This document shows positions 1-64,000 of a stretch of 64,000 bases of DNA, in pieces (within the stretch, counting starts at the first letter, position 1; every line of letters begins with the position of its first letter). The notes below the pieces were generated by a model, which ran no database searches, was not told where the DNA came from, and saw nothing but the letters and a program-made list of their open reading frames with translations. Made by a program: the position numbers and the translations under genes. The stretch is from Bordetella genomosp. 5. Lineage in GTDB: Bacteria > Pseudomonadota > Gammaproteobacteria > Burkholderiales > Burkholderiaceae_B. The DNA lies in contig NZ_NEVN01000004.1 of NCBI RefSeq assembly GCF_002261475.1, positions 434,001 to 498,000 on the forward strand. Direction: 5' to 3'.

Positions 1-360
1 TCCAAGAGGAATCAGACGTTGAAAACGCGCGATAATTGCGGCGAGCGCGGAACATGATGCACCACGTGGCAACTTGTAGGCGAGGGTTAGTAACTTGTCT
101 CCTGCCCATTTGGAGGCGGAAATCTTATCTTTTTCTGCGCCGGCAGCTAGCAGGATTAGCCATACTATGGGCTCAACTTGTTTGGGGTCGTTCAAGTTAT
201 CGCAGTATTCGAGAATTTTCTCCACTGCCGCTTCTGCCAGTTTCACATCTCCCTGCCTGCTTGCTGCTTTGCAGCAAGGCTCGAGCGTCAAAACAGTTTG
301 CCTAAAACAGTCTTCCGTCGGCGGAGAGAACGCCTTGATAATTTGGCACGCTTTGATAGT
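1..360 (-). pseudogene. Out-of-frame continuation of the orphan gene to the window edge
   Basis: On the minus strand, from about 360 down to base 1, one frame has no stop and reads as a natural protein (for example KLAEAAVEKILEYCDN and VWLILLAAGAEKDKIS). It is in the -1 frame relative to the 430-residue ORF and picks up where that ORF turns into basic, low-quality sequence. The simplest reading is one missing base near 360. The gene runs off the left end of the window. A frameshift in the organism and a sequencing error cannot be told apart from this sequence. Confidence 0.5.
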
Positions 361-1580
361 AGGCTCTCGTTGAAGTGGTGTGCCCGGGCATAATGCGCTA
401 ACGCCGTAAACATCTGCATTTGCTTACTCTCGCTTTCAAGGTGAGAATAGGGATCGAGAATATCCTCGTCTAGCGACTTGGCAGGGTGGAGCGCCCAGTC
501 GCGCCTACCACCATCAATAATGTCGGGCAAGCCGATTAGCAGTCGACAGTATGACTCGAGTTCTTCGGGCTGCGATGCCGTCTGTGTAGCAGGAAGCCCT
601 ACTGCCGATGCGTTGTCCGTCGCGCGAAGCAATGCGGTACCCCAAGGTTGGCGGGGGCTAAGGTCCTCAAAGCTCCATCTGGGCTCCGCAAGATGATCAA
701 GCATTTCGACCGTCATGTAGTCTGCGGCGAGATTGCCGTCGAGTTGGCTTGTTAAATCGTGCGCTTCCTCGTCGGACAGGAAAATGGTTTCGAGAATGAT
801 GGTTGCATGGGTAAACGCTGCCAGCCTTCGCCAAAATACGGGCGCCGGCGCTAGGGCGCTCGCCTGGCTGATCGAAGCCATTGTCAGTTGCGCTAGCTTA
901 ATCAGAAGATCGACATGTTCGATTCGCGCTTCCTCTTTTTCGCCGTTCTCGATGAGATGCTTTAGGGCCTCTCGCGAAATCGGGCTAAATCGCTCATCGG
1001 AAGACGCGCGAGCTCTAGATAGCTCGTAAGTGACCATTAGAGCGAAAGGAGTGACGCCGATGCCTATTATTTGAAAGGCAGTCAACAGGTCGTCGTTCGA
1101 CACAAAAGCCATGGCAGCCACCGGATCTACACTTTCTGTAACGCAGACTGCTTGAAGGCACCTAAGGGCCCAAGGCGGACTCTTTGCAATGATGGCAGCG
1201 AGGTGAGGTGTGAGCAATTCCGCGGCATACTCCTTAGGTCCGATGTGTTCCGGGATTGATCCCAAGATCGATTCGTAGTAGGCCGTGGCCTTGGGAATTA
1301 TCTCTGAGATACTAAAGCCCCCGCTTTGGAGGCTTTGTAAGATCCTGGCGAGTGTTGGTTGTGCTAGCTGTCGCAGCTCTTCCAGCACTAATTCGAAGTC
1401 ACTATCAGAAAGCGGTGCACTCGACACGCGTTCCTGCCAAATTAACGCACGTGGCCAATTGGGAAGCGCTCGATTAGCGAGGTGTCGAATACCCTCAGTC
1501 CGGATATCTGCTGAAGGATCGAGCAGGGAGAGTTCTGGAATATCTGTTTGATGCCCCGACTGCCCTTTGACCCGAAACAT
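288..1580 (-). CDS. Orphan protein, 430 aa, probably the middle of a frameshifted gene
   Basis: I do not recognise this protein. It is soluble-looking, mostly helical and acidic in the middle, with no signal peptide, membrane segment or catalytic motif. The ATG at 1580 has no ribosome binding site before it. The last 24 residues are an unnatural run rich in Arg, Lys and Ser (SKRAKLSRRSLRRRKTVLGK), typical of reading out of frame. A better-looking frame continues from about 360 to the left edge, and another open piece with a good start lies at 1626-1722. I therefore think the annotated ORF is the central part of a longer gene broken near both ends, or that the assembly has two indels here. Base composition is lower in GC than the core genes to the right, fitting an accessory region. 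Confidence 0.55.
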   Translation of the reverse strand: MFRVKGQSGHQTDIPELSLLDPSADIRTEGIRHLANRALPNWPRALIWQERVSSAPLSDSDFELVLEELRQLAQPTLARILQSLQSGGFSISEIIPKATAYYESILGSIPEHIGPKEYAAELLTPHLAAIIAKSPPWALRCLQAVCVTESVDPVAAMAFVSNDDLLTAFQIIGIGVTPFALMVTYELSRARASSDERFSPISREALKHLIENGEKEEARIEHVDLLIKLAQLTMASISQASALAPAPVFWRRLAAFTHATIILETIFLSDEEAHDLTSQLDGNLAADYMTVEMLDHLAEPRWSFEDLSPRQPWGTALLRATDNASAVGLPATQTASQPEELESYCRLLIGLPDIIDGGRRDWALHPAKSLDEDILDPYSHLESESKQMQMFTALAHYARAHHFNESLLSKRAKLSRRSLRRRKTVLGKLF

Positions 1581-1625
1581 TGCATTTGCGGCCCGAGCTG
1601 CGTAGACGGGCCCGGCTTCCAGGGA

Positions 1626-1722
1626 GGAAACTTAGTGCGAGCCCGACTTCGGTAGGCAGTCGTTCTGCCGCGGATTGCAGGTCACAGCATTCCTTATGTA
1701 ACAGTGGACTTTCCAGAGTCAT
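1626..1722 (-). pseudogene. Probable true 5' end of the frameshifted orphan gene
   Basis: An ATG at 1722 on the minus strand follows a GGGAG ribosome binding site seven bases away and opens a frame reading MTLESPLLHKECCDLQSAAE and on to about 1626. The 430-residue frame is open from about 1630 inwards, so a single extra base near 1625 would join them. This piece is in the same frame as the 1-360 piece, so the two changes compensate. It is short, so the call rests mainly on the good start site, which the ATG at 1580 lacks. Confidence 0.35.
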
Positions 1723-1829
1723 GGCCGCGCTCCCGGAGGCGTTTCTCAACGTTTTTTCTCACACTACGACCTCTTCAGGTGGCTGCCTATCCGAGATCAT
1801 GGAAGGTACCCGGGCGCAGGTTCAGAAAA

Positions 1830-1867
1830 AATTGTTCGCAGTTCAATTTGTTCAACTCGAATTGTTC
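1830..1867. repeat. Three AATTGTTC repeats at 15-bp spacing
   Basis: AATTGTTC occurs at 1830 and 1860, with a one-base variant AATTTGTTC at 1845, giving an exact 15-bp period. A fourth copy is at 2118-2125. The array lies about 110 bp upstream of the ATG at 1722 on the minus strand, where an operator or promoter element would sit. The rest of 1723-2299 contains no convincing gene; a 130-codon minus ORF at 2032-2424 overlaps the next gene and has a poor composition. Confidence 0.4.
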
Positions 1868-2299
1868 TGCGGATGACGTAAGTCCTTGATTTCTCATCGC
1901 ACGCGCCATCGTGCCTTAGGGCGGCGCGAAGTGGCGAGAGGCGACTGCGGCGCATGGCTGGGCGGCGACAGAGACGGCGCTTTGCTGACAAATCCGGCGT
2001 GGAGAGTACTCAAGCCGATGAAATGACTGAGCTATTTGCTCGATGAGCACATGAACTGAGCGGCTGAAGAGATTTTTTTGTTCAGTCGTCCAGGCCTTTG
2101 TTGGGACAGCTCAAGAAAATTGTTCAAGTTCAGTGGTGAATTGAGCGGAACAGACTCGCAGCCGCGACGTCGATTACTGCGTGGTCCTACCTGCCAATCT
2201 GTAGCGTCGGCGGCTACAGGCGTTCGAAAATTCCCATCAAGCCGTCCAGACTGGACCGTATCACTGTCTTTTCGGATTCCCCCTGGTTTTGAGTGCCAA

Positions 2300-3274
2300 T
2301 CATGTCCGGTTTCTCGAGCAGCGCTTGCCGATCGTTGCTCCCAGCAGCGTGGCGCATACCTCATCCACCAGGGAGGCTCGGCATCCGACGCGCATGATCC
2401 ATTCGTTGCCACGGCTATCCACAAACGAAGCGCGAGGGCGGCTGAGGTAGACCTGTATCCCGTTCTTGTCAGTTTTTTCGGCCGTGTCTTCTCCCTCCGC
2501 CTTAGCGTTGGCCAACTTGCTTGCGTAAGCGTTCAACCCGAGCAAATAAAAGGCGGCAATGAAATTGGCGCGCTGCACGGAACGTACTGCCGACGGCAGG
2601 GCCCGGGCGTGCGGGAGGGGCCCAAAATCGCCATGCGCAATCACGAGCTCACTCCGGTTCGCGGACCTCGTGTACTGCAAACCCGTCGCAATGACGATCC
2701 CCTTTGTTGCCGTACCGCCAAAGGTCAGCACTGTCTTCGCATGGGGTAGGATTTGCGCTCGCCAGCCACTCTTTGCTGTCGTATCTGGTTTGTTGAAGGT
2801 GCCCTTGCCGTCCGAGATACAAACATCGGTGGTGTTGGCATAAACGAAGTCGGGGTGCTTGGTCTTTGAAGACGATTTAGTGCAGTCTTCCCAGTGACCG
2901 TGCCAAACGTAGCCCAAGGCTTCCATTTCCAGGTGGTACAACGCCGCGCCGATGGCCCCAGTGAGTGCCTTGCCGATGAAGTCTTTAGTTTTGGAGAAAT
3001 GCGCATGGGCGGTCAGCTTCTTTCCCGGCCGTTTTTCGAGATACGCCAGAGCGGCAAGACTGAGACCAAAGCCGGCCAATTGGCCCCGTAGTCCGAGGCG
3101 ACCGCCGCCAATTATCGAAGTTCTAGCTGCGGCCAGTGCAAACGCGAAAGGATCTACTGTTAGCGGCGAGGTGCGGTAAGGGGCAATAGCGGTGTTCCAG
3201 GTCACGCGCTTGCCGGCACGTTTCACGTCGTATTGCCTCGCGCGTGGAATATGCACGTCCCCGCTGAACCACAT
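2300..3274 (-). CDS. Orphan protein, 324 aa
   Basis: The start at 3274 follows a good AAAGGAA ribosome binding site six bases away. I do not recognise the family. The N-terminal third has a weakly hydrophobic stretch (around residues 60-80, GQLAGFGLSLAALAYLEK) and the middle is polar with scattered cysteines (EDCTKSSS, TDVCISDG). No signal peptide or known catalytic motif is visible. GC is below that of the core genes to the right, and the gene stands alone on the minus strand next to the frameshifted orphan, which suggests horizontally acquired DNA. The C-terminal residues (CSRNRT) are basic and irregular, so truncation at the 3' end is possible. Confidence 0.5.
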   Translation of the reverse strand: MWFSGDVHIPRARQYDVKRAGKRVTWNTAIAPYRTSPLTVDPFAFALAAARTSIIGGGRLGLRGQLAGFGLSLAALAYLEKRPGKKLTAHAHFSKTKDFIGKALTGAIGAALYHLEMEALGYVWHGHWEDCTKSSSKTKHPDFVYANTTDVCISDGKGTFNKPDTTAKSGWRAQILPHAKTVLTFGGTATKGIVIATGLQYTRSANRSELVIAHGDFGPLPHARALPSAVRSVQRANFIAAFYLLGLNAYASKLANAKAEGEDTAEKTDKNGIQVYLSRPRASFVDSRGNEWIMRVGCRASLVDEVCATLLGATIGKRCSRNRT

Positions 3275-3637
3275 ATAGAGTTTCCTTTAAGCTGCGAATG
3301 AAGAGAGGGCGACGATGGGAGTCTCGCTTGTAGCGATTTGCACGATCTCCAGTTTTCGGCCGCAATCATTTAACGTCCGAGTTCGCAAAAACTATAGTTG
3401 CCCGCTCTTATGCGCGCTGATTAATAAGCTTGAAGGCGTCAGGCTGTTACTTCAATCCGCATCTTGAGAAGAGCCATCTCGACCGTGGCGCTTAGTCTCT
3501 TGGATTCAGCTTGGCGCTAAACATCAGCGCCCATTCCGCCGACACCCTCGGCACCCCCCACCGGCCAACAACCTCCCACCGCACCCCCAAACCCCACCCG
3601 CCCCGCTAGCCTCGACCTCCTGACAAAGGAGGCGCCG
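3275..3637. other. Composition boundary without a gene
   Basis: This stretch holds no credible ORF. GC rises sharply from about 3500, and by 3540 the sequence has the C-rich character of the core chromosome. I read this as the edge between the accessory DNA on the left and the backbone that begins with comEC. No direct repeat or tRNA that would mark an insertion site was seen. Confidence 0.45.
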
Positions 3638-6094
3638 ATGCGGGGCAGGGCGGTGATGGTGGGGCTGGTGGCGGGCGCCGGGATCGTGCAGGTGCAGGCG
3701 TCGCTCTGGCATGCCGGGGCACTCGCCGCCTGGGCGCTGGGCGCTGCCGTGTTGCTGGCGTGCCTGCGCACGAGGCCGCGCGTGAGCCGGCACGGCGCCA
3801 TCTTGGGGCTCGTCATCGCGTGCTGCCTGGGTATCGCGCTCGGCACGCTCAACGCCATCGCTCAGGCGCTCCCGCGCCTCGCGCAATCTGTGCCGGCGCA
3901 TCTGGAGCAGCAGATCGTCGTCGCCTCCGCCCGCATTCTCACGCTCACGCAAGGCGATGATCGGTCGCGCCGCTTCATGGCGGAGATCGATGCGCCGCGG
4001 CATGCCGGCTTGCCGCGCCAGGCGCTCGTGACGTGGCGTGCGCTGCCGGGTGATACCCGGCCGGTGCCGACGCCCGCGCCCGGGCAACGTTGGAACATGA
4101 CGCTGGTGGTGCGGCAGCCTTATGCCGCGCTCAATCCTTTCCTGCCGGACCAGGAGGGTCGTTGGTTCGCGGCGGGGGTGCGGATGCTGGCGTCGGTGCG
4201 CGGTAATCCGGCGCGCGTGGACGACATGCCGTGGGCGAGTTTTTCGATTGCGGTGGAGCGGCTGCGGCACGTCGCGCGCGAGCGCATGCAGGCGGTGCTG
4301 GGCGAGATGCGGCAGGGGCCGCTGCTGGTGGCGCTGGCGCTGGGCGATGGCTCGGGGATTTCGCGGTCCGACTGGGATCTGTTCAATCGCACGGGCATCA
4401 CGCATCTCGTGAGCATCAGCGGCTTGCATGTGAGCCTGGTGGCGGGCGTGGCGGGGTGGCTGGCGAGCCGGGTGTGGCGGCGGCTGCGGTGGCGCGGCCG
4501 GGCGTGTTGTGTGTGGCAGCCGGCCAGCGTGGTCGGCATGGTGGTGACGGTGCTGGTGGCCGGCGCGTACTCGCTGCTGGCGGGCTGGAGCGTGCCGACG
4601 CGGCGCACGTTCTTCATGCTGGCGGCGTTCGGGGTGGCGGTGTGTTTGCGCTGGCCCTTGTCGCGCGGACGCGGGCTGGCGCTGGCGGCGGCCGTGGTGG
4701 TGGTGTTCGACCCGTGGGCGCCGCTGTCGCCGGGCTTCTGGCTGTCGTTCGGCGCGGTGGCGGTGCTGATGGCGGTGTGGCAAGAGCCGCTGCCCCAGGG
4801 CCGCCTGGCGCGGGCGTGGCGTGGGGTGCGCATGTTCGGCCGGACGCAGGCGGTCATTACCCTGGGGATGGTGCCGCTGTTGGCGTGGTGGACGCAGCAA
4901 TTGTCGCTGGTGTCGCCCGTGGCCAATGCGATCGCGATTCCGGTGGTGAGCATGCTGGTGACGCCGCTGGCCCTGGGTGTGGCGATGTTCGCCGCCGTAG
5001 GCGCTGTCTGGCCGTGGGCCGGCGCTGTCGCGTGGGGGCTGGCGTGGCCGGCCGATGGGCTGGCGAGGGTGGTCATGGCCTTGATGGAATGGATGGCGGG
5101 ATACGAGCATGCGAGCCTGGCCGTGGCATCGGCGCCATGGCCATGGGTATTGGCGGCATGCGCGGGCGTCGTGTGGGCCCTGCAGGCGCCGGGGTGGCCC
5201 GGTCGCGCGTGGGGCTGGACGGCGCTGGCGCCGCTGGTGCTGTGGCGCGCGCCGGCGCCCGCGCCTGGCGACTGGACGCTGCATGCGCTCGATATCGGCC
5301 AAGGCACGGCCGTGATCGTGCGCACCGCGCGTCACGTCATGGTCTACGACACGGGACCCCTATCGCCCGATGGCTGGGACGCCGGCGAGCGTATGGTGGT
5401 GCCGGTGTTGCGGGCGTTGGGCGTGCGGGCGCTGGACACCCTGGTGCTGTCGCATGCCGACATGGACCATGTGGGCGGCGCGATGGCGTTGCTGCAAGCC
5501 ATGCCGGTGCGCACGGCCTATGCGTCGTTCGACCTGGCCCGCTGGCGCGCGCAGCAATTGCGTCAACGTGCCGAGTCGTTCGGCGACCTCGAGCCTCCGT
5601 TACCGGAGACGGTATCGCCATGCATGGCCGGGCAGGCCTGGGTGGTGGACGACGTGCGCTTCACATTTCTGCATCCGCCCGCGGGGCTGGGACCCGCGTC
5701 GACCAACGCGCGCAGTTGTGTGCTGCGCGTGGAGGGCGCCCATCATTCGGTGCTGCTGCCGGGGGATATTCCGCGCGAGTACGAAGCGCGGCTGGCGGCT
5801 GCGCTGCCCGCTACCGATCTGGTGCTGGCCGCGCATCACGGCTCCAACACCTCGTCCGGTCCGGAGCTGGTGCGCGCGGCCAGTGCCGCACATGTGGTGT
5901 TCCAGGCCGGCTACCGCAACCGCTATGGCCATCCGACGGCCGCGGTGGTCGCGCGCTGGCGCGCGCAGGAAACGCACGCCTGGCGCACGGATCGCGATGG
6001 CGCGATCACGGTGCGCTCCGCCGGCGCGGGCCTGGCGGTGGAGGCGCAGCGCGAGGCGGGGCGGCGCTACTGGCATCGCGACCCGGCCGGATGA
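3638..6094 (+). CDS. comEC: ComEC/Rec2 DNA internalisation channel
   Basis: This 818-residue inner membrane protein carries single-stranded DNA across the cytoplasmic membrane during natural transformation. An AAAGGAGG ribosome binding site precedes the ATG. Residues 1-220 are an N-terminal region with membrane segments and an OB-like soluble part. Residues 225-520 are the polytopic competence domain (LFNRTGITHLVSISGLHVSL is a family signature). The C-terminal third is a metallo-beta-lactamase-like domain (LDIGQGTA, YDTGP, LSHADMDHVGG, AAHHGSNTSS) with the HxDxDH-like metal site present. The length is normal for a complete ComEC with both domains. It stands alone, and whether the strain is transformable cannot be told from this window. 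Confidence 0.95.
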   Translation: MRGRAVMVGLVAGAGIVQVQASLWHAGALAAWALGAAVLLACLRTRPRVSRHGAILGLVIACCLGIALGTLNAIAQALPRLAQSVPAHLEQQIVVASARILTLTQGDDRSRRFMAEIDAPRHAGLPRQALVTWRALPGDTRPVPTPAPGQRWNMTLVVRQPYAALNPFLPDQEGRWFAAGVRMLASVRGNPARVDDMPWASFSIAVERLRHVARERMQAVLGEMRQGPLLVALALGDGSGISRSDWDLFNRTGITHLVSISGLHVSLVAGVAGWLASRVWRRLRWRGRACCVWQPASVVGMVVTVLVAGAYSLLAGWSVPTRRTFFMLAAFGVAVCLRWPLSRGRGLALAAAVVVVFDPWAPLSPGFWLSFGAVAVLMAVWQEPLPQGRLARAWRGVRMFGRTQAVITLGMVPLLAWWTQQLSLVSPVANAIAIPVVSMLVTPLALGVAMFAAVGAVWPWAGAVAWGLAWPADGLARVVMALMEWMAGYEHASLAVASAPWPWVLAACAGVVWALQAPGWPGRAWGWTALAPLVLWRAPAPAPGDWTLHALDIGQGTAVIVRTARHVMVYDTGPLSPDGWDAGERMVVPVLRALGVRALDTLVLSHADMDHVGGAMALLQAMPVRTAYASFDLARWRAQQLRQRAESFGDLEPPLPETVSPCMAGQAWVVDDVRFTFLHPPAGLGPASTNARSCVLRVEGAHHSVLLPGDIPREYEARLAAALPATDLVLAAHHGSNTSSGPELVRAASAAHVVFQAGYRNRYGHPTAAVVARWRAQETHAWRTDRDGAITVRSAGAGLAVEAQREAGRRYWHRDPAG

Positions 6095-6145
6095 GCGCGC
6101 GATGTGGCTACACTTGCGCTTTCGTCAATCATGCAGGATGCCGTC

Positions 6146-6511
6146 ATGAGCGCAGATTCGTCCAGCCACGCCGTGTTGATCCCGACCGGCGCGATGTCCA
6201 ACCCGGTGGCCGGCAAGCCGCGCCGCCCGCTCACCGGCGACGCGGCGTTTCTGTCGCAGACCGCGTTCGAGGCGCGCGAAGGCAAGGTCGAGTCGGGAAT
6301 TTGGGAGAGCTCCGCCGGCACGTTCCAGTCGAACACGACCGGCTATGTCGAGTTTGGCTACATCCTGGAGGGCGCGGCGCGCCTCGTGGACCCCGATGGC
6401 ACCGTGCACGCGCTCACGCCGGGCACCGCGTTCGTCATGCCGGAGGGCTACACGGGCCACTGGGAAGTGGACGAGCGCGTGAAGAAGGTTTACTTCATCA
6501 CGCGCTTTTAA
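6146..6511 (+). CDS. Small cupin protein (DUF861/cupin_3 type)
   Basis: A single-domain cupin of about 121 residues. The core reads GTFQSNTTGYVEFGYILEG, then DGTVHALTPGTAFVMPEGYTGHWEV, the usual two cupin motifs of the DUF861 group that includes ureidoglycine aminohydrolase-like and EutQ-like proteins. The usual histidines of motif 1 are largely replaced, as is common in this group. I chose the ATG at 6146; 6131 is an alternative 15 bases upstream. Its 3' end overlaps the convergent regulator gene by 14 bp. The substrate cannot be predicted. Confidence 0.75.
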   Translation: MSADSSSHAVLIPTGAMSNPVAGKPRRPLTGDAAFLSQTAFEAREGKVESGIWESSAGTFQSNTTGYVEFGYILEGAARLVDPDGTVHALTPGTAFVMPEGYTGHWEVDERVKKVYFITRF

Positions 6512-7241
6512 GCCCGGCACGCTGCGGCGCCTTACTCGCCTTGCGCCGCGGCGTCGGTTTTTCAGGGGCGGCCTCCAGTATCGGCGCGACCCCGGCGACC
6601 CCGGTCACACCGGCCACACCGGCGATCCCGGCGACCCCGGCCGCATCGCTCATCACCACCATCACCTCCGCGGGCGTCCTGCTGCGCGTGAGGTACATGT
6701 GACCGATGCCGCTATCGAAGTAGGCCGTCTCGTTGCGGGCCAGAATCAGCGATTCGCCTGTCTCGAAGCGGATCTCCAGCTCGCCCGACAGCACCATCAA
6801 AAACTCCTGCCCCGCGTGGCGCACGAAGCCGTCGAACGCCTCCGGACCCCGGGCCAGGATACGGCCGTACATGGGTGTCATGGTGCGAGCGGGGTACTGC
6901 GCGGCCAGAAGCTTGTAGTCGTACGGGCCCGTGTGATAACCGGGCGCGTCGTCGATCGTGGTGCGCAGCGGCCCGGGCGCCTCGGTGGTGCGCTGGGCCG
7001 GCCCGAACAATTGACCGATGTCGACCTCGAGCGCGCGGGCTACCGCCGCGAATTTCTCGTAGCTGATCGAGACCTGGCCCAGTTCCATCTTGGACAGCGT
7101 GGACAAGGCCACGCCAGTCCGGTCGGACAGCTCGCGCAGCGTGAACCCGGCCGTCTTGCGCAAGGCGCGCAGGCGCATGCCGAGGCTTTTGCGGTCGGCG
7201 AGGATGTCGGGGGAAAGCGGGGCGGGCGAGGAGGCGCGCAT
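6498..7241 (-). CDS. XRE-type regulator with C-terminal cupin domain
   Basis: Transcription factor with an N-terminal helix-turn-helix (LRALRKTAGFTLRELSDRTG ... ALSTLSKMELGQ) and a C-terminal cupin sensor domain (HAGQEFLMVLSGELEIRFET). This PuuR-like layout is common for regulators of amine or amino-acid oxidation. It is transcribed away from the FAD oxidase gene at 7382, with a palindrome between them, so it probably controls that gene. The start is uncertain: ATGs at 7307 and 7334 would add 22 or 31 residues and none has a clear ribosome binding site. The tail contains a run of three-residue repeats (A-G-V/I, T-G-V) encoded by six 9-bp units, followed by a basic end. Confidence 0.8.
   Translation of the reverse strand: MRASSPAPLSPDILADRKSLGMRLRALRKTAGFTLRELSDRTGVALSTLSKMELGQVSISYEKFAAVARALEVDIGQLFGPAQRTTEAPGPLRTTIDDAPGYHTGPYDYKLLAAQYPARTMTPMYGRILARGPEAFDGFVRHAGQEFLMVLSGELEIRFETGESLILARNETAYFDSGIGHMYLTRSRTPAEVMVVMSDAAGVAGIAGVAGVTGVAGVAPILEAAPEKPTPRRKASKAPQRAGLKSA
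6586..6639. repeat. Six tandem 9-bp units in the regulator tail
   Basis: Units of the form G(C/T)(G/C)A(C/T)(C/A)CCG run head to tail, with the first, second and sixth identical. On the minus strand they encode an Ala-Gly-Val-type tripeptide repeat between the cupin domain and the basic C-terminus. Because the unit is a multiple of three, copy-number change would alter linker length without breaking the frame. Confidence 0.7.
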
Positions 7242-7334
7242 CGTTTCGTTGGGGACAGGGTCTCGGGACTTTCCCTTAAACCCGTGCAAAACCTGGGATT
7301 TAGCCATTGTGACCATTGACGGCCATTTTGTCAT

Positions 7335-7352
7335 ATTTGAGAATTCTCATAT
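7335..7352. promoter_or_regulatory. Palindromic operator between XRE regulator and FAD oxidase
   Basis: TGAGAATTCTCA at 7338-7349 is a perfect 12-bp palindrome, extended to 18 bp with one mismatched pair. It lies in the divergent intergenic region, 30 bp before the oxidase start. This is the expected place for autoregulation and oxidase control by the neighbouring regulator; the assignment is inference. Confidence 0.5.
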
Positions 7353-7381
7353 CCGAGAAATTAGGCAATACGAGGCCGACG

Positions 7382-8527
7382 ATGCGTGCGCAGGATTTTG
7401 ATGTGGTGATTGTGGGGGCGGGGATCGCGGGTGCGTCGCTGGCGTACCGGCTGGCCGGCCACCGGCGCGTGCTGATGCTCGAGCGCGAAAGTCAGCCGGG
7501 CTATCACTCCACCGGCCGGTCGGCCGCGATGTTCATGGAAACGTACGGCACCGCGCAGATTCAGGCCCTCACGCGTGCCAGCCGCGCCTTTTACGAGCGT
7601 CCGCCCACGGGGTTCACCGAGGCCGAGCTGCTGCACGAACGCGGCTGCCTCTACATCGCCAATGAGGAGCAGCGCGACGAGCTCGAGGCGGCAATCGTCG
7701 CTGCATCCGCGCGGGCAGCCAATGTGCGGCGCCTCACGCCCACCGAGGCGCTCGAGCGTGTGCCCTGTCTGCGCCCCGAGGCGGTTGCCGCCGGGGCGAT
7801 GTTCGAACCCGAGGCGCGCGATCTCGACGTGCACGCTCTGCATCAGGGCTTTCTGCGCGGTGCCCGACGCGCCGGTGCCGAGCTGCGCTGCAACGCCGAG
7901 CTGCGCGAAGCCCAGTGGGCCGACAGTGGCTGGGTGCTGCGCCTGAGCGACGGCTCGACCGCGAGCGCGCCGCTGCTGGTCAACGCGGCCGGTGCGTGGG
8001 CCGACGAGGTGGCGGCGCTCTGCGGCGTTCAGCCCGTGGGTCTGCAGCCGTGCCGTCGCAGCGCGTTCACGTTTGCCGCGCCCGAGGGCGCCGAGATCGC
8101 GGCCTGGCCGGCGGTCGTCGGCATCGACGAGAGCTTTTACTTCAAGCCCGACGCGGGTCAGCTGCTGGGCTCGCCGGCCAATGCCGACCCGGTGGCGCCT
8201 CACGATGTGGTGGCCGAGGAGCTCGACGTGGCCACCGGCATTTACCACATCGAGACCGCCACCACCCTGGCCATCCGCCGTCCCTCGCACGTGTGGGCGG
8301 GGTTGCGCTCGTTCGTGGCCGACGGCGATCTGGTCATCGGCTACGACGACGTACAGCCCGGCTTCTTCTGGCTGGCGGCGCAGGGCGGCTACGGCATTCA
8401 GTCGGCCGCCGGGGTGTCCGAACTGGCGAGCGGCCTGGTGCTGGGCGATGGCCTGTCCGACGCGCTGGCTCGCGAAGGGGTGAACCCCGATCTGCTGCGA
8501 CCCGCCCGGTTGCGCGCCGGTCACTGA
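7382..8527 (+). CDS. DAO-family FAD-dependent oxidoreductase
   Basis: A 381-residue flavoenzyme of the D-amino acid/glycine oxidase superfamily. The dinucleotide-binding motif is at the N-terminus (VVIVGAGIAGASLAYRLAG), followed by LLERES-like ribose contact LMLERESQPG. The C-terminal FAD contact is GFFWLAAQGGYGIQSAAG. It probably oxidises an amino or hydroxy acid; the substrate is not readable. The ATG at 7382 follows GAGG; upstream residues of the longer frame look non-coding. It is divergent from an XRE-cupin regulator, and a Bug binding protein and a hydrolase follow on the same strand, which could form one uptake and oxidation unit. Confidence 0.85.
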   Translation: MRAQDFDVVIVGAGIAGASLAYRLAGHRRVLMLERESQPGYHSTGRSAAMFMETYGTAQIQALTRASRAFYERPPTGFTEAELLHERGCLYIANEEQRDELEAAIVAASARAANVRRLTPTEALERVPCLRPEAVAAGAMFEPEARDLDVHALHQGFLRGARRAGAELRCNAELREAQWADSGWVLRLSDGSTASAPLLVNAAGAWADEVAALCGVQPVGLQPCRRSAFTFAAPEGAEIAAWPAVVGIDESFYFKPDAGQLLGSPANADPVAPHDVVAEELDVATGIYHIETATTLAIRRPSHVWAGLRSFVADGDLVIGYDDVQPGFFWLAAQGGYGIQSAAGVSELASGLVLGDGLSDALAREGVNPDLLRPARLRAGH

Positions 8528-8599
8528 GCCACGTCGGCAGGCCGCGTCGCGGCACTGCCCACCACTTCTGCAGCATCCATGAACAACAAGGGGAACACC

Positions 8600-9580
8600 A
8601 TGTTCAAGCAACGCAGCAAGTTCATCGCGGCCGGCGCCGCGATCGGCCTGGTCATGGCGGGCGGCGCCGCGCAGGCCGCCGGTTACCCCGAGCGGCCGAT
8701 CCAGCTGGTCGTGCCGTATCCGCCGGGCGGCGCGGGCGACGTGCTGGGCCGCATCCTCGCAAAACGGCTGGGACAGGAGCTCAATCAGACCATCATCGTG
8801 GAAAACCGCGCGGGCGCGGGCACGATCCTCGGCGCGCAGTATGTGGCCAAGGCCCCTCGCGATGGGTACACGCTGCTGATGAGCTCCGGCACCACGTTCA
8901 CGGTCAATCCTGCCGTCTACGACAAGCTGCCTTACGATCCCGCCAAGGATTTCCAGCCGGTGGGCATGGTGGGCCGCGCGGCGCTCGTCCTGGTGGCCAA
9001 CGCCAACGAGCCGTACTCCGACGTCAAAGGACTGGTTGCGGCGGCAAACAAGGTTGGCGACAAGTTTTCCTATGGCTCGTTCGGCATCGGCACGGTCTCG
9101 CACTTCGCCGGCGAGATGTTCCAGGAAGCCGCCGGCACGCGCATGACGCACATTCCGTACAAGGGCAGCTCGCCGGCCATGACCGACCTCATCGGCGGAC
9201 AGATTCCGATCCTGTTCGACACTGTCGTGGCGGCACTGCCGCAGATCAAGTCGGGCAAGATCAAGGCGCTCGCGGTCACGACCGCGCAGCGTTCCAGCTT
9301 CCTGCCCGACGTGCCCACGGTGGCCGAATCCGGCTATCCCGATGTGGCCATGGATACCTGGATCGCGGTCTTCACGCCCCGCGGCACGCCGCCCGAGGTG
9401 GTGAGCAAGCTGGACCGCGCGATCGCCGCCGCGCTGGCCGACAAGGACACGCGCGCGCAGTTGCAGGCCACGGGTTTCGAAGCCACGCCGATGGATGGCG
9501 CCGGCGTCGCATCGGTGATCGCTCAAGAAACGCCGCGCTTCGCCGAGATCGCCAGACGCGCCGGCATCAAGGCGCAATAA
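8600..9580 (+). CDS. Bug/TctC-family periplasmic binding protein
   Basis: A 326-residue tripartite-tricarboxylate-type solute receptor. It has a signal peptide (basic FKQRSK, hydrophobic core, AQAA cleavage region) and the family hallmarks YPERPIQLVVPYPPGGAGD and the ligand-loop region MTHIPYKGSSPAMTDLIGG. The start at 8600 has AAGGGG six bases upstream; an ATG at 8579 would include that site in the coding sequence. No TctA/TctB membrane genes are nearby, as is usual for the many orphan Bug receptors of this order. The ligand is unknown, probably a carboxylate. Confidence 0.9.
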   Translation: MFKQRSKFIAAGAAIGLVMAGGAAQAAGYPERPIQLVVPYPPGGAGDVLGRILAKRLGQELNQTIIVENRAGAGTILGAQYVAKAPRDGYTLLMSSGTTFTVNPAVYDKLPYDPAKDFQPVGMVGRAALVLVANANEPYSDVKGLVAAANKVGDKFSYGSFGIGTVSHFAGEMFQEAAGTRMTHIPYKGSSPAMTDLIGGQIPILFDTVVAALPQIKSGKIKALAVTTAQRSSFLPDVPTVAESGYPDVAMDTWIAVFTPRGTPPEVVSKLDRAIAAALADKDTRAQLQATGFEATPMDGAGVASVIAQETPRFAEIARRAGIKAQ

Positions 9581-9717
9581 AGCACGCGGGCGGACGTCGG
9601 GGTGTCCGGTATCCGCCGGCGCCCACTCCGCAAGCCTGGCCGCGGCGGTAAGATGCCTGCGGTATGCCGCCCGCGCCGCCACTTCCGGTGGCGCGTGCCG
9701 CGCGCACAGGAGCCCCC

Positions 9718-10662
9718 ATGTCGCTGGATCCCCGCCTGGAAGTCGTCACCTGCGTAAGCCCCATGGGCTTTCATCGGATGGCTTATTGGGAGTGGGGCGA
9801 TCCGTCCAACCGCGACGTGCTGCTGTGCGTGCACGGCCTCACGCGCAACGGGCGCGACTTCGACCGCCTGGCCCGGCGGCTGGCGGATCGCTTTCGGGTG
9901 ATCTGCCCCGACGTCGCGGGCCGCGGCCAATCCGACTGGCTGGCAAGTCCGGCGCTCTACAACGTGCCGCAATACGTGTCCGACATGATGACGCTGATCG
10001 CGCGGGTCAACCCCGCGCGCCTGTCGTGGGTCGGCACATCGATGGGCGGCCTGATCGGCCTGGGGCTGACCGGCGCGCTGGCGTTTGCCCGCGCCGCCCA
10101 CGCGGCGCATCCGCACGCCGGTGCGTTGCCGGCCGAGCGCGACATCCGCATCGACCGCATGGTGCTCAACGACGTGGGCCCGCGCCTCGCGCAGCCGGCC
10201 CTCGACCGCATCATCGGCGGCGTGGGCACGTCTGCGTCGTTCGCCACCTTCGACGAAGCCGTCGCCGCCACCCGCATCGCGTGCGCCGCCTACGGGCCGC
10301 ACACCGACGACGAGTGGCGCGAGCTCGCAGAGCATGGCTATGTGCGCGACGGCGAAGGGCGCTGGGTCCGGGCCTACGATCCCGCCATTTCCGCCACCCT
10401 GGCTTTGCAGGCGGGGTCTCAGGCCGGCGCGCAGGCCTATGCCGAGGGCGAGCGCTTGTTGTGGCACGCCTACGACGCGCTGGATTGCCCGGTGCTGATC
10501 CTGCGCGGCCAGCACTCCGACCTGCTCACCTCCGACACCGCCCAGGAGATGCTGGCGCGCAACCCGCGTGCCCGTCTGCTCGAGGTGCCCGAGGCCGGGC
10601 ATGCGCCCACGCTCATGAGCGACGCGCAGATCGCGCCGGTCGAGGCGTTCCTGCGGGGCTGA
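9718..10662 (+). CDS. Alpha/beta hydrolase
   Basis: A 314-residue alpha/beta-fold hydrolase. An AGGAG site precedes the ATG. The oxyanion region is LLCVHGLTRNGRDFD, the nucleophile elbow is WVGTSMGGLIG (Ser in G-T-S-M-G), an Asp is expected near LRGQHSDLLT and the catalytic His lies in EAGHAPTLM. This pattern fits an esterase or C-C bond hydrolase. It lies after the Bug gene with a 137-bp gap, so co-transcription is possible but not certain. Confidence 0.85.
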   Translation: MSLDPRLEVVTCVSPMGFHRMAYWEWGDPSNRDVLLCVHGLTRNGRDFDRLARRLADRFRVICPDVAGRGQSDWLASPALYNVPQYVSDMMTLIARVNPARLSWVGTSMGGLIGLGLTGALAFARAAHAAHPHAGALPAERDIRIDRMVLNDVGPRLAQPALDRIIGGVGTSASFATFDEAVAATRIACAAYGPHTDDEWRELAEHGYVRDGEGRWVRAYDPAISATLALQAGSQAGAQAYAEGERLLWHAYDALDCPVLILRGQHSDLLTSDTAQEMLARNPRARLLEVPEAGHAPTLMSDAQIAPVEAFLRG

Positions 10663-10753
10663 GAGGGGCCGGCGAGCGGCCCGGGGGACGGGGCCAGCGG
10701 CCCGCGCGGCCGCCGCGCTCGCCTCCCGCCGCGCAGGCTCCTACAATAGGTGC

Positions 10754-11599
10754 ATGACTGCTGCCCAACTCAACATCGATCTGCATTGCCATTCCACGGT
10801 TTCCGACGGCGCCATGGCGCCGGCCGACGTGGCCAGGCGTGCGCGCGCCAACGGCGTCGATGTCTGGGCCCTCACGGATCACGACGAAGTCGGCGGCATT
10901 GCCGAGGCGCGCCGCGCGGCCGAGGCGCTGGGCCTGCGATATCTCACGGGCGCCGAGATTTCGGTCACCTGGAGCAAGGTCACGGTGCATATCGTCGGCC
11001 TCAATTTCGACGAAACCAACCCCGGCCTGGTCGAGGGCCTGCGCCACACGCGCGCGGGCCGGGCGGGCCGCGCCAAGCAGATCGGCGAGCGGCTGGCCGC
11101 GATGGGCATGCCGGGCGCCTACGAGGGCGCGTTGCCGTATGCCGGCAACCCCGAACTGATCAGCCGCACGCACTTTGCGCGCTATCTGGTGGACGCCGGC
11201 TTCTGCCCCGACGTGCAGACCGTCTTCAACAAGTATCTCGGCGACGACTGCGCGGGCCATGTGCCCATGCAGTGGGCAACGCTGGCCGAGGCGGTGGGCT
11301 GGATCCGGGGCGCGGGCGGCCGCGCCGTGATCGCGCATCCCGGCCGCTACAAGTACACGCCGGTGCAGTTCGCGGCGCTGTTCGACGAATTCCTGCAGCT
11401 GGGCGGCGAGGGCATCGAGGTGGTCACCGGCAGCCATACCGCCGATGAGGCCCGCCAGTATGCGCAGGTCGCGCGTCACTATGGCTTTCTGGCCTCGCGC
11501 GGCTCCGATTTTCACCGGTTGGGCGAGAGCAAGGCCGATCTCGGCAGCCTGCCCAACCTGCCTCCCGATCTCAAGCCGGTCTGGCACGACTGGCTCTGA
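10754..11599 (+). CDS. PHP-domain phosphoesterase (nucleoside 3',5'-bisphosphate phosphatase / RNase AM type)
   Basis: A 281-residue PHP-domain metal-dependent phosphoesterase. The metal-binding motifs are INIDLHCHSTVSDG-like at the N-terminus (DLHCHSTVSDG), WALTDHDEVGG, VIAHPGRYK and SRGSDFHRLG. Homologues act on 3',5'-nucleotides or trim RNA 5' ends (YciV/Rnm type). A TACAAT -10-like box ends only seven bases before the ATG, so the transcript may start at the A of the start codon. greB follows in the same direction after 54 bp. Confidence 0.85.
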   Translation: MTAAQLNIDLHCHSTVSDGAMAPADVARRARANGVDVWALTDHDEVGGIAEARRAAEALGLRYLTGAEISVTWSKVTVHIVGLNFDETNPGLVEGLRHTRAGRAGRAKQIGERLAAMGMPGAYEGALPYAGNPELISRTHFARYLVDAGFCPDVQTVFNKYLGDDCAGHVPMQWATLAEAVGWIRGAGGRAVIAHPGRYKYTPVQFAALFDEFLQLGGEGIEVVTGSHTADEARQYAQVARHYGFLASRGSDFHRLGESKADLGSLPNLPPDLKPVWHDWL

Positions 11600-11653
11600 A
11601 CGAACCCCGGCCGGCGCGCGCATGCGATCCGGCCACGTCACATTCAATCGCGT

Positions 11654-12214
11654 ATGAACAAGGCTTTTGTCAAAGAGTCGGACAACGACGACGACGATGA
11701 TCTGCCCGAGGCCCAGGCACTGCCCAAGGGCACGCGCAACTACATGACGCCCGAGGGCTATCACCGGCTGCGCGACGAGCTCGCGCATCTGATGAACGTG
11801 GAGCGTCCGTCGGTGGTGCAGATCGTGTCCTGGGCGGCGTCCAACGGCGACCGCTCGGAAAACGGCGATTATCTGTATGGCAAGAAGCGCCTGCGCGAGA
11901 TCGATCGTCGCATGCGCTTTCTGACCAAACGGCTCGATGTGGCCGAGGTGGTCGACGCGGCCTCGCAGCCCAACCGCGATCAGGTGTTTTTCGGCGCCAC
12001 CGTGCACTACTCCGACCAGGATGGCGAGGAGTACACCGTCACCATCGTGGGGGTCGACGAGGCGGAGCCGCTGGCGGGCAAGATCAGCTGGATCTCGCCG
12101 GTGGCGCGCGCCCTCACCAAGGCGCGCGAGGGCGAGACCGTGGTGCTGCGCACGCCGGGCGGCGTGCAGGAGCTCGATATCCTCGAGGTGCGCTACCCCG
12201 AGCCCAAAGACTGA
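11654..12214 (+). CDS. greB: Transcription elongation factor GreB
   Basis: GreB stimulates the transcript cleavage activity of backtracked RNA polymerase. The 186-residue protein has the N-terminal coiled coil (YMTPEGYHRLRDELAHLMN) with the acidic tip region NGDRSENGDYLYGKKRLREI, and the C-terminal FKBP-like domain ending in LDILEVRYPEP. The N-terminal acidic extension (SDNDDDDDLPEAQ) is longer than in E. coli GreB. It is convergent with the TRAP transporter operon. Confidence 0.93.
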   Translation: MNKAFVKESDNDDDDDLPEAQALPKGTRNYMTPEGYHRLRDELAHLMNVERPSVVQIVSWAASNGDRSENGDYLYGKKRLREIDRRMRFLTKRLDVAEVVDAASQPNRDQVFFGATVHYSDQDGEEYTVTIVGVDEAEPLAGKISWISPVARALTKAREGETVVLRTPGGVQELDILEVRYPEPKD

Positions 12215-12299
12215 GCGGCCCACGCGCGCGGCGTCTCATCCGGGTCGCGCAGTGGGTTGCCGCGGCCATGGGGCGCGGTTCGCAATGCCGGCGTCCGGC

Positions 12300-12333
12300 A
12301 AAAAAACGGGCGCCAGCTTGTGACTGGCGCCCG
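12300..12333 (-). terminator. Rho-independent terminator of the TRAP operon
   Basis: A 10-bp perfect stem (CGGGCGCCAG / CTGGCGCCCG) with a seven-base loop is followed on the minus strand by seven T. It lies between the convergent greB and dctP genes and terminates the minus-strand transcript. Confidence 0.85.
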
Positions 12334-12416
12334 CGGCGTTGGCAGGGTTTACGCCCCTTCCTTGCGTTGGCGGCTCTTGCGCAACGCGCCGGCCGCCGTT
12401 CCCCTTGGGCTGCTGC

Positions 12417-13442
12417 TTATTTCTTGCGTGCGGCGATGGACTTCTCGGCCATCGTGACCAGGTCTTCGCCGATGGTCTTCTTCCACTTGTCGTAAACGGG
12501 CTTGGTGGCGGCGACGAAGGCGGCATGCTGGCCCGCGTCGAGCGAGGTCACGGTCACGCCAAAGCCGGAAATCTCTTTCAGCAGCGAGGGATCCTCGGGC
12601 GTCACGCCTTTGCGGGCGATCTGGATTTCCTGCTTGCCCGCGTCCAGCGCGGCCTGGCGCACGATCTCGCGATCCTTCTCGCTCCACGAGTTCCACACGT
12701 CGCGGTTGACCACGAAGATGAGCGGGTCGGCCACGTAATTCCAGAGCGTCAGGTACTTCTGGCCCACGGTGTAGAGCTTGGAGCCGGTGTAGATCGACAG
12801 CGGATTTTCCTGGCCGTCGACGGCGCCGCTGGCGAGCGCGGGTTGCGCATCGGCCCAGCTCATCTGGGTGGGGTTGGCGCCCAGCGCGGTGAAGGTGTCG
12901 ATGTACAGCGGCGAGCCCACCACGCGCAGCTTCATGCCCTTCATGTCGGAAGGCTGCTTGATCTCACGCTTGGAGTTGCTCAGCTGGCGATAGCCGTTTT
13001 CGCCCCAGGCCAGCGGCACGACGCCGGCCTTCTCGATGTGCTTGAACATCTCCTTGCCCACCTCGCCCTGCACCAGCGCGTCGATCGCGGCGTAGTCGGG
13101 CATCAGGAAGGGCAGCGAGAAGAGGTTGAGCTGTTTGACCTGCGGCGACCAATTGATCGTCGAACCCACGGCCATGTCGATCACGCCCTGGCGAATGGCG
13201 GTGAACTCGCGCGTCTGGTCGCCCTGGACCAGCGAGGTACCCGGATAGACCTTGATGTTGATGCGGCCATCGGTGCGCTCGCGCACCAGTTTGGACCAGA
13301 TCTCGGCGCCCTGGCCCCACGGGAACGAGGTGCCCACCACGATGGAGAGCTTGTATTCGGCCTTGTAGTTTTGCGCATGCGCCGGCGCGGTGAGGGCGGC
13401 GGCGCCGCAGGCCAGCGCGGCGAGCAACAGACGGATCTTCAT
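12417..13442 (-). CDS. dctP: TRAP transporter solute receptor, DctP family
   Basis: A 341-residue periplasmic receptor with a clear signal peptide (MKIRLLLAALACGAAALTAP, cleavage after AHAQ). Family features include GTSFPWGQGAEIWSKLV, the conserved arginine region MKGMKLRVVGSPLYID that binds the carboxylate of the ligand, and the DAQPALASGAVDGQENPL segment. It is the last gene of a three-gene minus-strand TRAP operon, 69 bp after dctM, with a good GGAGGAGAA ribosome binding site. The substrate is likely an organic acid. Confidence 0.93.
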   Translation of the reverse strand: MKIRLLLAALACGAAALTAPAHAQNYKAEYKLSIVVGTSFPWGQGAEIWSKLVRERTDGRINIKVYPGTSLVQGDQTREFTAIRQGVIDMAVGSTINWSPQVKQLNLFSLPFLMPDYAAIDALVQGEVGKEMFKHIEKAGVVPLAWGENGYRQLSNSKREIKQPSDMKGMKLRVVGSPLYIDTFTALGANPTQMSWADAQPALASGAVDGQENPLSIYTGSKLYTVGQKYLTLWNYVADPLIFVVNRDVWNSWSEKDREIVRQAALDAGKQEIQIARKGVTPEDPSLLKEISGFGVTVTSLDAGQHAAFVAATKPVYDKWKKTIGEDLVTMAEKSIAARKK

Positions 13443-13511
13443 GATGGGTTCTCCTCCAGTTATCGACTCTTTGGGGCCGGCCCGGGCCGCCCGCGGTCTT
13501 TCATAGATGAA

Positions 13512-14810
13512 TCAGTAGCCCAGGCGATGCGGCAGCCAGAGCGCGAGTTGCGGAAACGCCAGCACGGCCAGCAGCACCATGAACATTCCCGCCAGCAACC
13601 ACACCACATAGCGCACGGTGGTTTCCATCGGCACCTGGGCAATGCGGCACGACACCATCAGGTTTACGGCCAGCGGCGGGGTGAACTGGCCCAGCGCCAC
13701 CTTCAGTGTGAGGATCACGCCGAACCACACCGGATCCCAGCCATAGGCGTTGGCGATCGGCAGCAGCAGCGGCACGAAAATCAGGAAGATCGAGATGCCG
13801 TCGAGGAACATGCCCACGGTCATCAGCAGCGCGATCAGCAAGGCCAGCACGCCGTACTCGCCCAGGCCGGAATTCACGATGGCTTGGGTGATCGGGTCGA
13901 TCACCGACAGGGTGGACAGCGACCACGCGAAAATGCCGGCCAGCGTCACCACCATCATGATCACGGCCGACAGCTCGGCCGCTTCGCGCAGGATCGGGAA
14001 CAGGTCGCGCACCGAGATCGTGCGGTGGATGCACATGCCGACGAACAGGCCGTAGAACACCGCCACCACCGCCGCTTCCGTCGGCGTGAACCAGCCCATG
14101 CGCATGCCGCCCAGGATCAGCACCGGCGCGGCCAGACCCCACAGGGCTTCGCGCAGGCTGGCCCAGAAAGGCGGGCGCGGCAGGTGGGCCTCGAGCTTGC
14201 CCATGCCGTGGCGGCGCGCCAGCCACACGGCCGGCACGATCAGCGCCACGCCGGCCAGGATGCCGGGGATCATGCCGGCGGCGAACAGCGCCGGCACCGA
14301 CGCGCCCGGCACCAGCACCGAGTAGATGATGAACGCCACGGACGGCGGAATCAGGATGTCGGTGGCGGCGCCCGCCGCCACGACCGAAGCGGAGTAGGGG
14401 CGCGGATAGCCGGCGCGCGACATGGCGCTGATCATCACCGCGCCTACGGCCGCCGCGCAGGCGGGGCCCGAGCCGGAGATCCCGCCCAGGAACATCGCCA
14501 CCAGGATCGACACCAGCGGCAGCATGCCCGGGCCGCGTCCGACGATGGCGATCGCGAAGTTCACCAGCCGCTTGGCCACGCCGGATCGATCGAAGATCGA
14601 GCCCACCAGCACGAACATCGGAATGGCCAGCAGCGGATACTTGGCCAGCCCGGCGTAGAAGTTCTGCGGCACGGCCAGCAGGCCGAACCACGGCACGTCC
14701 TGGTTGGCCAGCGCGATGGCCACGGTGCCGGCCAGGCCCAGCGCCACGCCGACCGGCACGCCGATCACCATCAGCGCGATGAAGATCACGAACAGCAGCG
14801 TGACGATCAT
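13512..14810 (-). CDS. dctM: TRAP transporter large permease, DctM family
   Basis: A 432-residue membrane protein with about a dozen hydrophobic segments, including MIVTLLFVIFIALMVIGVPV at the start and the characteristic SGSGPACAAAVGAVMI and LLLPIANAYGWDPVWFGVI motifs. It forms the sodium-driven translocation subunit with DctQ. I chose the ATG at 14810 because it overlaps the dctQ stop codon in an ATGA junction, indicating translational coupling; the upstream part of the longer ORF is out of character. Confidence 0.93.
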   Translation of the reverse strand: MIVTLLFVIFIALMVIGVPVGVALGLAGTVAIALANQDVPWFGLLAVPQNFYAGLAKYPLLAIPMFVLVGSIFDRSGVAKRLVNFAIAIVGRGPGMLPLVSILVAMFLGGISGSGPACAAAVGAVMISAMSRAGYPRPYSASVVAAGAATDILIPPSVAFIIYSVLVPGASVPALFAAGMIPGILAGVALIVPAVWLARRHGMGKLEAHLPRPPFWASLREALWGLAAPVLILGGMRMGWFTPTEAAVVAVFYGLFVGMCIHRTISVRDLFPILREAAELSAVIMMVVTLAGIFAWSLSTLSVIDPITQAIVNSGLGEYGVLALLIALLMTVGMFLDGISIFLIFVPLLLPIANAYGWDPVWFGVILTLKVALGQFTPPLAVNLMVSCRIAQVPMETTVRYVVWLLAGMFMVLLAVLAFPQLALWLPHRLGY

Positions 14811-15337
14811 TTGGCCTGTCCTCGCGCCAGCCGGATCACGATGCCGAGCACCCGCAGCGTGATCACCGCGGCCATCAGCGGCAGCCAGATCGAATACCAC
14901 CACGTCGGCAGGCCGATCGCGGGCGAGGTTTCTTCGAAGCGGTACTCATCCCATACCAGCCGGGCGGACAGCACGGTGAGCAGGGCGAAGAAGGCCAGCA
15001 CGCAGCCGTTGGCGATCAGGCCCATCACGCGCTGACGCCGCGCCGAGCCGTTGTCGGCCAGGATCTCGATGCGGATGTGATGGTTGCGGACGAAAGCAAT
15101 ACTGCCGCCGGCCATCGTCAGCACGATCAGCAGAAACACGGAAATCTCTTCAGTCCAGGCGAACGACTGATCGGTGAAGTAGCGCACCAGCACATTGCCG
15201 AAGGTGATCAGGGCGAGCAGCGCCAGCAGGATCACGGCGAGCCAGTCCTCGAAGGCCAGCGGCACCTTCACGGCGGGGTCGGGCTCGGGGGCGATGATGG
15301 GTTCGACGGGTTCGTCGGGAGCGTCGGAGCGTTGCAT
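14807..15337 (-). CDS. dctQ: TRAP transporter small permease, DctQ family
   Basis: A 176-residue four-helix membrane protein of the DctQ family. Hydrophobic segments include LAVILLALLALITFGNVLV and VMGLIANGCVLAFFALLTVL, with the conserved FAWTEEISVFLL motif between. It is the first gene of the operon and overlaps dctM by 4 bp. An N-terminal extension of about 30 polar residues precedes the first helix. Confidence 0.9.
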   Translation of the reverse strand: MQRSDAPDEPVEPIIAPEPDPAVKVPLAFEDWLAVILLALLALITFGNVLVRYFTDQSFAWTEEISVFLLIVLTMAGGSIAFVRNHHIRIEILADNGSARRQRVMGLIANGCVLAFFALLTVLSARLVWDEYRFEETSPAIGLPTWWYSIWLPLMAAVITLRVLGIVIRLARGQAK

Positions 15338-15722
15338 CGCAAACAGCGTATGGGACGGCTGGTAAAGAAGGGACGGTGCATCCTACCGCCGGCCCGGACG
15401 GCCGATAGCTCGTGTTTTCCCGCGGGTGGGGCGCGCTGCAACATGCTGCGTGGCAGCAAGAAAACCCGGTCCCGCGCCGACTTTCGGACATTGCCCGCGG
15501 CGGCGGGGCGGCGCGCTTCGCTCGTTGTCATGGGAGAACTTCACGGGGCGCAGCGAAGCGCCGGGATTGCGGCAACGCAACAACAACCGGGGCGCCTGCC
15601 GGCCACAATTTTGTAACGTCGGCCCCATCCCAGGGACAACCCGGGTCGAGCAGCCCCGGGGTTTACCCCATAAGAAGGTAAAATCCCGTTTTGATCTCCA
15701 CCTCCCCAACGGCGCCCGCATC
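15338..15722. promoter_or_regulatory. Divergent intergenic region between dctQ and purL
   Basis: This 385-bp stretch holds no gene. Near purL there is a GGGGTTTACCCC inverted repeat (about 15658-15669) followed by AAGGTAAAATCC, where TAAAAT is a plausible -10 box for purL. No riboswitch that I can recognise is present. The rest is GC-rich and includes the leader of the TRAP operon. Confidence 0.35.
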
Positions 15723-18700
15723 GTGTCCCTAGTCCAGCATCTGCCCGGTTCCTCGGTTCTTTCCCCGTTTCGTCGCGAGCGCCTGCTTGCACAACTGAAA
15801 AAGGCCGGTCTGCCGGTAGCCGACGTCTCCGCCCGCTACGAGCATTTCGTCCACACCGACAGCGAGCTGTCGGCCGAGGCTCAGCAACACCTCGTGCAAC
15901 TGCTCGATTACGGCACGCCGTACAGCGCCGAACCCGCCGCCAAGCAGCTCGAGCTGCTGGTGATCCCGCGTCTGGGCACGATTTCGCCGTGGGCCTCCAA
16001 AGCCACCGACATCGCCCGCAACTGCGGTCTGGCCGCGGTGCGCCGCGTCGAGCGCGGCGTGCGCTACGTGATCACGCCCGAGCGCGGGCTTCTGGGTGCG
16101 AAGAGCATCGATGCCGACATGCTGGCGCGCGCCGCCGACTGTCTGCACGATCGCATGACCGAAACCGTGGTGCAGGGCGATTTCGACGGCCAGACGCTGT
16201 TCACGCCGCTGGCCGGCAAGCCCATGCGCACCGTGGCCGTCAAGGCCGAGGGCCGTGGCGCCCTCGAACAGGCCAACGTGAGCTTGGGCCTCGCGCTCTC
16301 CGACGATGAGATCGATTACCTGACCACCTCGTTCACCGAGCTGGGCCGCGATCCGACCGACGTCGAGCTGATGATGTTCGCGCAGGCCAACAGCGAACAC
16401 TGCCGCCACAAGATTTTCAACGCTCAATGGGTGATCGACGGCACGGAGCAGCCCAACACGCTGTTCGGCATGATCCGCGCCACGCACAAGGCCCAGCCCG
16501 CCGGCACGGTGGTGGCTTACTCCGACAACTCCGCCATCATGGAAGGCGGCCAGGCGCAGCGCTTCCAGGCCGGCGTGCCCGGCATCGCGGGCGAGGGCGC
16601 CGACGCCGCGCGCTACGTGCGCCGCGACGCGCTCGTGCACACGCTGATGAAGGTCGAGACCCACAACCACCCCACCGCGATCGCGCCGTTCCCCGGCGCG
16701 GCCACCGGCGCGGGCGGCGAGATCCGCGACGAAGGCGCCACCGGCCGTGGCTCCAAGCCCAAGGCCGGCCTCACGGGCTTCACCGTGTCGCACCTGCGTT
16801 TCGACGACGCCCTCAATCCCTGGGAGGCCGACCACCACGGCCTGCCCGACCGCATCGCCAGCCCCCTGTCGATCATGATCGACGGCCCGTTGGGCGGCGC
16901 CGCGTTCAACAACGAATTCGGCCGTCCCAACCTGCTGGGCTACTTCCGCACCTTCGAACAAACCGCCGGCGGCACGCGCTGGGGCTATCACAAGCCCATT
17001 ATGATCGCGGGCGGCCTGGGCAGCATCGACGCGGGCCTCACGCACAAAGATCCGCTGCCGCCGGGCGCGCTGCTGGTGCAGCTGGGCGGCCCGGGCTTCC
17101 GTATCGGCATGGGCGGCAGCGCCGCCTCGAGCATGAGCGTGGGCAGCAACTCGGCCGAGCTCGATTTCGACTCGGTCCAGCGTGGCAACCCCGAGCTCGA
17201 GCGTCGTGTGCAGGAAGTGATCGACCGCTGCTGGCAGCTGGGCGAGTCCAACCCGATCCTGGCGATCCACGACGTGGGCGCGGGCGGTCTGTCCAACGCA
17301 TTCCCCGAGCTGGTCAACGACGCCGGCCGTGGCGCCACGTTCGACCTCAAGCGTGTCCCGCTCGAAGAGTCGGGCATGTCGCCCGCCGAGATCTGGAGCA
17401 ACGAATCGCAAGAGCGCTACGTGCTCGCGATCCAGCCGCACGACCTCGACCGCTTCGACGCGATCGCCAAGCGCGAGCGCTGCCCCTACGCGGTGGTGGG
17501 CGTCGCGACCGAAGAGCGCCAGTTGCGCGTGGTCGATGGCGAAGGCCTGCCGGGCCTGGACGCCATCCGTCCGCAGGGCGCCGACGAAGTTCGTCCGGTG
17601 GATGTGCCGATCGACGTGATCCTGGGCAAGCCGCCGCGCATGACGCGCGACGTGCAGCGCCAGCCCGGCGTGAGCGCGCCGCTGGATCTGGCCGGCATCG
17701 ACCTCACCGAGGCCGCCTATCGCGTGCTGCGCCACCCCACGGTGGCCAACAAGACCTTCCTCATCACCATCGGTGACCGCACGGTGGGTGGCCTGTCGAG
17801 CCGTGACCAGATGGTCGGCCCGTGGCAGGTGCCGGTGGCCGACGCCGCCGTCACGCTCGCCGATTACGAGGGTGTGCGCGGCGAAGCCATGGCCATGGGC
17901 GAGCGTACCCCGATCGCCATGCTCGACGCGCCCGCGTCGGGCCGCATGGCGGTGGCCGAAGCCCTGACCAACCTGGTCTCGGCCGATGTGGCACGCCTCG
18001 AAGACATCAAGCTGTCGGCCAACTGGATGGCGGCCTGCGGCGTGGCGGGGCAGGATGCCGCGCTGTACGACACCGTGTCGGCCGTCAGCGAGATCTGCCA
18101 GGCCGTGGGCCTGTCGATCCCGGTCGGCAAAGACTCGCTGTCGATGAAAACCACCTGGACCGAAGACGGCGAGAAGCGTGACGTGGTCGCGCCGGTGTCG
18201 CTCGTGGTCACCGCGTTCGCGCCGGTCACCGACGTGCGCGCCAGCCTCACGCCGCAGCTGCGCACCGACGCGGGCGACAGCGTGCTGATCCTGATCGACC
18301 TCGGCCGTGGCCAGCATCGCATGGGCGGCTCGATCCTCGCACAGACCTACAACCAGGTCGGCGAGACCGTGCCCGACATCGATGTGGCACAGGATCTGCG
18401 CACGTTCTTCGTCACGATCCGCACGCTGGCCGAAGCCGGCACGATCCTGGCCTACCACGACCGTTCCGATGGCGGCCTGTTCGCCACGCTGACCGAGATG
18501 GCCTTCGCCGGCCGTACCGGTATCTCGGTCAACCTCGACATGCTCACCTTCGATCCGAATTCGGCCGATTGGGGCGACTACAAGATCCGTCCCGAGCAGG
18601 TGGCCGTGCAGCGCGACGAGCTCACGCTCAAGGCGCTCTTCTCCGAAGAAGCCGGCGCCGTGATTCAGGTGCCGGCCGCGCAGCGCGACGCCGTTATGCA

Positions 18701-19772
18701 GGTGCTGCGTGGCGCCGGTCTGTCGGCCCACTCGCATGTGATCGGCGGCCTGAACGCCGCCGACGAGGTCGAGTTCTATCGCGATGGCAAAAAGATCTGG
18801 AGCCAGCCGCGCGCCGATCTCGGTCGCGCCTGGAGCGAGGTCAGCCACCGCATCATGGCCCGCCGCGACAATCCCGCCTGCGCGCAGGCCGAGTTCGATA
18901 CCTGGAACGACACCAAGGATCCGGGCCTGTCGCCGCGTGTGGCGTTCGACCCGCAAGAGGACGTGGCCGCGCCGTTCATCGCCACCGGCAAGCGTCCGCG
19001 CGTGGCCATCCTGCGCGAGCAGGGTTGCAACAGCCAGGTCGAAATGGCCTGGGCTTTCGACACGTCGGGCTTTGAAGCGGTCGACGTCCACATGACCGAT
19101 CTGCTGTCGGGCCGCATCGACCTGAACGGCATGCAGGGGCTCGTGGCCGTGGGCGGCTTCTCGTACGGCGACGTGCTGGGCGCCGGCGAAGGCTGGGCCC
19201 GCACGATCCGCTTCAACAGCAAGCTGTCGGATCAGTTCGCCGCGTACTTCGCGCGTCCCGACACTTTCGCGCTGGGCGTGTGCAATGGCTGCCAGATGAT
19301 GGCGGCCCTGGCGCCGATGATCCCGGGCGCCGAGTTCTGGCCGCGCTTCACGCGCAACCAGTCCGAGAAGTACGAAGCCCGCCTGTCGCTGGTCGAGGTG
19401 CAGTCGTCGCCGTCGATCTTCTTCGCCGGCATGGAAGGCGCGCGTATCCCGGTGGCCGTGGCGCACGGCGAGGGCTATGCCGACTTCTCGCAGCAGGGGG
19501 ACGCCAGCCGCGTGCTGGCCGCCGCTCGCTACATCGACAACCACGGCAAGGTCACCGAGGCCTATCCCTTCAACCCCAACGGCAGCCCGCAGGGCCTGAC
19601 CTCGGTCACGACCCAGGACGGCCGCTTCACGGTGCTGATGCCGCATCCGGAGCGCGTCACGCGCAACGTGATGATGTCGTGGGCGCCCGAGCAGTGGGGC
19701 GAGCGCGATGCCGGCGGTGTGTACACGCCCTGGATGCGCTTCTTCCGCAACGCGCGCGTCTGGCTGGGTTGA
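15723..19772 (+). CDS. purL: Phosphoribosylformylglycinamidine synthase, single-chain
   Basis: This is the fourth step of de novo purine synthesis, converting FGAR, ATP and glutamine to FGAM. The 1349-residue length matches the fused proteobacterial enzyme. In order it has an N-terminal PurS-like domain, a linker, two AIRS-type synthetase domains ([58 protein letters not shown]), and a C-terminal class I glutaminase with nucleophile Cys in [11 protein letters not shown] and a His/Glu pair in [11 protein letters not shown] chose the GTG at 15723, which gives the normal N-terminus [20 protein letters not shown]; the longer ORF adds unlikely sequence. Confidence 0.97.
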
Positions 19773-19820
19773 TCCGGGGCACGCGCCTGTGCCGGTGGTT
19801 CACGGCGGGGGCCTGAACGA

Positions 19821-19853
19821 AAAAGCGGCTCCTTCGGGAGCCGCTTTCTTTTT
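19821..19853 (+). terminator. purL terminator, usable in both directions
   Basis: A 10-bp perfect stem AAGCGGCTCC / GGAGCCGCTT closes on a TTCG tetraloop, followed by TCTTTTT; A-rich sequence on the other side lets it work on the minus strand too. It separates purL from the convergent amidohydrolase operon. Confidence 0.9.
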
Positions 19854-19867
19854 GGCCGAGCGATCGC

Positions 19868-20716
19868 TCAGAAGGCGTAGAGCCGGGCCGGATTGTCCAC
19901 CAGCACCTCACGGCGGACGGCGTCGTCGGGAAGCCAGGCGGCCACTTCGCCCAGCAAGTGATCGGTGCCGATCTCCCGATAGGGGCTGACCGTGGTGGCT
20001 GCCGCGCCGGGCGTGCGGTTGGTATGTGGCCAGTCGCTCGCCCACAGCATGCGATCGGGCCGCAGCGCCACCAGCCGCTGCGCGAGGGTGGCGACGGCCT
20101 CGGCGTCGGTGCCGATGCGGTACGCCGCCGACAGCTTGACGTAGGCCGCGCCGGAGGCGATCAGGTCCAGGATGGGCCGGACCGATTCGAGCGCCACGTC
20201 GGGCGGCAGCATGGCGAAGTGATCCAGCACCACCGGCACGCCCAGCGCGCCCAGCGCGGGCGCCGCCTGCGCGATCGCGCCATGCGAGGCATACACCTGC
20301 AGGTGCCAGCCCTGACCGCGCAGGCGCGTGCCCCACTGCGACAGCGCCCGCGTGACGCGGGCCGGATCGCTGGCGCCCACGCTCTCGAGATTGATCCGCA
20401 GGCCGCGCACGCCCGCATCGTGCAGACGCACGAGCGTGTCGTCGTCGGCGTCGTCGTCCAGCACGGCCACGCCTCGGGCGTCTTCGCCGAGCGCCGCCAG
20501 ACTGTCGAGCAGCAGGCGGTTGTCAGTGCCGTAGACACTGGGTTGCACGATGACGGCGCGGCTTGCGCCCAGCGCGCTCAGATGCGCGCGCAGTTGGTCC
20601 AGGTGCGCCTCAGGCGGGGTGTAGTGCCGGTCGGGCAGCATGGCGTAGTCGGCCTGCGGCCCGATGATATGGACGTGGCAGTCGCAGGTCAGCGCGGGCA
20701 GGGGGGGCGCGTTCAT
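19868..20716 (-). CDS. Amidohydrolase_2 family metal-dependent hydrolase (PDC hydrolase-like)
   Basis: A 282-residue TIM-barrel hydrolase of the PF04909 type, closest in style to 2-pyrone-4,6-dicarboxylate lactonases. The metal-binding N-terminus is CDCHVHIIG, VVLDHFAML lies on a central strand and LWASDWPHTN carries the late aspartate. The likely chemistry is opening of a lactone or hydrolysis of a carboxylated ring. The start ATG at 20716 overlaps the stop codon of the upstream dehydrogenase by one base (TGATG). It is the last gene of the GntR-headed operon. Confidence 0.85.
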   Translation of the reverse strand: MNAPPLPALTCDCHVHIIGPQADYAMLPDRHYTPPEAHLDQLRAHLSALGASRAVIVQPSVYGTDNRLLLDSLAALGEDARGVAVLDDDADDDTLVRLHDAGVRGLRINLESVGASDPARVTRALSQWGTRLRGQGWHLQVYASHGAIAQAAPALGALGVPVVLDHFAMLPPDVALESVRPILDLIASGAAYVKLSAAYRIGTDAEAVATLAQRLVALRPDRMLWASDWPHTNRTPGAAATTVSPYREIGTDHLLGEVAAWLPDDAVRREVLVDNPARLYAF

Positions 20717-21777
20717 CAGCGGGCCGTCAGACGCTTGAGGAATGCCGCGCCGGCTTCCCGGGTGCCCAGCGTGCCGCCCACGTCGCGCGTGCACTCGTGC
20801 GCGGCGATGGTGTCGGCCAGCGTGGCTTCGATCGCGGCGGCGGCCTGCTGGAAGCGCGCGTCGCCACGCTTGTTGCCGTGCCAGTTGAGCAGCATGGCGG
20901 CCGACAGGATCAGCGAGGCCGGGTTGGCGATGTTCTGACCCGCGATGTCGGGCGCGGAGCCGTGCGCGGCCTGGCCCATGGCATAGTCGCGGCCGGCATT
21001 GAGCGAGCCGCCCAGACCCAGGCTGCCGGAGAGTTCGGCGGTGAGGTCGGAGAGGATGTCGCCGAACATATTGGTGGTCACGATCACGTCGTAGCGCTGC
21101 GGCGCGCGCACCACATGCGCCATCATCGCGTCGACGATCACGTCGTCGATGGTCACCTCCGGGAACGCCCTGCCGACCTCGCGGCAGGTGTCGATGAACA
21201 TGCCATCGCCCAGCTTCAGCACGTTGGCCTTGTGCACGATGGTGACGTGCTTCTTGCGCGTCATGGCCAGCTCGAAGGCCGAGCGCGCGATCCGCTCGCA
21301 GCACAGTCGCGTGATCCGGCGCAGCGACACCACCACGTCGGGGGTGATGAGCATTTCGCTGCCGCCCGATTCGACGTTGCGATCGGCATAGAAGCCTTCG
21401 GTGTTCTCGCGCACGACCACCAGATCGAACTCGCCCAGGCGCGCCTGCATGCCGGGGTAGGTGCGGGCGGGGCGGATGTTGGCGTGCAGGTCCAGATGCT
21501 TGCGGAACCACATCGACGGATTGATCTCGCCGCGCGACGCATCCTTGAATTCAAAGGTCGCCATCGGGCCGAGCATCAGGCCGTCGGCCGCCTTGACCTT
21601 GTCGAGCAGGGCGGGCGTGACGGTCGCGCCATGCTGCTTGAGGCTGTCGTGGCCGGCCACGTCGAAGTCGAGCTGCAGGCCCAGGCCAAAGCGCTCGGAG
21701 GCGGCTTGCAGTACGTCCACGGCGACCGCCATGGTTTCAGGGCCGATGCCGTCGCCGGGCAGAACGATGATTTTCAT
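20716..21777 (-). CDS. Isocitrate/isopropylmalate/tartrate-type dehydrogenase
   Basis: A 353-residue NAD-dependent beta-hydroxyacid oxidative decarboxylase. The N-terminal IVLPGDGIGPE motif, the central VVRENTEGFYADR motif and the metal and cofactor region TTNMFGDILSDLTAELSGSL identify the family. Substrate cannot be fixed: isopropylmalate is unlikely because no leuC or leuD is nearby, whereas tartrate, malate or a similar hydroxydicarboxylate would fit the flanking Bug receptors. It lies 27 bp downstream of a Bug gene. Confidence 0.87.
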   Translation of the reverse strand: MKIIVLPGDGIGPETMAVAVDVLQAASERFGLGLQLDFDVAGHDSLKQHGATVTPALLDKVKAADGLMLGPMATFEFKDASRGEINPSMWFRKHLDLHANIRPARTYPGMQARLGEFDLVVVRENTEGFYADRNVESGGSEMLITPDVVVSLRRITRLCCERIARSAFELAMTRKKHVTIVHKANVLKLGDGMFIDTCREVGRAFPEVTIDDVIVDAMMAHVVRAPQRYDVIVTTNMFGDILSDLTAELSGSLGLGGSLNAGRDYAMGQAAHGSAPDIAGQNIANPASLILSAAMLLNWHGNKRGDARFQQAAAAIEATLADTIAAHECTRDVGGTLGTREAGAAFLKRLTAR

Positions 21778-21804
21778 GAGGGGCTTCCGGTAGGGGGAGG
21801 GAGG

Positions 21805-22797
21805 TCAATCGATCTTCACGCCGGTGGCTTGCACCAGGCGCTGGTATTTCAGGGCTTCGGCTTGCACGAAGCGCGCGAACTCGGGCCGGTCGTTCGGCCG
21901 CACCGCGGCGCCGTCGCTCTCCAGGCGCGACTTGATCGCCGGATCGGCCAGTATGGCATTGAGGCTGCGGTTGAGGTCGTCGAGGATGGCGGCCGGGGTG
22001 GCTGCGGGCGCAAACACGCCGCCCCACAGACTGAACTGGAAGCCAGGCACGGTCGCCTCGGCCACGGTGGGGACCTGCGGCAGGATGGCGAGCCGCTCGC
22101 GCGAGGACACCGCCAGCACGCGCAGGCGGCCCGCGTTGACGTGCGGCATGGCGGCCGATGCGCTCGAGAAGAAGCAGTCCACGTGCCCGCCGAGCAGGTC
22201 GGTCATGGCCTGACCCGCGCCCTTGTACGGCGCGTGGATCAGACGCGTCTGCGTCGCCAGCGCCAGCGCGGCGGCCGCCAGGTGGCCGGGCGTAGCCGTG
22301 CCCGACGACGCATAGACGATCTTGTCGGGTTGGGCGCGCGCGGCCGCGAGCAGCGCGGGCAGGTCGGCATAGGGCGACTGCTGCGGCACGGCCAGCACCA
22401 GCGGCGAGTCGCCCACCAGAATCACCGGCGCGAATTCCTTCAGCGGGTCGTAGCCCGGCGCTTTCATGGCGTACGGATTGACCGCGATCTCGCCGGTCTG
22501 CCCGAGCATGAGCGTATAGCCGTCGGCCGCTGCGCGCAGCACCAGGCGTGCGCCGAGCGCGCCCGATGCGCCGGGGCGGTTCTCCACGATGAAGCTCTGG
22601 CCGTAACGCTTGCCCAGCTGCTCGGCGAGAATGCGGGCGAACACGTCGCCCTGGCCGCCGGGGGCGTACGGCACGATGAGCGTCACGGGTTTGGCGGGCC
22701 AGGCCGACTGCGCGTGCAGCCGTGGCGCCAGCGCGAGCAGGGCGCTGGCCGCGCCGGCGCGCAGCAGTTGCCGGCGTGAGCAGGTGAAGTGCGTCAT
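21805..22797 (-). CDS. Bug/TctC-family periplasmic binding protein
   Basis: A 330-residue solute receptor. The N-terminus CSRRQLLRAGAASALLALAP with LHAQS carries a twin-arginine-like RRQ motif, so Tat export is possible. Mature features are WPAKPVTLIVPYAPGGQGD and the central LIHAPYKGAGQAMTDLLGGH loop. It is the second of two adjacent Bug genes in the operon, 23 bp after the first. The two are clearly diverged from each other, suggesting different ligands and not a recent duplication. Confidence 0.9.
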   Translation of the reverse strand: MTHFTCSRRQLLRAGAASALLALAPRLHAQSAWPAKPVTLIVPYAPGGQGDVFARILAEQLGKRYGQSFIVENRPGASGALGARLVLRAAADGYTLMLGQTGEIAVNPYAMKAPGYDPLKEFAPVILVGDSPLVLAVPQQSPYADLPALLAAARAQPDKIVYASSGTATPGHLAAAALALATQTRLIHAPYKGAGQAMTDLLGGHVDCFFSSASAAMPHVNAGRLRVLAVSSRERLAILPQVPTVAEATVPGFQFSLWGGVFAPAATPAAILDDLNRSLNAILADPAIKSRLESDGAAVRPNDRPEFARFVQAEALKYQRLVQATGVKID

Positions 22798-22820
22798 GGC
22801 GTGTCTCCTTGTGCTGTCGC

Positions 22821-23795
22821 TCAGTTCAGTTGCATGCCGGACTTGCGCACCACCTCGCGCCAGAGCGTGAGCTCTTCGCCCAGCGCCTTTCCGAAGTCAT
22901 CCGGCGTGCCGCGCAGCGTCTGCGCGCCTTCGTGCGTCAGGCGGTCCTTCACGCGCGGGTCCGCGGCGGCCTCGTTGATGGCGTTGTTCAGCGTTGCCAC
23001 GACCTGCTTCGGCGTGTCGGCCGGCGCCAGCACGCCCCACCAGGTCGTGATGTCGAAGCCGGGCACGCCGGCCTCGTCCAGCGTGGGCGTGTCCGGAAAC
23101 AGGGGCGAACGGGTCTTGCCGGTCACGGCCAGCAGGTCGACCCGGTTCTCCTTCACCTGCGACAGCATCGTGGGCACCGTGGCGAAGAACACCTGCACCC
23201 GGCCCGCGAGCAGATCCACGGTGGCGGGACCGCTGCCCTTGTAGGGCACATGGGTCATCTCGACCCTGGCCTGCTGCGTGAAGAGTTCGCCCGTGAGGTG
23301 GTTGATGCTGCCGTTGCCGGCCGAGCAGTAGTTCAGGCTTTCTTTCGCGGCGCGCGCCCGCAGGTCGGCCACGCTCTTGAGACCCAGGTCTTTGCTGGTG
23401 ACGACCAGCAGCGGGCCGCGGCCCAGCATGGCCACGGGCGCGAAGGAGCGCTGCACGTCGTAGCTGGTGGCGATGCCGGCGGCCGCGTTGGTGACGAAGG
23501 TGGAGGTCGCGAACAGCAGCGTGTGGCCGTCGGGGCGGGCATTCGCGACCAGCGCCGCGCCGATCGAGCCGCCGCCACCGCCGCGGTTCTCCACGACCAC
23601 CGGCTGGCCCAGGCGCTCGGCGAGCGTGCGGGCCAGATCGCGCGCAATGCTGTCGGTGCCGCCGCCCGGGGCGAACGGCACGACAAGCGTGATGGGCTGA
23701 GTGGGAAACGCGCCGGCGGCGGGGGCGCCGACACAAATCGCGGGCAAAACAAGGCCCAGGCCCGCCGCCAGGCGGGCTCGCAGGTGCTTCCACAT
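22821..23795 (-). CDS. Bug/TctC-family periplasmic binding protein
   Basis: A 324-residue solute receptor with a signal peptide (RARLAAGLGLVLPAICVGAP). The family motif FPTQPITLVVPFAPGGGTD follows directly. The ligand-loop region is MTHVPYKGSGPATVDLLAGR. It is the first structural gene after the GntR regulator, separated by 25 bp, so both belong to one transcript. Confidence 0.9.
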   Translation of the reverse strand: MWKHLRARLAAGLGLVLPAICVGAPAAGAFPTQPITLVVPFAPGGGTDSIARDLARTLAERLGQPVVVENRGGGGGSIGAALVANARPDGHTLLFATSTFVTNAAAGIATSYDVQRSFAPVAMLGRGPLLVVTSKDLGLKSVADLRARAAKESLNYCSAGNGSINHLTGELFTQQARVEMTHVPYKGSGPATVDLLAGRVQVFFATVPTMLSQVKENRVDLLAVTGKTRSPLFPDTPTLDEAGVPGFDITTWWGVLAPADTPKQVVATLNNAINEAAADPRVKDRLTHEGAQTLRGTPDDFGKALGEELTLWREVVRKSGMQLN

Positions 23796-23820
23796 TTTTT
23801 TGTCTCCGTGATGCCGGGCT

Positions 23821-24453
23821 TTATCCCTGGCGCAGCATCTTCAGTCGTTCCAGCAGGGCCTGGTTGATGTGGTGCTGTGCGGCGGCCTCGGCGCGCACGG
23901 GATCGCGCGCGCGGATCGCGGCCACGATGGCGTTGTGCTCTTCGTTGGACTGGCCCACCCGCTCGGGCGAGCTCAGCGTGCTGCGTCCCAGCAGATAGGT
24001 GGTGTCGGTGAGCGACTGCAGCGATCGGATCAGATAGCGGTTGTGCGCGGCGCTGTAGATGGCCTGGTGAAAGTCCAGGTTCTGCGCCACCGCGTCGCCG
24101 GCATCGCCGTCGTCGAGGATGGTCTGCATGTGCAGGATCTCGGCGTCGGAGGCATGGCGCGCGGCCAGCGCGGCGGCCGCGCCTTCGAGCACCTGCCGCA
24201 TCGCATACAGCTCGCCCACTTCCTGCTGGCTCATGGTCGTGACCACCAGGCCGCGGCCGGGTTCGTGCGTGATCAGGCCTTCATCCTGGATGCGCTTGAG
24301 CGCTTCGCGCACCGGCGTGCGGCCCATTTCCAGCAACTGCGCGACCTCGATCTCGCGCAGGCGGTCGGTCGGCGTGAACAGGCCGGCCAGGATGCGGCGC
24401 TTGATCTCGGTGTAGGCCGCATAGGCCTGCGAATTGACCTTGGAAATGGGCAT
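23821..24453 (-). CDS. GntR-family regulator (FadR/FCD subfamily)
   Basis: A 210-residue transcription factor with an N-terminal winged helix (LREIEVAQLLEMGRTPVREA, LITHEPGRGLVVT) and an all-helical FCD ligand domain (metal-binding type D...H...H pattern around NLDFHQAIYSAAHN and AAAQHHINQ). I chose the ATG at 24453, which places the HTH at the usual distance from the N-terminus; the longer ORF adds unlikely sequence. It heads a five-gene minus-strand operon and probably represses it in the absence of the imported acid. A TGTAT-N8-ATACA inverted repeat lies just upstream. Confidence 0.9.
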   Translation of the reverse strand: MPISKVNSQAYAAYTEIKRRILAGLFTPTDRLREIEVAQLLEMGRTPVREALKRIQDEGLITHEPGRGLVVTTMSQQEVGELYAMRQVLEGAAAALAARHASDAEILHMQTILDDGDAGDAVAQNLDFHQAIYSAAHNRYLIRSLQSLTDTTYLLGRSTLSSPERVGQSNEEHNAIVAAIRARDPVRAEAAAQHHINQALLERLKMLRQG

Positions 24454-24472
24454 GGCGTCTCGTCCGTGTTTT

Positions 24473-24490
24473 TGTATATTTTTGCATACA
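24473..24490. promoter_or_regulatory. GntR operator candidate
   Basis: TGTAT and ATACA are arranged as an inverted repeat with an 8-bp AT-rich spacer, 20 bp upstream of the gntR start and about 100 bp before the divergent M20 peptidase gene. This resembles FadR-subfamily operators in size and position. A TTAAAAT box at about 24552 could be the -10 of the peptidase gene. Confidence 0.5.
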
Positions 24491-24589
24491 TAAAATCCAC
24501 GGCCAAGCAGAGAAATCGGGGCCGGGTATCTGCGGGCGGGCGCCGCCGGGCTTAAAATGGCGGCTTCGCCCTCCTGCCGAGACGCCAAC

Positions 24590-26062
24590 ATGAATGCGCG
24601 CATCCCCGACGACGCCCTGCCGCCCACCCTCGATCCCAAGGCCCTGCAGGCCTTCGTCGACGAAAAGTGGGACAACGAAATCATTCCCGCGCTGACCGAC
24701 TACATCGCGATTCCCGCCAAGAGCCCGGCCTTCGACGCCGACTGGGAAAAGAACGCGTTCATCGAGCGTGTGGTGCGCGACGCGGCCCAGTGGGTCGAGG
24801 CGCAAAAGGTCTCGGGCCTGAAGCTCGAAGTGATCCGCCTGCCCGGTCGCACGCCGGTGATCTTTTTCGAGGCGCCCGCCACCCGCAGCGACAACGGCGA
24901 CACCGTGCTGCTCTACGGTCACCTCGACAAGCAGCCGGAATTCTCCGGCTGGCGTTCCGATCTGGGCCCCTGGACGCCCAAGTACGAGAACGGCAAGCTG
25001 TACGGTCGCGGCGGTGCCGACGACGGTTACGCCGTGTATGCCTCGCTCACCGCGATCATGGCGCTCGACAAGCAGGGCATCCCGCGTCCGCGTTGCGTCG
25101 GCATCGTCGAGACCTGTGAAGAGTCGGGCAGCTACGATCTGCTGCCTTATATCGACGCCCTGCGCGAACGCATGGGCAATGTGGCGCTGGTGGTCTGTCT
25201 GGATTCCGGCGCGGGCAACTACGATCAGCTCTGGATGACCACGTCGCTGCGCGGCATGGTCGCCGGCACGCTCGAGGTGCAGGTGCTCGACGAAGGCGTG
25301 CACTCGGGCGACTCCAGCGGCGTGGTGCCGTCGTCGTTCCGCATCCTGCGCCATTTGCTCGACCGTCTCGAAGACAGCGCCAACGGCCGTCTGCTGCCGC
25401 AGAGCCTGCATTGCGAGATCCCGGCCGACCGCATCGAGCAGGCCAAGGCCACCGCGCAGATTCTTGGCGACGAAGTCTGGCGCCGTTTCCCCTGGAGCTG
25501 CGGCGGCGACGGCAGCTTCGTGCTGCCCATGACGACGGCGCCCGAAGAAGCGCTGCTCAACCGCACCTGGCGTCCGACGCTGTCCGTCACGGGCGCCGAA
25601 GGTCTGCCGCCGCTGTCCAGCGCCGGCAATGTGCTGCGCCCGCGCACCGCATTCAAGCTCTCGCTGCGTCTGCCGCCGCTGGTCGACGCCGTGGCCGCCG
25701 CGCAAGAGATTAAAGAGCTGCTCGAAAGCGACGCGCCGTACAACGCCAAGGTCACGTTCAATCCCCGCGAAGGCTCGGCCACCGGCTGGAACGCGCCCAC
25801 CTCGGCCGAGTGGCTGTCGCAGGCGCTCGACGCCGCGTCGCAGCAGTACTACGGCGCGCCGTGCGGCTACATCGGCCAGGGCGGCACGATCCCGCTGATG
25901 AGCATGCTGCAGAAGGGCTTCCCGAAGGCGCAGTTCATGGTGTGCGGCGTGCTGGGCCCGAAGTCCAACGCGCATGGTCCCAACGAGTTCCTGCACGTGC
26001 CCTACGGCAAGAAGCTCACCGCCGCCGTGGCGCAGACCATGGCCGCGATGCCCGCCGCCTGA
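24590..26062 (+). CDS. M20-family metallopeptidase
   Basis: A 490-residue zinc-dependent exopeptidase or deacylase of the M20 family. Metal ligands and catalytic residues are visible in LLYGHLDKQPEFSGW (His, Asp), GRGGADDGYAVY (bridging Asp), ETCEESGSYDL (catalytic Glu and metal Glu) and VCLDSGAGNYDQ. A dimerisation domain is inserted in the middle. The length and motifs resemble dipeptidases such as carnosinase-like enzymes. It is a single gene between the GntR operator and a terminator; the start chosen at 24590 matches the beginning of good composition. Confidence 0.88.
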   Translation: MNARIPDDALPPTLDPKALQAFVDEKWDNEIIPALTDYIAIPAKSPAFDADWEKNAFIERVVRDAAQWVEAQKVSGLKLEVIRLPGRTPVIFFEAPATRSDNGDTVLLYGHLDKQPEFSGWRSDLGPWTPKYENGKLYGRGGADDGYAVYASLTAIMALDKQGIPRPRCVGIVETCEESGSYDLLPYIDALRERMGNVALVVCLDSGAGNYDQLWMTTSLRGMVAGTLEVQVLDEGVHSGDSSGVVPSSFRILRHLLDRLEDSANGRLLPQSLHCEIPADRIEQAKATAQILGDEVWRRFPWSCGGDGSFVLPMTTAPEEALLNRTWRPTLSVTGAEGLPPLSSAGNVLRPRTAFKLSLRLPPLVDAVAAAQEIKELLESDAPYNAKVTFNPREGSATGWNAPTSAEWLSQALDAASQQYYGAPCGYIGQGGTIPLMSMLQKGFPKAQFMVCGVLGPKSNAHGPNEFLHVPYGKKLTAAVAQTMAAMPAA

Positions 26063-26085
26063 GCGCATCGCGCTGCCTGACTCAA

Positions 26086-26113
26086 GCCGGCCCTCGCGGG
26101 CCGGCGCTTTTTT
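26086..26113 (+). terminator. Terminator after M20 peptidase
   Basis: GCCGGCCC and GGGCCGGC form an 8-bp stem around a TCGC loop, followed by GCTTTTTT. It separates the peptidase from the DUF1415 gene, which starts 32 bp later. Confidence 0.88.
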
Positions 26114-26144
26114 CTCTTCAAGGCGGCCTCGACGCCGCGACACC

Positions 26145-26708
26145 ATGATTATCAATACCCCCGCCGCCCAAGCCGTGGCCGACGAAGTCCGCACGTGGGT
26201 CGACCGCGCGGTGATCGGACTCAACCTCTGTCCGTTCGCCAAGGCGGTGCAGATCAAAGGCCAGGTCCGCTATGCCGTGAGCGACGCGCAGGACGCCGAA
26301 GGCGTGCTGACCGACCTGGAAGACGAGCTGATGCTGATTTCCGAAGCCGATCCGGAAGCCATCGACACCACGCTGCTGATCCTGCCCGAGGCGCTGCACG
26401 ACTTCTACGATTTCAACGACTTCGAAGAGTTGTCGGAGCGCCTGCTCAAGCGCATGCGTCTGGTGGGCGACCTGCAGGTGGCCACGTTCCACCCGCAGTT
26501 TCAGTTCGCCGAGACCGAACCCGACGACATCGAGAACTACACGAATCGCTCGCCGTACCCGATCCTGCATCTGCTGCGCGAAGACAGCATCGATCGTGCG
26601 GTCGAGGCGTTTCCGGATGCCGCCGAGATCTACGAGAAGAACATCGAGACGCTCAAGAGCCTTGGCCACGATGGTTTCCAGCAGGTGCTGGACGGCAAGA
26701 CCAACTGA
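26145..26708 (+). CDS. DUF1415 family protein
   Basis: A 187-residue conserved protein of unknown function. It has the family N-terminus (VRTWVDRAVIGLNLCPFAK) with the conserved NLCPFA motif, and the central ATFHPQFQFA and NRSPYPILHLLRE motifs. No signal peptide. It is convergent with the threonine aldolase gene, with 7 bp between the stop codons and a CTGAGG-CAG-CCTCAG palindrome covering both. Confidence 0.88.
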   Translation: MIINTPAAQAVADEVRTWVDRAVIGLNLCPFAKAVQIKGQVRYAVSDAQDAEGVLTDLEDELMLISEADPEAIDTTLLILPEALHDFYDFNDFEELSERLLKRMRLVGDLQVATFHPQFQFAETEPDDIENYTNRSPYPILHLLREDSIDRAVEAFPDAAEIYEKNIETLKSLGHDGFQQVLDGKTN

Positions 26709-26715
26709 GGCAGCC

Positions 26716-27777
26716 TCAGATCGAGGCCAGCACCTGTCGGAACGCGGCCACGGCCGCATCGATGTCGGCGTCGGTGGTGTGCCGGTGCGTGACGCAGCGC
26801 AGGCGGGTATTGGCCCAGGGCCGGGTGCGCAGGCCGGCGGCCTCGAGCGCCGCCACCCATTCTTTGTTGCTCATCTTCGTGGCGCCGACCTCGATCTGCA
26901 CGATGTTGGTCTGCGGCGAGGTGGCGCGAATCGGACCGCCCAGCGCATTGATGGCGTCGCTCAGCCGGCGGGCGCGCACGTGATCCTCGCTCAGTCTGTC
27001 TCCCATGGTGCGCACGCCCTCGAGTGCGGCGGCGGCCATGAGCCCGGACTGGCGCTGCGTGCCACCCAGCATGCGGCGCAACGTGCGGGCACGGTCCAGC
27101 ACGGAGCGGGGGCCCGCCAGCACCGCGCCGACGGGCGCGCTCAGCCCTTTCGACAGGCATAGCGACACGGTGTCGGTGTGCCGCGTGATCTCGGCGGGCG
27201 GCAGGCCCAGCGCGGCCGCGGCGTTGAACAGGCGGGCGCCGTCCAGATGCACGGCGATTCCGCGTTCCTGCCCCATGGCGTGCACGGCCTGCATGTGATC
27301 GAGGGGCAGCACCGTGCCGCCCGCGTTGTTGTGCGTCGTTTCCATAGCGATCAACGCGGTCGGGAGTTTGTGCCCGCCGGACTGCACCGAATCTGCGAGA
27401 CGATTCAAGTCCATCGCGCCGTCCTGCCCGGGCACCCCCACATAAAACAGATTGGTGAAGGTGGCCGCGCCGCGTTCGGAGGTGTACATGTGCGAGGTGC
27501 CTTCCAGCACGACCTGTTCGCCGCGACTCGATTGCGCCAGCACGGCGACCAGGTTGGCCATGGTGCAGCTCGGCATGAACAGCCCGCACTCCTTGCCGAG
27601 ACGCGCGGCCACGTCGTGTTCGAGTTCGGCCACGCTGGGATCGCCATCGAGGCCGTCGTCGCCGATCGGCGCCTCGAGCATGCGCTCGTACATCGCGGGC
27701 GTGGGACGCGTGACGGTGTCGCTGCGCAGATCGACGGGGTGGCTGGGCAGTTGGGAGTAGAGCGGCGCGTTCATCAT
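26716..27777 (-). CDS. ltaE: Low-specificity L-threonine aldolase
   Basis: A 353-residue PLP enzyme splitting threonine-type beta-hydroxy amino acids to glycine and an aldehyde. The family start is VDLRSDTVTRPTPAM, then GDDGLDGDPSV, the HLDGARLFNAA segment holding the cofactor Asp, and the PLP lysine in LCLSKGLSAPVG. The start at 27777 or 27774 is just after the ABC ATPase stop codon, so translation is probably coupled. Its position as the last gene of an amino-acid ABC operon suggests the transporter brings in a beta-hydroxy amino acid. Confidence 0.88.
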   Translation of the reverse strand: MMNAPLYSQLPSHPVDLRSDTVTRPTPAMYERMLEAPIGDDGLDGDPSVAELEHDVAARLGKECGLFMPSCTMANLVAVLAQSSRGEQVVLEGTSHMYTSERGAATFTNLFYVGVPGQDGAMDLNRLADSVQSGGHKLPTALIAMETTHNNAGGTVLPLDHMQAVHAMGQERGIAVHLDGARLFNAAAALGLPPAEITRHTDTVSLCLSKGLSAPVGAVLAGPRSVLDRARTLRRMLGGTQRQSGLMAAAALEGVRTMGDRLSEDHVRARRLSDAINALGGPIRATSPQTNIVQIEVGATKMSNKEWVAALEAAGLRTRPWANTRLRCVTHRHTTDADIDAAVAAFRQVLASI

Positions 27778-27779
27778 GT

Positions 27780-28532
27780 TCAGTGCTGCAGAATCTTGGA
27801 AAGGAATTGGCGCGTGCGGGGCGCGCGCGCGTCGGCGTTGCCGAAGAACTCGTCCTTGGGGCAATCCTCGACGATGTGACCGGCGTCCATGAAGATCACG
27901 CGGTGCGCGACCCGGCGGGCAAATCCCATTTCGTGCGTGACGACCATCATCGTCATGCCCTCGGCCGCCAGATCGGTCATTACGTCGAGCACTTCATTGA
28001 CCATCTCGGGATCGAGCGCGGACGTCGGCTCGTCGAACAGCATGACCACCGGATCCATCGAGAGCGCCCGCGCGATGGCGACGCGCTGCTGCTGACCGCC
28101 CGACAACTCACCGGGGTGCTTGTCCTTGTGCGCCGACAGGCCGACGCGGTCGAGCAGGGCGTGGGCGCGCTGGCGCGCCTCGTCGCGGCCGCGCTTGAGC
28201 ACCTTGACCTGTCCGAGGCAGAGGTTGTCGGTAACGGTGAGGTGCGGAAACAGCTCAAAGTGCTGAAACACCATGCCGGCCTCGGCGCGCAGACGCGGCA
28301 GGTTGGTGCGCGGGTCGGCCAGCGAGGTGCCGTTGACCAGGATGTCGCCTTTTTGAAAGGGCTCGAGCGCGTTGACGGTCTTGATCAGCGTGGACTTGCC
28401 GGAGCCCGAGGGGCCGCATACGACCACCACTTCGCCGCGGGCGACCTGGGTGGAGCATTCGCTGAGCACCTGGAAGTCGCCGTACCACTTGCTGACCTGC
28501 CGGATGTCGATCATCGGAGAATGTTGCGTCAT
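27780..28532 (-). CDS. Polar amino acid ABC transporter ATPase
   Basis: A 250-residue ABC ATPase of the GlnQ/GltL type. Walker A is [10 protein letters not shown], the signature is [15 protein letters not shown], Walker B is [13 protein letters not shown], and the switch histidine is in VVTHEMGFA. An AAGGA site precedes the ATG at 28532. It is fourth in an operon of binding protein, two permeases, ATPase and threonine aldolase. Confidence 0.93.
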
Positions 28533-28551
28533 GAGTATTCCTTAGGGGCGA

Positions 28552-29241
28552 TCAGCGCAGCACGCGGGTGCGCCGCTCCAGCCGTTTGACCAATCGGGAG
28601 GCGGTGAAGCAGATGACGAAATACACCACCGCCACAAAGAGATAGAGCTCGACGAGCCGGCCGTCGCGCTGGCCGATCTTGGATGCGGCACCCAGGAAGT
28701 CGGTGAGCGAGAGCACATACACGAGCGACGTGTCCTGGAACAGGATGATCACCCGCGTGAGCAGGGCCGGCGTCATGTTGCGCAACGCCTGCGGCAGCAC
28801 GACGTGACGCATTCCCTGCCAGGGCGTCAGGCCGATGGCGAGACTCGCTGACACCTGACCGCGCGAGATCGACTGGATGCCGGCCCGCATGATTTCGCAG
28901 AAGTACGCGGCCTCGAACAGCGTGAACGTGATCACCGCGGAATTCAGCGCGCCGACCCGCAGCGGCGTGGGCGAACCGATCACCCAGGCCGCCATGTAGG
29001 GAACGAGGAAATAGAACCAGAAGATCACCAGCAGCAACGGGATCGACCGCATCACGTTGACGTAGATGCCCGCGGGCACCGATAGCCATTTGAAGCGCGA
29101 CAGCCGCATCATGGCCAGCAAGGTGCCCAGGGCCAGGCCGGCGATGGCGGCGATCACGGTGAGCGTGAGCGTGAAGCTCATGCCGGTCTTGAACAGGTAG
29201 GGGGCCGCGTCCAGGATGACGTCGAAATCGAATTTATCCAT
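28552..29241 (-). CDS. Amino acid ABC transporter permease (GltK-like)
   Basis: A 229-residue inner membrane permease of the HisMQ type, with about five helices (TLTVIAAIAGLALGTLLAMM near the start) and the EAA loop EIMRAGIQSISRGQVSASLA that docks the ATPase. An AGGAGG site precedes the ATG. The gene is 9 bp downstream of the other permease. Confidence 0.92.
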   Translation of the reverse strand: MDKFDFDVILDAAPYLFKTGMSFTLTLTVIAAIAGLALGTLLAMMRLSRFKWLSVPAGIYVNVMRSIPLLLVIFWFYFLVPYMAAWVIGSPTPLRVGALNSAVITFTLFEAAYFCEIMRAGIQSISRGQVSASLAIGLTPWQGMRHVVLPQALRNMTPALLTRVIILFQDTSLVYVLSLTDFLGAASKIGQRDGRLVELYLFVAVVYFVICFTASRLVKRLERRTRVLR

Positions 29242-29250
29242 GACGTCCTC

Positions 29251-29997
29251 CTACTTCTTGCTCGCGGCGCTGATCAGCCCGGGCACGGCGACCCGGTGTT
29301 CGAGCAGCCGCATGCCCATGACCACGATGCCGTTGAGGATCAGGTAGATCACGGTTGCCGCGCTGAAGGCCTCGAAGATGTGGAAGCTGAACTCCTGCAT
29401 CGAGCGCGCCTGCCCGGTGAGCTCGAGCAGACCGATCGTCAGCGCGACCGAGGAATACTTGATCGTGCCCATGAATTCCGACGTGAGCGGCGGCAGCACG
29501 ATGCGATACGCCTCGGGCAGGATGATGTAGCGATACACCTGGGCCTCGGTCAGCCCGAGCGCCGTGCCGGCCTGAAACTGGCCGCGCGGCAGAGACTGGA
29601 TGCCGGCGCGCAGCTGCTCGGCAACGCGGGCCGAGCCGTAAAAGCCGAGGCACAGCACCGCGGGGACGAACTGCCCCCAGGGCTGCTGCATCTGTTTCAT
29701 GGCCGTGCCCCAGGCGTGGGGCAGCAGCTCGGGCAGAACGAAATACCAGAGGAACATCTGCACCAGCAGCGGGATGTTGCGGAACAGCTCGACGTAGCAG
29801 GCGCCCAGCACATTGAGGGTGCGGGAGCGGGCCGTGCGCATGACGCCCAGCACCGAACCCAGCAGAAGCGAGAAGATCCACGCGGTCAGCGCCAGCGCGA
29901 GCGTCCAGCCGGTGCCGATCAGCAACGTTTCCAGGAACGTGTGCACACCGTCGGGCGACATCTCCAGGAAGATGCCCCAACTCCAGTCGTAATTCAT
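29251..29997 (-). CDS. Amino acid ABC transporter permease (GltJ-like)
   Basis: A 248-residue permease paralogous to the next gene. The EAA loop reads EQLRAGIQSLPRGQFQAGTA, and ELFRNIPLLVQMFLWYF is the usual motif after the first cytoplasmic loop. Together the two permeases form the heterodimeric channel. A 130-bp GC-rich gap separates it from the binding protein gene; its high content of complementary GC blocks could form a stem that limits downstream expression, as is common after binding protein genes. Confidence 0.92.
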   Translation of the reverse strand: MNYDWSWGIFLEMSPDGVHTFLETLLIGTGWTLALALTAWIFSLLLGSVLGVMRTARSRTLNVLGACYVELFRNIPLLVQMFLWYFVLPELLPHAWGTAMKQMQQPWGQFVPAVLCLGFYGSARVAEQLRAGIQSLPRGQFQAGTALGLTEAQVYRYIILPEAYRIVLPPLTSEFMGTIKYSSVALTIGLLELTGQARSMQEFSFHIFEAFSAATVIYLILNGIVVMGMRLLEHRVAVPGLISAASKK

Positions 29998-30129
29998 GTG
30001 ATGCCTTGATGATTGCGCGACGGCACGCGGCCGCTCAGGGCCGCGCCGGGCCCGCCAGACGCGGCGCGGGCCGCCCGCTTCGATCGGGATGCACGGGCGA
30101 ACGGCACGGGTGCCGTGCGCCCGCGACCT

Positions 30130-31041
30130 TTACTCGTAGACCTTGGGGTCGCCCGAATCCGTGGGATTGGCGAGTGCGCGCTTGAGCGCGTCGCTCATGG
30201 GGTACTTGAGGTTGATCTGCTTGGGCGGAATCGGCGAATTGAAGTACTTGTCGTAGATCGCCGCCACCTTGCCGGTCTTCATCAGATCCTTGACGGCGTC
30301 GTCCACGACCTTTTTGAAGGCGGGATCGTCCTTGGGTTGCAGGATGCCGTAGGGGGCCAGTTGCAGACCCTTCTTGCCGATCACGAACGCGTCGGGATTC
30401 TTTGACGCCGCGACCGAGCCGTAAGCAATGCCGTCATCGTTGGCGGAGCCGGCCGCGCGGCCCGATTCGACCATCAGCAGGGTCTCTGCGGTGTCCTTGG
30501 CAGGCGCCATGGTGATGCCGTATTTGTGCTGGGCATTGAGCTGCGAGACCAGCTTGAACGTCTGGCCGCCCGCCTGAGCCGCGATCGACTTGCCGCGGAA
30601 CGACGCGAGGTCGTCCGGATCGACGCCGCCATCCTTGCGCGCCACCAGCACCACTTGGGCCACGAAGGTCGTGGGGGCGAAGGCGACGAACTTGTGGCGC
30701 TCGACGAGATTGGTCGTGTTGCCGCACTCGAGATCGATGGTGCCGTTGGCCAGCAGCGGAATGCGTGTGGCCGACGTGGTGGGGTTGTAGCGAATCTCGA
30801 GCTTGGGCAGCTTCAGTGCGGCCTTCACGTATTGGGCCACCTCCTGGCAGATCTCGACCGTGTAGCCGATCGGCTTCTGGTTGCCGTCGAGGTAAGCGAA
30901 CGGCACGGAGGTTTCGGGGTGGCCGAGCGTGATCACGCCGGTTTCACGGATCTTGTCGAGGCGGCTGGGGCCGTCGGCAAAGGCGGACGTGGCGAGGCCG
31001 GCCAGGCTGGCGGCGGCAATGAGCGCTGCAATGGCTTTCAT
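30130..31041 (-). CDS. Amino acid ABC transporter substrate-binding protein
   Basis: A 303-residue periplasmic receptor of SBP family 3 (GltI/AatJ-like). The signal peptide is MKAIAALIAAASLAGLATSA ending FADG. Family motifs include LDKIRETGVITLGHPETSVP, the ligand region IDLECGNTTNLVERHKFVAF and MVESGRAAGSANDDGIAYG. I chose the start at 31041, which has AAGGGAAAACAG upstream; the longer ORF has unlikely N-terminal sequence. Dicarboxylic amino acids are the typical ligands of this group, but the threonine aldolase at the operon end argues for a hydroxylated one. Confidence 0.92.
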   Translation of the reverse strand: MKAIAALIAAASLAGLATSAFADGPSRLDKIRETGVITLGHPETSVPFAYLDGNQKPIGYTVEICQEVAQYVKAALKLPKLEIRYNPTTSATRIPLLANGTIDLECGNTTNLVERHKFVAFAPTTFVAQVVLVARKDGGVDPDDLASFRGKSIAAQAGGQTFKLVSQLNAQHKYGITMAPAKDTAETLLMVESGRAAGSANDDGIAYGSVAASKNPDAFVIGKKGLQLAPYGILQPKDDPAFKKVVDDAVKDLMKTGKVAAIYDKYFNSPIPPKQINLKYPMSDALKRALANPTDSGDPKVYE

Positions 31042-31214
31042 CTGTTTTCCCTTGGCGCCGGACGGACCGGCGTTTTTTGCGTGTTCACGATCGGTTCCCG
31101 CCGATCGTCGACGGGGCCCGCGTTGCGCGGTGTCTCCCGCGACTGGCAAAAAGTATCGGCCAGCGCTATGGTTTTATCCAATTCCAATTCGATATTGCTC
31201 TATACGGATCTGAT

Positions 31215-32189
31215 ATGGCTACACAGCGCATGGGATTGCGTCACATCGAAGCCTTTCGGGCTGTGATGATGACCGGCTCGATGACCGCCGCCGCCCGCAG
31301 CGTGCACACCTCGCAACCTCACATCAGCCGGCTGATCGCGCAGCTCGAGGCCATTACGCAGTTCGCGCTGTTCGATCGCAACGGCAGCCGCCTCACGCCC
31401 ACGCTCGACGGGGCACGCTTCTTTCAGGAGGTGGAGAAGACATTTCTGGGGCTGGCGGGCCTGGAGTCGGCGGCGGCCGGCATTCGCTCGTTCAGCGCGA
31501 GCCGGCTGAGCGTGGCCGCGATGCCGCGGCTGGCCGGCGGGCTGCTGGCGCGCATCGTGGCCCAATTCAAGCTCGAATACCCCGACGTGATGGTGTCCAT
31601 CCATTCGGGCAACGCCAGCACGGTGCACAACTGGATCAGCTCCGGGTTCTGCGATCTGGGCCTGGCCATGCTGTCGGGCGATGCGCCGGGCATTCAGGTG
31701 GAGCCGGTGCTGGCCATGAATTGCGTGGCCGTGATGCCGCGCGGCCATCGCCTCGCGCGGCTGGCGCGGATCAAGCCGGCGGATTTCGCAGGGGAGCCGT
31801 TCGTGGCGTTCACGAGCACGACGCCGCTGCGCGAGCGCATCGATGCGGTGTTCGCCAAGGCGCGCGTCGAGCGGCAGGTGGTCGCCGAGGCCGGTCTGGG
31901 GGCGTCGATCTGCGCGCTGGTCGGGGCAGGGCTGGGCGTGTCGCTCATCAACCCGCTGGCGGCGCGTGAAGAGTACGAGGTCAATGGCGTGGAAATGCGG
32001 CCGTTCAGTCCTGCCGTGCCCGTGTCGGTGGCGTTGCTCTATCCGCCGGCGCACACGCGCACGCGGCTGGTGACCGTGTTCTCGCGCCATGCCCGCGCGC
32101 TGATGCTCGAGGAAATGGCCGATCTTCGAGCGCGGCCCCCGGCGGCGCGACGGGCTCGGGCACGACACGACCGGGATATCCCTAGATAG
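31215..32189 (+). CDS. LysR-family regulator of the amino acid ABC operon
   Basis: A 324-residue LysR protein. The winged helix-turn-helix spans HIEAFRAVMMTGSMTAAARS to QPHISRLIAQLE. The C-terminal effector domain includes FSASRLSVAAMPRLAGGLLA and VGAGLGVSLINP. It is divergent from the ABC binding protein gene with 173 bp between starts, the classical arrangement for control of the neighbour. I chose the ATG at 31215; the upstream codons of the longer ORF are not protein-like. Confidence 0.9.
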   Translation: MATQRMGLRHIEAFRAVMMTGSMTAAARSVHTSQPHISRLIAQLEAITQFALFDRNGSRLTPTLDGARFFQEVEKTFLGLAGLESAAAGIRSFSASRLSVAAMPRLAGGLLARIVAQFKLEYPDVMVSIHSGNASTVHNWISSGFCDLGLAMLSGDAPGIQVEPVLAMNCVAVMPRGHRLARLARIKPADFAGEPFVAFTSTTPLRERIDAVFAKARVERQVVAEAGLGASICALVGAGLGVSLINPLAAREEYEVNGVEMRPFSPAVPVSVALLYPPAHTRTRLVTVFSRHARALMLEEMADLRARPPAARRARARHDRDIPR

Positions 32190-32327
32190 CCGCCCCTACC
32201 GATTGCATACAACATACCGTACGTGTGACCGCCCGCGGTTCCGCGGCCGGCCTGTGCCGCCTTCCTTTCGTCAACGTCCGTGCGCGCCGACCCGGCGCGC
32301 AAGATCTTTGTCTGTCCGGAGAACCGT

Positions 32328-33314
32328 ATGCGATACACCCGCCGCCAGGCCCTGGGCGCGCTTGCCGCGCTGCCGCTGGTCGTTCGCCCCGCCTGGGCCC
32401 AGAGTGCCTTTCCGAATCGGCCGGTGCGGCTGCTCGTGGGCTTCGCGCCCGGCGGCCTGACCGACATCGCCGCGCGCGCTCTGGCCGAGCGCATGAGCCA
32501 GGTCCTGAAGCAAAACGTCGTGGTCGAGAATCGTCCCGGCGGTCAGGCCATCATCGCCACGGTGGCGGTGGCGCGTGCCGAGCCCGATGGCTACACGCTG
32601 GGTTTCGCCGGCACCAACGGCATGATCCTCAACCCGCTGCTGTACAACAATCTTCCGTATCAGCAATCCGACTTTAAACAGCTGGGTTCGATGGGCAAGT
32701 CGCCCATGCTGCTGATCGTGAACGGCGAGCTGGGCGTGGACAACGTGAAGGACTTCATCGCCCTGGCCAAGAAAAAGCCGGGCGAGATCACCTGCGCCCA
32801 CGCGGGCCGCGGCGTCATCAATCATCTGGCGCTGCTGCATTTCCAGTCCAAGACGGGCACGCAGTTCCAGGACGTGCCGTACAAGGGCAGCGCGCCGGCG
32901 CTGATCGATCTGATGGCGGGCACGGTGCAGAGCACCTTCGACTTCCCGACCTCGGCGCTCGGTCACATCAAGACCGGCAAGCTCAAGGTGCTGGCGGTGA
33001 CCGCCGACAAGCGGCTGTCCAGCCTGCCCGACGTGCCCACCATGAAAGAGGCCGGGGTGGACGACTTCGAGCTGTACACCCGCATGATGATCTCGGGCCC
33101 GGCGGCGATGCCGGCGCCGGTGGTCAAGGTGCTCGAAGACGCCGTGCGGCAGGGCGCCAACGATCCGGGCCTGATCAAGCAGTTTGCCGAGCAGGGCGTG
33201 CAGGTGGAGTTCACCTCGTCCGCCGATCTCGACAAGGTGATCGCCGAAGAGTCCGCCATGTGGGCGGGCGTGATCAAGGCCAACAACGTACCCAAGACCG
33301 ACCTGAAGAGCTGA
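32328..33314 (+). CDS. Bug/TctC-family periplasmic binding protein
   Basis: A 328-residue solute receptor. The signal region TRRQALGALAALPLVVRPAW has a twin-arginine-like pair. Mature motifs are FPNRPVRLLVGFAPGGLTD and the loop FQDVPYKGSAPALIDLMAG. GGAG lies eight bases before the ATG. The next gene, a BAAT-type hydrolase, starts 8 bp after its stop, so the two form an operon that links uptake of an acid to acyl-CoA or ester chemistry. Confidence 0.9.
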   Translation: MRYTRRQALGALAALPLVVRPAWAQSAFPNRPVRLLVGFAPGGLTDIAARALAERMSQVLKQNVVVENRPGGQAIIATVAVARAEPDGYTLGFAGTNGMILNPLLYNNLPYQQSDFKQLGSMGKSPMLLIVNGELGVDNVKDFIALAKKKPGEITCAHAGRGVINHLALLHFQSKTGTQFQDVPYKGSAPALIDLMAGTVQSTFDFPTSALGHIKTGKLKVLAVTADKRLSSLPDVPTMKEAGVDDFELYTRMMISGPAAMPAPVVKVLEDAVRQGANDPGLIKQFAEQGVQVEFTSSADLDKVIAEESAMWAGVIKANNVPKTDLKS

Positions 33315-33322
33315 GGACCGCC

Positions 33323-34630
33323 GTGACCGACCGCGCCGCCATTATCGTCAACCCCGAAGTCGCGCTCATCGACGTGGCGCGGGAGATCCGCATCGACGGC
33401 TTCGCGCCGTATGCGTTCATCACCGTGACCGCCGCGATGACGATGTGCGGCGCGCCCTGGCGCTCGCAGGCCGTGTTCATGGCGGGCCACGACGGCAGCC
33501 TCGACCTCGCGCGTGATTGCCCGGTGTCGGGTAGCTACAACGAGCCCTCGGCCATGGGCCTGGTGTGGTCGATGGTGTGCGAGGACATGGGCAAGGTGGT
33601 GTTTCCGCCCGACCGCACCGATCCGCTCGTGATCCGGCTCGAGGCCACCGACGGCACGCGCAGCGCGCAGGCCACGCTCATCCAGGACTTCGTCGACGAG
33701 GGCGTGACCCACCGCGCGATCCGCGCAGACCTGGGCGGCATGACGCTGTCGGGCGAGCTCTATACGCCCGCCGGCCCGGGTCCGCACCCGCTGGTGATCT
33801 ACATGAACGGCTCGTCGGGCGGCGTGAACGCGCCGCGTGCCGCGCTGTTTGCCGCGCGCGGCTATCAGTGTCTGGCACTGGCCATCTTCAACTACGAAGG
33901 ACGGCCCAAGTACCTGAACGACATGCCGCTCGAGTATTTCGAGCGCGCCTTGCGCTGGGCTCGCGCCGAGCTCAAGCCGCGCGACGGCTTCGTGGCGGTA
34001 TCGGGCATCAGCCGGGGTGGCGAGACCTCGCTGCTCGTGGCCTCGCACTTCCCCGACCTCGTGAGCGCCGTGGTCGCCTATGTGCCGTCGCCCGTCACGC
34101 ACGGCGTGGTGAGCGCCGGGTCGCCGGGCACGGGCCGCGACGCGCAGGTCTGGACGCTCGACGGCCAGCCTCTGCCGCATCTGTGGCAGAACAACGCCAG
34201 CGCCAACTGGGACGCGGCCTATGCCACCGACCCGCCGTACCGCCAGACGCATGCGTTCCTGAGCGCCTCGCGCGATGCGGCGGCGTTCGAGCGGGCGCTT
34301 ATTCCAGTCGAGCGTTTTCCGGGTCCCGTGTTGCTGGTGAGCGCGTCCGACGACGGGTTCTGGCCGAGCACGGCGTACTCCGAAGTGGTGATGCGGCAGC
34401 GCCAGCAACACGGCCTGCCGACCTTCCATCATGTTTGCATGGGCGCGGGCCACCACGTGCATTACCCGTATCTACCCGGCACGCTCATCGCCAAACCCCA
34501 CGCGATGTCGGGCCTGCTGCTCGACGCGGGCGGCACCCCGTCGGCCAACGCGGCGGGCAACGAGGGCTCGTATCTGGCGGTGCTCGAGTTTCTGGGCCGC
34601 GCGTCGGGCACGAGCGCGGCGGGAGGCTGA
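33323..34630 (+). CDS. BAAT-type acyl hydrolase/thioesterase
   Basis: A 435-residue two-domain protein like acyl-CoA thioesterases and bile acid-CoA:amino acid N-acyltransferases. Residues 1-130 are the immunoglobulin-like N-terminal domain; the rest is an alpha/beta hydrolase domain. The nucleophile elbow is VSGISRGGETSLL (Ser, where the animal acyltransferase has Cys), the acid is in SASDDGFWPS and the His in GAGHHVHYP. The start is a GTG at 33323 after GAGGA; it sits 8 bp behind a Bug gene. A clear paralogue lies at 36792-38111. Confidence 0.8.
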   Translation: MTDRAAIIVNPEVALIDVAREIRIDGFAPYAFITVTAAMTMCGAPWRSQAVFMAGHDGSLDLARDCPVSGSYNEPSAMGLVWSMVCEDMGKVVFPPDRTDPLVIRLEATDGTRSAQATLIQDFVDEGVTHRAIRADLGGMTLSGELYTPAGPGPHPLVIYMNGSSGGVNAPRAALFAARGYQCLALAIFNYEGRPKYLNDMPLEYFERALRWARAELKPRDGFVAVSGISRGGETSLLVASHFPDLVSAVVAYVPSPVTHGVVSAGSPGTGRDAQVWTLDGQPLPHLWQNNASANWDAAYATDPPYRQTHAFLSASRDAAAFERALIPVERFPGPVLLVSASDDGFWPSTAYSEVVMRQRQQHGLPTFHHVCMGAGHHVHYPYLPGTLIAKPHAMSGLLLDAGGTPSANAAGNEGSYLAVLEFLGRASGTSAAGG

Positions 34631-34694
34631 AGCGCCGCGCAACACGCGGCGCGGCGTCGAGCCGAACGGCGCGCGGCGGCCGGCCTGGCCGCGC

Positions 34695-35528
34695 TCAGGC
34701 CGCGGCGGGCACGAAAAAGCGGTCTTTGAGCTCCTGCAGCCCGATGCGCTCCAGCATCTCGGTCAGGCGTTCCGAGGGTTTGCGGCGCGGGGCGTCCTTG
34801 TACTGCGCGATGATGAGCTCGTTCTTCATCGAGTGCTCCCAGCCCACCAGCTCGGTCACGCTGACCTGATAGCCATGCGCCTCGAGCTGCAGGCAGCGCA
34901 GCACATTGGTGATCTGGCTGCCGAACTCGCGGGTGTGCAGCGGATGGCGCCAGATCTCCGCCAGCGGGTCGGCCAGCGCGCGTTGCTTGTTCTTGCGCAG
35001 CACCGACGCGACCTCCGCCTGGCAGCAGGGCACGACCACGATGTGGCGCGCCTTCTTTTCGAGAGCGAAGCGGATCGCGTCGTCGGTGGCGGTGTTGCAG
35101 GCGTGCAGCGCGGTGACGATATCGACCGTGGGGGGCAGCTTGTCGGACGTGATCGAATCGGCGACCGACAGGTTCAGGAACGACATCCCGCCAAAACCCA
35201 GCTTCGAGGCGAGCGCCTCGGAGGTCTGCACCAGCTCCTGGCGCGTTTCGATGCCGTAGATGTGCGAGCTGTCTTTCAGCTCCTTGACGAACAGGTCGTA
35301 GAGGATGAAGCCCAGATACGACTTGCCCGCGCCGTGGTCGACCAGCGTGACGCTGCCCTTGTCCGTTTTCACGTCCTGCATGAGCGGCTCGATGAACTGA
35401 AACAGGTGATAGACCTGCTTGAGCTTGCGGCGGCTGTCCTGGTTCATCTTGCCGTCGCGGGTCAGGATGTGCAGGGCCTTGAGCAGCTCGATCGACTGGC
35501 CGGGGCGGATTTCGTGGGTATTGGACAT
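34695..35528 (-). CDS. SAM-dependent methyltransferase (Methyltransf_32 type)
   Basis: A 277-residue Rossmann-fold methyltransferase. The SAM-binding glycine motif is LVDHGAGKSYLGFIL, followed by GIETRQEL, and the family-specific TALHACNTATDDAI and VVVPCCQAE motifs. The cysteine-containing region is typical of the group that includes GSTCD-like and rRNA-methyltransferase-like proteins. The substrate is not known. It is a single gene flanked by convergent and co-directional genes with gaps of 64 and 122 bp. Confidence 0.82.
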   Translation of the reverse strand: MSNTHEIRPGQSIELLKALHILTRDGKMNQDSRRKLKQVYHLFQFIEPLMQDVKTDKGSVTLVDHGAGKSYLGFILYDLFVKELKDSSHIYGIETRQELVQTSEALASKLGFGGMSFLNLSVADSITSDKLPPTVDIVTALHACNTATDDAIRFALEKKARHIVVVPCCQAEVASVLRKNKQRALADPLAEIWRHPLHTREFGSQITNVLRCLQLEAHGYQVSVTELVGWEHSMKNELIIAQYKDAPRRKPSERLTEMLERIGLQELKDRFFVPAAA

Positions 35529-35650
35529 CGGAAGCGCGGGAGGGCGGCGCGCAGGGCGCGGCCCGAGAGAGGCGAAAGCGCCATTTTACCGAATGGGCGC
35601 GCCCGAGCCCGCGAGGGGCCGGGCGCGCGTGGCCGAGGGCGTGACGCCGC

Positions 35651-36262
35651 TCAGGCCTGCGGGAAGACCGGCTCGCCCAGATTCAGCATGAGCCGGTTGG
35701 CCCAGGCGAAGATGGCGTCCGAATGCAGCAGGTCGAGGATCTCGCCCTGATTCAGTCCCACGTCTTTCAGGGCCTGGATGTCGGCCGGGCCGATCGCCGC
35801 TGGCGACTCGGTGATCTTGATCGAGAACGCCGAAATCGCGCGCTCGCGTTCGGTGGTGCCGGCCGTGGCCGGATCCTCGAACACCTCGGTGATGACATCG
35901 TTGCGCTTGGCGAGCTGCTCGAAGCGTTGCGCATGGACCGACGCGCAGTACACGCAACCGTTCACACGCGACACCACGGTCGCGCCCAGCTCGCGCTCCG
36001 CACGCGACAGGCCGCCGGGGGCGTACATGATGGCGTTGAACGCGGTGGAGCGCTGGCGCAGGATCTCGGGCTGATGCACCAGGAAGAGGTAGTAATCCGA
36101 GACCTTGGCCTTCGGATGGCTCTCTTCGAGCACGGCGATCTGCTCGGGCGTGGCGGAGTCGAGCTTGACCGTATCGAGCCAGGCCTTCCAGCCCAGCGTT
36201 TCGTTGGTGAAGCCGTGGGCTTTGATCAGCGTGCTGATGACATTGGGGTTTTGCGTGCTCAT
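35651..36262 (-). CDS. Alkylhydroperoxidase-like CMD protein (Avi_7169 family)
   Basis: A 203-residue protein of the carboxymuconolactone decarboxylase/AhpD fold. The redox motif is present as CVYCASVHAQRFEQLAKRND, the CxxC-xxx-H signature of AhpD-like proteins. From memory this family occurs beside its sister (Avi_7170) and peptide-type ABC transporters, as it does here. It is the last gene of the ten-gene operon and overlaps its sister by 4 bp (ATGA). Confidence 0.85.
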   Translation of the reverse strand: MSTQNPNVISTLIKAHGFTNETLGWKAWLDTVKLDSATPEQIAVLEESHPKAKVSDYYLFLVHQPEILRQRSTAFNAIMYAPGGLSRAERELGATVVSRVNGCVYCASVHAQRFEQLAKRNDVITEVFEDPATAGTTERERAISAFSIKITESPAAIGPADIQALKDVGLNQGEILDLLHSDAIFAWANRLMLNLGEPVFPQA

Positions 36263-36792
36263 GCGGCTTGCTCCAGCGCTTTCATGGCCTTCAGACCGGC
36301 CAGCAGGCGGGTCTGATACGAAAGAAAGGCGATCAGTTGCGACAGCGTGACCACGGCCGGCGTGCTCAGCCCGGCGGCGGGCAGCGTGTCGAGCGCGGCG
36401 CGGTCGCCTTCGACGGGGTTTTCGATCAGCGTGCGCGTGTAGGCCAGGATGGCGGCGAGGCGGGCATCCTTCGCTGCCTCGGGCGCGCCGCCATCGGCGA
36501 GCGCCAGCAGGTCGGCGCTGGCGCCGGCTTGCACGAGCCGCTCGCGATAGTGCGCGGCCAGCTCGCTCGCGTCGCTGATGCGGCAGGCGTACTGCGCCAC
36601 CAGCAGACGGTCCGTCAGGGCCAGGCCCGGCAGGTCGGGGTCGAACAGCGCGTCGTAGCTGCCTTGCGTGGCGGCCGCGACCTTGTCGCGCTGGTGCCGA
36701 ACGGCGTAAAGCGGATCGGCGGCGTTCAGGCCCAGCAGACGATCGATCAGATCGTTGGCCGGGTCATAGGCGGGAAGCGTTTGCGAGGCCAT
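36259..36792 (-). CDS. CMD-domain protein (Avi_7170 family)
   Basis: A 177-residue protein of the CMD fold without the CxxC pair; the equivalent region reads LVAQYACRISDASELAAHYR. It probably pairs with the redox-active sister encoded next. The start ATG at 36792 overlaps the stop of the upstream hydrolase by one base (TGATG), which fixes the start; the longer ORF upstream is the hydrolase gene read in another frame. Confidence 0.82.
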   Translation of the reverse strand: MASQTLPAYDPANDLIDRLLGLNAADPLYAVRHQRDKVAAATQGSYDALFDPDLPGLALTDRLLVAQYACRISDASELAAHYRERLVQAGASADLLALADGGAPEAAKDARLAAILAYTRTLIENPVEGDRAALDTLPAAGLSTPAVVTLSQLIAFLSYQTRLLAGLKAMKALEQAA

Positions 36793-38111
36793 CAGGCTTG
36801 CTCCTTGGTGCGGGCGGCGCGGGCCGCCACGGCGTCTTTCAGGAAGCGCAGTACGCCGGACCAGGATTCGGCGTCGGCGCGGGCGTTGTCGTGCGGCGTA
36901 CCGCCACTGGTGCTGATCTTGCCCGAGACGGGGTGGGCATAGACGTGCTGCGTGGTCGGCACATAGGGGAAGAGGATCAAGTGTCCACCATCCTGGTAGT
37001 CGAGCCACTCCACCGGATAGGGATGGCGCGTCTCGGCCAGCTTGTCGCGCACCATGCGCGAGTACAGGCTCGAGGGCCAGGAGCCGTCGTCGGTGGCGGA
37101 CAGCAGGATCACCGGACCCTGGATGCGCTCGACCGGGATGCGGGCGCGCGCGACGGCGTCGGGATCCTCGAGCGCGGTCAGGATCGCGCGTTCGTGGCGG
37201 TGCGGCGCCGGGCCTTCGTCGAAGGGCTTCCAGGTGGCGGTGCGGTTGTTCTCCCACACGTGCGGTACCGGCTTGCCGCCGAGCAGCCAGGCCGGGCCTT
37301 CGCGGCCGACGGCCGGGTCGGCGGCGTTCTGGCCGCTGTGCACCACCGCGCCCGGCACGTAGGCCACGACGGCGGACACGTCTTCGGGGTAGGTGGCGCC
37401 CAGCAGCAGCACCAGCTCGCCGCCGCGCGACTGGCCGCTGATCGCGACGAAGTCGTGCAGCGGGCGCACCGTGCGGCGCAGCCAGTCCATGCCCTGCTTG
37501 AACATCTCCAGCGGGGTGTTGGAGATGTAGCCGGACAGGCCCGGAGCCTTGAAATAGCCCTGCGCGAAGGCGGCGTAGCCGCGCGAGGCATAGAGCGCCG
37601 CGCGCGGTTCGTTGATGCCGCCACCCGAGCCGTTCAGGATCAGCACGGCGGGGTGCGGGCCGGGGCCGGGCGGCAGGTAAAGCGTGCCGACCAGACCGTC
37701 TTCGCGCACCTCGGTGCGGGTGACGCCCTCGGCGGCAAGGCGCTGCACCAGCGTGGCTTCGGCCACGCCCGCGCCGGTGCCGCCACCCACTTCGGCGCTC
37801 ACGGTGGTCACGAGCGGCTCGGTCACGTTCTGGTTGAACAGCTCGCGCTTGCCCGCCACCTCGGGCACCTGGGACCAGATGAGGCCCATGGGCGCCACGC
37901 CGGCATAGCTGCCGGACACAGGCGCGTCACGCGACAGGTCGACCGTGCCGGTGGCGTCGGCCACGAAGGTGGCCGCGCTGGTCCAGGTCACGCCCGCGCG
38001 CGCGGTGCGGGTGCGCAGGGTCACGCCCTGGCCCGGCACGGCGCCGCTCACGCGCACCTGGCGCGGCACGTCGATCAGATCGTCGGCCGGTTCGAGGGTC
38101 AGCGTGATCAT
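36792..38111 (-). CDS. BAAT-type acyl hydrolase/thioesterase
   Basis: A 439-residue paralogue of the protein at 33323-34630. The N-terminal beta domain (LEPADDLIDVPRQVRVSGAV) is followed by an alpha/beta hydrolase domain with oxyanion segment LILNGSGGGINEPRAALYAS, nucleophile ISGQSRGGELVLLL, acid LSATDDGSWPSS and histidine DYQDGGHLILFPY. It lies three bases after the ABC binding protein gene and overlaps the CMD gene. It may cleave an acyl or peptide conjugate taken in by the transporter; this is inference. Confidence 0.8.
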   Translation of the reverse strand: MITLTLEPADDLIDVPRQVRVSGAVPGQGVTLRTRTARAGVTWTSAATFVADATGTVDLSRDAPVSGSYAGVAPMGLIWSQVPEVAGKRELFNQNVTEPLVTTVSAEVGGGTGAGVAEATLVQRLAAEGVTRTEVREDGLVGTLYLPPGPGPHPAVLILNGSGGGINEPRAALYASRGYAAFAQGYFKAPGLSGYISNTPLEMFKQGMDWLRRTVRPLHDFVAISGQSRGGELVLLLGATYPEDVSAVVAYVPGAVVHSGQNAADPAVGREGPAWLLGGKPVPHVWENNRTATWKPFDEGPAPHRHERAILTALEDPDAVARARIPVERIQGPVILLSATDDGSWPSSLYSRMVRDKLAETRHPYPVEWLDYQDGGHLILFPYVPTTQHVYAHPVSGKISTSGGTPHDNARADAESWSGVLRFLKDAVAARAARTKEQA

Positions 38112-38114
38112 GGC

Positions 38115-39689
38115 TTACTTCGCCACTTTGGTGACCATCTGCGCCGCGGTGCGGTCGCTGGTCATCGGAGTGACCTTCAGGCCTTTCTTGGTCGCCCAGA
38201 TGTTCTTGTAGTGGAACAGCGGCAGAATGCCGGCGTCTTCGCTCACGACCTTGGCCGATTCACGCAGGATGGCTTCGCGCTTGGGCACGTCGAATTCCGA
38301 GGTGGACTGGTCCAGCGCCTGGTCGACCTTGGCATTGCTGTAGCGGCCCCAGTTGGACGCGCCCAGGCCCTTGGACGGATCGACCGTGGCCAGGATGTTG
38401 ACCAGCGCGTAGCTGGCTTCGCCGGTGCCGTTGCCCCAGGCCAGCATGCTCATCGCGAATTCGTTCTTGTTGGCGCGGCCCGAGTACACGGCCCACGGCA
38501 CGACTTCCACGTTGGTCTTCACGCCGATGCGGGTCCAGAACTGCGCGACCGCCTGGGCGGTTTCCGGGCCCTGCGGGTAGCGGTCGTTGGGCACGTGCAT
38601 GGTCAGCTGGAAGCCGTCGGGGTAGCCGGCTTCGGCCAGCAGCTTCTTGGCCTGCGCGGCGTCGAACGGAATGTTCTTGATGTCCGGGTTGTAGCCGAAG
38701 GTGCCTTCCGGCATCCACTGGTTCGCTTCGGTGGCGGCATCCTGCAGCACGCGGTCGACGATGGCCTTGCGGTTGATCGCGAGGTTCAGCGCCTGGCGCA
38801 CGCGCACGTCGAGCAGCGGGTTCTTGTCGAGCGGCTTGCCGTTCTTGTCGGTGATGTATTGCGAAGGCTTGTCGCTGAAGCTGGGTTGCAGCAGCATCAC
38901 GCGCAGGCCGGCGTAGGGATACACCGAGATGTTCGGCGCCTTGGACAGGCGCTCGAGGTCGGACACCGACACCTTGTCGATCACGTCGACGTCACCGGCC
39001 AGCAGCGCGGCCGTGCGCGAGGCGGCGTTGTTGATGTAGCGGTAGTTGACCTTCTCCCAGATCTGCTTGTCGCCCCAGTAGGCGTCGTTGCGTTCCATCA
39101 GGACGCGGTCGCCGGGGGTGTACGAGACGAACTTGTACGGGCCCGTGCCGATCATGGCCTTGCCCGAGTTGTAGTCTTCGGTGCTCGACTTCTCGCCCAC
39201 GTGCTTGCTCACGACGTGCACCGACGCGAGGTTCAGCGGCAGGTCGGGGTTCGGCGCCTTGGTCTTGACGACGAAGGTCAGCGGATCGGGCGCGCTCATC
39301 GATTCGATCGTGCGCAGGTAGCCGGCGTAGGTGGCGACGCTGCCCGGCACGGCCTTGGCACGGGTGTACGAGTAGATCAGGTCGTCGGCGGTGAAGGGCT
39401 GGCCATCCTGCCACTTCACGTTGGGGCGCAGCTTGAATTCCCAGGTCTTGTCGTCCAGCGGCTTCCACGAGAGGGCCAGGCCGGGCTGCAGCTTGTTCCA
39501 CTTGTTTTCGACCAGCAGGTCCCAGAAGTGCAGGGCCACGGAGCGGTCGCCGGCGTGGTTGTTGAGTTGCGGGTCGAGGGAGGACAGCGGGTCGGCGAAG
39601 CCGATCGACAGCGATTCGGCGTGCACGCCGGCCGAGGCGGAGGCCGCCAGCAGCGCGGCGGCCAGGGTGTTCAGAAGACGGTGTTTCAT
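38115..39689 (-). CDS. Peptide-type ABC transporter substrate-binding protein
   Basis: A 524-residue SBP family 5 receptor (DppA/OppA-like). It has a signal peptide (HRLLNTLAAALLAASASAGV, cleavage after HAE), and motifs LRPNVKWQDGQPFTADDLIY and VRQALNLAINRKAIVD. These receptors take up di- and oligopeptides but also opines, nickel and other solutes. It is sixth in the operon, 71 bp after the ATPase gene. Confidence 0.92.
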   Translation of the reverse strand: MKHRLLNTLAAALLAASASAGVHAESLSIGFADPLSSLDPQLNNHAGDRSVALHFWDLLVENKWNKLQPGLALSWKPLDDKTWEFKLRPNVKWQDGQPFTADDLIYSYTRAKAVPGSVATYAGYLRTIESMSAPDPLTFVVKTKAPNPDLPLNLASVHVVSKHVGEKSSTEDYNSGKAMIGTGPYKFVSYTPGDRVLMERNDAYWGDKQIWEKVNYRYINNAASRTAALLAGDVDVIDKVSVSDLERLSKAPNISVYPYAGLRVMLLQPSFSDKPSQYITDKNGKPLDKNPLLDVRVRQALNLAINRKAIVDRVLQDAATEANQWMPEGTFGYNPDIKNIPFDAAQAKKLLAEAGYPDGFQLTMHVPNDRYPQGPETAQAVAQFWTRIGVKTNVEVVPWAVYSGRANKNEFAMSMLAWGNGTGEASYALVNILATVDPSKGLGASNWGRYSNAKVDQALDQSTSEFDVPKREAILRESAKVVSEDAGILPLFHYKNIWATKKGLKVTPMTSDRTAAQMVTKVAK

Positions 39690-39760
39690 GGTCAGGATCC
39701 TCTCGAGGGACAGCGGTTCGTATACGTAGGTGGGCGCGGCGATGCCGCGTCACGGGGTTC

Positions 39761-40759
39761 TTACTGATCGTTGAGGTGACAGGCGCTCAGGTGGTTGATC
39801 GCGATTCCCTTGAGCTGCGGCACCTCGGTCTTGCAGCGCGGCATCGCGTGCGGACATCGCGGATGGAAATGGCATCCCGACGGCGGGGCAAGCGGACTCG
39901 GGATCTCGCCCTTGATCGCGGTAAACGTCTTGTGGCGCGCGTCCATGCGCGGAATCTCGGCCAGCAGCGCCTGCGTGTAGGGATGGTTGGCGTGGCGGAA
40001 CACCTCGTCGACCGGCGCGGACTCGACCACGCGGCCCAGGTACATGATCACCACGCGATCCGACACATGCTCGACCACGCCCAGGTCGTGGCTGATGAAG
40101 AGATAGGTGAGGTTGAGCTCCTCGCGCAGATCCATGAACAGATTCAGGATCTGGGCCTGGATCGACACGTCGAGCGCGGCCACGGCCTCGTCGCACACCA
40201 GCATGTCGGGCTGCACCGCGAGCGCGCGGGCGATGCCGATACGCTGGCGCTGGCCGCCGCTGAACTGATGCGGATAGCGCTGGCGCAGCGCGGGGTCGAG
40301 CCCCGCGCGCTGCATCTGCTCGCTCACGTAGTCGTCGAAGCCGGCGCGGCCCACGAGGCCATGGATGCGGGCCGCCTCGCCCACGATCTCGTCCACGCGC
40401 AGACGCGGATTGAGGCTGGCGTACGGATCCTGGAAGATCATCTGCACCTTGAGGCGCGCGCGGTGCGCGGCCTCGGGGCTCATCTCGGCGGCCGTCTGGC
40501 CGTTGACCAGCACCTGGCCCTCGGTAGGCGAGAGCAGGCCGGCGGCGATGCGTCCGAGCGTGGACTTGCCGCAGCCGGATTCGCCGACCAGGCCGACCAC
40601 CTCGCCGGGGCGCACGATCAGATCGACGCCATCGACCGCGCGCGTCACGGCGGGCGGCTTGGCAAGACCGGCGCGCGACAGCAGGCGCTCGACGTGGCCG
40701 ACCGGCCGTTCGCCGAAACGCTTGCTGACCTGCTTGAGTTCGATCAGGGGCGTGCTCAT
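39761..40759 (-). CDS. Peptide-type ABC transporter ATPase (DppF-like)
   Basis: A 332-residue ATPase. Walker A is GESGCGKSTLGR, the signature FSGGQRQRIGIARAL, Walker B MLVCDEAVAALDVS. The C-terminal oligopeptide transporter extension carries the cysteine cluster CHFHPRCPHAMPRC. The start overlaps the stop of the partner ATPase by 4 bp. The Walker B glutamate is followed by AVAALD instead of PTSALD, a common DppF variant. Confidence 0.92.
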   Translation of the reverse strand: MSTPLIELKQVSKRFGERPVGHVERLLSRAGLAKPPAVTRAVDGVDLIVRPGEVVGLVGESGCGKSTLGRIAAGLLSPTEGQVLVNGQTAAEMSPEAAHRARLKVQMIFQDPYASLNPRLRVDEIVGEAARIHGLVGRAGFDDYVSEQMQRAGLDPALRQRYPHQFSGGQRQRIGIARALAVQPDMLVCDEAVAALDVSIQAQILNLFMDLREELNLTYLFISHDLGVVEHVSDRVVIMYLGRVVESAPVDEVFRHANHPYTQALLAEIPRMDARHKTFTAIKGEIPSPLAPPSGCHFHPRCPHAMPRCKTEVPQLKGIAINHLSACHLNDQ

Positions 40760-41766
40760 GCCGACACCTCCACCACCGGCGTTACGGCCGGATGGAAGCA
40801 ACGCACCAGGCGTTGCGGCAGGGGCTCGGTAAGCGCGGGTCGGGCGTCACAGGCAGCCGTGGCGCGGTCGCAGCGCGACTTGAAGGCACAGCCGGCGGGC
40901 AGGGTCAGAAGGTTGGGCGTCATGCCTGGAATCTGGCGCAGCCGCTGGCCGCGCTGGTTGTTGCTGGGCAGGCTGCCGATCAGGCCCGTGGTGTAAGGAT
41001 GCAGCGGGGCGTCGAGCACCGGGTCGACCGCGCCATACTCGACGATGCGGCCGGCATACATCACGGCCACTTCGTCGGCGAGGCCTGCCACCACCGACAG
41101 ATCATGGGTGATCCAGATCAGGCTGGTGCCGTGCTGGCGCGCGAGCTTCTGCACTTCCGACAGGATCTGCGCCTGGATGGTGACGTCCAGCGCCGTGGTC
41201 GGCTCGTCGGCGATGATGAGGTCGGGGCGATGCAGCATGGCAATCGCGATCGCAACCCGCTGGCGCATGCCGCCCGAGAGCTGATGCGGGTACGCCAGCA
41301 GCCGCTCTTCCGGACTCGGAATGCCCATCATGCCCAGCGTGTCGCGGGCGCGCTCGCGTGCCTCGGCGCGGCTCACGCGTTCGTGCGCGCGCACCGCCTC
41401 GATCATCTGGGCATCGATGCGCAACACCGGGTTCAGCGTCATCATCGGATCCTGGAAGATCATCGCGATGCGGTTGCCCTGCAGCTTGCGCAGCTCGCGC
41501 GGCGGCAGCGTGGTGAGATCGCGGCCCTGGAACAGGATGCTGCTGCCGGCCTCGATGCGGCCCGGCGCGTCCACCAGGCCCATGATCGAGAAGCCGGTCA
41601 CGGACTTGCCCGAGCCGGACTCACCGACCAGACCCAGGATCTTGCCGCGCTCGAGCGTGAACGACACGTCGTCGACGGCCGGCAGCACGCCGGCGCGGGT
41701 ATGGAAATACGTGCGCAGATTGCGCACCTCCAGCGTGACCGCCGGGGAATGCTGACCGGCGCTCAT
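40756..41766 (-). CDS. Peptide-type ABC transporter ATPase (DppD-like)
   Basis: A 336-residue ATPase. Walker A is [13 protein letters not shown], signature [15 protein letters not shown], Walker [15 protein letters not shown]. The C-terminal cysteine motif is [14 protein letters not shown]. It pairs with the DppF-like subunit. I chose the start at 41766, which overlaps the permease stop codon (ATGA); the longer ORF is the permease gene in another frame. Confidence 0.92.
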
Positions 41767-42686
41767 TTGTGGGTCCTCGGATTGAGCACGTCGCGCAGGC
41801 GGTCGCCGACCAGATTGATGGCGACGAGCGTGACGAGCAGGGCGATGCCCGGGTAGAAGCTGATCCAGTACTGGCCCGACAGCATGGTCTGGTAGCCGTT
41901 GGAGATCAGCAGGCCGAGCGACGGTTCGGTCACCGGCACGCCCAGGCCCAGAAAGCTCAGCGTGGCTTCGAGCGTGATGGCGCGGGCGATCTGCAGCGTG
42001 CCGATCACGATCAGCGGCGGCAGGCAGTTGGGCAGGATGTGGCGCAACACGATGCGCCAGTTCGGGATGTCGAGGCAGCGGGCGGCTTCCACGTACTCGC
42101 GGCGGCGCTCCACCAGCGCCTGGCCGCGCGCCGTGCGGGCGTAGTAGGCCCATTCGAGCAACACCAGTGTCAGCACCACATTGCCCACGCCCTTGCCCAG
42201 ATAGGCGAGGATCATCATCGCCACGAGGATCGACGGGAACGACAGGATCAGGTCGACCACGCGCATGATGAGCGCGTCGACCCGGCCGCCAGCGTACGCG
42301 GCGATCAGGCCCAGCAGCGTGCCCACGAGGCCGGCGATCACGGCCGAGCCCACGCCCACCATCAGGCTGATGCGCAGACCATACAGGATGCTGGAGTACA
42401 GATCGCGGCCCTGGCCGTCGGTGCCGAGCCAGTATTTGAACGTGGCCAGGCCATTCTCGGTGCCGGGCGGCAGGCGCGCGTCGAGCACGTCGAGCTGGTT
42501 CAGGTCGTAGGGGTTCTGCGGCGTGATCCACGGCGCGAGCAGCGCCGCCAGGATCAGCAGCACCGCCACGATCAGGCCGAACACCGCCGTGCGCGAGCTC
42601 ATGAACTCGGCCACATTGCGGCGCCAGGGAGATTCGCGCTTGAGCGCGGCCGGCGCGGTCGCCGGCGTCGTTGCGGAGCCGCTCAT
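41763..42686 (-). CDS. Peptide-type ABC transporter permease (DppC-like)
   Basis: A 307-residue membrane permease with an N-terminal helix (AVFGLIVAVLLILAALLAPW), the DppC motif GTDGQGRDLYSSILYGLR, and the EAA loop EYVEAARCLDIPNWRIVLRH. It overlaps the DppB-like gene upstream and the DppD-like gene downstream by 4 bp each. Confidence 0.92.
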   Translation of the reverse strand: MSGSATTPATAPAALKRESPWRRNVAEFMSSRTAVFGLIVAVLLILAALLAPWITPQNPYDLNQLDVLDARLPPGTENGLATFKYWLGTDGQGRDLYSSILYGLRISLMVGVGSAVIAGLVGTLLGLIAAYAGGRVDALIMRVVDLILSFPSILVAMMILAYLGKGVGNVVLTLVLLEWAYYARTARGQALVERRREYVEAARCLDIPNWRIVLRHILPNCLPPLIVIGTLQIARAITLEATLSFLGLGVPVTEPSLGLLISNGYQTMLSGQYWISFYPGIALLVTLVAINLVGDRLRDVLNPRTHK

Positions 42687-43657
42687 GCCGTGCCCTCCAG
42701 CCGTACCCGCGGGTCCAGCACTTTATAAAGAATGTCGACGATCAGATTGAGCGTGACGAACAGGCACACCACCACGACCAGGTACGACACGATGACCGGG
42801 CGGTCGAGGGCATTGATACTGTCGAGGATCAGCTTGCCGGCGCCGGGCCAGGCGAAGATGCTCTCGGTCACGACCGCAAACGCGATGGTGGAGCCGAGCT
42901 CCAGACCCAGCACCGTGACGAGCGGAATCAGCGTGTTGCGCAGCACGTGCACGCCGATCACGCGCACGGGCGAGAGCCCCTTGGCACGCGCGAACTTCAC
43001 ATAGTCGAGCGGCAGCACCTCGCGCACGCCGGCGCGCGTCAGGCGGATCACGAGCGAGATCTTGAAGAGCGACAGGTTGATGGCGGGCAGCAGCATGTGG
43101 CGCCAGCCGTCGAGCGTGAGGAACGACCACTTCGCGCCCAGCCACTCCACCGTTTCGCCGCGGCCGCTGGCCGGCAGCCAGCCCAGCGACACCGAGAACG
43201 CCATGATGAGCATCAGGCCGACCCAGAACGTGGGCAAGGAAAAGCCCACGATGCTGCCGGTCATGATGATGCGCGACACCGGGTTCTCCGGATAGAGCCC
43301 GGCAAACAGGCCGAGCGGCAGGCCGATCAGCACGGCCAGCATCAGCGCGGCCACGGCCAGTTCGAGCGTCGCGGGCAGGCGCTGCAGGATCAGCTCCACG
43401 GCCGGGATGTTGTAGACGAAGCTATTGCCGAGGTTGCCGTGCAACGCGCCATTCAGAAAGCCGATGTACTGGCGCCAGAGCGGCTGGTCCAGGCCGAGCT
43501 CGGCGATGATGCGGGCGCGGTCGACCTGATCGACATCCTGACCGATCAGGATGTCGACCGGGTTGCCGATCGCATGGAGCCCGGCGAAGACGATCACCGT
43601 CATGAGCAGCACGACGACGACGGCCTGGGCCAGACGGCGCAAGAGCCAGAGTGTCAT
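42683..43657 (-). CDS. Peptide-type ABC transporter permease (DppB-like)
   Basis: A 324-residue permease with the family N-terminus LRRLAQAVVVVLLMTVIVFA, a GLDQPLWRQYIGFL loop and the EAA loop LDYVKFARAKGLSPVRVIGV. I chose the ATG at 43657, which overlaps the monooxygenase stop codon (ATGA); the ORF begins 33 bp further upstream without support. Confidence 0.92.
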   Translation of the reverse strand: MTLWLLRRLAQAVVVVLLMTVIVFAGLHAIGNPVDILIGQDVDQVDRARIIAELGLDQPLWRQYIGFLNGALHGNLGNSFVYNIPAVELILQRLPATLELAVAALMLAVLIGLPLGLFAGLYPENPVSRIIMTGSIVGFSLPTFWVGLMLIMAFSVSLGWLPASGRGETVEWLGAKWSFLTLDGWRHMLLPAINLSLFKISLVIRLTRAGVREVLPLDYVKFARAKGLSPVRVIGVHVLRNTLIPLVTVLGLELGSTIAFAVVTESIFAWPGAGKLILDSINALDRPVIVSYLVVVVCLFVTLNLIVDILYKVLDPRVRLEGTA

Positions 43658-45105
43658 GCGCGCTCCTCGGGGGGCGGAGCCGGCACCCACTCGTCGCCGA
43701 AGACTTCGGGTTCGCCGAAGGCCTGCATGTTGGCGAAGTGCACGTCGGCGTCTTCCTGGTAGAGCAGGGCGGCGATGCCCTGGGCGAGTCGCCGCGCGCC
43801 TTCGCTCACGGCGGGGATATCACCCGACACCGTGCCGTGCGTCAGCGCGGCCGGGTAGCTGAAGCAATGCACGCGCGTGAGCCCCGGACAGGCGCCCGGC
43901 GTGCGTTCCTGAAATTCGAAGGCCGGGCCCAGGTCGGGCGAATCGTGCAGCTCCTGGTCTTCGTCGCCCGCGGCCGGCACGTAGCGGTCGCCCCAGATGC
44001 GGGTCGCTTCGGCAAAGGGGGCGAACTCGGGACGCGCCTTCCAGTCGATGCGAAAGCCGGTCGAGAAGATCAGAAAGTCCAGCCGGAACACGCCCTTGGG
44101 CGTGGTGACCTTGATCTCGTCGCCGTCCATGCGTGCATCCAGCACGGCCGCGCCGAGATTGAAGCGGGCGTTCCGATGGCGCGATACACGCAGCGTGCTG
44201 CCACGGGGCGGCGGCACCTGCTGCACGTTGATGTAGTGGCGGATCTTCCATTTCCATGCGTCGGGCAGCGTCAGGTGGCCGTGCGTGAGGCCCGGGTTGC
44301 CAGCGCCTTTGCCCTTGTTGATGCGAGGGATGTCGGCGCGGCGGATCAGCAGATCGACGCTGGCCGCGCCCGCCTCGAGCGCGGTGGCGGCGCTATCCAT
44401 GGCCGACGCACCCGCGCCCACCACGCCCACGCGCTTGCCGGCCAAGGTGCCGTAATCGTACGCGTCGGAGGAGTGCGCCCAGCGATCGCGCGGCAGCGCG
44501 TCGGCCATCGGGGGCACGTAGGCGCCGCCGAGTCCGTCGCGGCCCGTGGCCAGCACGACGCGGCGCGCGAGCACCGTCTGCGCGCCGGCGGGCGTATCCA
44601 GATCGAGCTGCACCAGCCCGTCGGCACGCGGACGCACTGCGCGCACGCTGTGATCGTTGCGCACATCGATGGCCAGCACCTGGCGATACCAGCGCAGATA
44701 GTGCATCCATTGCAGACGCGGAATCTTGTCCAGCGCTTCCCACTCGGCGGCGCCGAACTGCGCCTCGAACCAGGCGCGGAACGTCAGCGCGGGCAGGCCG
44801 AGCGCGGGGCCGGTGAGCTGCTTGGGCGAACGCAGGGTCTCCATGCGCGCCGTCGTGGCCCATGGACCCTCGAAGCCCGCGGGCGCGCGATCGAAGATGA
44901 CTGCGCGAATGCCGAGATGCTTGAGCGAGGCCGCGGCCGCGAGGCCCGCCATGCCGCCGCCGATCACGGCCACTTCGAGCACGTCCTGGCCGTCGTGCGT
45001 GCGCGCGGGCACCCAGGGTTTTGCGGGCAATTCGAGCCAGGCGAGATCCTGGCGCAGCCGCGCTTCGAGCGCGGGCAGGCCGGCGGGCGGCGTGAGGTCA
45101 GTCAT
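43654..45105 (-). CDS. Flavin-containing monooxygenase
   Basis: A 483-residue NAD(P)H- and FAD-dependent monooxygenase. The FAD motif is VAVIGGGMAGLAAAASLKHL, the NADPH motif is VGVVGAGASAMDSAA, and FLIFSTGFRIDW is the late FMO/Baeyer-Villiger ATG-type motif. The strict FxGxxxHxxx(W/D) fingerprint is altered: the equivalent region reads DRWAHSSDAYDY. It is second in the operon, directly after the LysR regulator, and probably oxidises N or S atoms or a ketone of the imported compound. Confidence 0.87.
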   Translation of the reverse strand: MTDLTPPAGLPALEARLRQDLAWLELPAKPWVPARTHDGQDVLEVAVIGGGMAGLAAAASLKHLGIRAVIFDRAPAGFEGPWATTARMETLRSPKQLTGPALGLPALTFRAWFEAQFGAAEWEALDKIPRLQWMHYLRWYRQVLAIDVRNDHSVRAVRPRADGLVQLDLDTPAGAQTVLARRVVLATGRDGLGGAYVPPMADALPRDRWAHSSDAYDYGTLAGKRVGVVGAGASAMDSAATALEAGAASVDLLIRRADIPRINKGKGAGNPGLTHGHLTLPDAWKWKIRHYINVQQVPPPRGSTLRVSRHRNARFNLGAAVLDARMDGDEIKVTTPKGVFRLDFLIFSTGFRIDWKARPEFAPFAEATRIWGDRYVPAAGDEDQELHDSPDLGPAFEFQERTPGACPGLTRVHCFSYPAALTHGTVSGDIPAVSEGARRLAQGIAALLYQEDADVHFANMQAFGEPEVFGDEWVPAPPPEERA

Positions 45106-46082
45106 GATGCTGCGGATTCCAACGGTAAGAGGTCATCGCCATGGATCTGGTTGAGCAGGCTCGCGTGCGCGCCTGCCTCGTGCATCACCAGGTCGGGCAG
45201 CAGTGCGCGCGCGCTGTCCGCGAGCGCCTGCGCCAGCACGGGCATATCGGCGCCGAGCTGGCAGGCCTGCGGCGTGATGACCCCGAAGAAAAAGGGAATG
45301 GAGGTATCGATAGGACGGATCGCCACGCCCGCGAGCGGCGTGCCGTAGGCGGACACGGGCTCGAGAATGGCCACGCCCAGACCATGGCGCACGGCGGTCA
45401 GCGCATTGACAGAGGCGTTGGTCTCGATCAAGGCTTCGCTGCTCACGTCCGCGGCCTGCAAGGCCTGGTCCAGACGATGACGCAAGCGATACGGGTTGGC
45501 CATCGTGATCACGCGGCGGCCCGCCAGCCGGGCGAGCGGCACCACCGGCAACGCGGACAGCGGATCCTCTTGCGGCACGGCCAGCACGCAACGCGATTCG
45601 CCGATCCAGTGCACGGTCAGGCCGCGGTGCTCGAGGGGCAGGCTGGTCACGCCCAGCTGTGCCGAGCCGTTGAGCACGGCCTGCATCACGCGCTCGGGCG
45701 ATGCGCTGCGCACGTGCGTCGGACGCACGCCAAACCTGGCCTCGGCCTGCGCGAGCGCCTGCGGCAACAAACCCGCGGCCAGTGCCGGCGTGGCGGCCAA
45801 CTGCAGGGCACGAGGGGTGCCCGCGCCGATTTCCTGCGCGCGGCGCTGAAGTTGCTTGAGGTTGGCCAGGGTCTGCTCGACATCTTCGTAGAGCAGGAAA
45901 CCCTGTTCGCTGGGCATGACGCGCGGGCCGCTGCGGGCGAACAACGCATAGCCAAGCTCCGCCTCCAGCTCCTGAATGAGCCGGGTGATCGCGGGTTGTG
46001 ACCGTCCGAGAAGTCGCCCGGCGGCGGTCACGCTACCGGTGGACATGACGGCCGCGAAGGCCTCGAGTTGGCGTAATTCCAT
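45102..46082 (-). CDS. LysR-family regulator heading the FMO/peptide ABC operon
   Basis: A 326-residue LysR protein. The N-terminal HTH reads LRQLEAFAAVMSTGSVTAAG and QPAITRLIQELE. The effector domain includes RALQLAATPALAAGLLPQAL and RHGLGVAILEPVSAYG. Unusually for the family it is not divergent from its target but is the first gene of the operon, overlapping the monooxygenase start by 4 bp, so it would control its own synthesis together with the pathway. The 281-bp region upstream to the TetR gene holds an AT-rich promoter-like stretch and no gene. Confidence 0.9.
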   Translation of the reverse strand: MELRQLEAFAAVMSTGSVTAAGRLLGRSQPAITRLIQELEAELGYALFARSGPRVMPSEQGFLLYEDVEQTLANLKQLQRRAQEIGAGTPRALQLAATPALAAGLLPQALAQAEARFGVRPTHVRSASPERVMQAVLNGSAQLGVTSLPLEHRGLTVHWIGESRCVLAVPQEDPLSALPVVPLARLAGRRVITMANPYRLRHRLDQALQAADVSSEALIETNASVNALTAVRHGLGVAILEPVSAYGTPLAGVAIRPIDTSIPFFFGVITPQACQLGADMPVLAQALADSARALLPDLVMHEAGAHASLLNQIHGDDLLPLESAAS

Positions 46083-46348
46083 CTGATACTTTTAATGCTC
46101 AGAATGAATTCTTGCCGATGCAGTATGCGCCTCACAAATAATTAAAGCGCATAAGCAAATACCCTATGAGCAGCTCACAGCGGCGAGGGTGGGCGGGCGA
46201 TGGGGCGCCTCTACGGTGCCGGTCGAGTGGACCGGATGCCGATGCCGACGCCCAATGCCCCGACGCCCAACGGCCAACGCCTACCTTTCGCGCATGGACG
46301 CAATGCTTGCACCCTGCGCGCGTAATCGGCTATAAATGACAAAACACT

Positions 46349-46356
46349 CACTCATT
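46349..46356. promoter_or_regulatory. TetR operator half-site candidate, copy 1
   Basis: CACTCATT lies eight bases before the tetR start, inside the longer CACTCACTCATTCATC. The same octamer recurs at 46973-46980 upstream of the downstream metallo-hydrolase gene. A TATAAA box at 46331-46336 precedes it. The shared element suggests both promoters are bound by the TetR protein. Confidence 0.4.
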
Positions 46357-46363
46357 CATCGCC

Positions 46364-46933
46364 ATGGCCCGCCCGTTAAGCGATCTCAAGCGCGAAGCAA
46401 TCCTCGATGCCGCCGCCCGCCTCGTGGCGGAGCAGGGCGTCGGTGCTTCCACCGCCCAGATCGCGCGCGCCGCCAAAGTTGCCGAAGGTACGCTGTTTAT
46501 TTATTTCGACAACAAGGACGCGCTGCTCAATGCGCTGTTCGTGAAGCTCGAGACGCGGCTTTCTCAGACCATTGCCGAGGGCTATCCGGCCGATGGCGAC
46601 GCCCGGAGCCAGTTGCTCCACATCTGGAACACGCTGATCGCGTGGGGCGCGGCCCAGCCGCTGGAACGCAAGGCGCTCAAGCAGCTCAAGGTGTCGCAGC
46701 GCATCGCTTCCTGCACCCGGGACCAATGTTCGGCGCTGTTTGCCGATGTGCTGTCGCGGCTGCAAACCAGCCTGCAAGCCTACGTGGCGCCCGACCGCTT
46801 GAGCTTCTATATGGAACACGTCTTCATCGGCCTGTTCGAGACCACGCTCGACGCCATTGCCGCCCACCCCGCCCGGCGCGATGAGTTTGGTCAGGCCGCG
46901 TTCGATCTGTTCTGGCGCGGTATCCAGCGATGA
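46364..46933 (+). CDS. TetR-family regulator
   Basis: A 189-residue regulator with an N-terminal TetR HTH (AILDAAARLVAEQGVGAST, then AKVAEGTLFIYFDNKDALLN) and a helical ligand domain. The family position and operator-like repeats before both itself and the MBL gene suggest it controls the latter. A second possible start within the ORF is not favoured, since the HTH needs the N-terminus. Confidence 0.9.
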   Translation: MARPLSDLKREAILDAAARLVAEQGVGASTAQIARAAKVAEGTLFIYFDNKDALLNALFVKLETRLSQTIAEGYPADGDARSQLLHIWNTLIAWGAAQPLERKALKQLKVSQRIASCTRDQCSALFADVLSRLQTSLQAYVAPDRLSFYMEHVFIGLFETTLDAIAAHPARRDEFGQAAFDLFWRGIQR

Positions 46934-46972
46934 CACGAGCCTCATTTTTTAGCCCATTAATGATCGATCAAT

Positions 46973-46980
46973 CACTCATT
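46973..46980. promoter_or_regulatory. TetR operator half-site candidate, copy 2
   Basis: CACTCATT is repeated here, next to the palindrome TGATCGATCA (46961-46970), 26 bp before the metallo-hydrolase start. It matches the copy before tetR. Confidence 0.4.
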
Positions 46981-47006
46981 TATAGCTTTGACCTTACCTT
47001 GAACCC

Positions 47007-48092
47007 ATGTCCCGCCGCGCGCGTTACTCACTCATCCTCCTTATCGCTGGAGCTTTGTTCATGACGGCCTGCCTGCTGACCCGTACGCCCATTGCCGCCT
47101 ATCCGACGTCGCCGCAATCCGTCGGAACCGGCTTCGCCAATCCCGTGCCCAAGCCCAACGATTCGCTCGCCAAGACGCTGCGCATCATCTGGGATGTGCT
47201 GCTGCATAAGCCCGCAGGCACCCGTCCGGCCGGGGCGATGCCCGTGCAGGCGCTCAGCGCCGAAGCGCTCGCTGCGGCGCCTCTGCACAGCCTGTACCGC
47301 CTGGGCCATTCGACCTTGCTCATCAAGCTGGCCAACGGCTGGTGGCTGACCGACCCGGTGTTCTCCGAACGTGCCTCGCCCGTGCAGTGGGCGGGTCCCA
47401 AGCGATTCCATGCGCCGCCCATCGCGCTCGAGGACCTGCCGCCGCTGCGGGGCGTGCTGTTGTCGCACGACCACTACGACCACCTCGATCACGCCACCAT
47501 CCAGTATCTGGCCGAGCGCGCCGAGGTGTTCCTCACGCCGTTGGGGGTGGGGGACCGGCTGATCGCGTGGGGCGTGGCGCCCGAGCGCGTCCGTCAGTTC
47601 GACTGGTGGCAGGAAGCGGAGATCGACGGCGTACGCTTTGTCGCCACCCCCGCGCAGCACTTCTCGGGCCGTGGCCTGCGCGACGGCAATCGCACGTTGT
47701 GGGCCTCGTGGGCCGTGCTCGACCAGGGCCTGCGTCTCTTCTTCAGCGGCGACACGGGCTATCACGCCGGCTTTCGCGAGATCGGCGAGCGTTATGGGCC
47801 ATTCGATGTCACGGTTCTGGAGACCGGCGCGTACAACGCGCAGTGGGCCTATGTGCACATGCAGCCCGAAGAGACCGTTCAAGCGCATCGGGATCTGCGC
47901 GGGCGCTGGCTGATGCCGATTCATAACGGCACATTCGACCTCGCCATGCATACCTGGGACGAACCGTTCGAGCGCGTGGCTGTGCTCGCGTCGCAGGCCG
48001 GCATCCCGCTGGCGACGCCTCAGATGGGCGAGCGCCTGGATCTGCGCGCGCCACACCCGGGCCGCGCCTGGTGGCGCGAGGCCGCTCGGTGA
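47007..48092 (+). CDS. Metallo-beta-lactamase-fold hydrolase (NAPE-PLD/UlaG-like), exported
   Basis: A 361-residue MBL-fold enzyme. The N-terminus has a signal segment ([16 protein letters not shown]), with FMTAC a possible lipoprotein cleavage site though Met replaces the usual Leu. Metal motifs are [32 protein letters not shown] and [11 protein letters not shown], the pattern of the NAPE-PLD-like and UlaG-like group. It lies 73 bp after the tetR gene and is probably regulated by it. The substrate may be a phospholipid or lactone, not determined. Confidence 0.85.
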
Positions 48093-48288
48093 TGCTGGGG
48101 GAGCAGCGGGGCGGCGGCAGGCGGGTGCCGCCGGGCGCCCGACCCGTATTCCGGGCGTCGGCCGATGAATCGGGGTCGGTTCAAGCGCGGCCGGGGATAC
48201 GCCGGGGGATGTGCCGCGCGTGCCACTTCCTCGCCGCTTTCCTGCCAAAAACCTAGGGTCAACACCTAGTAAAAACACACGCACGGCG

Positions 48289-48294
48289 TATAAT
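48289..48294 (+). promoter_or_regulatory. guaB promoter, -10 box
   Basis: A consensus TATAAT lies 24 bp before the guaB start codon. Upstream, ACCTAG occurs twice with a 13-bp period (48251 and 48264), a possible regulator site. No good -35 box is visible at 17 bp. Confidence 0.6.
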
Positions 48295-48318
48295 CTTGCT
48301 TTGCGCCCGGAGTTCCCC

Positions 48319-49779
48319 ATGCGTCTCGTCCAAAAAGCGCTCACCTTCGACGACGTGTTGTTGGTGCCTGCGTACTCCGAGGTGTTGCCGCGCGACACCT
48401 CGCTGACCACCCGCCTCACCCGCAATATCACCCTGAACATCCCGCTCGTGTCCGCTGCCATGGACACCGTGACGGAGTCGCGTCTGGCCATCGCCATGGC
48501 GCAAGAGGGTGGTATCGGCATCATCCACAAGAATCTGTCCGCTGATGAGCAGGCCCGCGAAGTGGCCCGCGTCAAGCGTCATGAATTCGGCATCGTGATC
48601 GACCCGGTCACCGTCACGCCGGACATGAAGGTGCGCGACGCGATCGCCTTGCAGCGCCAACACGGCATTTCGGGCCTGCCCGTTGTCGAGAATGGCAAGC
48701 TGGTCGGCATCGTCACCAACCGCGACCTGCGCTTCGAAGACCGCCTCGACGTCCCGCTGACCAACGTCATGACGCCGAAGGACCGCCTGGTCACGATGCG
48801 CGAGGGCGCCACCCTCGAAGAAGCCCAGACCCTGATGCACAAGCATCGCCTGGAGCGCGTGCTCATCGTCAACGATGCATTCGAGCTGCGCGGCCTGGCT
48901 ACGGTCAAGGACATCGTCAAGAACACCGAACACCCCTTCGCCTGCAAGGATGCCTTCGGCCAGCTGCGCGTGGGCGCGGCGGTCGGCGTGGGCGCCGGCA
49001 CCGAAGAGCGTGTCGAGAAGCTGGTGGCCGCGGGCGTCGATGTCATCATCGTCGACACCGCGCACGGCCACTCGGCCGGCGTGATCGAGCGCGTGCGCTG
49101 GGTCAAGCAAAACTACCCCAAGGTCGAAGTGATCGGCGGCAACATCGCCACCGCCGCCGCCGCGCTGGCGCTGGTCGAAGCGGGCGCCGACGGCGTCAAG
49201 GTCGGTATCGGCCCGGGCTCGATCTGCACCACCCGTATCGTGGCTGGCGTGGGCGTGCCCCAGGTCACCGCCATCTCCGACGTGGCCCAGGCCCTCGAAG
49301 GCACGGGCGTGCCTCTGATCGCCGACGGCGGTATCCGTTACTCGGGCGACGTCGCCAAGGCCCTGTCGGCCGGCGCCTTCGCCTGCATGATGGGCGGCAT
49401 GTTCGCCGGCACCGAAGAGGCGCCGGGCGAAGTCGTGCTGTTCCAGGGCCGTTCGTACAAGTCGTATCGCGGCATGGGCAGTCTGGGCGCGATGGCCGAT
49501 GGTTCGGCCGACCGCTACTTCCAGGATCCCGCCAACAACGCCGACAAGCTGGTGCCCGAAGGCATCGAAGGCCGCGTGCCCTACAAGGGCAGCGTCCTCG
49601 CCATCATCTATCAGCTGGTGGGCGGCATCCGCGCCTCGATGGGCTACTGCGGCTGCGCCACGATCGACGACATGCGCACCAAAACGCAATTCGTCGAGAT
49701 CACTTCGGCGGGCGTGCGCGAGTCCCACGTCCATGATGTGCAGATCACCAAGGAGGCGCCGAACTATCGCGCCGACTGA
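48319..49779 (+). CDS. guaB: Inosine-5'-monophosphate dehydrogenase
   Basis: IMP to XMP, the committed step to GMP. The 486-residue protein has the split TIM barrel ([19 protein letters not shown] at the start), a CBS-pair insert at roughly residues 90-205 ([19 protein letters not shown]), and the active-site loop [20 protein letters not shown] with catalytic Cys. The flap region has [16 protein letters not shown]. The ATG at 48319 is preceded by GGAG. guaA follows on the same strand. Confidence 0.97.
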
Positions 49780-49810
49780 TCCTCTGATCACGTCATACCA
49801 GCAATGCATC

Positions 49811-49852
49811 GCGCACCGGCAGAGCCCGCAAGGTTCTGGCCGGTGCGCTTTT
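49811..49852 (+). terminator. Hairpin between guaB and guaA
   Basis: GCGCACCGGC pairs perfectly with GCCGGTGCGC (49839-49848) across an 18-base loop, followed by TTTT. It lies 22 bp before guaA, so it may be a partial terminator or attenuator that sets the guaA:guaB ratio. Confidence 0.6.
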
Positions 49853-49874
49853 ATTTCCAACCGGCAGAGTCACT

Positions 49875-51467
49875 ATGCACCAACGCATCCTCATCCTCGA
49901 CTACGGTTCGCAAGTCACGCAACTGATCGCACGCCGTGTGCGCGAGGCTGGCGTCTATTCCGAAATCCATGCGGGCGACGTCGACGACGCCTTCATCCGT
50001 GAGCAAGCAGCTCAGGGCCTGAAGGGCATCATCTTGTCGGGCAGCCACGCCTCGGCCTACGAAGAAGGCTCGATGCGCGTGCCGCACGCCGTATTCGAAC
50101 TGGGCCTGCCGGTGCTGGGCATCTGCTACGGCATGCAAGCCATGGCGCAGCAGCTCGGCGGCGTCGTGAGCTTCTCCGACCACCGCGAATTCGGCTACGC
50201 CGAAGTGCGCGCCCACGGCCACACCAAGCTGCTCAACGGCCTGTCGGACTTCACGACCGAAGAAAGCCACGGCATGCTCAAGGTCTGGATGAGCCACGGC
50301 GACAAGGTCACCGAACTGCCGCCCGGCTTCGTGCTGATGGCCTCCACGCCGTCCTGCCCGATCGCCGGCATGGCCGACGAAGCCCGCGGCTTCTACGCCG
50401 TGCAGTTCCACCCCGAAGTCACGCACACCGTGCAGGGCAAGGCCATGCTGTCGCGCTTCGTGCGCGAGATCTGCGGCTGCGAGGGCGACTGGAACATGCC
50501 CGACTACATCTCCGAAGCCGTGGCGCGCATCCGCGAGCAGGTGGGCGACGATGAAGTCATCCTGGGCCTTTCCGGCGGCGTGGACAGCTCGGTTGCGGCC
50601 GCGCTGATCCACCGCGCCATCGGCGACAAGCTCACCTGCGTGTTCGTCGACCACGGCCTGCTGCGCCTGAACGAAGGCGTGCAGGTCATGGAGACCTTCG
50701 CCGAAAACATGGGCGTGAAGATCATTCACGTCGATGCCACCGACCAGTTCATGGGCAAGCTCGCGGGCCAGTCGGACCCCGAAGCCAAGCGCAAGATCAT
50801 CGGCCGCGAGTTCGTCGAAGTCTTCCAGGAACAAGCCGGCAAGCTCAAGACCGCCAAGTGGCTGGCCCAGGGCACGATCTACCCCGACGTGATCGAATCG
50901 GCCGGCGCCAAGACCGGCAAGGCCACCTCGATCAAGTCGCACCACAACGTGGGCGGCCTGCCCGACACGCTCAACCTGAGCCTGCTCGAGCCGCTGCGCG
51001 AACTGTTCAAGGACGAAGTCCGCGAACTCGGCGTCGCCCTCGGCCTGCCGCCGCAGATGGTCTACCGCCACCCGTTCCCCGGCCCCGGCCTGGGCGTGCG
51101 CATCCTCGGTGAAGTGAAGCACGAATACGCCGAACTCCTGCGCCGCGCCGACGCGATCTTCATCGAAGAGCTGCGCAACACCAAGGACAGCGCCTCGGGC
51201 CTGAGCTGGTACGAGCTCACCTCCCAAGCCTTCGCCGTCTTCCTCCCGGTCAAGTCCGTGGGCGTGATGGGCGACGGCCGCACCTACGAATACGTCGTAG
51301 CCCTGCGCGCCGTGCAAACCTTCGACTTCATGACGGCCGATTGGGCCCCGCTGCCGCACCCGCTGCTGGCGCGTGTGTCTTCGCGCATCATCAACGAAGT
51401 GCGGGGGATCAACCGTGTCGTGTACGACGTCTCGAGCAAGCCGCCGGCGACTATTGAGTGGGAGTGA
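49875..51467 (+). CDS. guaA: GMP synthase (glutamine-hydrolysing)
   Basis: XMP to GMP. The 530-residue enzyme has an N-terminal class I glutaminase (nucleophile in [19 protein letters not shown], His/Glu in [11 protein letters not shown]), an ATP pyrophosphatase domain with the P-loop [15 protein letters not shown], and the C-terminal dimerisation domain ending [16 protein letters not shown]. The reading frame is intact although an integrative element has entered at the last codons, so the element restores the 3' end. Confidence 0.97.
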
Positions 51468-51473
51468 TCCCGC
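51456..51473. mobile_element. attL of the guaA-integrated element
   Basis: The last codons of guaA (GAGTGGGAGTGATCCCGC) are a known insertion target of tyrosine integrases. The core GGAGTGATC, with CGC one base later, recurs at 59018-59030. The integrase gene begins about 300 bp inside. The match is short, so the exact crossover is uncertain. Confidence 0.6.
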
Positions 51474-51513
51474 GTCTGGCACGGCCAGGCACCTGATGGC
51501 ATAAAAAGCCGCT

Positions 51514-51539
51514 AAGCCCGCGTAATTGCGGGCTTTTTT
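51514..51539 (+). terminator. Terminator after guaA, inside the element
   Basis: AAGCCCGC and GCGGGCTT form the stem around GTAATT, with a run of six T. It lies between attL and the integrase gene, so guaA now uses a terminator supplied by the element; a different terminator stands beyond attR at 59046. Confidence 0.88.
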
Positions 51540-51645
51540 GCATTTGATGTCTGGCACGATCTGGCAACTTTAGGAAGCGCCAAGCACTGTTTGAGCATGG
51601 CATTAAAGCCGGTACTATCCGTTGATGATCCCATGATTAATGCCG

Positions 51646-51749
51646 ATACCATGCTGCATTTTTTTATGCGTTCATGGTATCAAAATTTTATAAGCTGTTG
51701 TTTTGTATAGAAAAAACGATGGAAATTTGGCGTTTTTTTAGCATGGTAT
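51646..51749. repeat. Left arm-site cluster (CATGGTAT x3)
   Basis: ATACCATG at 51646-51653 (inverted) and CATGGTAT at 51673-51680 and 51742-51749 lie between attL and the integrase start, in AT-rich DNA. Their recurrence near attR makes them good candidates for arm-type integrase binding sites. Confidence 0.55.
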
Positions 51750-51773
51750 CGAGGATGAAGGGGGACACGCTAT

Positions 51774-52961
51774 ATGCTGACCGATACCAAGCTGAGAAAT
51801 CTCAAGCCCAGGGACAAGCTCTACAAGGTGAATGACCGAGAAGGTCTCTATGTGGCCGTGACTCCAGCCGGTTCCATCTCGTTCCGTTACAACTACTCAA
51901 TCAACGGACGGCAAGAGACCATCACCTTTGGCCGTTATGGCGTTGGCGGCATCACGCTGGCCGAAGCCCGTGAGCAGTTGGGTGACGCCAAGAAGATGGT
52001 CGCGGCGGGCAAATCCCCGGCCAAGGAGAAAGCCCGAGACAAGGCGCGGGTCAAGGATGCAGAGACGTTCGGTGCCTGGGCGGAGAAGTGGCTGCGCGGC
52101 TACCAGATGGCCGACTCCACCCGCGATATGCGCCGTTCGGTCTATGAGCGCGAGCTGAAGCCCAAATTCAGCAATCAGAAGCTGGTGGAGATCACCCATG
52201 AGGACTTGCGGGCGCTGACTGATGCGATCGTCGAGCGAGGGGCACCGGCGACTGCCGTTCATGTGCGTGAAATCGTTATGCAGGTGTTTCGCTGGGCAAT
52301 TGAGCGAGGGCAGAAGGTCGAAAACCCGGCGGAGCTGGTGCGACCAACCAGCATCGCTCGATTCGAGCCACGCGACCGAGCGCTGACACCAGAAGAAATC
52401 GGGTTGATGTATCAGTACATGGAGCGGGTGGGTACAAGCCCAACAAACCGTGCAGCGGCCAAGCTGCTGTTGCTGACGATGGTGCGTAAAAGCGAGCTGA
52501 CTAACGCCACCTGGAGTGAAATCAGTTTCAGTGAAGCGCTTTGGACTATTCCGAAGGAAAGGATGAGGCGGCGCAATCCGCACCTGGTGTTCTTATCCCA
52601 GCAGGCGCTGGATATTTTCATTGCCCTGAAAACCTTTGCCGGTGGTTCTGACTTCGTTTTGCCATCACGATATGACTCGGATGCGCCAATGAGCAGTGCA
52701 ACACTCAACCAGGTGCTGACGCTGACATACAAAGCGGCGCAGAAAGATGGAAAGTCGCTTACCAAGTTTGGGCCACATGATTTGCGGCGTACAGCTAGCA
52801 CGCTGCTGCATGAGGCAGGCTACAACACTGACTGGATTGAGAAGTGCCTGGCGCACGAGCAGAAGGGTGTCAGAGCCGTCTACAACAAGGCTGAATACCG
52901 TGAGCAGCGGGCGGCGATGTTGCAGGATTGGGCGAATATGATTGATGAGTGGACTGCGTGA
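51774..52961 (+). CDS. int: Tyrosine recombinase/integrase (P4-type)
   Basis: A 395-residue integrase. It has the N-terminal DUF4102 arm-binding domain (LTDTKLRNLKPRDKLYKVND, SFRYNYSINGRQETITFGRY), a SAM-like core-binding domain and a C-terminal catalytic domain. Catalytic residues can be placed: Arg in MVRKSELTNATW, His-x-x-Arg in GPHDLRRTASTLL, His in CLAHEQKG and the Tyr nucleophile in VYNKAEYREQR. AAGGGGG precedes the ATG. It reads away from guaA into the element. No excisionase gene was seen. Confidence 0.93.
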   Translation: MLTDTKLRNLKPRDKLYKVNDREGLYVAVTPAGSISFRYNYSINGRQETITFGRYGVGGITLAEAREQLGDAKKMVAAGKSPAKEKARDKARVKDAETFGAWAEKWLRGYQMADSTRDMRRSVYERELKPKFSNQKLVEITHEDLRALTDAIVERGAPATAVHVREIVMQVFRWAIERGQKVENPAELVRPTSIARFEPRDRALTPEEIGLMYQYMERVGTSPTNRAAAKLLLLTMVRKSELTNATWSEISFSEALWTIPKERMRRRNPHLVFLSQQALDIFIALKTFAGGSDFVLPSRYDSDAPMSSATLNQVLTLTYKAAQKDGKSLTKFGPHDLRRTASTLLHEAGYNTDWIEKCLAHEQKGVRAVYNKAEYREQRAAMLQDWANMIDEWTA

Positions 52962-53065
52962 CGGGTATCGAGGGTAGAAATTGGTCAAGATCCGAGTGGT
53001 AGAGGCTAGCAGAATACACTTGCAGTCCCTCATTCTGCCGACGCCATAACAATTGAGGTGATGGA

Positions 53066-54259
53066 ATGGTGAATAACGAGCTTTTAGATGCGCTCCGCTA
53101 CAGAAGTGAAGGCACAGATTTGGACTTTAAAAGTGAGCAATATCGTTTCGCAGGAGGCAACGATTTTCAAAAAGCAGAGTTGCTGAAAGACATTCTGGCT
53201 ATGGCAAATGCGTGGCGTGATGGGGCGGGATACATCTTGCTTGGTCTTCAGGACAACCGACCCCACCTAGCTGAGGTAGTGGGTATCTCAGAGAGTATTG
53301 ATGACTCCAGATTGCAACAATTTATTAATAGTAAAGTTAAGCCAAAGTTGACATTTCGCTACGAAGAGCACTTATATGAAGGCAAGACCGTTGGGGTCAT
53401 TGTTATCCCAAAACAAAAACGTCCGTTTTTTATTGCGAACCCCTACGGAAAGTTGAAGAGCAATGTGGCCTATGTTCGCCGTGGAAGTAGTACAGAGGAG
53501 GCGGAGCCAACGGAAGTCGCAGCCATGGCATTGGCAGATTCGGGGCGTGGACGGGTGCTGTTGGACCTTTCCGTGCTCACACCTAAAAATGAGATTCTGC
53601 CTGAATGCATCGCTCTGAAGTATTTTAATTTCCCTGAGAAATTACCTGATTACGAAAGTCCATCCGAGAAGTCGGGGCCGTTTGAAATTTCGATTCGCAA
53701 TCATATGTGGCACGACAATAGGGACTTTTGGCGGGAATATGCGGAATATGCTCGCGTTAATGCGGCCCTTATCGAAATTAAGTTTTTACTGACGAATAAT
53801 TCAGAGATGTCATTGTCGAACGCCAAGTTGGAGGTTTCGGTGAATCCTCTAGACGGACAGTCTTGCCAGATGAGAGCTGGCATAGATCTGCCAGACGAAC
53901 CGAGTAGTCAATGGAGTTCCATATCGGGCTTGCGTAGCTTGCCGGACATTCTCGACCGGCGGGAAGCCCGTCTTATCGTCGACGAAGACGGTGTGCATCC
54001 CATCTGTCACGTTCAATTCGGCTCATTGCTTCCTGGCGAAGAGGGGCGTTCGTCAGACACCCTAGCTATTTTGCCGTCTGGACCGGGAAAACTACAGTTA
54101 CGCTTTCGTATCCTAGCCGGTGAGCTCGCCGTACCCCAAGAATCAGAGCGTTTCCTGGAAATAACAGGAGAGTCGGTGTCCCTCAATGTCGCCGACCTCG
54201 ATGAGATGCACGGTCGAGCTTTAATAGCCAGATACCAAGCGGAGCATGGAGAAGAGTAA
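53066..54259 (+). CDS. AlbA_2 (Schlafen-type) domain protein
   Basis: A 397-residue protein. Residues 1-150 match the AlbA_2/Schlafen fold: EGTDLDFKSEQYRF (acidic nuclease-like start), KAELLKDILAMANAWRDGAG, YILLGLQDNR and the late IPKQKRPFFI and VAYVRRGSST. Proteins with this domain bind nucleic acid and are frequent in prokaryotic defence loci. Residues 150-397 are beta-rich and unrecognised. A GAGGTGAT site precedes the ATG. GC is clearly lower than the backbone. Role as nuclease, regulator or defence sensor cannot be told apart. Confidence 0.75.
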   Translation: MVNNELLDALRYRSEGTDLDFKSEQYRFAGGNDFQKAELLKDILAMANAWRDGAGYILLGLQDNRPHLAEVVGISESIDDSRLQQFINSKVKPKLTFRYEEHLYEGKTVGVIVIPKQKRPFFIANPYGKLKSNVAYVRRGSSTEEAEPTEVAAMALADSGRGRVLLDLSVLTPKNEILPECIALKYFNFPEKLPDYESPSEKSGPFEISIRNHMWHDNRDFWREYAEYARVNAALIEIKFLLTNNSEMSLSNAKLEVSVNPLDGQSCQMRAGIDLPDEPSSQWSSISGLRSLPDILDRREARLIVDEDGVHPICHVQFGSLLPGEEGRSSDTLAILPSGPGKLQLRFRILAGELAVPQESERFLEITGESVSLNVADLDEMHGRALIARYQAEHGEE

Positions 54260-54568
54260 GAGGTTTAGCTTTTTCTTTAAGTTATTTGGGTTGTTACTGC
54301 TCTATTTGGTTATATAGATTGGCAGGATGGCGCTGATAGACAACTCGATAGAATGCCGGCGGCATCGAGGATGCTTTGTTGACACTTGAGGAGCGGTGGC
54401 ATGGCTTTTCCCTTGGCTGATAGAGGGGGAACTCGTGGTTGAAGCTATGGCTCGGAATAGGCTTGAAAAGCTGAATGATGAGCCCGCATGGCAAGTGAAA
54501 AATTGAAGTATTGTTTTTTTATGAAGATGTTGAGATATTTTTGTCGGAGTTGATACTGAGGGATATAC
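54260..54568. other. Intergenic region, no gene seen
   Basis: An AT-rich 309-bp stretch between the AlbA_2 gene and the membrane protein gene. A 66-codon minus-strand ORF (54294-54494) has poor composition and no ribosome binding site. A promoter for the downstream gene is likely in the AT-rich end (54500-54550), which argues that the two genes are separately expressed. Confidence 0.4.
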
Positions 54569-55468
54569 ATGCTATCTGATTTTTGGAGCTTGCTACTAAG
54601 TGTGGCCGTTTCTACGGGTTTAATAGGCGCTATTGCATATTTTCTGCGTGATGCTTTGGGCGGTTTTTTTGCGAAAGCTATTGAGCATCGATTTGAGAGA
54701 AAGTTAGAAAAATTTAAAGCAGATATTCGTAATAATGAGAAAGAGCTAGAGCAAATTAGATCATTTCTCGTATCTTCTCGCAGAGAGCGGGACTCCGCAA
54801 TCCAATCCAGACGGTTGGAAGCGGCAGAAATGTTACTGCGTGCACGTCACGCTCTTGCCCAGTTGGCGATGCTTGTTGAGTATATGAAGGTTCTCAATAC
54901 AGAGCAGATACTCAATGAGGCGGCGGACCCAAAGATAGCCGAGTTTGTTGATCTTCTTGTGAAGCCATTCGATATTGATGAGAAACTCAAGCAGCTTGGA
55001 TGCATCGATAAAACTTATCCACGACTATATCTTAGTGAAAAGTCATTGAAAGCTTTTGATGCGTATGAAAGTATCATTCTAAATGCTGTGATGATGATGA
55101 AGTTTTTTGCTATAAATTTGCCTAAAAAGGGCCGCTTTATTAAGGAGAGCAACTTAAGTAAAACAATAATTGAGTTGGTTCCGTCCTCAAAGGAAGGGTT
55201 TGAGAAATTTGGTGAGGGTTATGCATATCACTGGGCAACTTATTTTCACGATGAAATATTGCGGGCGCTTCGCCACGAAATATCTGGTGCCGATGACATG
55301 GCGCGGGATGCTGAATCTGCTGAACGTTTAGTGATGGATTCTCGTCGCGCGCAGATGAATATCGCCGCTTCGTTGGAGCAAGTGGGTTTACCTGATACTC
55401 TGATCAAACCTGATGAAAACGCTATCCGGAGCGCGGCCGTTGCTGAAAATGCGCAGGATAACGGTTGA
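54569..55468 (+). CDS. Membrane-anchored coiled-coil protein of unknown function
   Basis: A 299-residue protein. One membrane helix is near the N-terminus (LLLSVAVSTGLIGAIAYFL), followed by a charged coiled coil (residues 35-80, FERKLEKFKADIRNNEKELE) and a helical cytoplasmic domain. I do not recognise a named family. GAGGGATATAC lies before the ATG. It has the lowest GC of any gene in the window. Single-helix anchored helical proteins in such islands are often effectors or sensors of defence systems; here that is only an inference from context. Confidence 0.65.
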   Translation: MLSDFWSLLLSVAVSTGLIGAIAYFLRDALGGFFAKAIEHRFERKLEKFKADIRNNEKELEQIRSFLVSSRRERDSAIQSRRLEAAEMLLRARHALAQLAMLVEYMKVLNTEQILNEAADPKIAEFVDLLVKPFDIDEKLKQLGCIDKTYPRLYLSEKSLKAFDAYESIILNAVMMMKFFAINLPKKGRFIKESNLSKTIIELVPSSKEGFEKFGEGYAYHWATYFHDEILRALRHEISGADDMARDAESAERLVMDSRRAQMNIAASLEQVGLPDTLIKPDENAIRSAAVAENAQDNG

Positions 55469-55590
55469 CAGCCTTATCGTGGGTGGGAGGAATGGAGGGA
55501 GGTTGAGGCTGGTATGTCAGCGTCCTGGTGTGTTTTTTCGGCAAGGTATGGCTAATAGAATGCCATCATCGAAAACCAATAAATTCTTTG

Positions 55591-55648
55591 CATGGTATTT
55601 TTTATGACATGAAGTGAACGCTCAAGTGAATGCGTTACCGATACCATG
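55591..55648. repeat. Internal att-like cluster
   Basis: CATGGTAT at 55591-55598 (as GCATGGTATTT, 11 bases shared with the right end of the element at 58993) and inverted ATACCATG at 55641-55648 (as CCGATACCATG, 11 bases shared with the left end at 51643). So a right-end-like element is followed directly by a left-end-like one, as expected where two integrated elements meet. The remaining 55469-55759 has no gene. Confidence 0.5.
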
Positions 55649-55759
55649 TCAGGTCATAGTGAATGTCAGTGCCAGAATTCTCATTCCTACCTGAATGGCA
55701 TCTGATGAAGAATTAGACGCCAATCGAAAAAAAGCGGTTGCATAAACAAGGGGAGCGCA

Positions 55760-57484
55760 ATGCCTTGGGGTATTACAGAACACATCAACCACCTGCAAAA
55801 GCTGCTAGTTCCTGGTGCCATCGGCAACTACAATAGCTTCGAGGTAACGGAGATATTTGGCCTCCACGAAGACAGACCGGGGCACATAACGAACTTCATG
55901 AGCCTCCTGGTTGCAGAGCCAAGTGACCCGCCAGTAGGCTCTCCTACCAAGCCAGGCATACTCAATGGCAAGAAGCGCATTGAGTTGCGTGAAACACCAT
56001 GGAAGTTCGGCATCGCGCGCTATCGGGTGTCTACGCAACAAGTTCTACAGGCGCTTCAGAATTTCAGCACCACTGGTGAGTGGAAGCCTGGCGTTTCAGC
56101 ATTGGAAGTCGGCTCGCTTATGCCGATTCCACCACAATTTGTGCCTGCTGACACAGCGCTTCCACACCCATGGAACGGTGTTCTCAAGAATAACTTCTGG
56201 GAAGGCTCCCATGTCCTTGAGCTTTTCGATGGTTTGAAAACAGATGTGAAATTTCTCTTGGATGAGCCAAAGCTTCTCAAGCAACTGGCAGCGGACCTAA
56301 GGCCCTTCGTAAAGATGGGCATTGATGGTCTGTCTGACCGGCTTGGAAATGTTCTCATCCAACTGCCCGTGACCGTCGTGACGACAAAGGTTTCAAGCTC
56401 CCAAAACGGGGATTTTCTTGTACAGCCCATCTGGCACAGCGCCACGCCTGCGCGACGGCTAAGAGTGTCATGTGAGAAGTATGAAGACACAACCGTGGAG
56501 GGATACGGCTCCGAAGATGTCACTGGTTCACTGGCGAATTTCCCGCTTCACTCACCCGGAGGCGGAGCCCGATACGTTCTATGGGATGACCAGAATCAAT
56601 TAGTGCTTGGCGCATCCGCGCAAACTTCGTTCATTACGAGCATCAGCATGAACGTCCATGTTGTAGGGGAAAGCATCAGCACCCGGAATTTCTATCTTCC
56701 ATCGCCAAATGGGGAACTGGAGTCGGTATCCGTTCCGCTCATTGAAGAACGATCTCCAAACATTATCGGAACCCCAACAGCCAATCCGCGTGAGCCATGG
56801 CGGGAAAACAGAGTCTTTAGAGATAGCCTAAAGAGCATCCGGGAGCGGAAGGAATTCATTCAGTACGGAGGGAACTCGGGCGCCGGAACGAACGATGCAT
56901 TCAAGGACATTCGCGCACTACTTCGAATGCATGGCAGGACTGGTGCATGGTTGTGGGACCCATATCTTGATGCGAAAGACGTTCTTGCTACGCTCTTCCA
57001 CTGCCCATACAAAGGTGCTGACTTGCGCGCACTCACGGCTGGCGCGGAACCTCCGGTGGCAAAGGATAAGGAAAAGTTATCCGAAGCCGTCGCTTTTTGC
57101 CAAAGAGTTGAGATATGGCTTCGCAGTCACCCCCTTGCAGGCAGGGTAGGGTTGAAGCCACAGTCTGCACCGCCTCCCAAACAATCTTGGCAAGATAAAC
57201 AAGTTGAGACCTTCATGAACTTGAAGGGCAACTGCAAAGACCTGCGGTTAGAGTTCCGCATACGCGAAGGCAGCGCTGGCTGGCCGTTTCATGACCGTTT
57301 TTTGATTTTCCCCTCTGACTTCGGGCCGGCAACAGCGTGGTCCCTTGGAACATCGGTCAACAGTTTTGGCCAGAAGCACCACATCCTTCAAAAGGTCGCC
57401 GATGGCGAGCTGATTCGGCAAGCGTTTCTGGACCTTTGGGACGAACTGAGCGGTAGCGACTATCTCGTATGGAGCACGCCATGA
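55760..57484 (+). CDS. VPA1262-like protein with C-terminal phospholipase-D-like motif
   Basis: A 574-residue protein with an AAGGGGAG ribosome binding site. The N-terminal 330 residues resemble, from memory, an uncharacterised family annotated as VPA1262 N-terminal domain; I am moderately sure of the name and make no claim about its function. The C-terminal part shows a PLD-like pattern: LWDPYLDAKDVLATLFHC, then FHDRFLIFPSDFG and WSLGTSVNSFG, where H-D-R and G-T-S-V-N stand for the usual HxK and GxxN, with Arg for Lys. Only one such half-site is visible, so a dimer would be needed. No signal peptide or membrane helix. Translation is coupled to the next gene by ATGA. Confidence 0.7.
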   Translation: MPWGITEHINHLQKLLVPGAIGNYNSFEVTEIFGLHEDRPGHITNFMSLLVAEPSDPPVGSPTKPGILNGKKRIELRETPWKFGIARYRVSTQQVLQALQNFSTTGEWKPGVSALEVGSLMPIPPQFVPADTALPHPWNGVLKNNFWEGSHVLELFDGLKTDVKFLLDEPKLLKQLAADLRPFVKMGIDGLSDRLGNVLIQLPVTVVTTKVSSSQNGDFLVQPIWHSATPARRLRVSCEKYEDTTVEGYGSEDVTGSLANFPLHSPGGGARYVLWDDQNQLVLGASAQTSFITSISMNVHVVGESISTRNFYLPSPNGELESVSVPLIEERSPNIIGTPTANPREPWRENRVFRDSLKSIRERKEFIQYGGNSGAGTNDAFKDIRALLRMHGRTGAWLWDPYLDAKDVLATLFHCPYKGADLRALTAGAEPPVAKDKEKLSEAVAFCQRVEIWLRSHPLAGRVGLKPQSAPPPKQSWQDKQVETFMNLKGNCKDLRLEFRIREGSAGWPFHDRFLIFPSDFGPATAWSLGTSVNSFGQKHHILQKVADGELIRQAFLDLWDELSGSDYLVWSTP

Positions 57485-58899
57485 ACCCGGCTGCATTGAG
57501 CCTTGCCCAGGCCCGCTTCCAAGCTGCCCTGACCCCGGGTGCCTCCACGGCTCCGTTTGCCCTGAGCCAATTACTTGCTCAACTCAGCACGGACTCTCAG
57601 TCGCCAGCCGTTGACGCCGAAACTATCGGCCACAGCACTGGCGACGAGTTCCCATTTCTACCCTACATGTATGCAATGGGGACACCTCCTGATGCTGCTG
57701 CATCTGCAGCATGGGAGGCAGCAATACGGTGGTTGCTGAGTGCATTGCGCAACTGGGATGCCAGCGACGCAAATTCGCTCAACCAGCTTCGCGCGCTGCT
57801 TGGTGCCATAATGGCACTAGATGCAAACCTGGCAGGGCTCTCCAGTGTTGCCACTCAAGTCGCGTCAAGCCACCTGATTGCGGGGTTACGGCACCTCATA
57901 GAGCGCACCGACGTAGGCCCTGGGTTCAATGAGCAGCGATTTCCAGAACTCCGTCAGCAAATAGAATCCTTGGCCAGCAGTGGCAACCTTGAGCGGTTGT
58001 GGTACATGGTCCCGCACATGAACATCTTTCCGTCGCCAGATTTTTGGGCAGCAGTAGTAATCATGTACAACGCCGAACCTGCTGAGCTTGCTGCCATTAT
58101 TGAGAGGCGAAATGACGTTCTTTTTTCGCTCATGATTTGCAGCGTGCTCGGCACGCAAGCCATAGTCCTGGCATCCAGGGTTAATAACCTAGTTTTCAAA
58201 TTCGTTAGTGTTGAAAATTCGTGGCAAGACCGCTCGGCCGGCCCCAGCCAAAGCACCCAGAGCACGCTGCAGGCTTTGCTGCTTCAAGTTGCACATACGT
58301 CTGCCGCAGACTGGGCTGCGTGGATGCAAGCGATGTTCAAGGCTCCTGGTCACAACCCATCCCTGGATGCCGCCTTAGGGGAGGTACTTCAACAACTGTC
58401 CCAAGCGCATTGGACAGCATTCTTCAAGGCGCTTTCGCTCAATTACTCACACCGAGCAGCAGCGCCAGTTGCAAATATCCTTATCCCTCTGGCAAAGTCG
58501 CCCGACGCGGGGGGGAAGGCTTTGATATGGGCCGCCGCTCATCAAGTCTGGTCTGACTGGGGCTACGGCAAGCATGAAAGCGATAGCGCAATGTTTGCCC
58601 CTGCCGCCTGCGCCTTAGACTTTCCCGTGGCCATGTATTACGCATCAATGCAAAGCGACGAGCGTTCAACAGAGGAAAGCAAGCTACATGAAGCCATCGA
58701 GACGGTGGAACAAGAATGGTTTAACTCCGTCACGGAGTTGGTGACCGAGAGAAACAGGCTCAAATCCCGTCTACGCCTTGTGCAGCATGGGACTGCACTG
58801 GTAAATGGGAGTGACCAGGCGCTGCCGCCCCCGATTCAGCCGGATGCGGACCGTTACGCCGAGACAAGGTATCACTACCATGACGTGAATATCTTTTGA
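57481..58899 (+). CDS. Orphan partner protein, 472 aa, coupled to the PLD-like protein
   Basis: A protein of 472 residues from the ATG at 57481, which overlaps the upstream stop in ATGA; an in-frame ATG at 57469 would add four residues. I do not recognise it. It is mostly alpha-helical, alanine-rich and lacks a signal peptide; a hydrophobic stretch (DVLFSLMICSVLGTQAIVLA) may be a buried helix. The C-terminal 90 residues contain a coiled coil (LHEAIETVEQEWFNSVTELV, then TERNRLKSRLRL). The tight coupling implies a fixed stoichiometry with the PLD-like protein, for example sensor or inhibitor plus nuclease. Confidence 0.65.
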   Translation: MNPAALSLAQARFQAALTPGASTAPFALSQLLAQLSTDSQSPAVDAETIGHSTGDEFPFLPYMYAMGTPPDAAASAAWEAAIRWLLSALRNWDASDANSLNQLRALLGAIMALDANLAGLSSVATQVASSHLIAGLRHLIERTDVGPGFNEQRFPELRQQIESLASSGNLERLWYMVPHMNIFPSPDFWAAVVIMYNAEPAELAAIIERRNDVLFSLMICSVLGTQAIVLASRVNNLVFKFVSVENSWQDRSAGPSQSTQSTLQALLLQVAHTSAADWAAWMQAMFKAPGHNPSLDAALGEVLQQLSQAHWTAFFKALSLNYSHRAAAPVANILIPLAKSPDAGGKALIWAAAHQVWSDWGYGKHESDSAMFAPAACALDFPVAMYYASMQSDERSTEESKLHEAIETVEQEWFNSVTELVTERNRLKSRLRLVQHGTALVNGSDQALPPPIQPDADRYAETRYHYHDVNIF

Positions 58900-58916
58900 A
58901 CCGCTTTTGAGTAGTC

Positions 58917-58935
58917 GCTCTTTCCGGCAAAGAGC
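58917..58935 (+). terminator. Hairpin after the two-gene cassette
   Basis: GCTCTTT and AAAGAGC form a 7-bp stem with a CCGGC loop, 17 bp after the stop codon. There is no clear T-run, so termination is uncertain. Confidence 0.35.
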
Positions 58936-58993
58936 CTCAGTCGATGAGGAGATGATGTGCTACTTAAGGTGGTGCTGACGTTAATATTCCGAG

Positions 58994-59013
58994 CATGGTA
59001 TTTCACATGGTAT
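58994..59013. repeat. Right arm-site pair (CATGGTAT x2)
   Basis: CATGGTAT occurs at 58994-59001 and 59006-59013, a 12-bp period, immediately inside the attR-like core. The same octamer is clustered at the left end of the element. Confidence 0.55.
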
Positions 59014-59017
59014 GGGT

Positions 59018-59030
59018 GGAGTGATCTCGC
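59018..59030. mobile_element. attR of the guaA-integrated element
   Basis: GGAGTGATCTCGC matches the guaA end (GGAGTGATCCCGC) with one difference. A strong terminator follows at once, as would be expected of the original DNA downstream of guaA. Confidence 0.55.
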
Positions 59031-59045
59031 TTGAGGTAGCTGGGT

Positions 59046-59077
59046 AAAACAAAAGGCGCTTTGGCGCCTTTTGTTTT
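59046..59077 (+). terminator. Terminator beyond attR (original guaA terminator candidate)
   Basis: AAAACAAAAGGCGC and GCGCCTTTTGTTTT form a long perfect stem around TTTG, usable in both directions. A near copy stands at 61254-61285. From here to 59237 I see no gene. Confidence 0.85.
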
Positions 59078-59237
59078 GGGTGGTGGTTGGGTGAACGTGC
59101 GCTCCCAACTTGTCGTTGCCGTTGAGGCAGCATGAGGGCCGGGCGATCCGGAGAGGTCCGCCTTAAGAAATGCGCCGCCCGCCGGGCCTTTACAAAGAAT
59201 CAGAAGGCCGCGTCGGAATTTAGATAAATTGCTATTG

Positions 59238-59254
59238 TCGTAGTTTGGCTACGA
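59238..59254. promoter_or_regulatory. AbiEi operator, copy 1
   Basis: TCGTAG-TTTGG-CTACGA is a perfect 6-bp inverted repeat with a 5-bp spacer, 56 bp before the abiEi start. An AT-rich promoter-like stretch (59255-59275) lies between the two copies. Confidence 0.7.
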
Positions 59255-59302
59255 TTAGAAAAATAATACTAAATTGACGTGTCCTTGAAAAGGTTGTAGA
59301 AA

Positions 59303-59319
59303 TCGTAGTATGGCTACGA
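59303..59319. promoter_or_regulatory. AbiEi operator, copy 2, over the start codon
   Basis: TCGTAG-TATGG-CTACGA repeats the palindrome, with the ATG start codon inside its spacer. Centres of the two copies are 65 bp apart. AbiEi antitoxins are known to repress their operon by binding two inverted repeats, which fits. Confidence 0.75.
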
Positions 59320-60047
59320 CTGAAACCACCAAACTAAAAGCCCTTTACACCCGATTGGTGCCGGGTGCGCCCCTGGTTTCAGAGGACTTGGCGTCGCTGG
59401 GCATTTCGGCAGACCTGGCCGTTCATTACGTCAGGGCGGGGTGGCTCACTCGTTTGGCGCGCGGCGTCTACGCCCGCCCAAGCGATGCCCTCGCTCTGCA
59501 TCCTTGCCTGTCGCTGTTGGAGCGCAGGTTTGAAGGCTTGCATGTCGGTGGCAAGTCGGCGCTCGACTGGTATGGCGTGCGCCAGTACGTTTCGCAGCAG
59601 CCCGTGCTGCAGCTGTACGGCTGGACTGCAGCCCGCCTGCCGGAGTGGTTTACCCAACGCTTTCCGGCCGAGTACCATCGCAAGCGCCTGTTCGACGAGA
59701 CGCCAGATGCATTACTGCAGGTCAGCCTGTTCGAGAAGCGCAGCGGGGCGCCGCAAGTCTCCACGCCGGAGCGCGCCCTGCTGGAGCTTTTGAGCGAGGT
59801 CGGTGTGCGTCAGCCCCTGCAAGAGGCCCGCGAACTCGTGGAGAACGCCTACGGCCTTCGTGCTGACGTTTTGCGCGAACTGCTGCAACGCTGTACCAGC
59901 GTCAAGACAGTACGGCTGTGCCTGCAGCTCGGCCGAGAGGGCGCATTGCCTTGGGCAGAAAAGCTCGACCCGGGCATGCTGCCAACGGGCAGCGACCGGC
60001 CGTGGGTGTCCAGATCGCCTGACGGCCTGTTGGTACTCAAGGCATGA
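59310..60047 (+). CDS. abiEi: AbiEi-type antitoxin of a type IV toxin-antitoxin system
   Basis: A 245-residue AbiEi protein. The N-terminal winged helix (SEDLASLGISADLAVHYVRA, WLTRLARGVYARP) binds the operator; the C-terminal domain (GGKSALDWYGVRQYV, TPERALLELLSEVG) antagonises the toxin. The length is normal and the frame intact. It overlaps the toxin gene by 4 bp. Because the toxin gene is truncated, this gene may persist only as a repressor. Confidence 0.87.
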   Translation: MATTETTKLKALYTRLVPGAPLVSEDLASLGISADLAVHYVRAGWLTRLARGVYARPSDALALHPCLSLLERRFEGLHVGGKSALDWYGVRQYVSQQPVLQLYGWTAARLPEWFTQRFPAEYHRKRLFDETPDALLQVSLFEKRSGAPQVSTPERALLELLSEVGVRQPLQEARELVENAYGLRADVLRELLQRCTSVKTVRLCLQLGREGALPWAEKLDPGMLPTGSDRPWVSRSPDGLLVLKA

Positions 60048-60508
60048 ACCCGCTTTATCTCGACACCGCGCGCCTGCTGACGCAACTCGCTCCGCTGGTG
60101 TTCGTGGACGACACCTTCGCATTGAAGGGCGGTACGGCAATCAATTTGTTCGTGCGCGACATGCCGCGCTTGTCGGTGGACCTCGATCTGGTTTTCCCCG
60201 ATCACACGCTCTCCCGCGACACGGCGCTGGGCCGCATCAACACCGCTATTAGAGAGGCTGCCGAGCGCCTGAAAAAGCGAGGATTCCAAACGCATGCTCC
60301 GGCGGCGGCATCGGGCGAGACCAAGTTGCTAGTGCGCCGCGGCTCGATACAGGTCAAGATCGAAGCCAACTTCGTGATGCGAGGCACCGTGCAACCGGTG
60401 CGTCGTGCTCCGCTCACGCCGACCGCTCGCGACCTGCTGATGGCCGATCCGTTTGGTGATAGGCGCATGACCCGAAAACCCGATTCAGCAGACAATAGGC
60501 GCTTCTAA
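60044..60508 (+). pseudogene. abiEii: Truncated AbiEii toxin (nucleotidyltransferase)
   Basis: The 154-residue product keeps the first half of an AbiEii nucleotidyltransferase: FALKGGTAINLFV, the catalytic-type DLDLVF motif (SVDLDLVFPDH) and the segment up to ARDLLMAD. The rest is replaced by an unrelated tail (PFGDRRMTRKPDSADNRRF). Complete family members are roughly 100 residues longer and carry the helical C-terminal half needed for activity. Two ATAGGCGC repeats, 36 bp apart (60459 and 60495), mark the break. I expect it to be inactive. Confidence 0.8.
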
Positions 60509-60582
60509 CGGTCGGAGCCACGGTGAAAGCCCATGTTTAGAAATTGCAGTCTGATCGTAGATCTGAATTTCAGCTAATAGCC

Positions 60583-60843
60583 ATGTCTCCGATCTCTCAT
60601 CCCGTGGTCAGCGCAGGCCAGCTCAGCGCAATGCTGCAGGCAGCGCGCAAGGCTAAAGGCTGGACCCAATCCGAGTTGGCCAGTCGCGTCGGTCTTAGCC
60701 AATCGCGCATCTCTCATCTGGAGCTCAACGCACACGAGTTGAGCGTGGAGCAGCTGCTCGCCTGGTGTGGCGCGTTGGGTCTGGAAGTCGTCATCGGCAA
60801 TCGCGCCGCCGGGGCGCGCGCCGACTCCGCCACGGACTGGTGA
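60583..60843 (+). CDS. hipB: HipB-like antitoxin, XRE family
   Basis: An 86-residue DNA-binding protein from the ATG at 60583. The HTH is AGQLSAMLQAARKAKGWTQS followed by ELASRVGLSQSRISHLELN. The C-terminal part (LSVEQLLAWCGALGLEVVIG) is the dimerising beta strand typical of HipB. A GTG start for the hipA remnant lies one base after its stop. The antitoxin gene appears intact while the toxin gene is not. Confidence 0.82.
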   Translation: MSPISHPVVSAGQLSAMLQAARKAKGWTQSELASRVGLSQSRISHLELNAHELSVEQLLAWCGALGLEVVIGNRAAGARADSATDW

Positions 60844-60844
60844 C

Positions 60845-61247
60845 GTGGGACGTCGATCGCACGGCCGCAGTCTGTCTCTCTGGACCAATGGGGTTCGCGT
60901 CGGGCGCTGGACGATTCCCGCGCGTGGCGAGATGGAGCTGCAGTACGACTCGGGATGGTTTCAAGCGGATGTGGGACGGCCGCTGTCTTTGTCGTTGCCA
61001 TTCAATCTTCAGAATCTTCCAGTTAAGGGAGCGGCGGTCGCAACCGCAGGCACTTCAACAGCACGGCAAAGACGGTGGGCTATGGCTCGCCGCGGAACCC
61101 ATCATCGAAGATATCCTCGCCCGAACCCCCGCCGCCATCGCGGAGGTGCAGGCAGACCTGCCGCAAGACATCTCGCCGTTTGTCGTCGACTCGATTCTGG
61201 GTGGGCTCGAGCAAGCGGCCAAGAATCTCGGTGAGATGCCCGCGTAA
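60845..61247 (+). pseudogene. hipA: hipA kinase toxin remnant with internal deletion
   Basis: Two ends of a HipA kinase survive. The N-terminal 60 residues from the GTG at 60845 match the HipA N-terminal domain (LSLWTNGVRVGRWTIPARG, LSLSLPFNLQNLPVKG). About 61040 onward reads as a C-terminus (RRHFNSTAKTVGYG, then in a shifted frame AEPIIEDILARTPAAIAEV). The roughly 300-residue kinase core between is missing, and there is a further frame change near 61090. No toxic kinase can be made. Confidence 0.75.
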
Positions 61248-61253
61248 ACAAGC

Positions 61254-61285
61254 AAAACAAAAGGCGCCGAGGCGCCTTTTGTTTT
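61254..61285. terminator. Bidirectional terminator, near copy of the one at 59046
   Basis: AAAACAAAAGGCGCC and GGCGCCTTTTGTTTT around GA. It serves the convergent mesD operon. Apart from the loop the stem is the same as at 59046-59077. Confidence 0.85.
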
Positions 61286-61315
61286 TTGCATCAGCCTTAC
61301 GGCTTTACACCGAAA

Positions 61316-62344
61316 TCAACCCGCGATTTCCTTGCGCACGATCTCCGCACCGGCCGCCAACGCGTTGAGCTTGCCGTTCGCGACGCGGCGCGCGAGGGGG
61401 GCCATGCCGCAGTTGGTGCAGGGGTAGAGCTTGTCGGCGTCGACGAAGTTGAGCGCCTTGCGCAGGGTGGCGGCGACTTCTTCGGGGGTTTCGATTTTGT
61501 CGGTGGCCACGTCGATGGCGCCGACCATCACCTTCTTGCCGCGGATGAGTTCGATCAGGTCGATCGGCACATGCGAGTTGTGGCATTCGAGCGAGACGAT
61601 GTCGATGCTGGATTGCTGGAGCTTGGGGAAGGATTCCTCGTACTGGCGCCATTCGGAGCCCAGCGTCTTTTTCCAGTCGGTGTTGGCCTTGATGCCGTAG
61701 CCGTAGCAGATGTGCACGGCGGTTTCGCACTTGAGGCCTTCGATGGCGCGCTCGAGGGTGGCGATGCCCCAGTCGTTGACTTCGTCGAAGAAGACGTTGA
61801 AGGCGGGCTCGTCGAACTGGATGATGTCGACGCCGGCGGCTTCGAGTTCGCGGGCTTCCTGGTTCAGGATCTTGGCGAATTCCCAGGCCAGCTTTTCGCG
61901 GCTCTTGTAGTGCGCGTCGTACAGCGTGTCGATCATCGTCATGGGGCCAGGCAGCGCCCATTTGATGGGCTGCTTGGTCTGTTGACGCAGGAACTTCGCG
62001 TCTTCGACGAACACGGGCTTCTGGCGGCTGACGGCGCTGACGACGGTCGGGACGCTCGCGTCGTAGCGATCACGGATGCGCACGGTTTCGCGCTTTTCGA
62101 AGTCGACGCCGCTCAGGTGTTCGATGAACGTGGTGACGAAGTGCTGGCGGGTCTGTTCACCGTCGCTGACGATATCGATGCCGGCGTGTTGTTGTTCTTG
62201 CAGGGCCAGGCGCAGCGCATCTTGTTTGCCTTCGACGAGCTCTTCGTCTTGCAGCTTCCAGGGCGACCAGAGTTTCTCGGGCTGGGCCAGCCAGGAGGGC
62301 TTGGGCAGGCTACCGGCGGTCGACGTGGGCAATAGTTTTTTCAT
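61316..62344 (-). CDS. mesD: Folate-independent core methionine synthase, MesD type
   Basis: A 342-residue catalytic domain of the MetE/UROD superfamily, without the N-terminal folate-binding half of MetE. The zinc site is visible as His and Cys in AVHICYGYG, Glu in VSLECHNSH and Cys in CTNCGMAPLARR. The substrate region IIQFDEPAFNVFF and the start PTSTAGSLPKPSWL fit the family. Pairing with a DUF1852 gene 30 bp upstream identifies it as MesD, which in aerobic bacteria makes methionine from homocysteine without methyl-folate or cobalamin but needs the DUF1852 protein and oxygen. The methyl donor is not known to me. Confidence 0.85.
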   Translation of the reverse strand: MKKLLPTSTAGSLPKPSWLAQPEKLWSPWKLQDEELVEGKQDALRLALQEQQHAGIDIVSDGEQTRQHFVTTFIEHLSGVDFEKRETVRIRDRYDASVPTVVSAVSRQKPVFVEDAKFLRQQTKQPIKWALPGPMTMIDTLYDAHYKSREKLAWEFAKILNQEARELEAAGVDIIQFDEPAFNVFFDEVNDWGIATLERAIEGLKCETAVHICYGYGIKANTDWKKTLGSEWRQYEESFPKLQQSSIDIVSLECHNSHVPIDLIELIRGKKVMVGAIDVATDKIETPEEVAATLRKALNFVDADKLYPCTNCGMAPLARRVANGKLNALAAGAEIVRKEIAG

Positions 62345-62374
62345 TGTGAATGATCTCGAGTGTGGCTTGAGTAA

Positions 62375-63358
62375 TTAGTGAGAGACGCTGGCAGCCCAGC
62401 TGTCGAGCTTGTTCTTGTAGGGCTTGATGAAATGCTCTTCCGTGAACTTCCCTTGTTTCACGGCGAGCTGGCTGCGTTCTTCGCGGTCGTAGACGATCTG
62501 CGTGAGCGAGTAGTCCTGATTCTTCAGGCTCGGGCGGTAGAGTCGGCCGGCCGCGGAGTTGGCGTTGTAGATCTCGGGGCGGTAGATCTTCTGGAACGTT
62601 TCCATCGTGGCGATCAGGCTGATCAGTTCCAGATTCGTGTATTGGCCGAGCAGGTCGCCCTGGAAATAAAAGGCGAAGGGGGCGGCGCTGCCGGGCGGCA
62701 TGAAGTAGCGCACTTCCAGGCCCATCTTCTCGAAGTATTGGTCCGTCGAGGAGAGCTCGTTCTGCTGGTATTCGACGCCCAGGATCGGGTGGTGATTCTC
62801 GGTGCGGTGATAGGTCTTGCTGCTCGACGCACTGATGCAGATCACCGGGGGCTTGGCGAAGTGCGCCTTGTAAGCGCTCGAATTCAGGAAGTGCTTGAAG
62901 AGCTTGCCATGCAGATCGCCGAAGTTCTCCGGCGTGCTGAACGTGGGCTTGTCGTTGTTGAACTCCGGCAGCACCACGCTGAAGTCGTAGTCGCGCACGT
63001 ACGATGAGAAGTTGTTCCCGACGATACCCTCGATGCGCTGATTGGTTTTCCGGTCGACGATGTTCGTCTGCAGGATCTCGATCAGCGGAAAGACGTTGCT
63101 GCCGGCTTCGGCGTTGATCGTCATCTCTACGGTGATGATGTCGAGCTCGACGGCGTAACGGTCGCCGGTCGGGTTGTCCCAGTGCGCCAGGTTGTTGAAG
63201 CGGCTGTCGATCATCTTCAACGTGTTGCGCAGATTCTGTTCGCGGCTGTCCCCCCGCGCCAGATTGGCGAAGTTGGTCGTGATGCGCGTGTTGTCCGACG
63301 GGCGATAGTTTTCATCGAAGCGAAGGCGCTTGATGTCGAAGGTGAAGTCGTTGCTCAT
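62375..63358 (-). CDS. mesX: DUF1852 family protein, partner of MesD (MesX)
   Basis: A 327-residue protein of the DUF1852 family, needed for activity of MesD-type methionine synthases. I chose the ATG at 63358, giving the family-like start SNDFTFDIKRLRFDENYRPS; the ORF upstream of it is not protein-like. Conserved-looking segments are LAHWDNPTGDRYAVELDIIT, ICISASSSKTYHRTENHHP and YFQGDLLGQYTNLELISLIA. No cofactor motif is obvious. It lies between a flavin reductase gene and mesD on the same strand. Confidence 0.85.
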   Translation of the reverse strand: MSNDFTFDIKRLRFDENYRPSDNTRITTNFANLARGDSREQNLRNTLKMIDSRFNNLAHWDNPTGDRYAVELDIITVEMTINAEAGSNVFPLIEILQTNIVDRKTNQRIEGIVGNNFSSYVRDYDFSVVLPEFNNDKPTFSTPENFGDLHGKLFKHFLNSSAYKAHFAKPPVICISASSSKTYHRTENHHPILGVEYQQNELSSTDQYFEKMGLEVRYFMPPGSAAPFAFYFQGDLLGQYTNLELISLIATMETFQKIYRPEIYNANSAAGRLYRPSLKNQDYSLTQIVYDREERSQLAVKQGKFTEEHFIKPYKNKLDSWAASVSH

Positions 63359-63604
63359 GGTCTTGGGTGCGCTGGTGATGATGTAAAGATGGGTGGCGGG
63401 TGGGCGCCGGTTCGTTTTATCTGTTTGCGTCGCGAAACGCTGGGTATTCATAAGGCCGGGCAGAGCGGACTTCAGTGCCATCCGGCCCGTAGCCTTCAAT
63501 CGGGTCAGGCCTCGAGACAGGCGCGCCGCTCGGCGTATTCATAAGGCAGTGCAGGGCAACCATGCATCGGGACGCTCGCGACCCTCCGCGGTCGAATTTC
63601 TGCC

Positions 63605-64000
63605 TCAGGCTGCGATCGCTTCCTCTGCGTGGGCTGCCCGCAGCGCGTAGGTCAGTTCGATCAAGGGCAAGGCGCGCTCGACGGCCAGGCGGGCGCGCTC
63701 GATCAGCGCGGCGTCCTGCAGGCGGTAGTCGACGAAGTCCTTGTCGGTGGCGTAGACGCCCAACGGCAGCGTGCGCGCCTGAAAGAAGCTGAACAGAGGC
63801 CGCAGTTGGTGATCGATCATCAGGGCGTGACGCTCGCTGCCGCCGGTGGCGGCCAGCAGGATGGGCGTGTCGACCAGCGCGTCCTGGTGGAGGAAGTCGA
63901 AGAAATGCTTGAAGAGCCCGGTATAGGAGCCGCGATAGACCGGCGTCGTCACGACCAGGATGTCGGCCTGCTCCACCGCGGCGAGCTCGCGCTCCACCGA
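63605..64000 (-). CDS. NAD(P)H-dependent FMN reductase, 5' end outside the window
   Basis: The C-terminal 131 residues of a flavodoxin-fold FMN reductase (SsuE/MsuE-like). The flavin-binding loop is [20 protein letters not shown] and the second is [14 protein letters not shown]. The gene runs past the right edge. It is co-directional with mesX and mesD, separated from mesX by 246 bp in which a leader or promoter may lie. A reduced-flavin supply next to an oxygen-requiring methionine synthase is suggestive. Confidence 0.85.

Follow-up and report, generated by a model that had tools for sequence, protein, structure and literature searches.

This locus raises the question of what two coupled genes at the right-hand end of a guaA-integrated element are for, and whether they can be read as a two-gene defence system, as the initial annotation had proposed. 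The window, a stretch of 64,000 nucleotides from Bordetella genomosp. 5, contains the host gene guaA coding for GMP synthase (open reading frame 49875–51467) and, following it, an element that extends to about 59013–59030; all genes and motifs described here lie on the forward strand, and L numbers denote the loci of other records. Comparison with relatives places the integration site in the 3′ end of guaA, with the attL core at about 51453–51474. The left half of the element carries a tyrosine integrase (51774–52961; Pfam PF00589, PF13356, and PF22022), a Schlafen AlbA_2 protein (53066–54259; PF04326, E 9.7e-17; PADLOC candidate PDC-S50, E 7.6e-16), possibly another defence gene in its own right, and an open reading frame for a 299-residue protein (54569–55468), for which family-model searches gave no family above any cut-off. 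The right half is occupied, as had been described, by the two genes, here called A (55760–57484, 574 residues) and B (57481–58899, 472 residues). Their GC contents of 0.529 and 0.558 are indeed lower than those of guaA (0.655) and of the window (0.645).

The right border is deduced from a degenerate copy of the guaA 3′ end at 59013–59030 (attR, forward strand; 13 of 18 bases, equalled in 18 of 2000 shuffles) together with the similarity of positions 59018–59080 to positions 498–559 of L067, a locus of the same-genus relative G004 (81% over 63 bases). The latter positions comprise the end of guaA and the DNA just after it; in L067 a second copy of this match is found at 10196–10257, and the two copies bracket an island. 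As no exact repeat of at least 12 bases was found between the ends of the element, the att pair is to be regarded as degenerate. In addition, the 11-mer CCGATACCATG is present both near the left end of the element (51643–51653) and at 55638–55648, just inside the module that harbors A and B. Judged from this repeat, the module may once have had its own left end, and the element would then be a composite.

Gene A, which starts behind AAGGGGAG, had been left without a family. This has to be revised, as the protein belongs to the named but uncharacterised NCBIfam family NF040700 (VPA1262_N_dom): residues 80–562 align to positions 17–478 of the 478-position profile with 296.9 bits at a cut-off of 80. 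Against the model of the full-length VPA1262 protein (NF040699, a 1026-residue chain, cut-off 325 bits) A reached 28 bits in one partial stretch, compared with 973 bits for the fused relative in L035. The structure model of A comprises an N-terminal region, a central β-sandwich at about residues 204–287, and a C-terminal phospholipase D (PLD) half-site. The PLD-fold domain (residues about 376–572; 56885–57475), which is delimited by model, fold matches, and alignment, contains LWDPYL (56951–56968), HDR (57290–57298), and GTSVN (57347–57361), so that the HDR…GTSVN pattern reported before is present. It departs from the canonical HxKxxxxDxxxxxxGSxN in that the lysine is replaced and the aspartate is not conserved. 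With moderate confidence, the last ~190 residues are predicted to form a half-site of the PLD fold, in which HDR replaces HxK. The expected recognition by PLD family models failed for A itself and for 15 relatives, none of which matched any such model in sequence searches, and succeeded for the A homologue of L036 (PLDc_2, 42.5 bits, cut-off 27); a comparison of profiles connects the group of this homologue with A (probability 98.9%).

The altered half-site leads to the chief rival of the reading proposed below. Here, A and B would still constitute a defence module, but the PLD domain of A would be dead and used for binding, acting as a sensor of lipid, nucleic acid, or protein, with B as executioner or adaptor. 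FAM83B is a pseudo-enzyme, and of the three closest structures in the fold search with A two are FAM83B chains, which speaks for this alternative just as do HxR in place of HxK and the lack of a conserved aspartate. On the contrary, D400, H511, R513, G530, S532, and N534 are invariant in all 15 aligned A proteins, and the invariance of H511, R513, and G530/S532/N534 argues that the site is in use. Moreover, the HRD motif of BrxL proteins offers a precedent (PMC12839542, in the part dealing with these proteins).

The properties of B also bear on this issue. The stop codon of A (TGA, 57482–57484) overlaps the ATG at 57481, giving the ATGA junction that had been described; this ATG, which is preceded by GGAG, is likely the start of B, although the longest frame extends 12 bases further upstream, to 57469, and would code for 476 residues. 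B is confidently modelled as an α-solenoid: the model (pLDDT 84) predicts a single helical solenoid and a low-confidence tail, so that the proposed helical nature of the second protein is retained and its separate C-terminal coiled coil is not. The view of B as an orphan has to be abandoned, as relatives were found down to 11% identity. No domain was recognised in family-model searches. B evolves fast; in the alignment only 2 positions are invariant (with the 15 A proteins aligned alongside), and in 104 of 105 pairs the conservation of A exceeds that of B. Having two invariant residues and no recognised domain, B makes a poor candidate for the executioner, and we regard the alternative of a dead A as unlikely. 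With its invariant half-site A looks rather like an effector that stays fixed, and the very variable B like a sensor that diversifies.

The two genes nearly always occur together. We collected 21 distinct window-type loci, including the window, and B adjoins A in 18 of them (the window, L002–L010, L011–L015, L038, L044, and L046); L032 and L045 stop at a contig edge, and L016 is a 134-residue A fragment without B. L011, L013, L014, L044, and L046, which had been left out when the B profile was built, match it with E 1.5e-47 or better. Conversely, B was matched in 6 plasmid records, each of which belongs to the 8 in which A was matched. In L007 (7971–9617) A is split into two frames and B is still open. 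Seven more distant NF040700 loci (L035, L036, L037, L042, L072, L074, and L075) have an A-like domain which is either followed by a partner of 639–701 residues (five loci, with a gap of 0.6–0.7 kb in L036, L037, and L072) or fused to a C-terminal half in one chain of 1052–1103 residues (two loci). When B was compared with the C-terminal part of VPA1262 and the large partners (L035, L036, L037, and L042), the hhalign probability was at most 0.5%. As these distant partners share no detectable sequence with B, the constant feature is A with a large partner and not A with B itself. A partner that is adjacent or fused is expected for interacting proteins.

The A–B pair is a transfer unit, judged by DNA conserved just downstream of guaA in other bacteria (module 55592–59011). 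Positions 55592–59011 are 89.6% identical to L002 7832–11251 (an Onishia taeanensis record) and positions 55642–59013 are 91.7% identical to L005 7883–11254 (an Oxalobacteraceae record). In both records the pair lies again downstream of guaA, and identity to the window outside the module is 73.5% for guaA in L002 and 73.9% for guaA and integrase in L005, where the integrase is in two pieces. L002 contains a second copy of the guaA 3′ end 2 kb past B (13066–13284; 219 bases, 74% identical to the guaA of the window), possibly the trace of a tandem insertion. The family records collected here are alpha-, beta-, gamma-, and epsilon-proteobacterial, and the family is sparse in the genomes sampled: NF040700 scored above its cut-off in 5 of 398 genomes drawn from the phylum including that of the window (14 at E ≤ 0.001). 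In the class, 2 of 369 genomes, again including that of the window, matched at E ≤ 1e-10, and in one gammaproteobacterial order 6 of 345 did so at E ≤ 1e-20. A comparison of the window genome with 20 relatives showed the family in the former alone. Such a rare and patchy distribution fits mobile cargo.

The carriers are diverse. The intact pair is found on four annotated plasmids, and a fifth plasmid has a pair split by an insertion sequence; L046 is a prophage with phage tail genes, and L044 is a satellite-like carrier with integrase and DNA-primase frames, which we take to be P4-like. Directly upstream of A–B in L010 (1859–7387) lie the gene of a tyrosine recombinase, two genes of unknown kind, and a weak match to VPA1267, an arrangement resembling a mobile recombinase cluster that is itself uncharacterised. 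A toxin–antitoxin pair, with A as toxin and B as antitoxin, that maintains the element and does not defend the host would also be in keeping with two coupled genes carried by plasmids, satellite-like DNA, a prophage, and integrase elements. B, however, is large, structured, and encoded downstream, in which it generally differs from common antitoxins, and the IS630-type element between A and B in L011 should disturb a lethal pair, a weak argument as B may be expressed. This explanation seems quite improbable to us. Equally improbable is a function for the element without any link to phages, be it as a recombination or mobilisation helper or as a pair modifying membrane lipids. Two observations favour such a role: the module is adjacent to the guaA target, and in L002 the pair immediately follows guaA, a relative of the window integrase being absent from the 17.7 kb compared; the other carriers, on the contrary, mostly have no relative of this integrase in the DNA compared, and the pair is repeatedly found near defence genes.

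This last point is based on a PADLOC scan (threshold 1e-5) of 20 neighbours picked by eye at seven loci with no random control set, so that we claim repeated association and not enrichment. Ten neighbours matched, eight strongly and two weakly, and ten did not (three each in L006, L010, and L012, one in L042). Strong matches lie near five of the seven loci: GajA and GajB of Gabija in L036, a CBASS cyclase and a 4TM effector in L014 (with a weak match to LmuA), Lamassu LmuB and the reverse transcriptase DRT UG36 in L015, a reverse transcriptase in L012, and the kinase candidate PDC-M71A in L006 (with a weak match to PDC-S73). Among the neighbours scanned in L010 and L042 no strong match was found; a neighbour in L042 is an ATPase with TPR repeats according to Pfam. 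In addition, L013 has a helicase-methylase as neighbour, and the RefSeq annotation lists restriction genes in L012 and L015. At the window itself an AbiE-like pair follows outside the element (59310–60508; AbiEi, E 1.1e-63; AbiEii, E 4e-41), so that defence genes are repeatedly seen near the pair, with the reservation made above. The AbiEii frame of 154 residues covers positions 2–122 of the 290-position model and looks shortened, and it is followed by a helix–turn–helix-like frame (60544–60843). In the relative L062 AbiE-matching DNA is found near guaA without the A–B element. A and B themselves matched no component model of PADLOC-DB 2.0.0 (best E 0.042 for A and 0.046 for B).

The guaA site seems to attract such genes more generally. 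A related integrase is present in four of eight same-genus guaA loci, in one of them in pieces. Frames were listed in six of the eight loci, and ten frames from five loci were chosen for PADLOC; three of the five guaA-side regions probed contain defence genes, the outer borders of the islands being mapped in L067 alone. L061 (5594–11822) harbors Hachiman HamA and HamB and an OLD-like ATPase, L067 a 2220-residue Hhe/PDC-S37 protein and two weaker matches, and L065 (10538–12014) adjacent genes for a caspase-like and a TIR-like protein, close to a guaA-linked integrase and possibly a further system. In L060 and L063, with one frame scanned in each, there was no PADLOC match. Given the Hachiman, OLD-like, Hhe-like, caspase-like, and TIR-like genes, the guaA 3′ end appears to be a hotspot for defence genes in this genus.

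Taken together, the analysis supports the overall reading of the pair as a candidate two-gene defence system. We suggest that A and B form a mobile anti-invader module in which A is a PLD-type effector and the solenoid B a sensor or regulator, a proposal to which we give an even chance. In this proposal A would be a PLD-fold phosphodiesterase, most likely a nuclease, with one HDR half-site per chain, and a second copy of A would complete the active site. The HEAT/ARM-like solenoid B would bind A, keep it inactive, and bear the surface by which a product of a phage or plasmid is sensed; upon infection B would release or position A, which would then cut nucleic acid. We infer defence, catalysis, A–B binding, the trigger, and the assignment of sensing to B from fold, conservation, and gene context. 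A broader idea, which we advance a little more cautiously, is that HDR-type PLD effectors with exchangeable large partners represent a new class of immune module, in which the partner would be the sensor and the PLD chain the nuclease. The partner would be the solenoid B, a sequence-unrelated protein of 639–701 residues, or a fused C-terminal half, and, as a cargo reduced to two genes, the class would be spread by guaA elements, satellites, prophages, and plasmids.

The pair is a good candidate for a new bacterial immune system travelling between distant bacteria. If it protects, a protein family that has been named but is otherwise silent would gain a function (its namesake, VPA1262, belongs to the island VPaI-6 of Vibrio parahaemolyticus), and a small two-gene system would be available in which effector and sensor can be distinguished by conservation alone. 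The HDR half-site reduces the question of catalysis to one point mutation.

How does the pair compare to known systems? In the VPA1262 family (NF040700, NF040699), too, a PLD-like domain is combined with a large partner, which is either C-terminal or encoded downstream; A differs by staying below the full-length cut-off, and B has no similarity to the C-terminal part of VPA1262. BfiI and Nuc are single-half-site nucleases of the PLD superfamily. From nucleases of this type, such as NucT, A is set apart by HDR in place of HxK, the lack of a conserved aspartate, the extra N-terminal region, the β-sandwich, and the solenoid partner. Small ORF6N-PLD proteins of about 300 residues appear as sub-threshold NF040700 matches (L024 724–1647, L026 1435–2319, and L030 670–1686; ORF6N by Pfam in L024 and L026, by eye in L030). 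By eye they share a HDRFLI…GAS line with A (L024, L030), and L026 has a weak PLDc_2 match (E 0.034); they differ by the N-terminal ORF6N domain and, again by eye, by having kept the aspartate. The next frame in L024 and L030 is presumably a type I restriction specificity subunit. In the full-text search, VPA1262 was found in V. parahaemolyticus papers alone (PMC1464126, PMC3656152), and the passages naming it in PMC1464126 give it only as an island marker gene. The main text of the satellite-hotspot paper (PMC9122126) contains no phospholipase or VPA12 term; the accessible text of the DefensePredictor paper (PMC13092281) contains no VPA or PLD term, and its three phospholipase mentions concern a CBASS-like system. 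In the literature searched, supplements excepted, we found no description of the A–B pair, which may be mentioned under another name. PARIS (AriA–AriB), from P4 and P2 hotspots, is likewise a two-gene cassette that also occurs as a single-gene fusion (PMC9122126, in its passages on PARIS); its proteins, an AAA+ ATPase and a DUF4435 protein, are unrelated. BrxL-HKD of type 1 BREX shares with A a defence-linked PLD-type nuclease domain and the change of lysine to arginine, and its nucleases with the HRD motif are judged likely active in the part of PMC12839542 that treats them; there, however, the domain forms the C-terminal end of BrxL, which is encoded by one of several genes of a BREX locus, whereas A has no recognised ATPase part. 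Thus, NF040700 is an already named family, and what is new here is a candidate defence system that combines a PLD effector with a solenoid partner.
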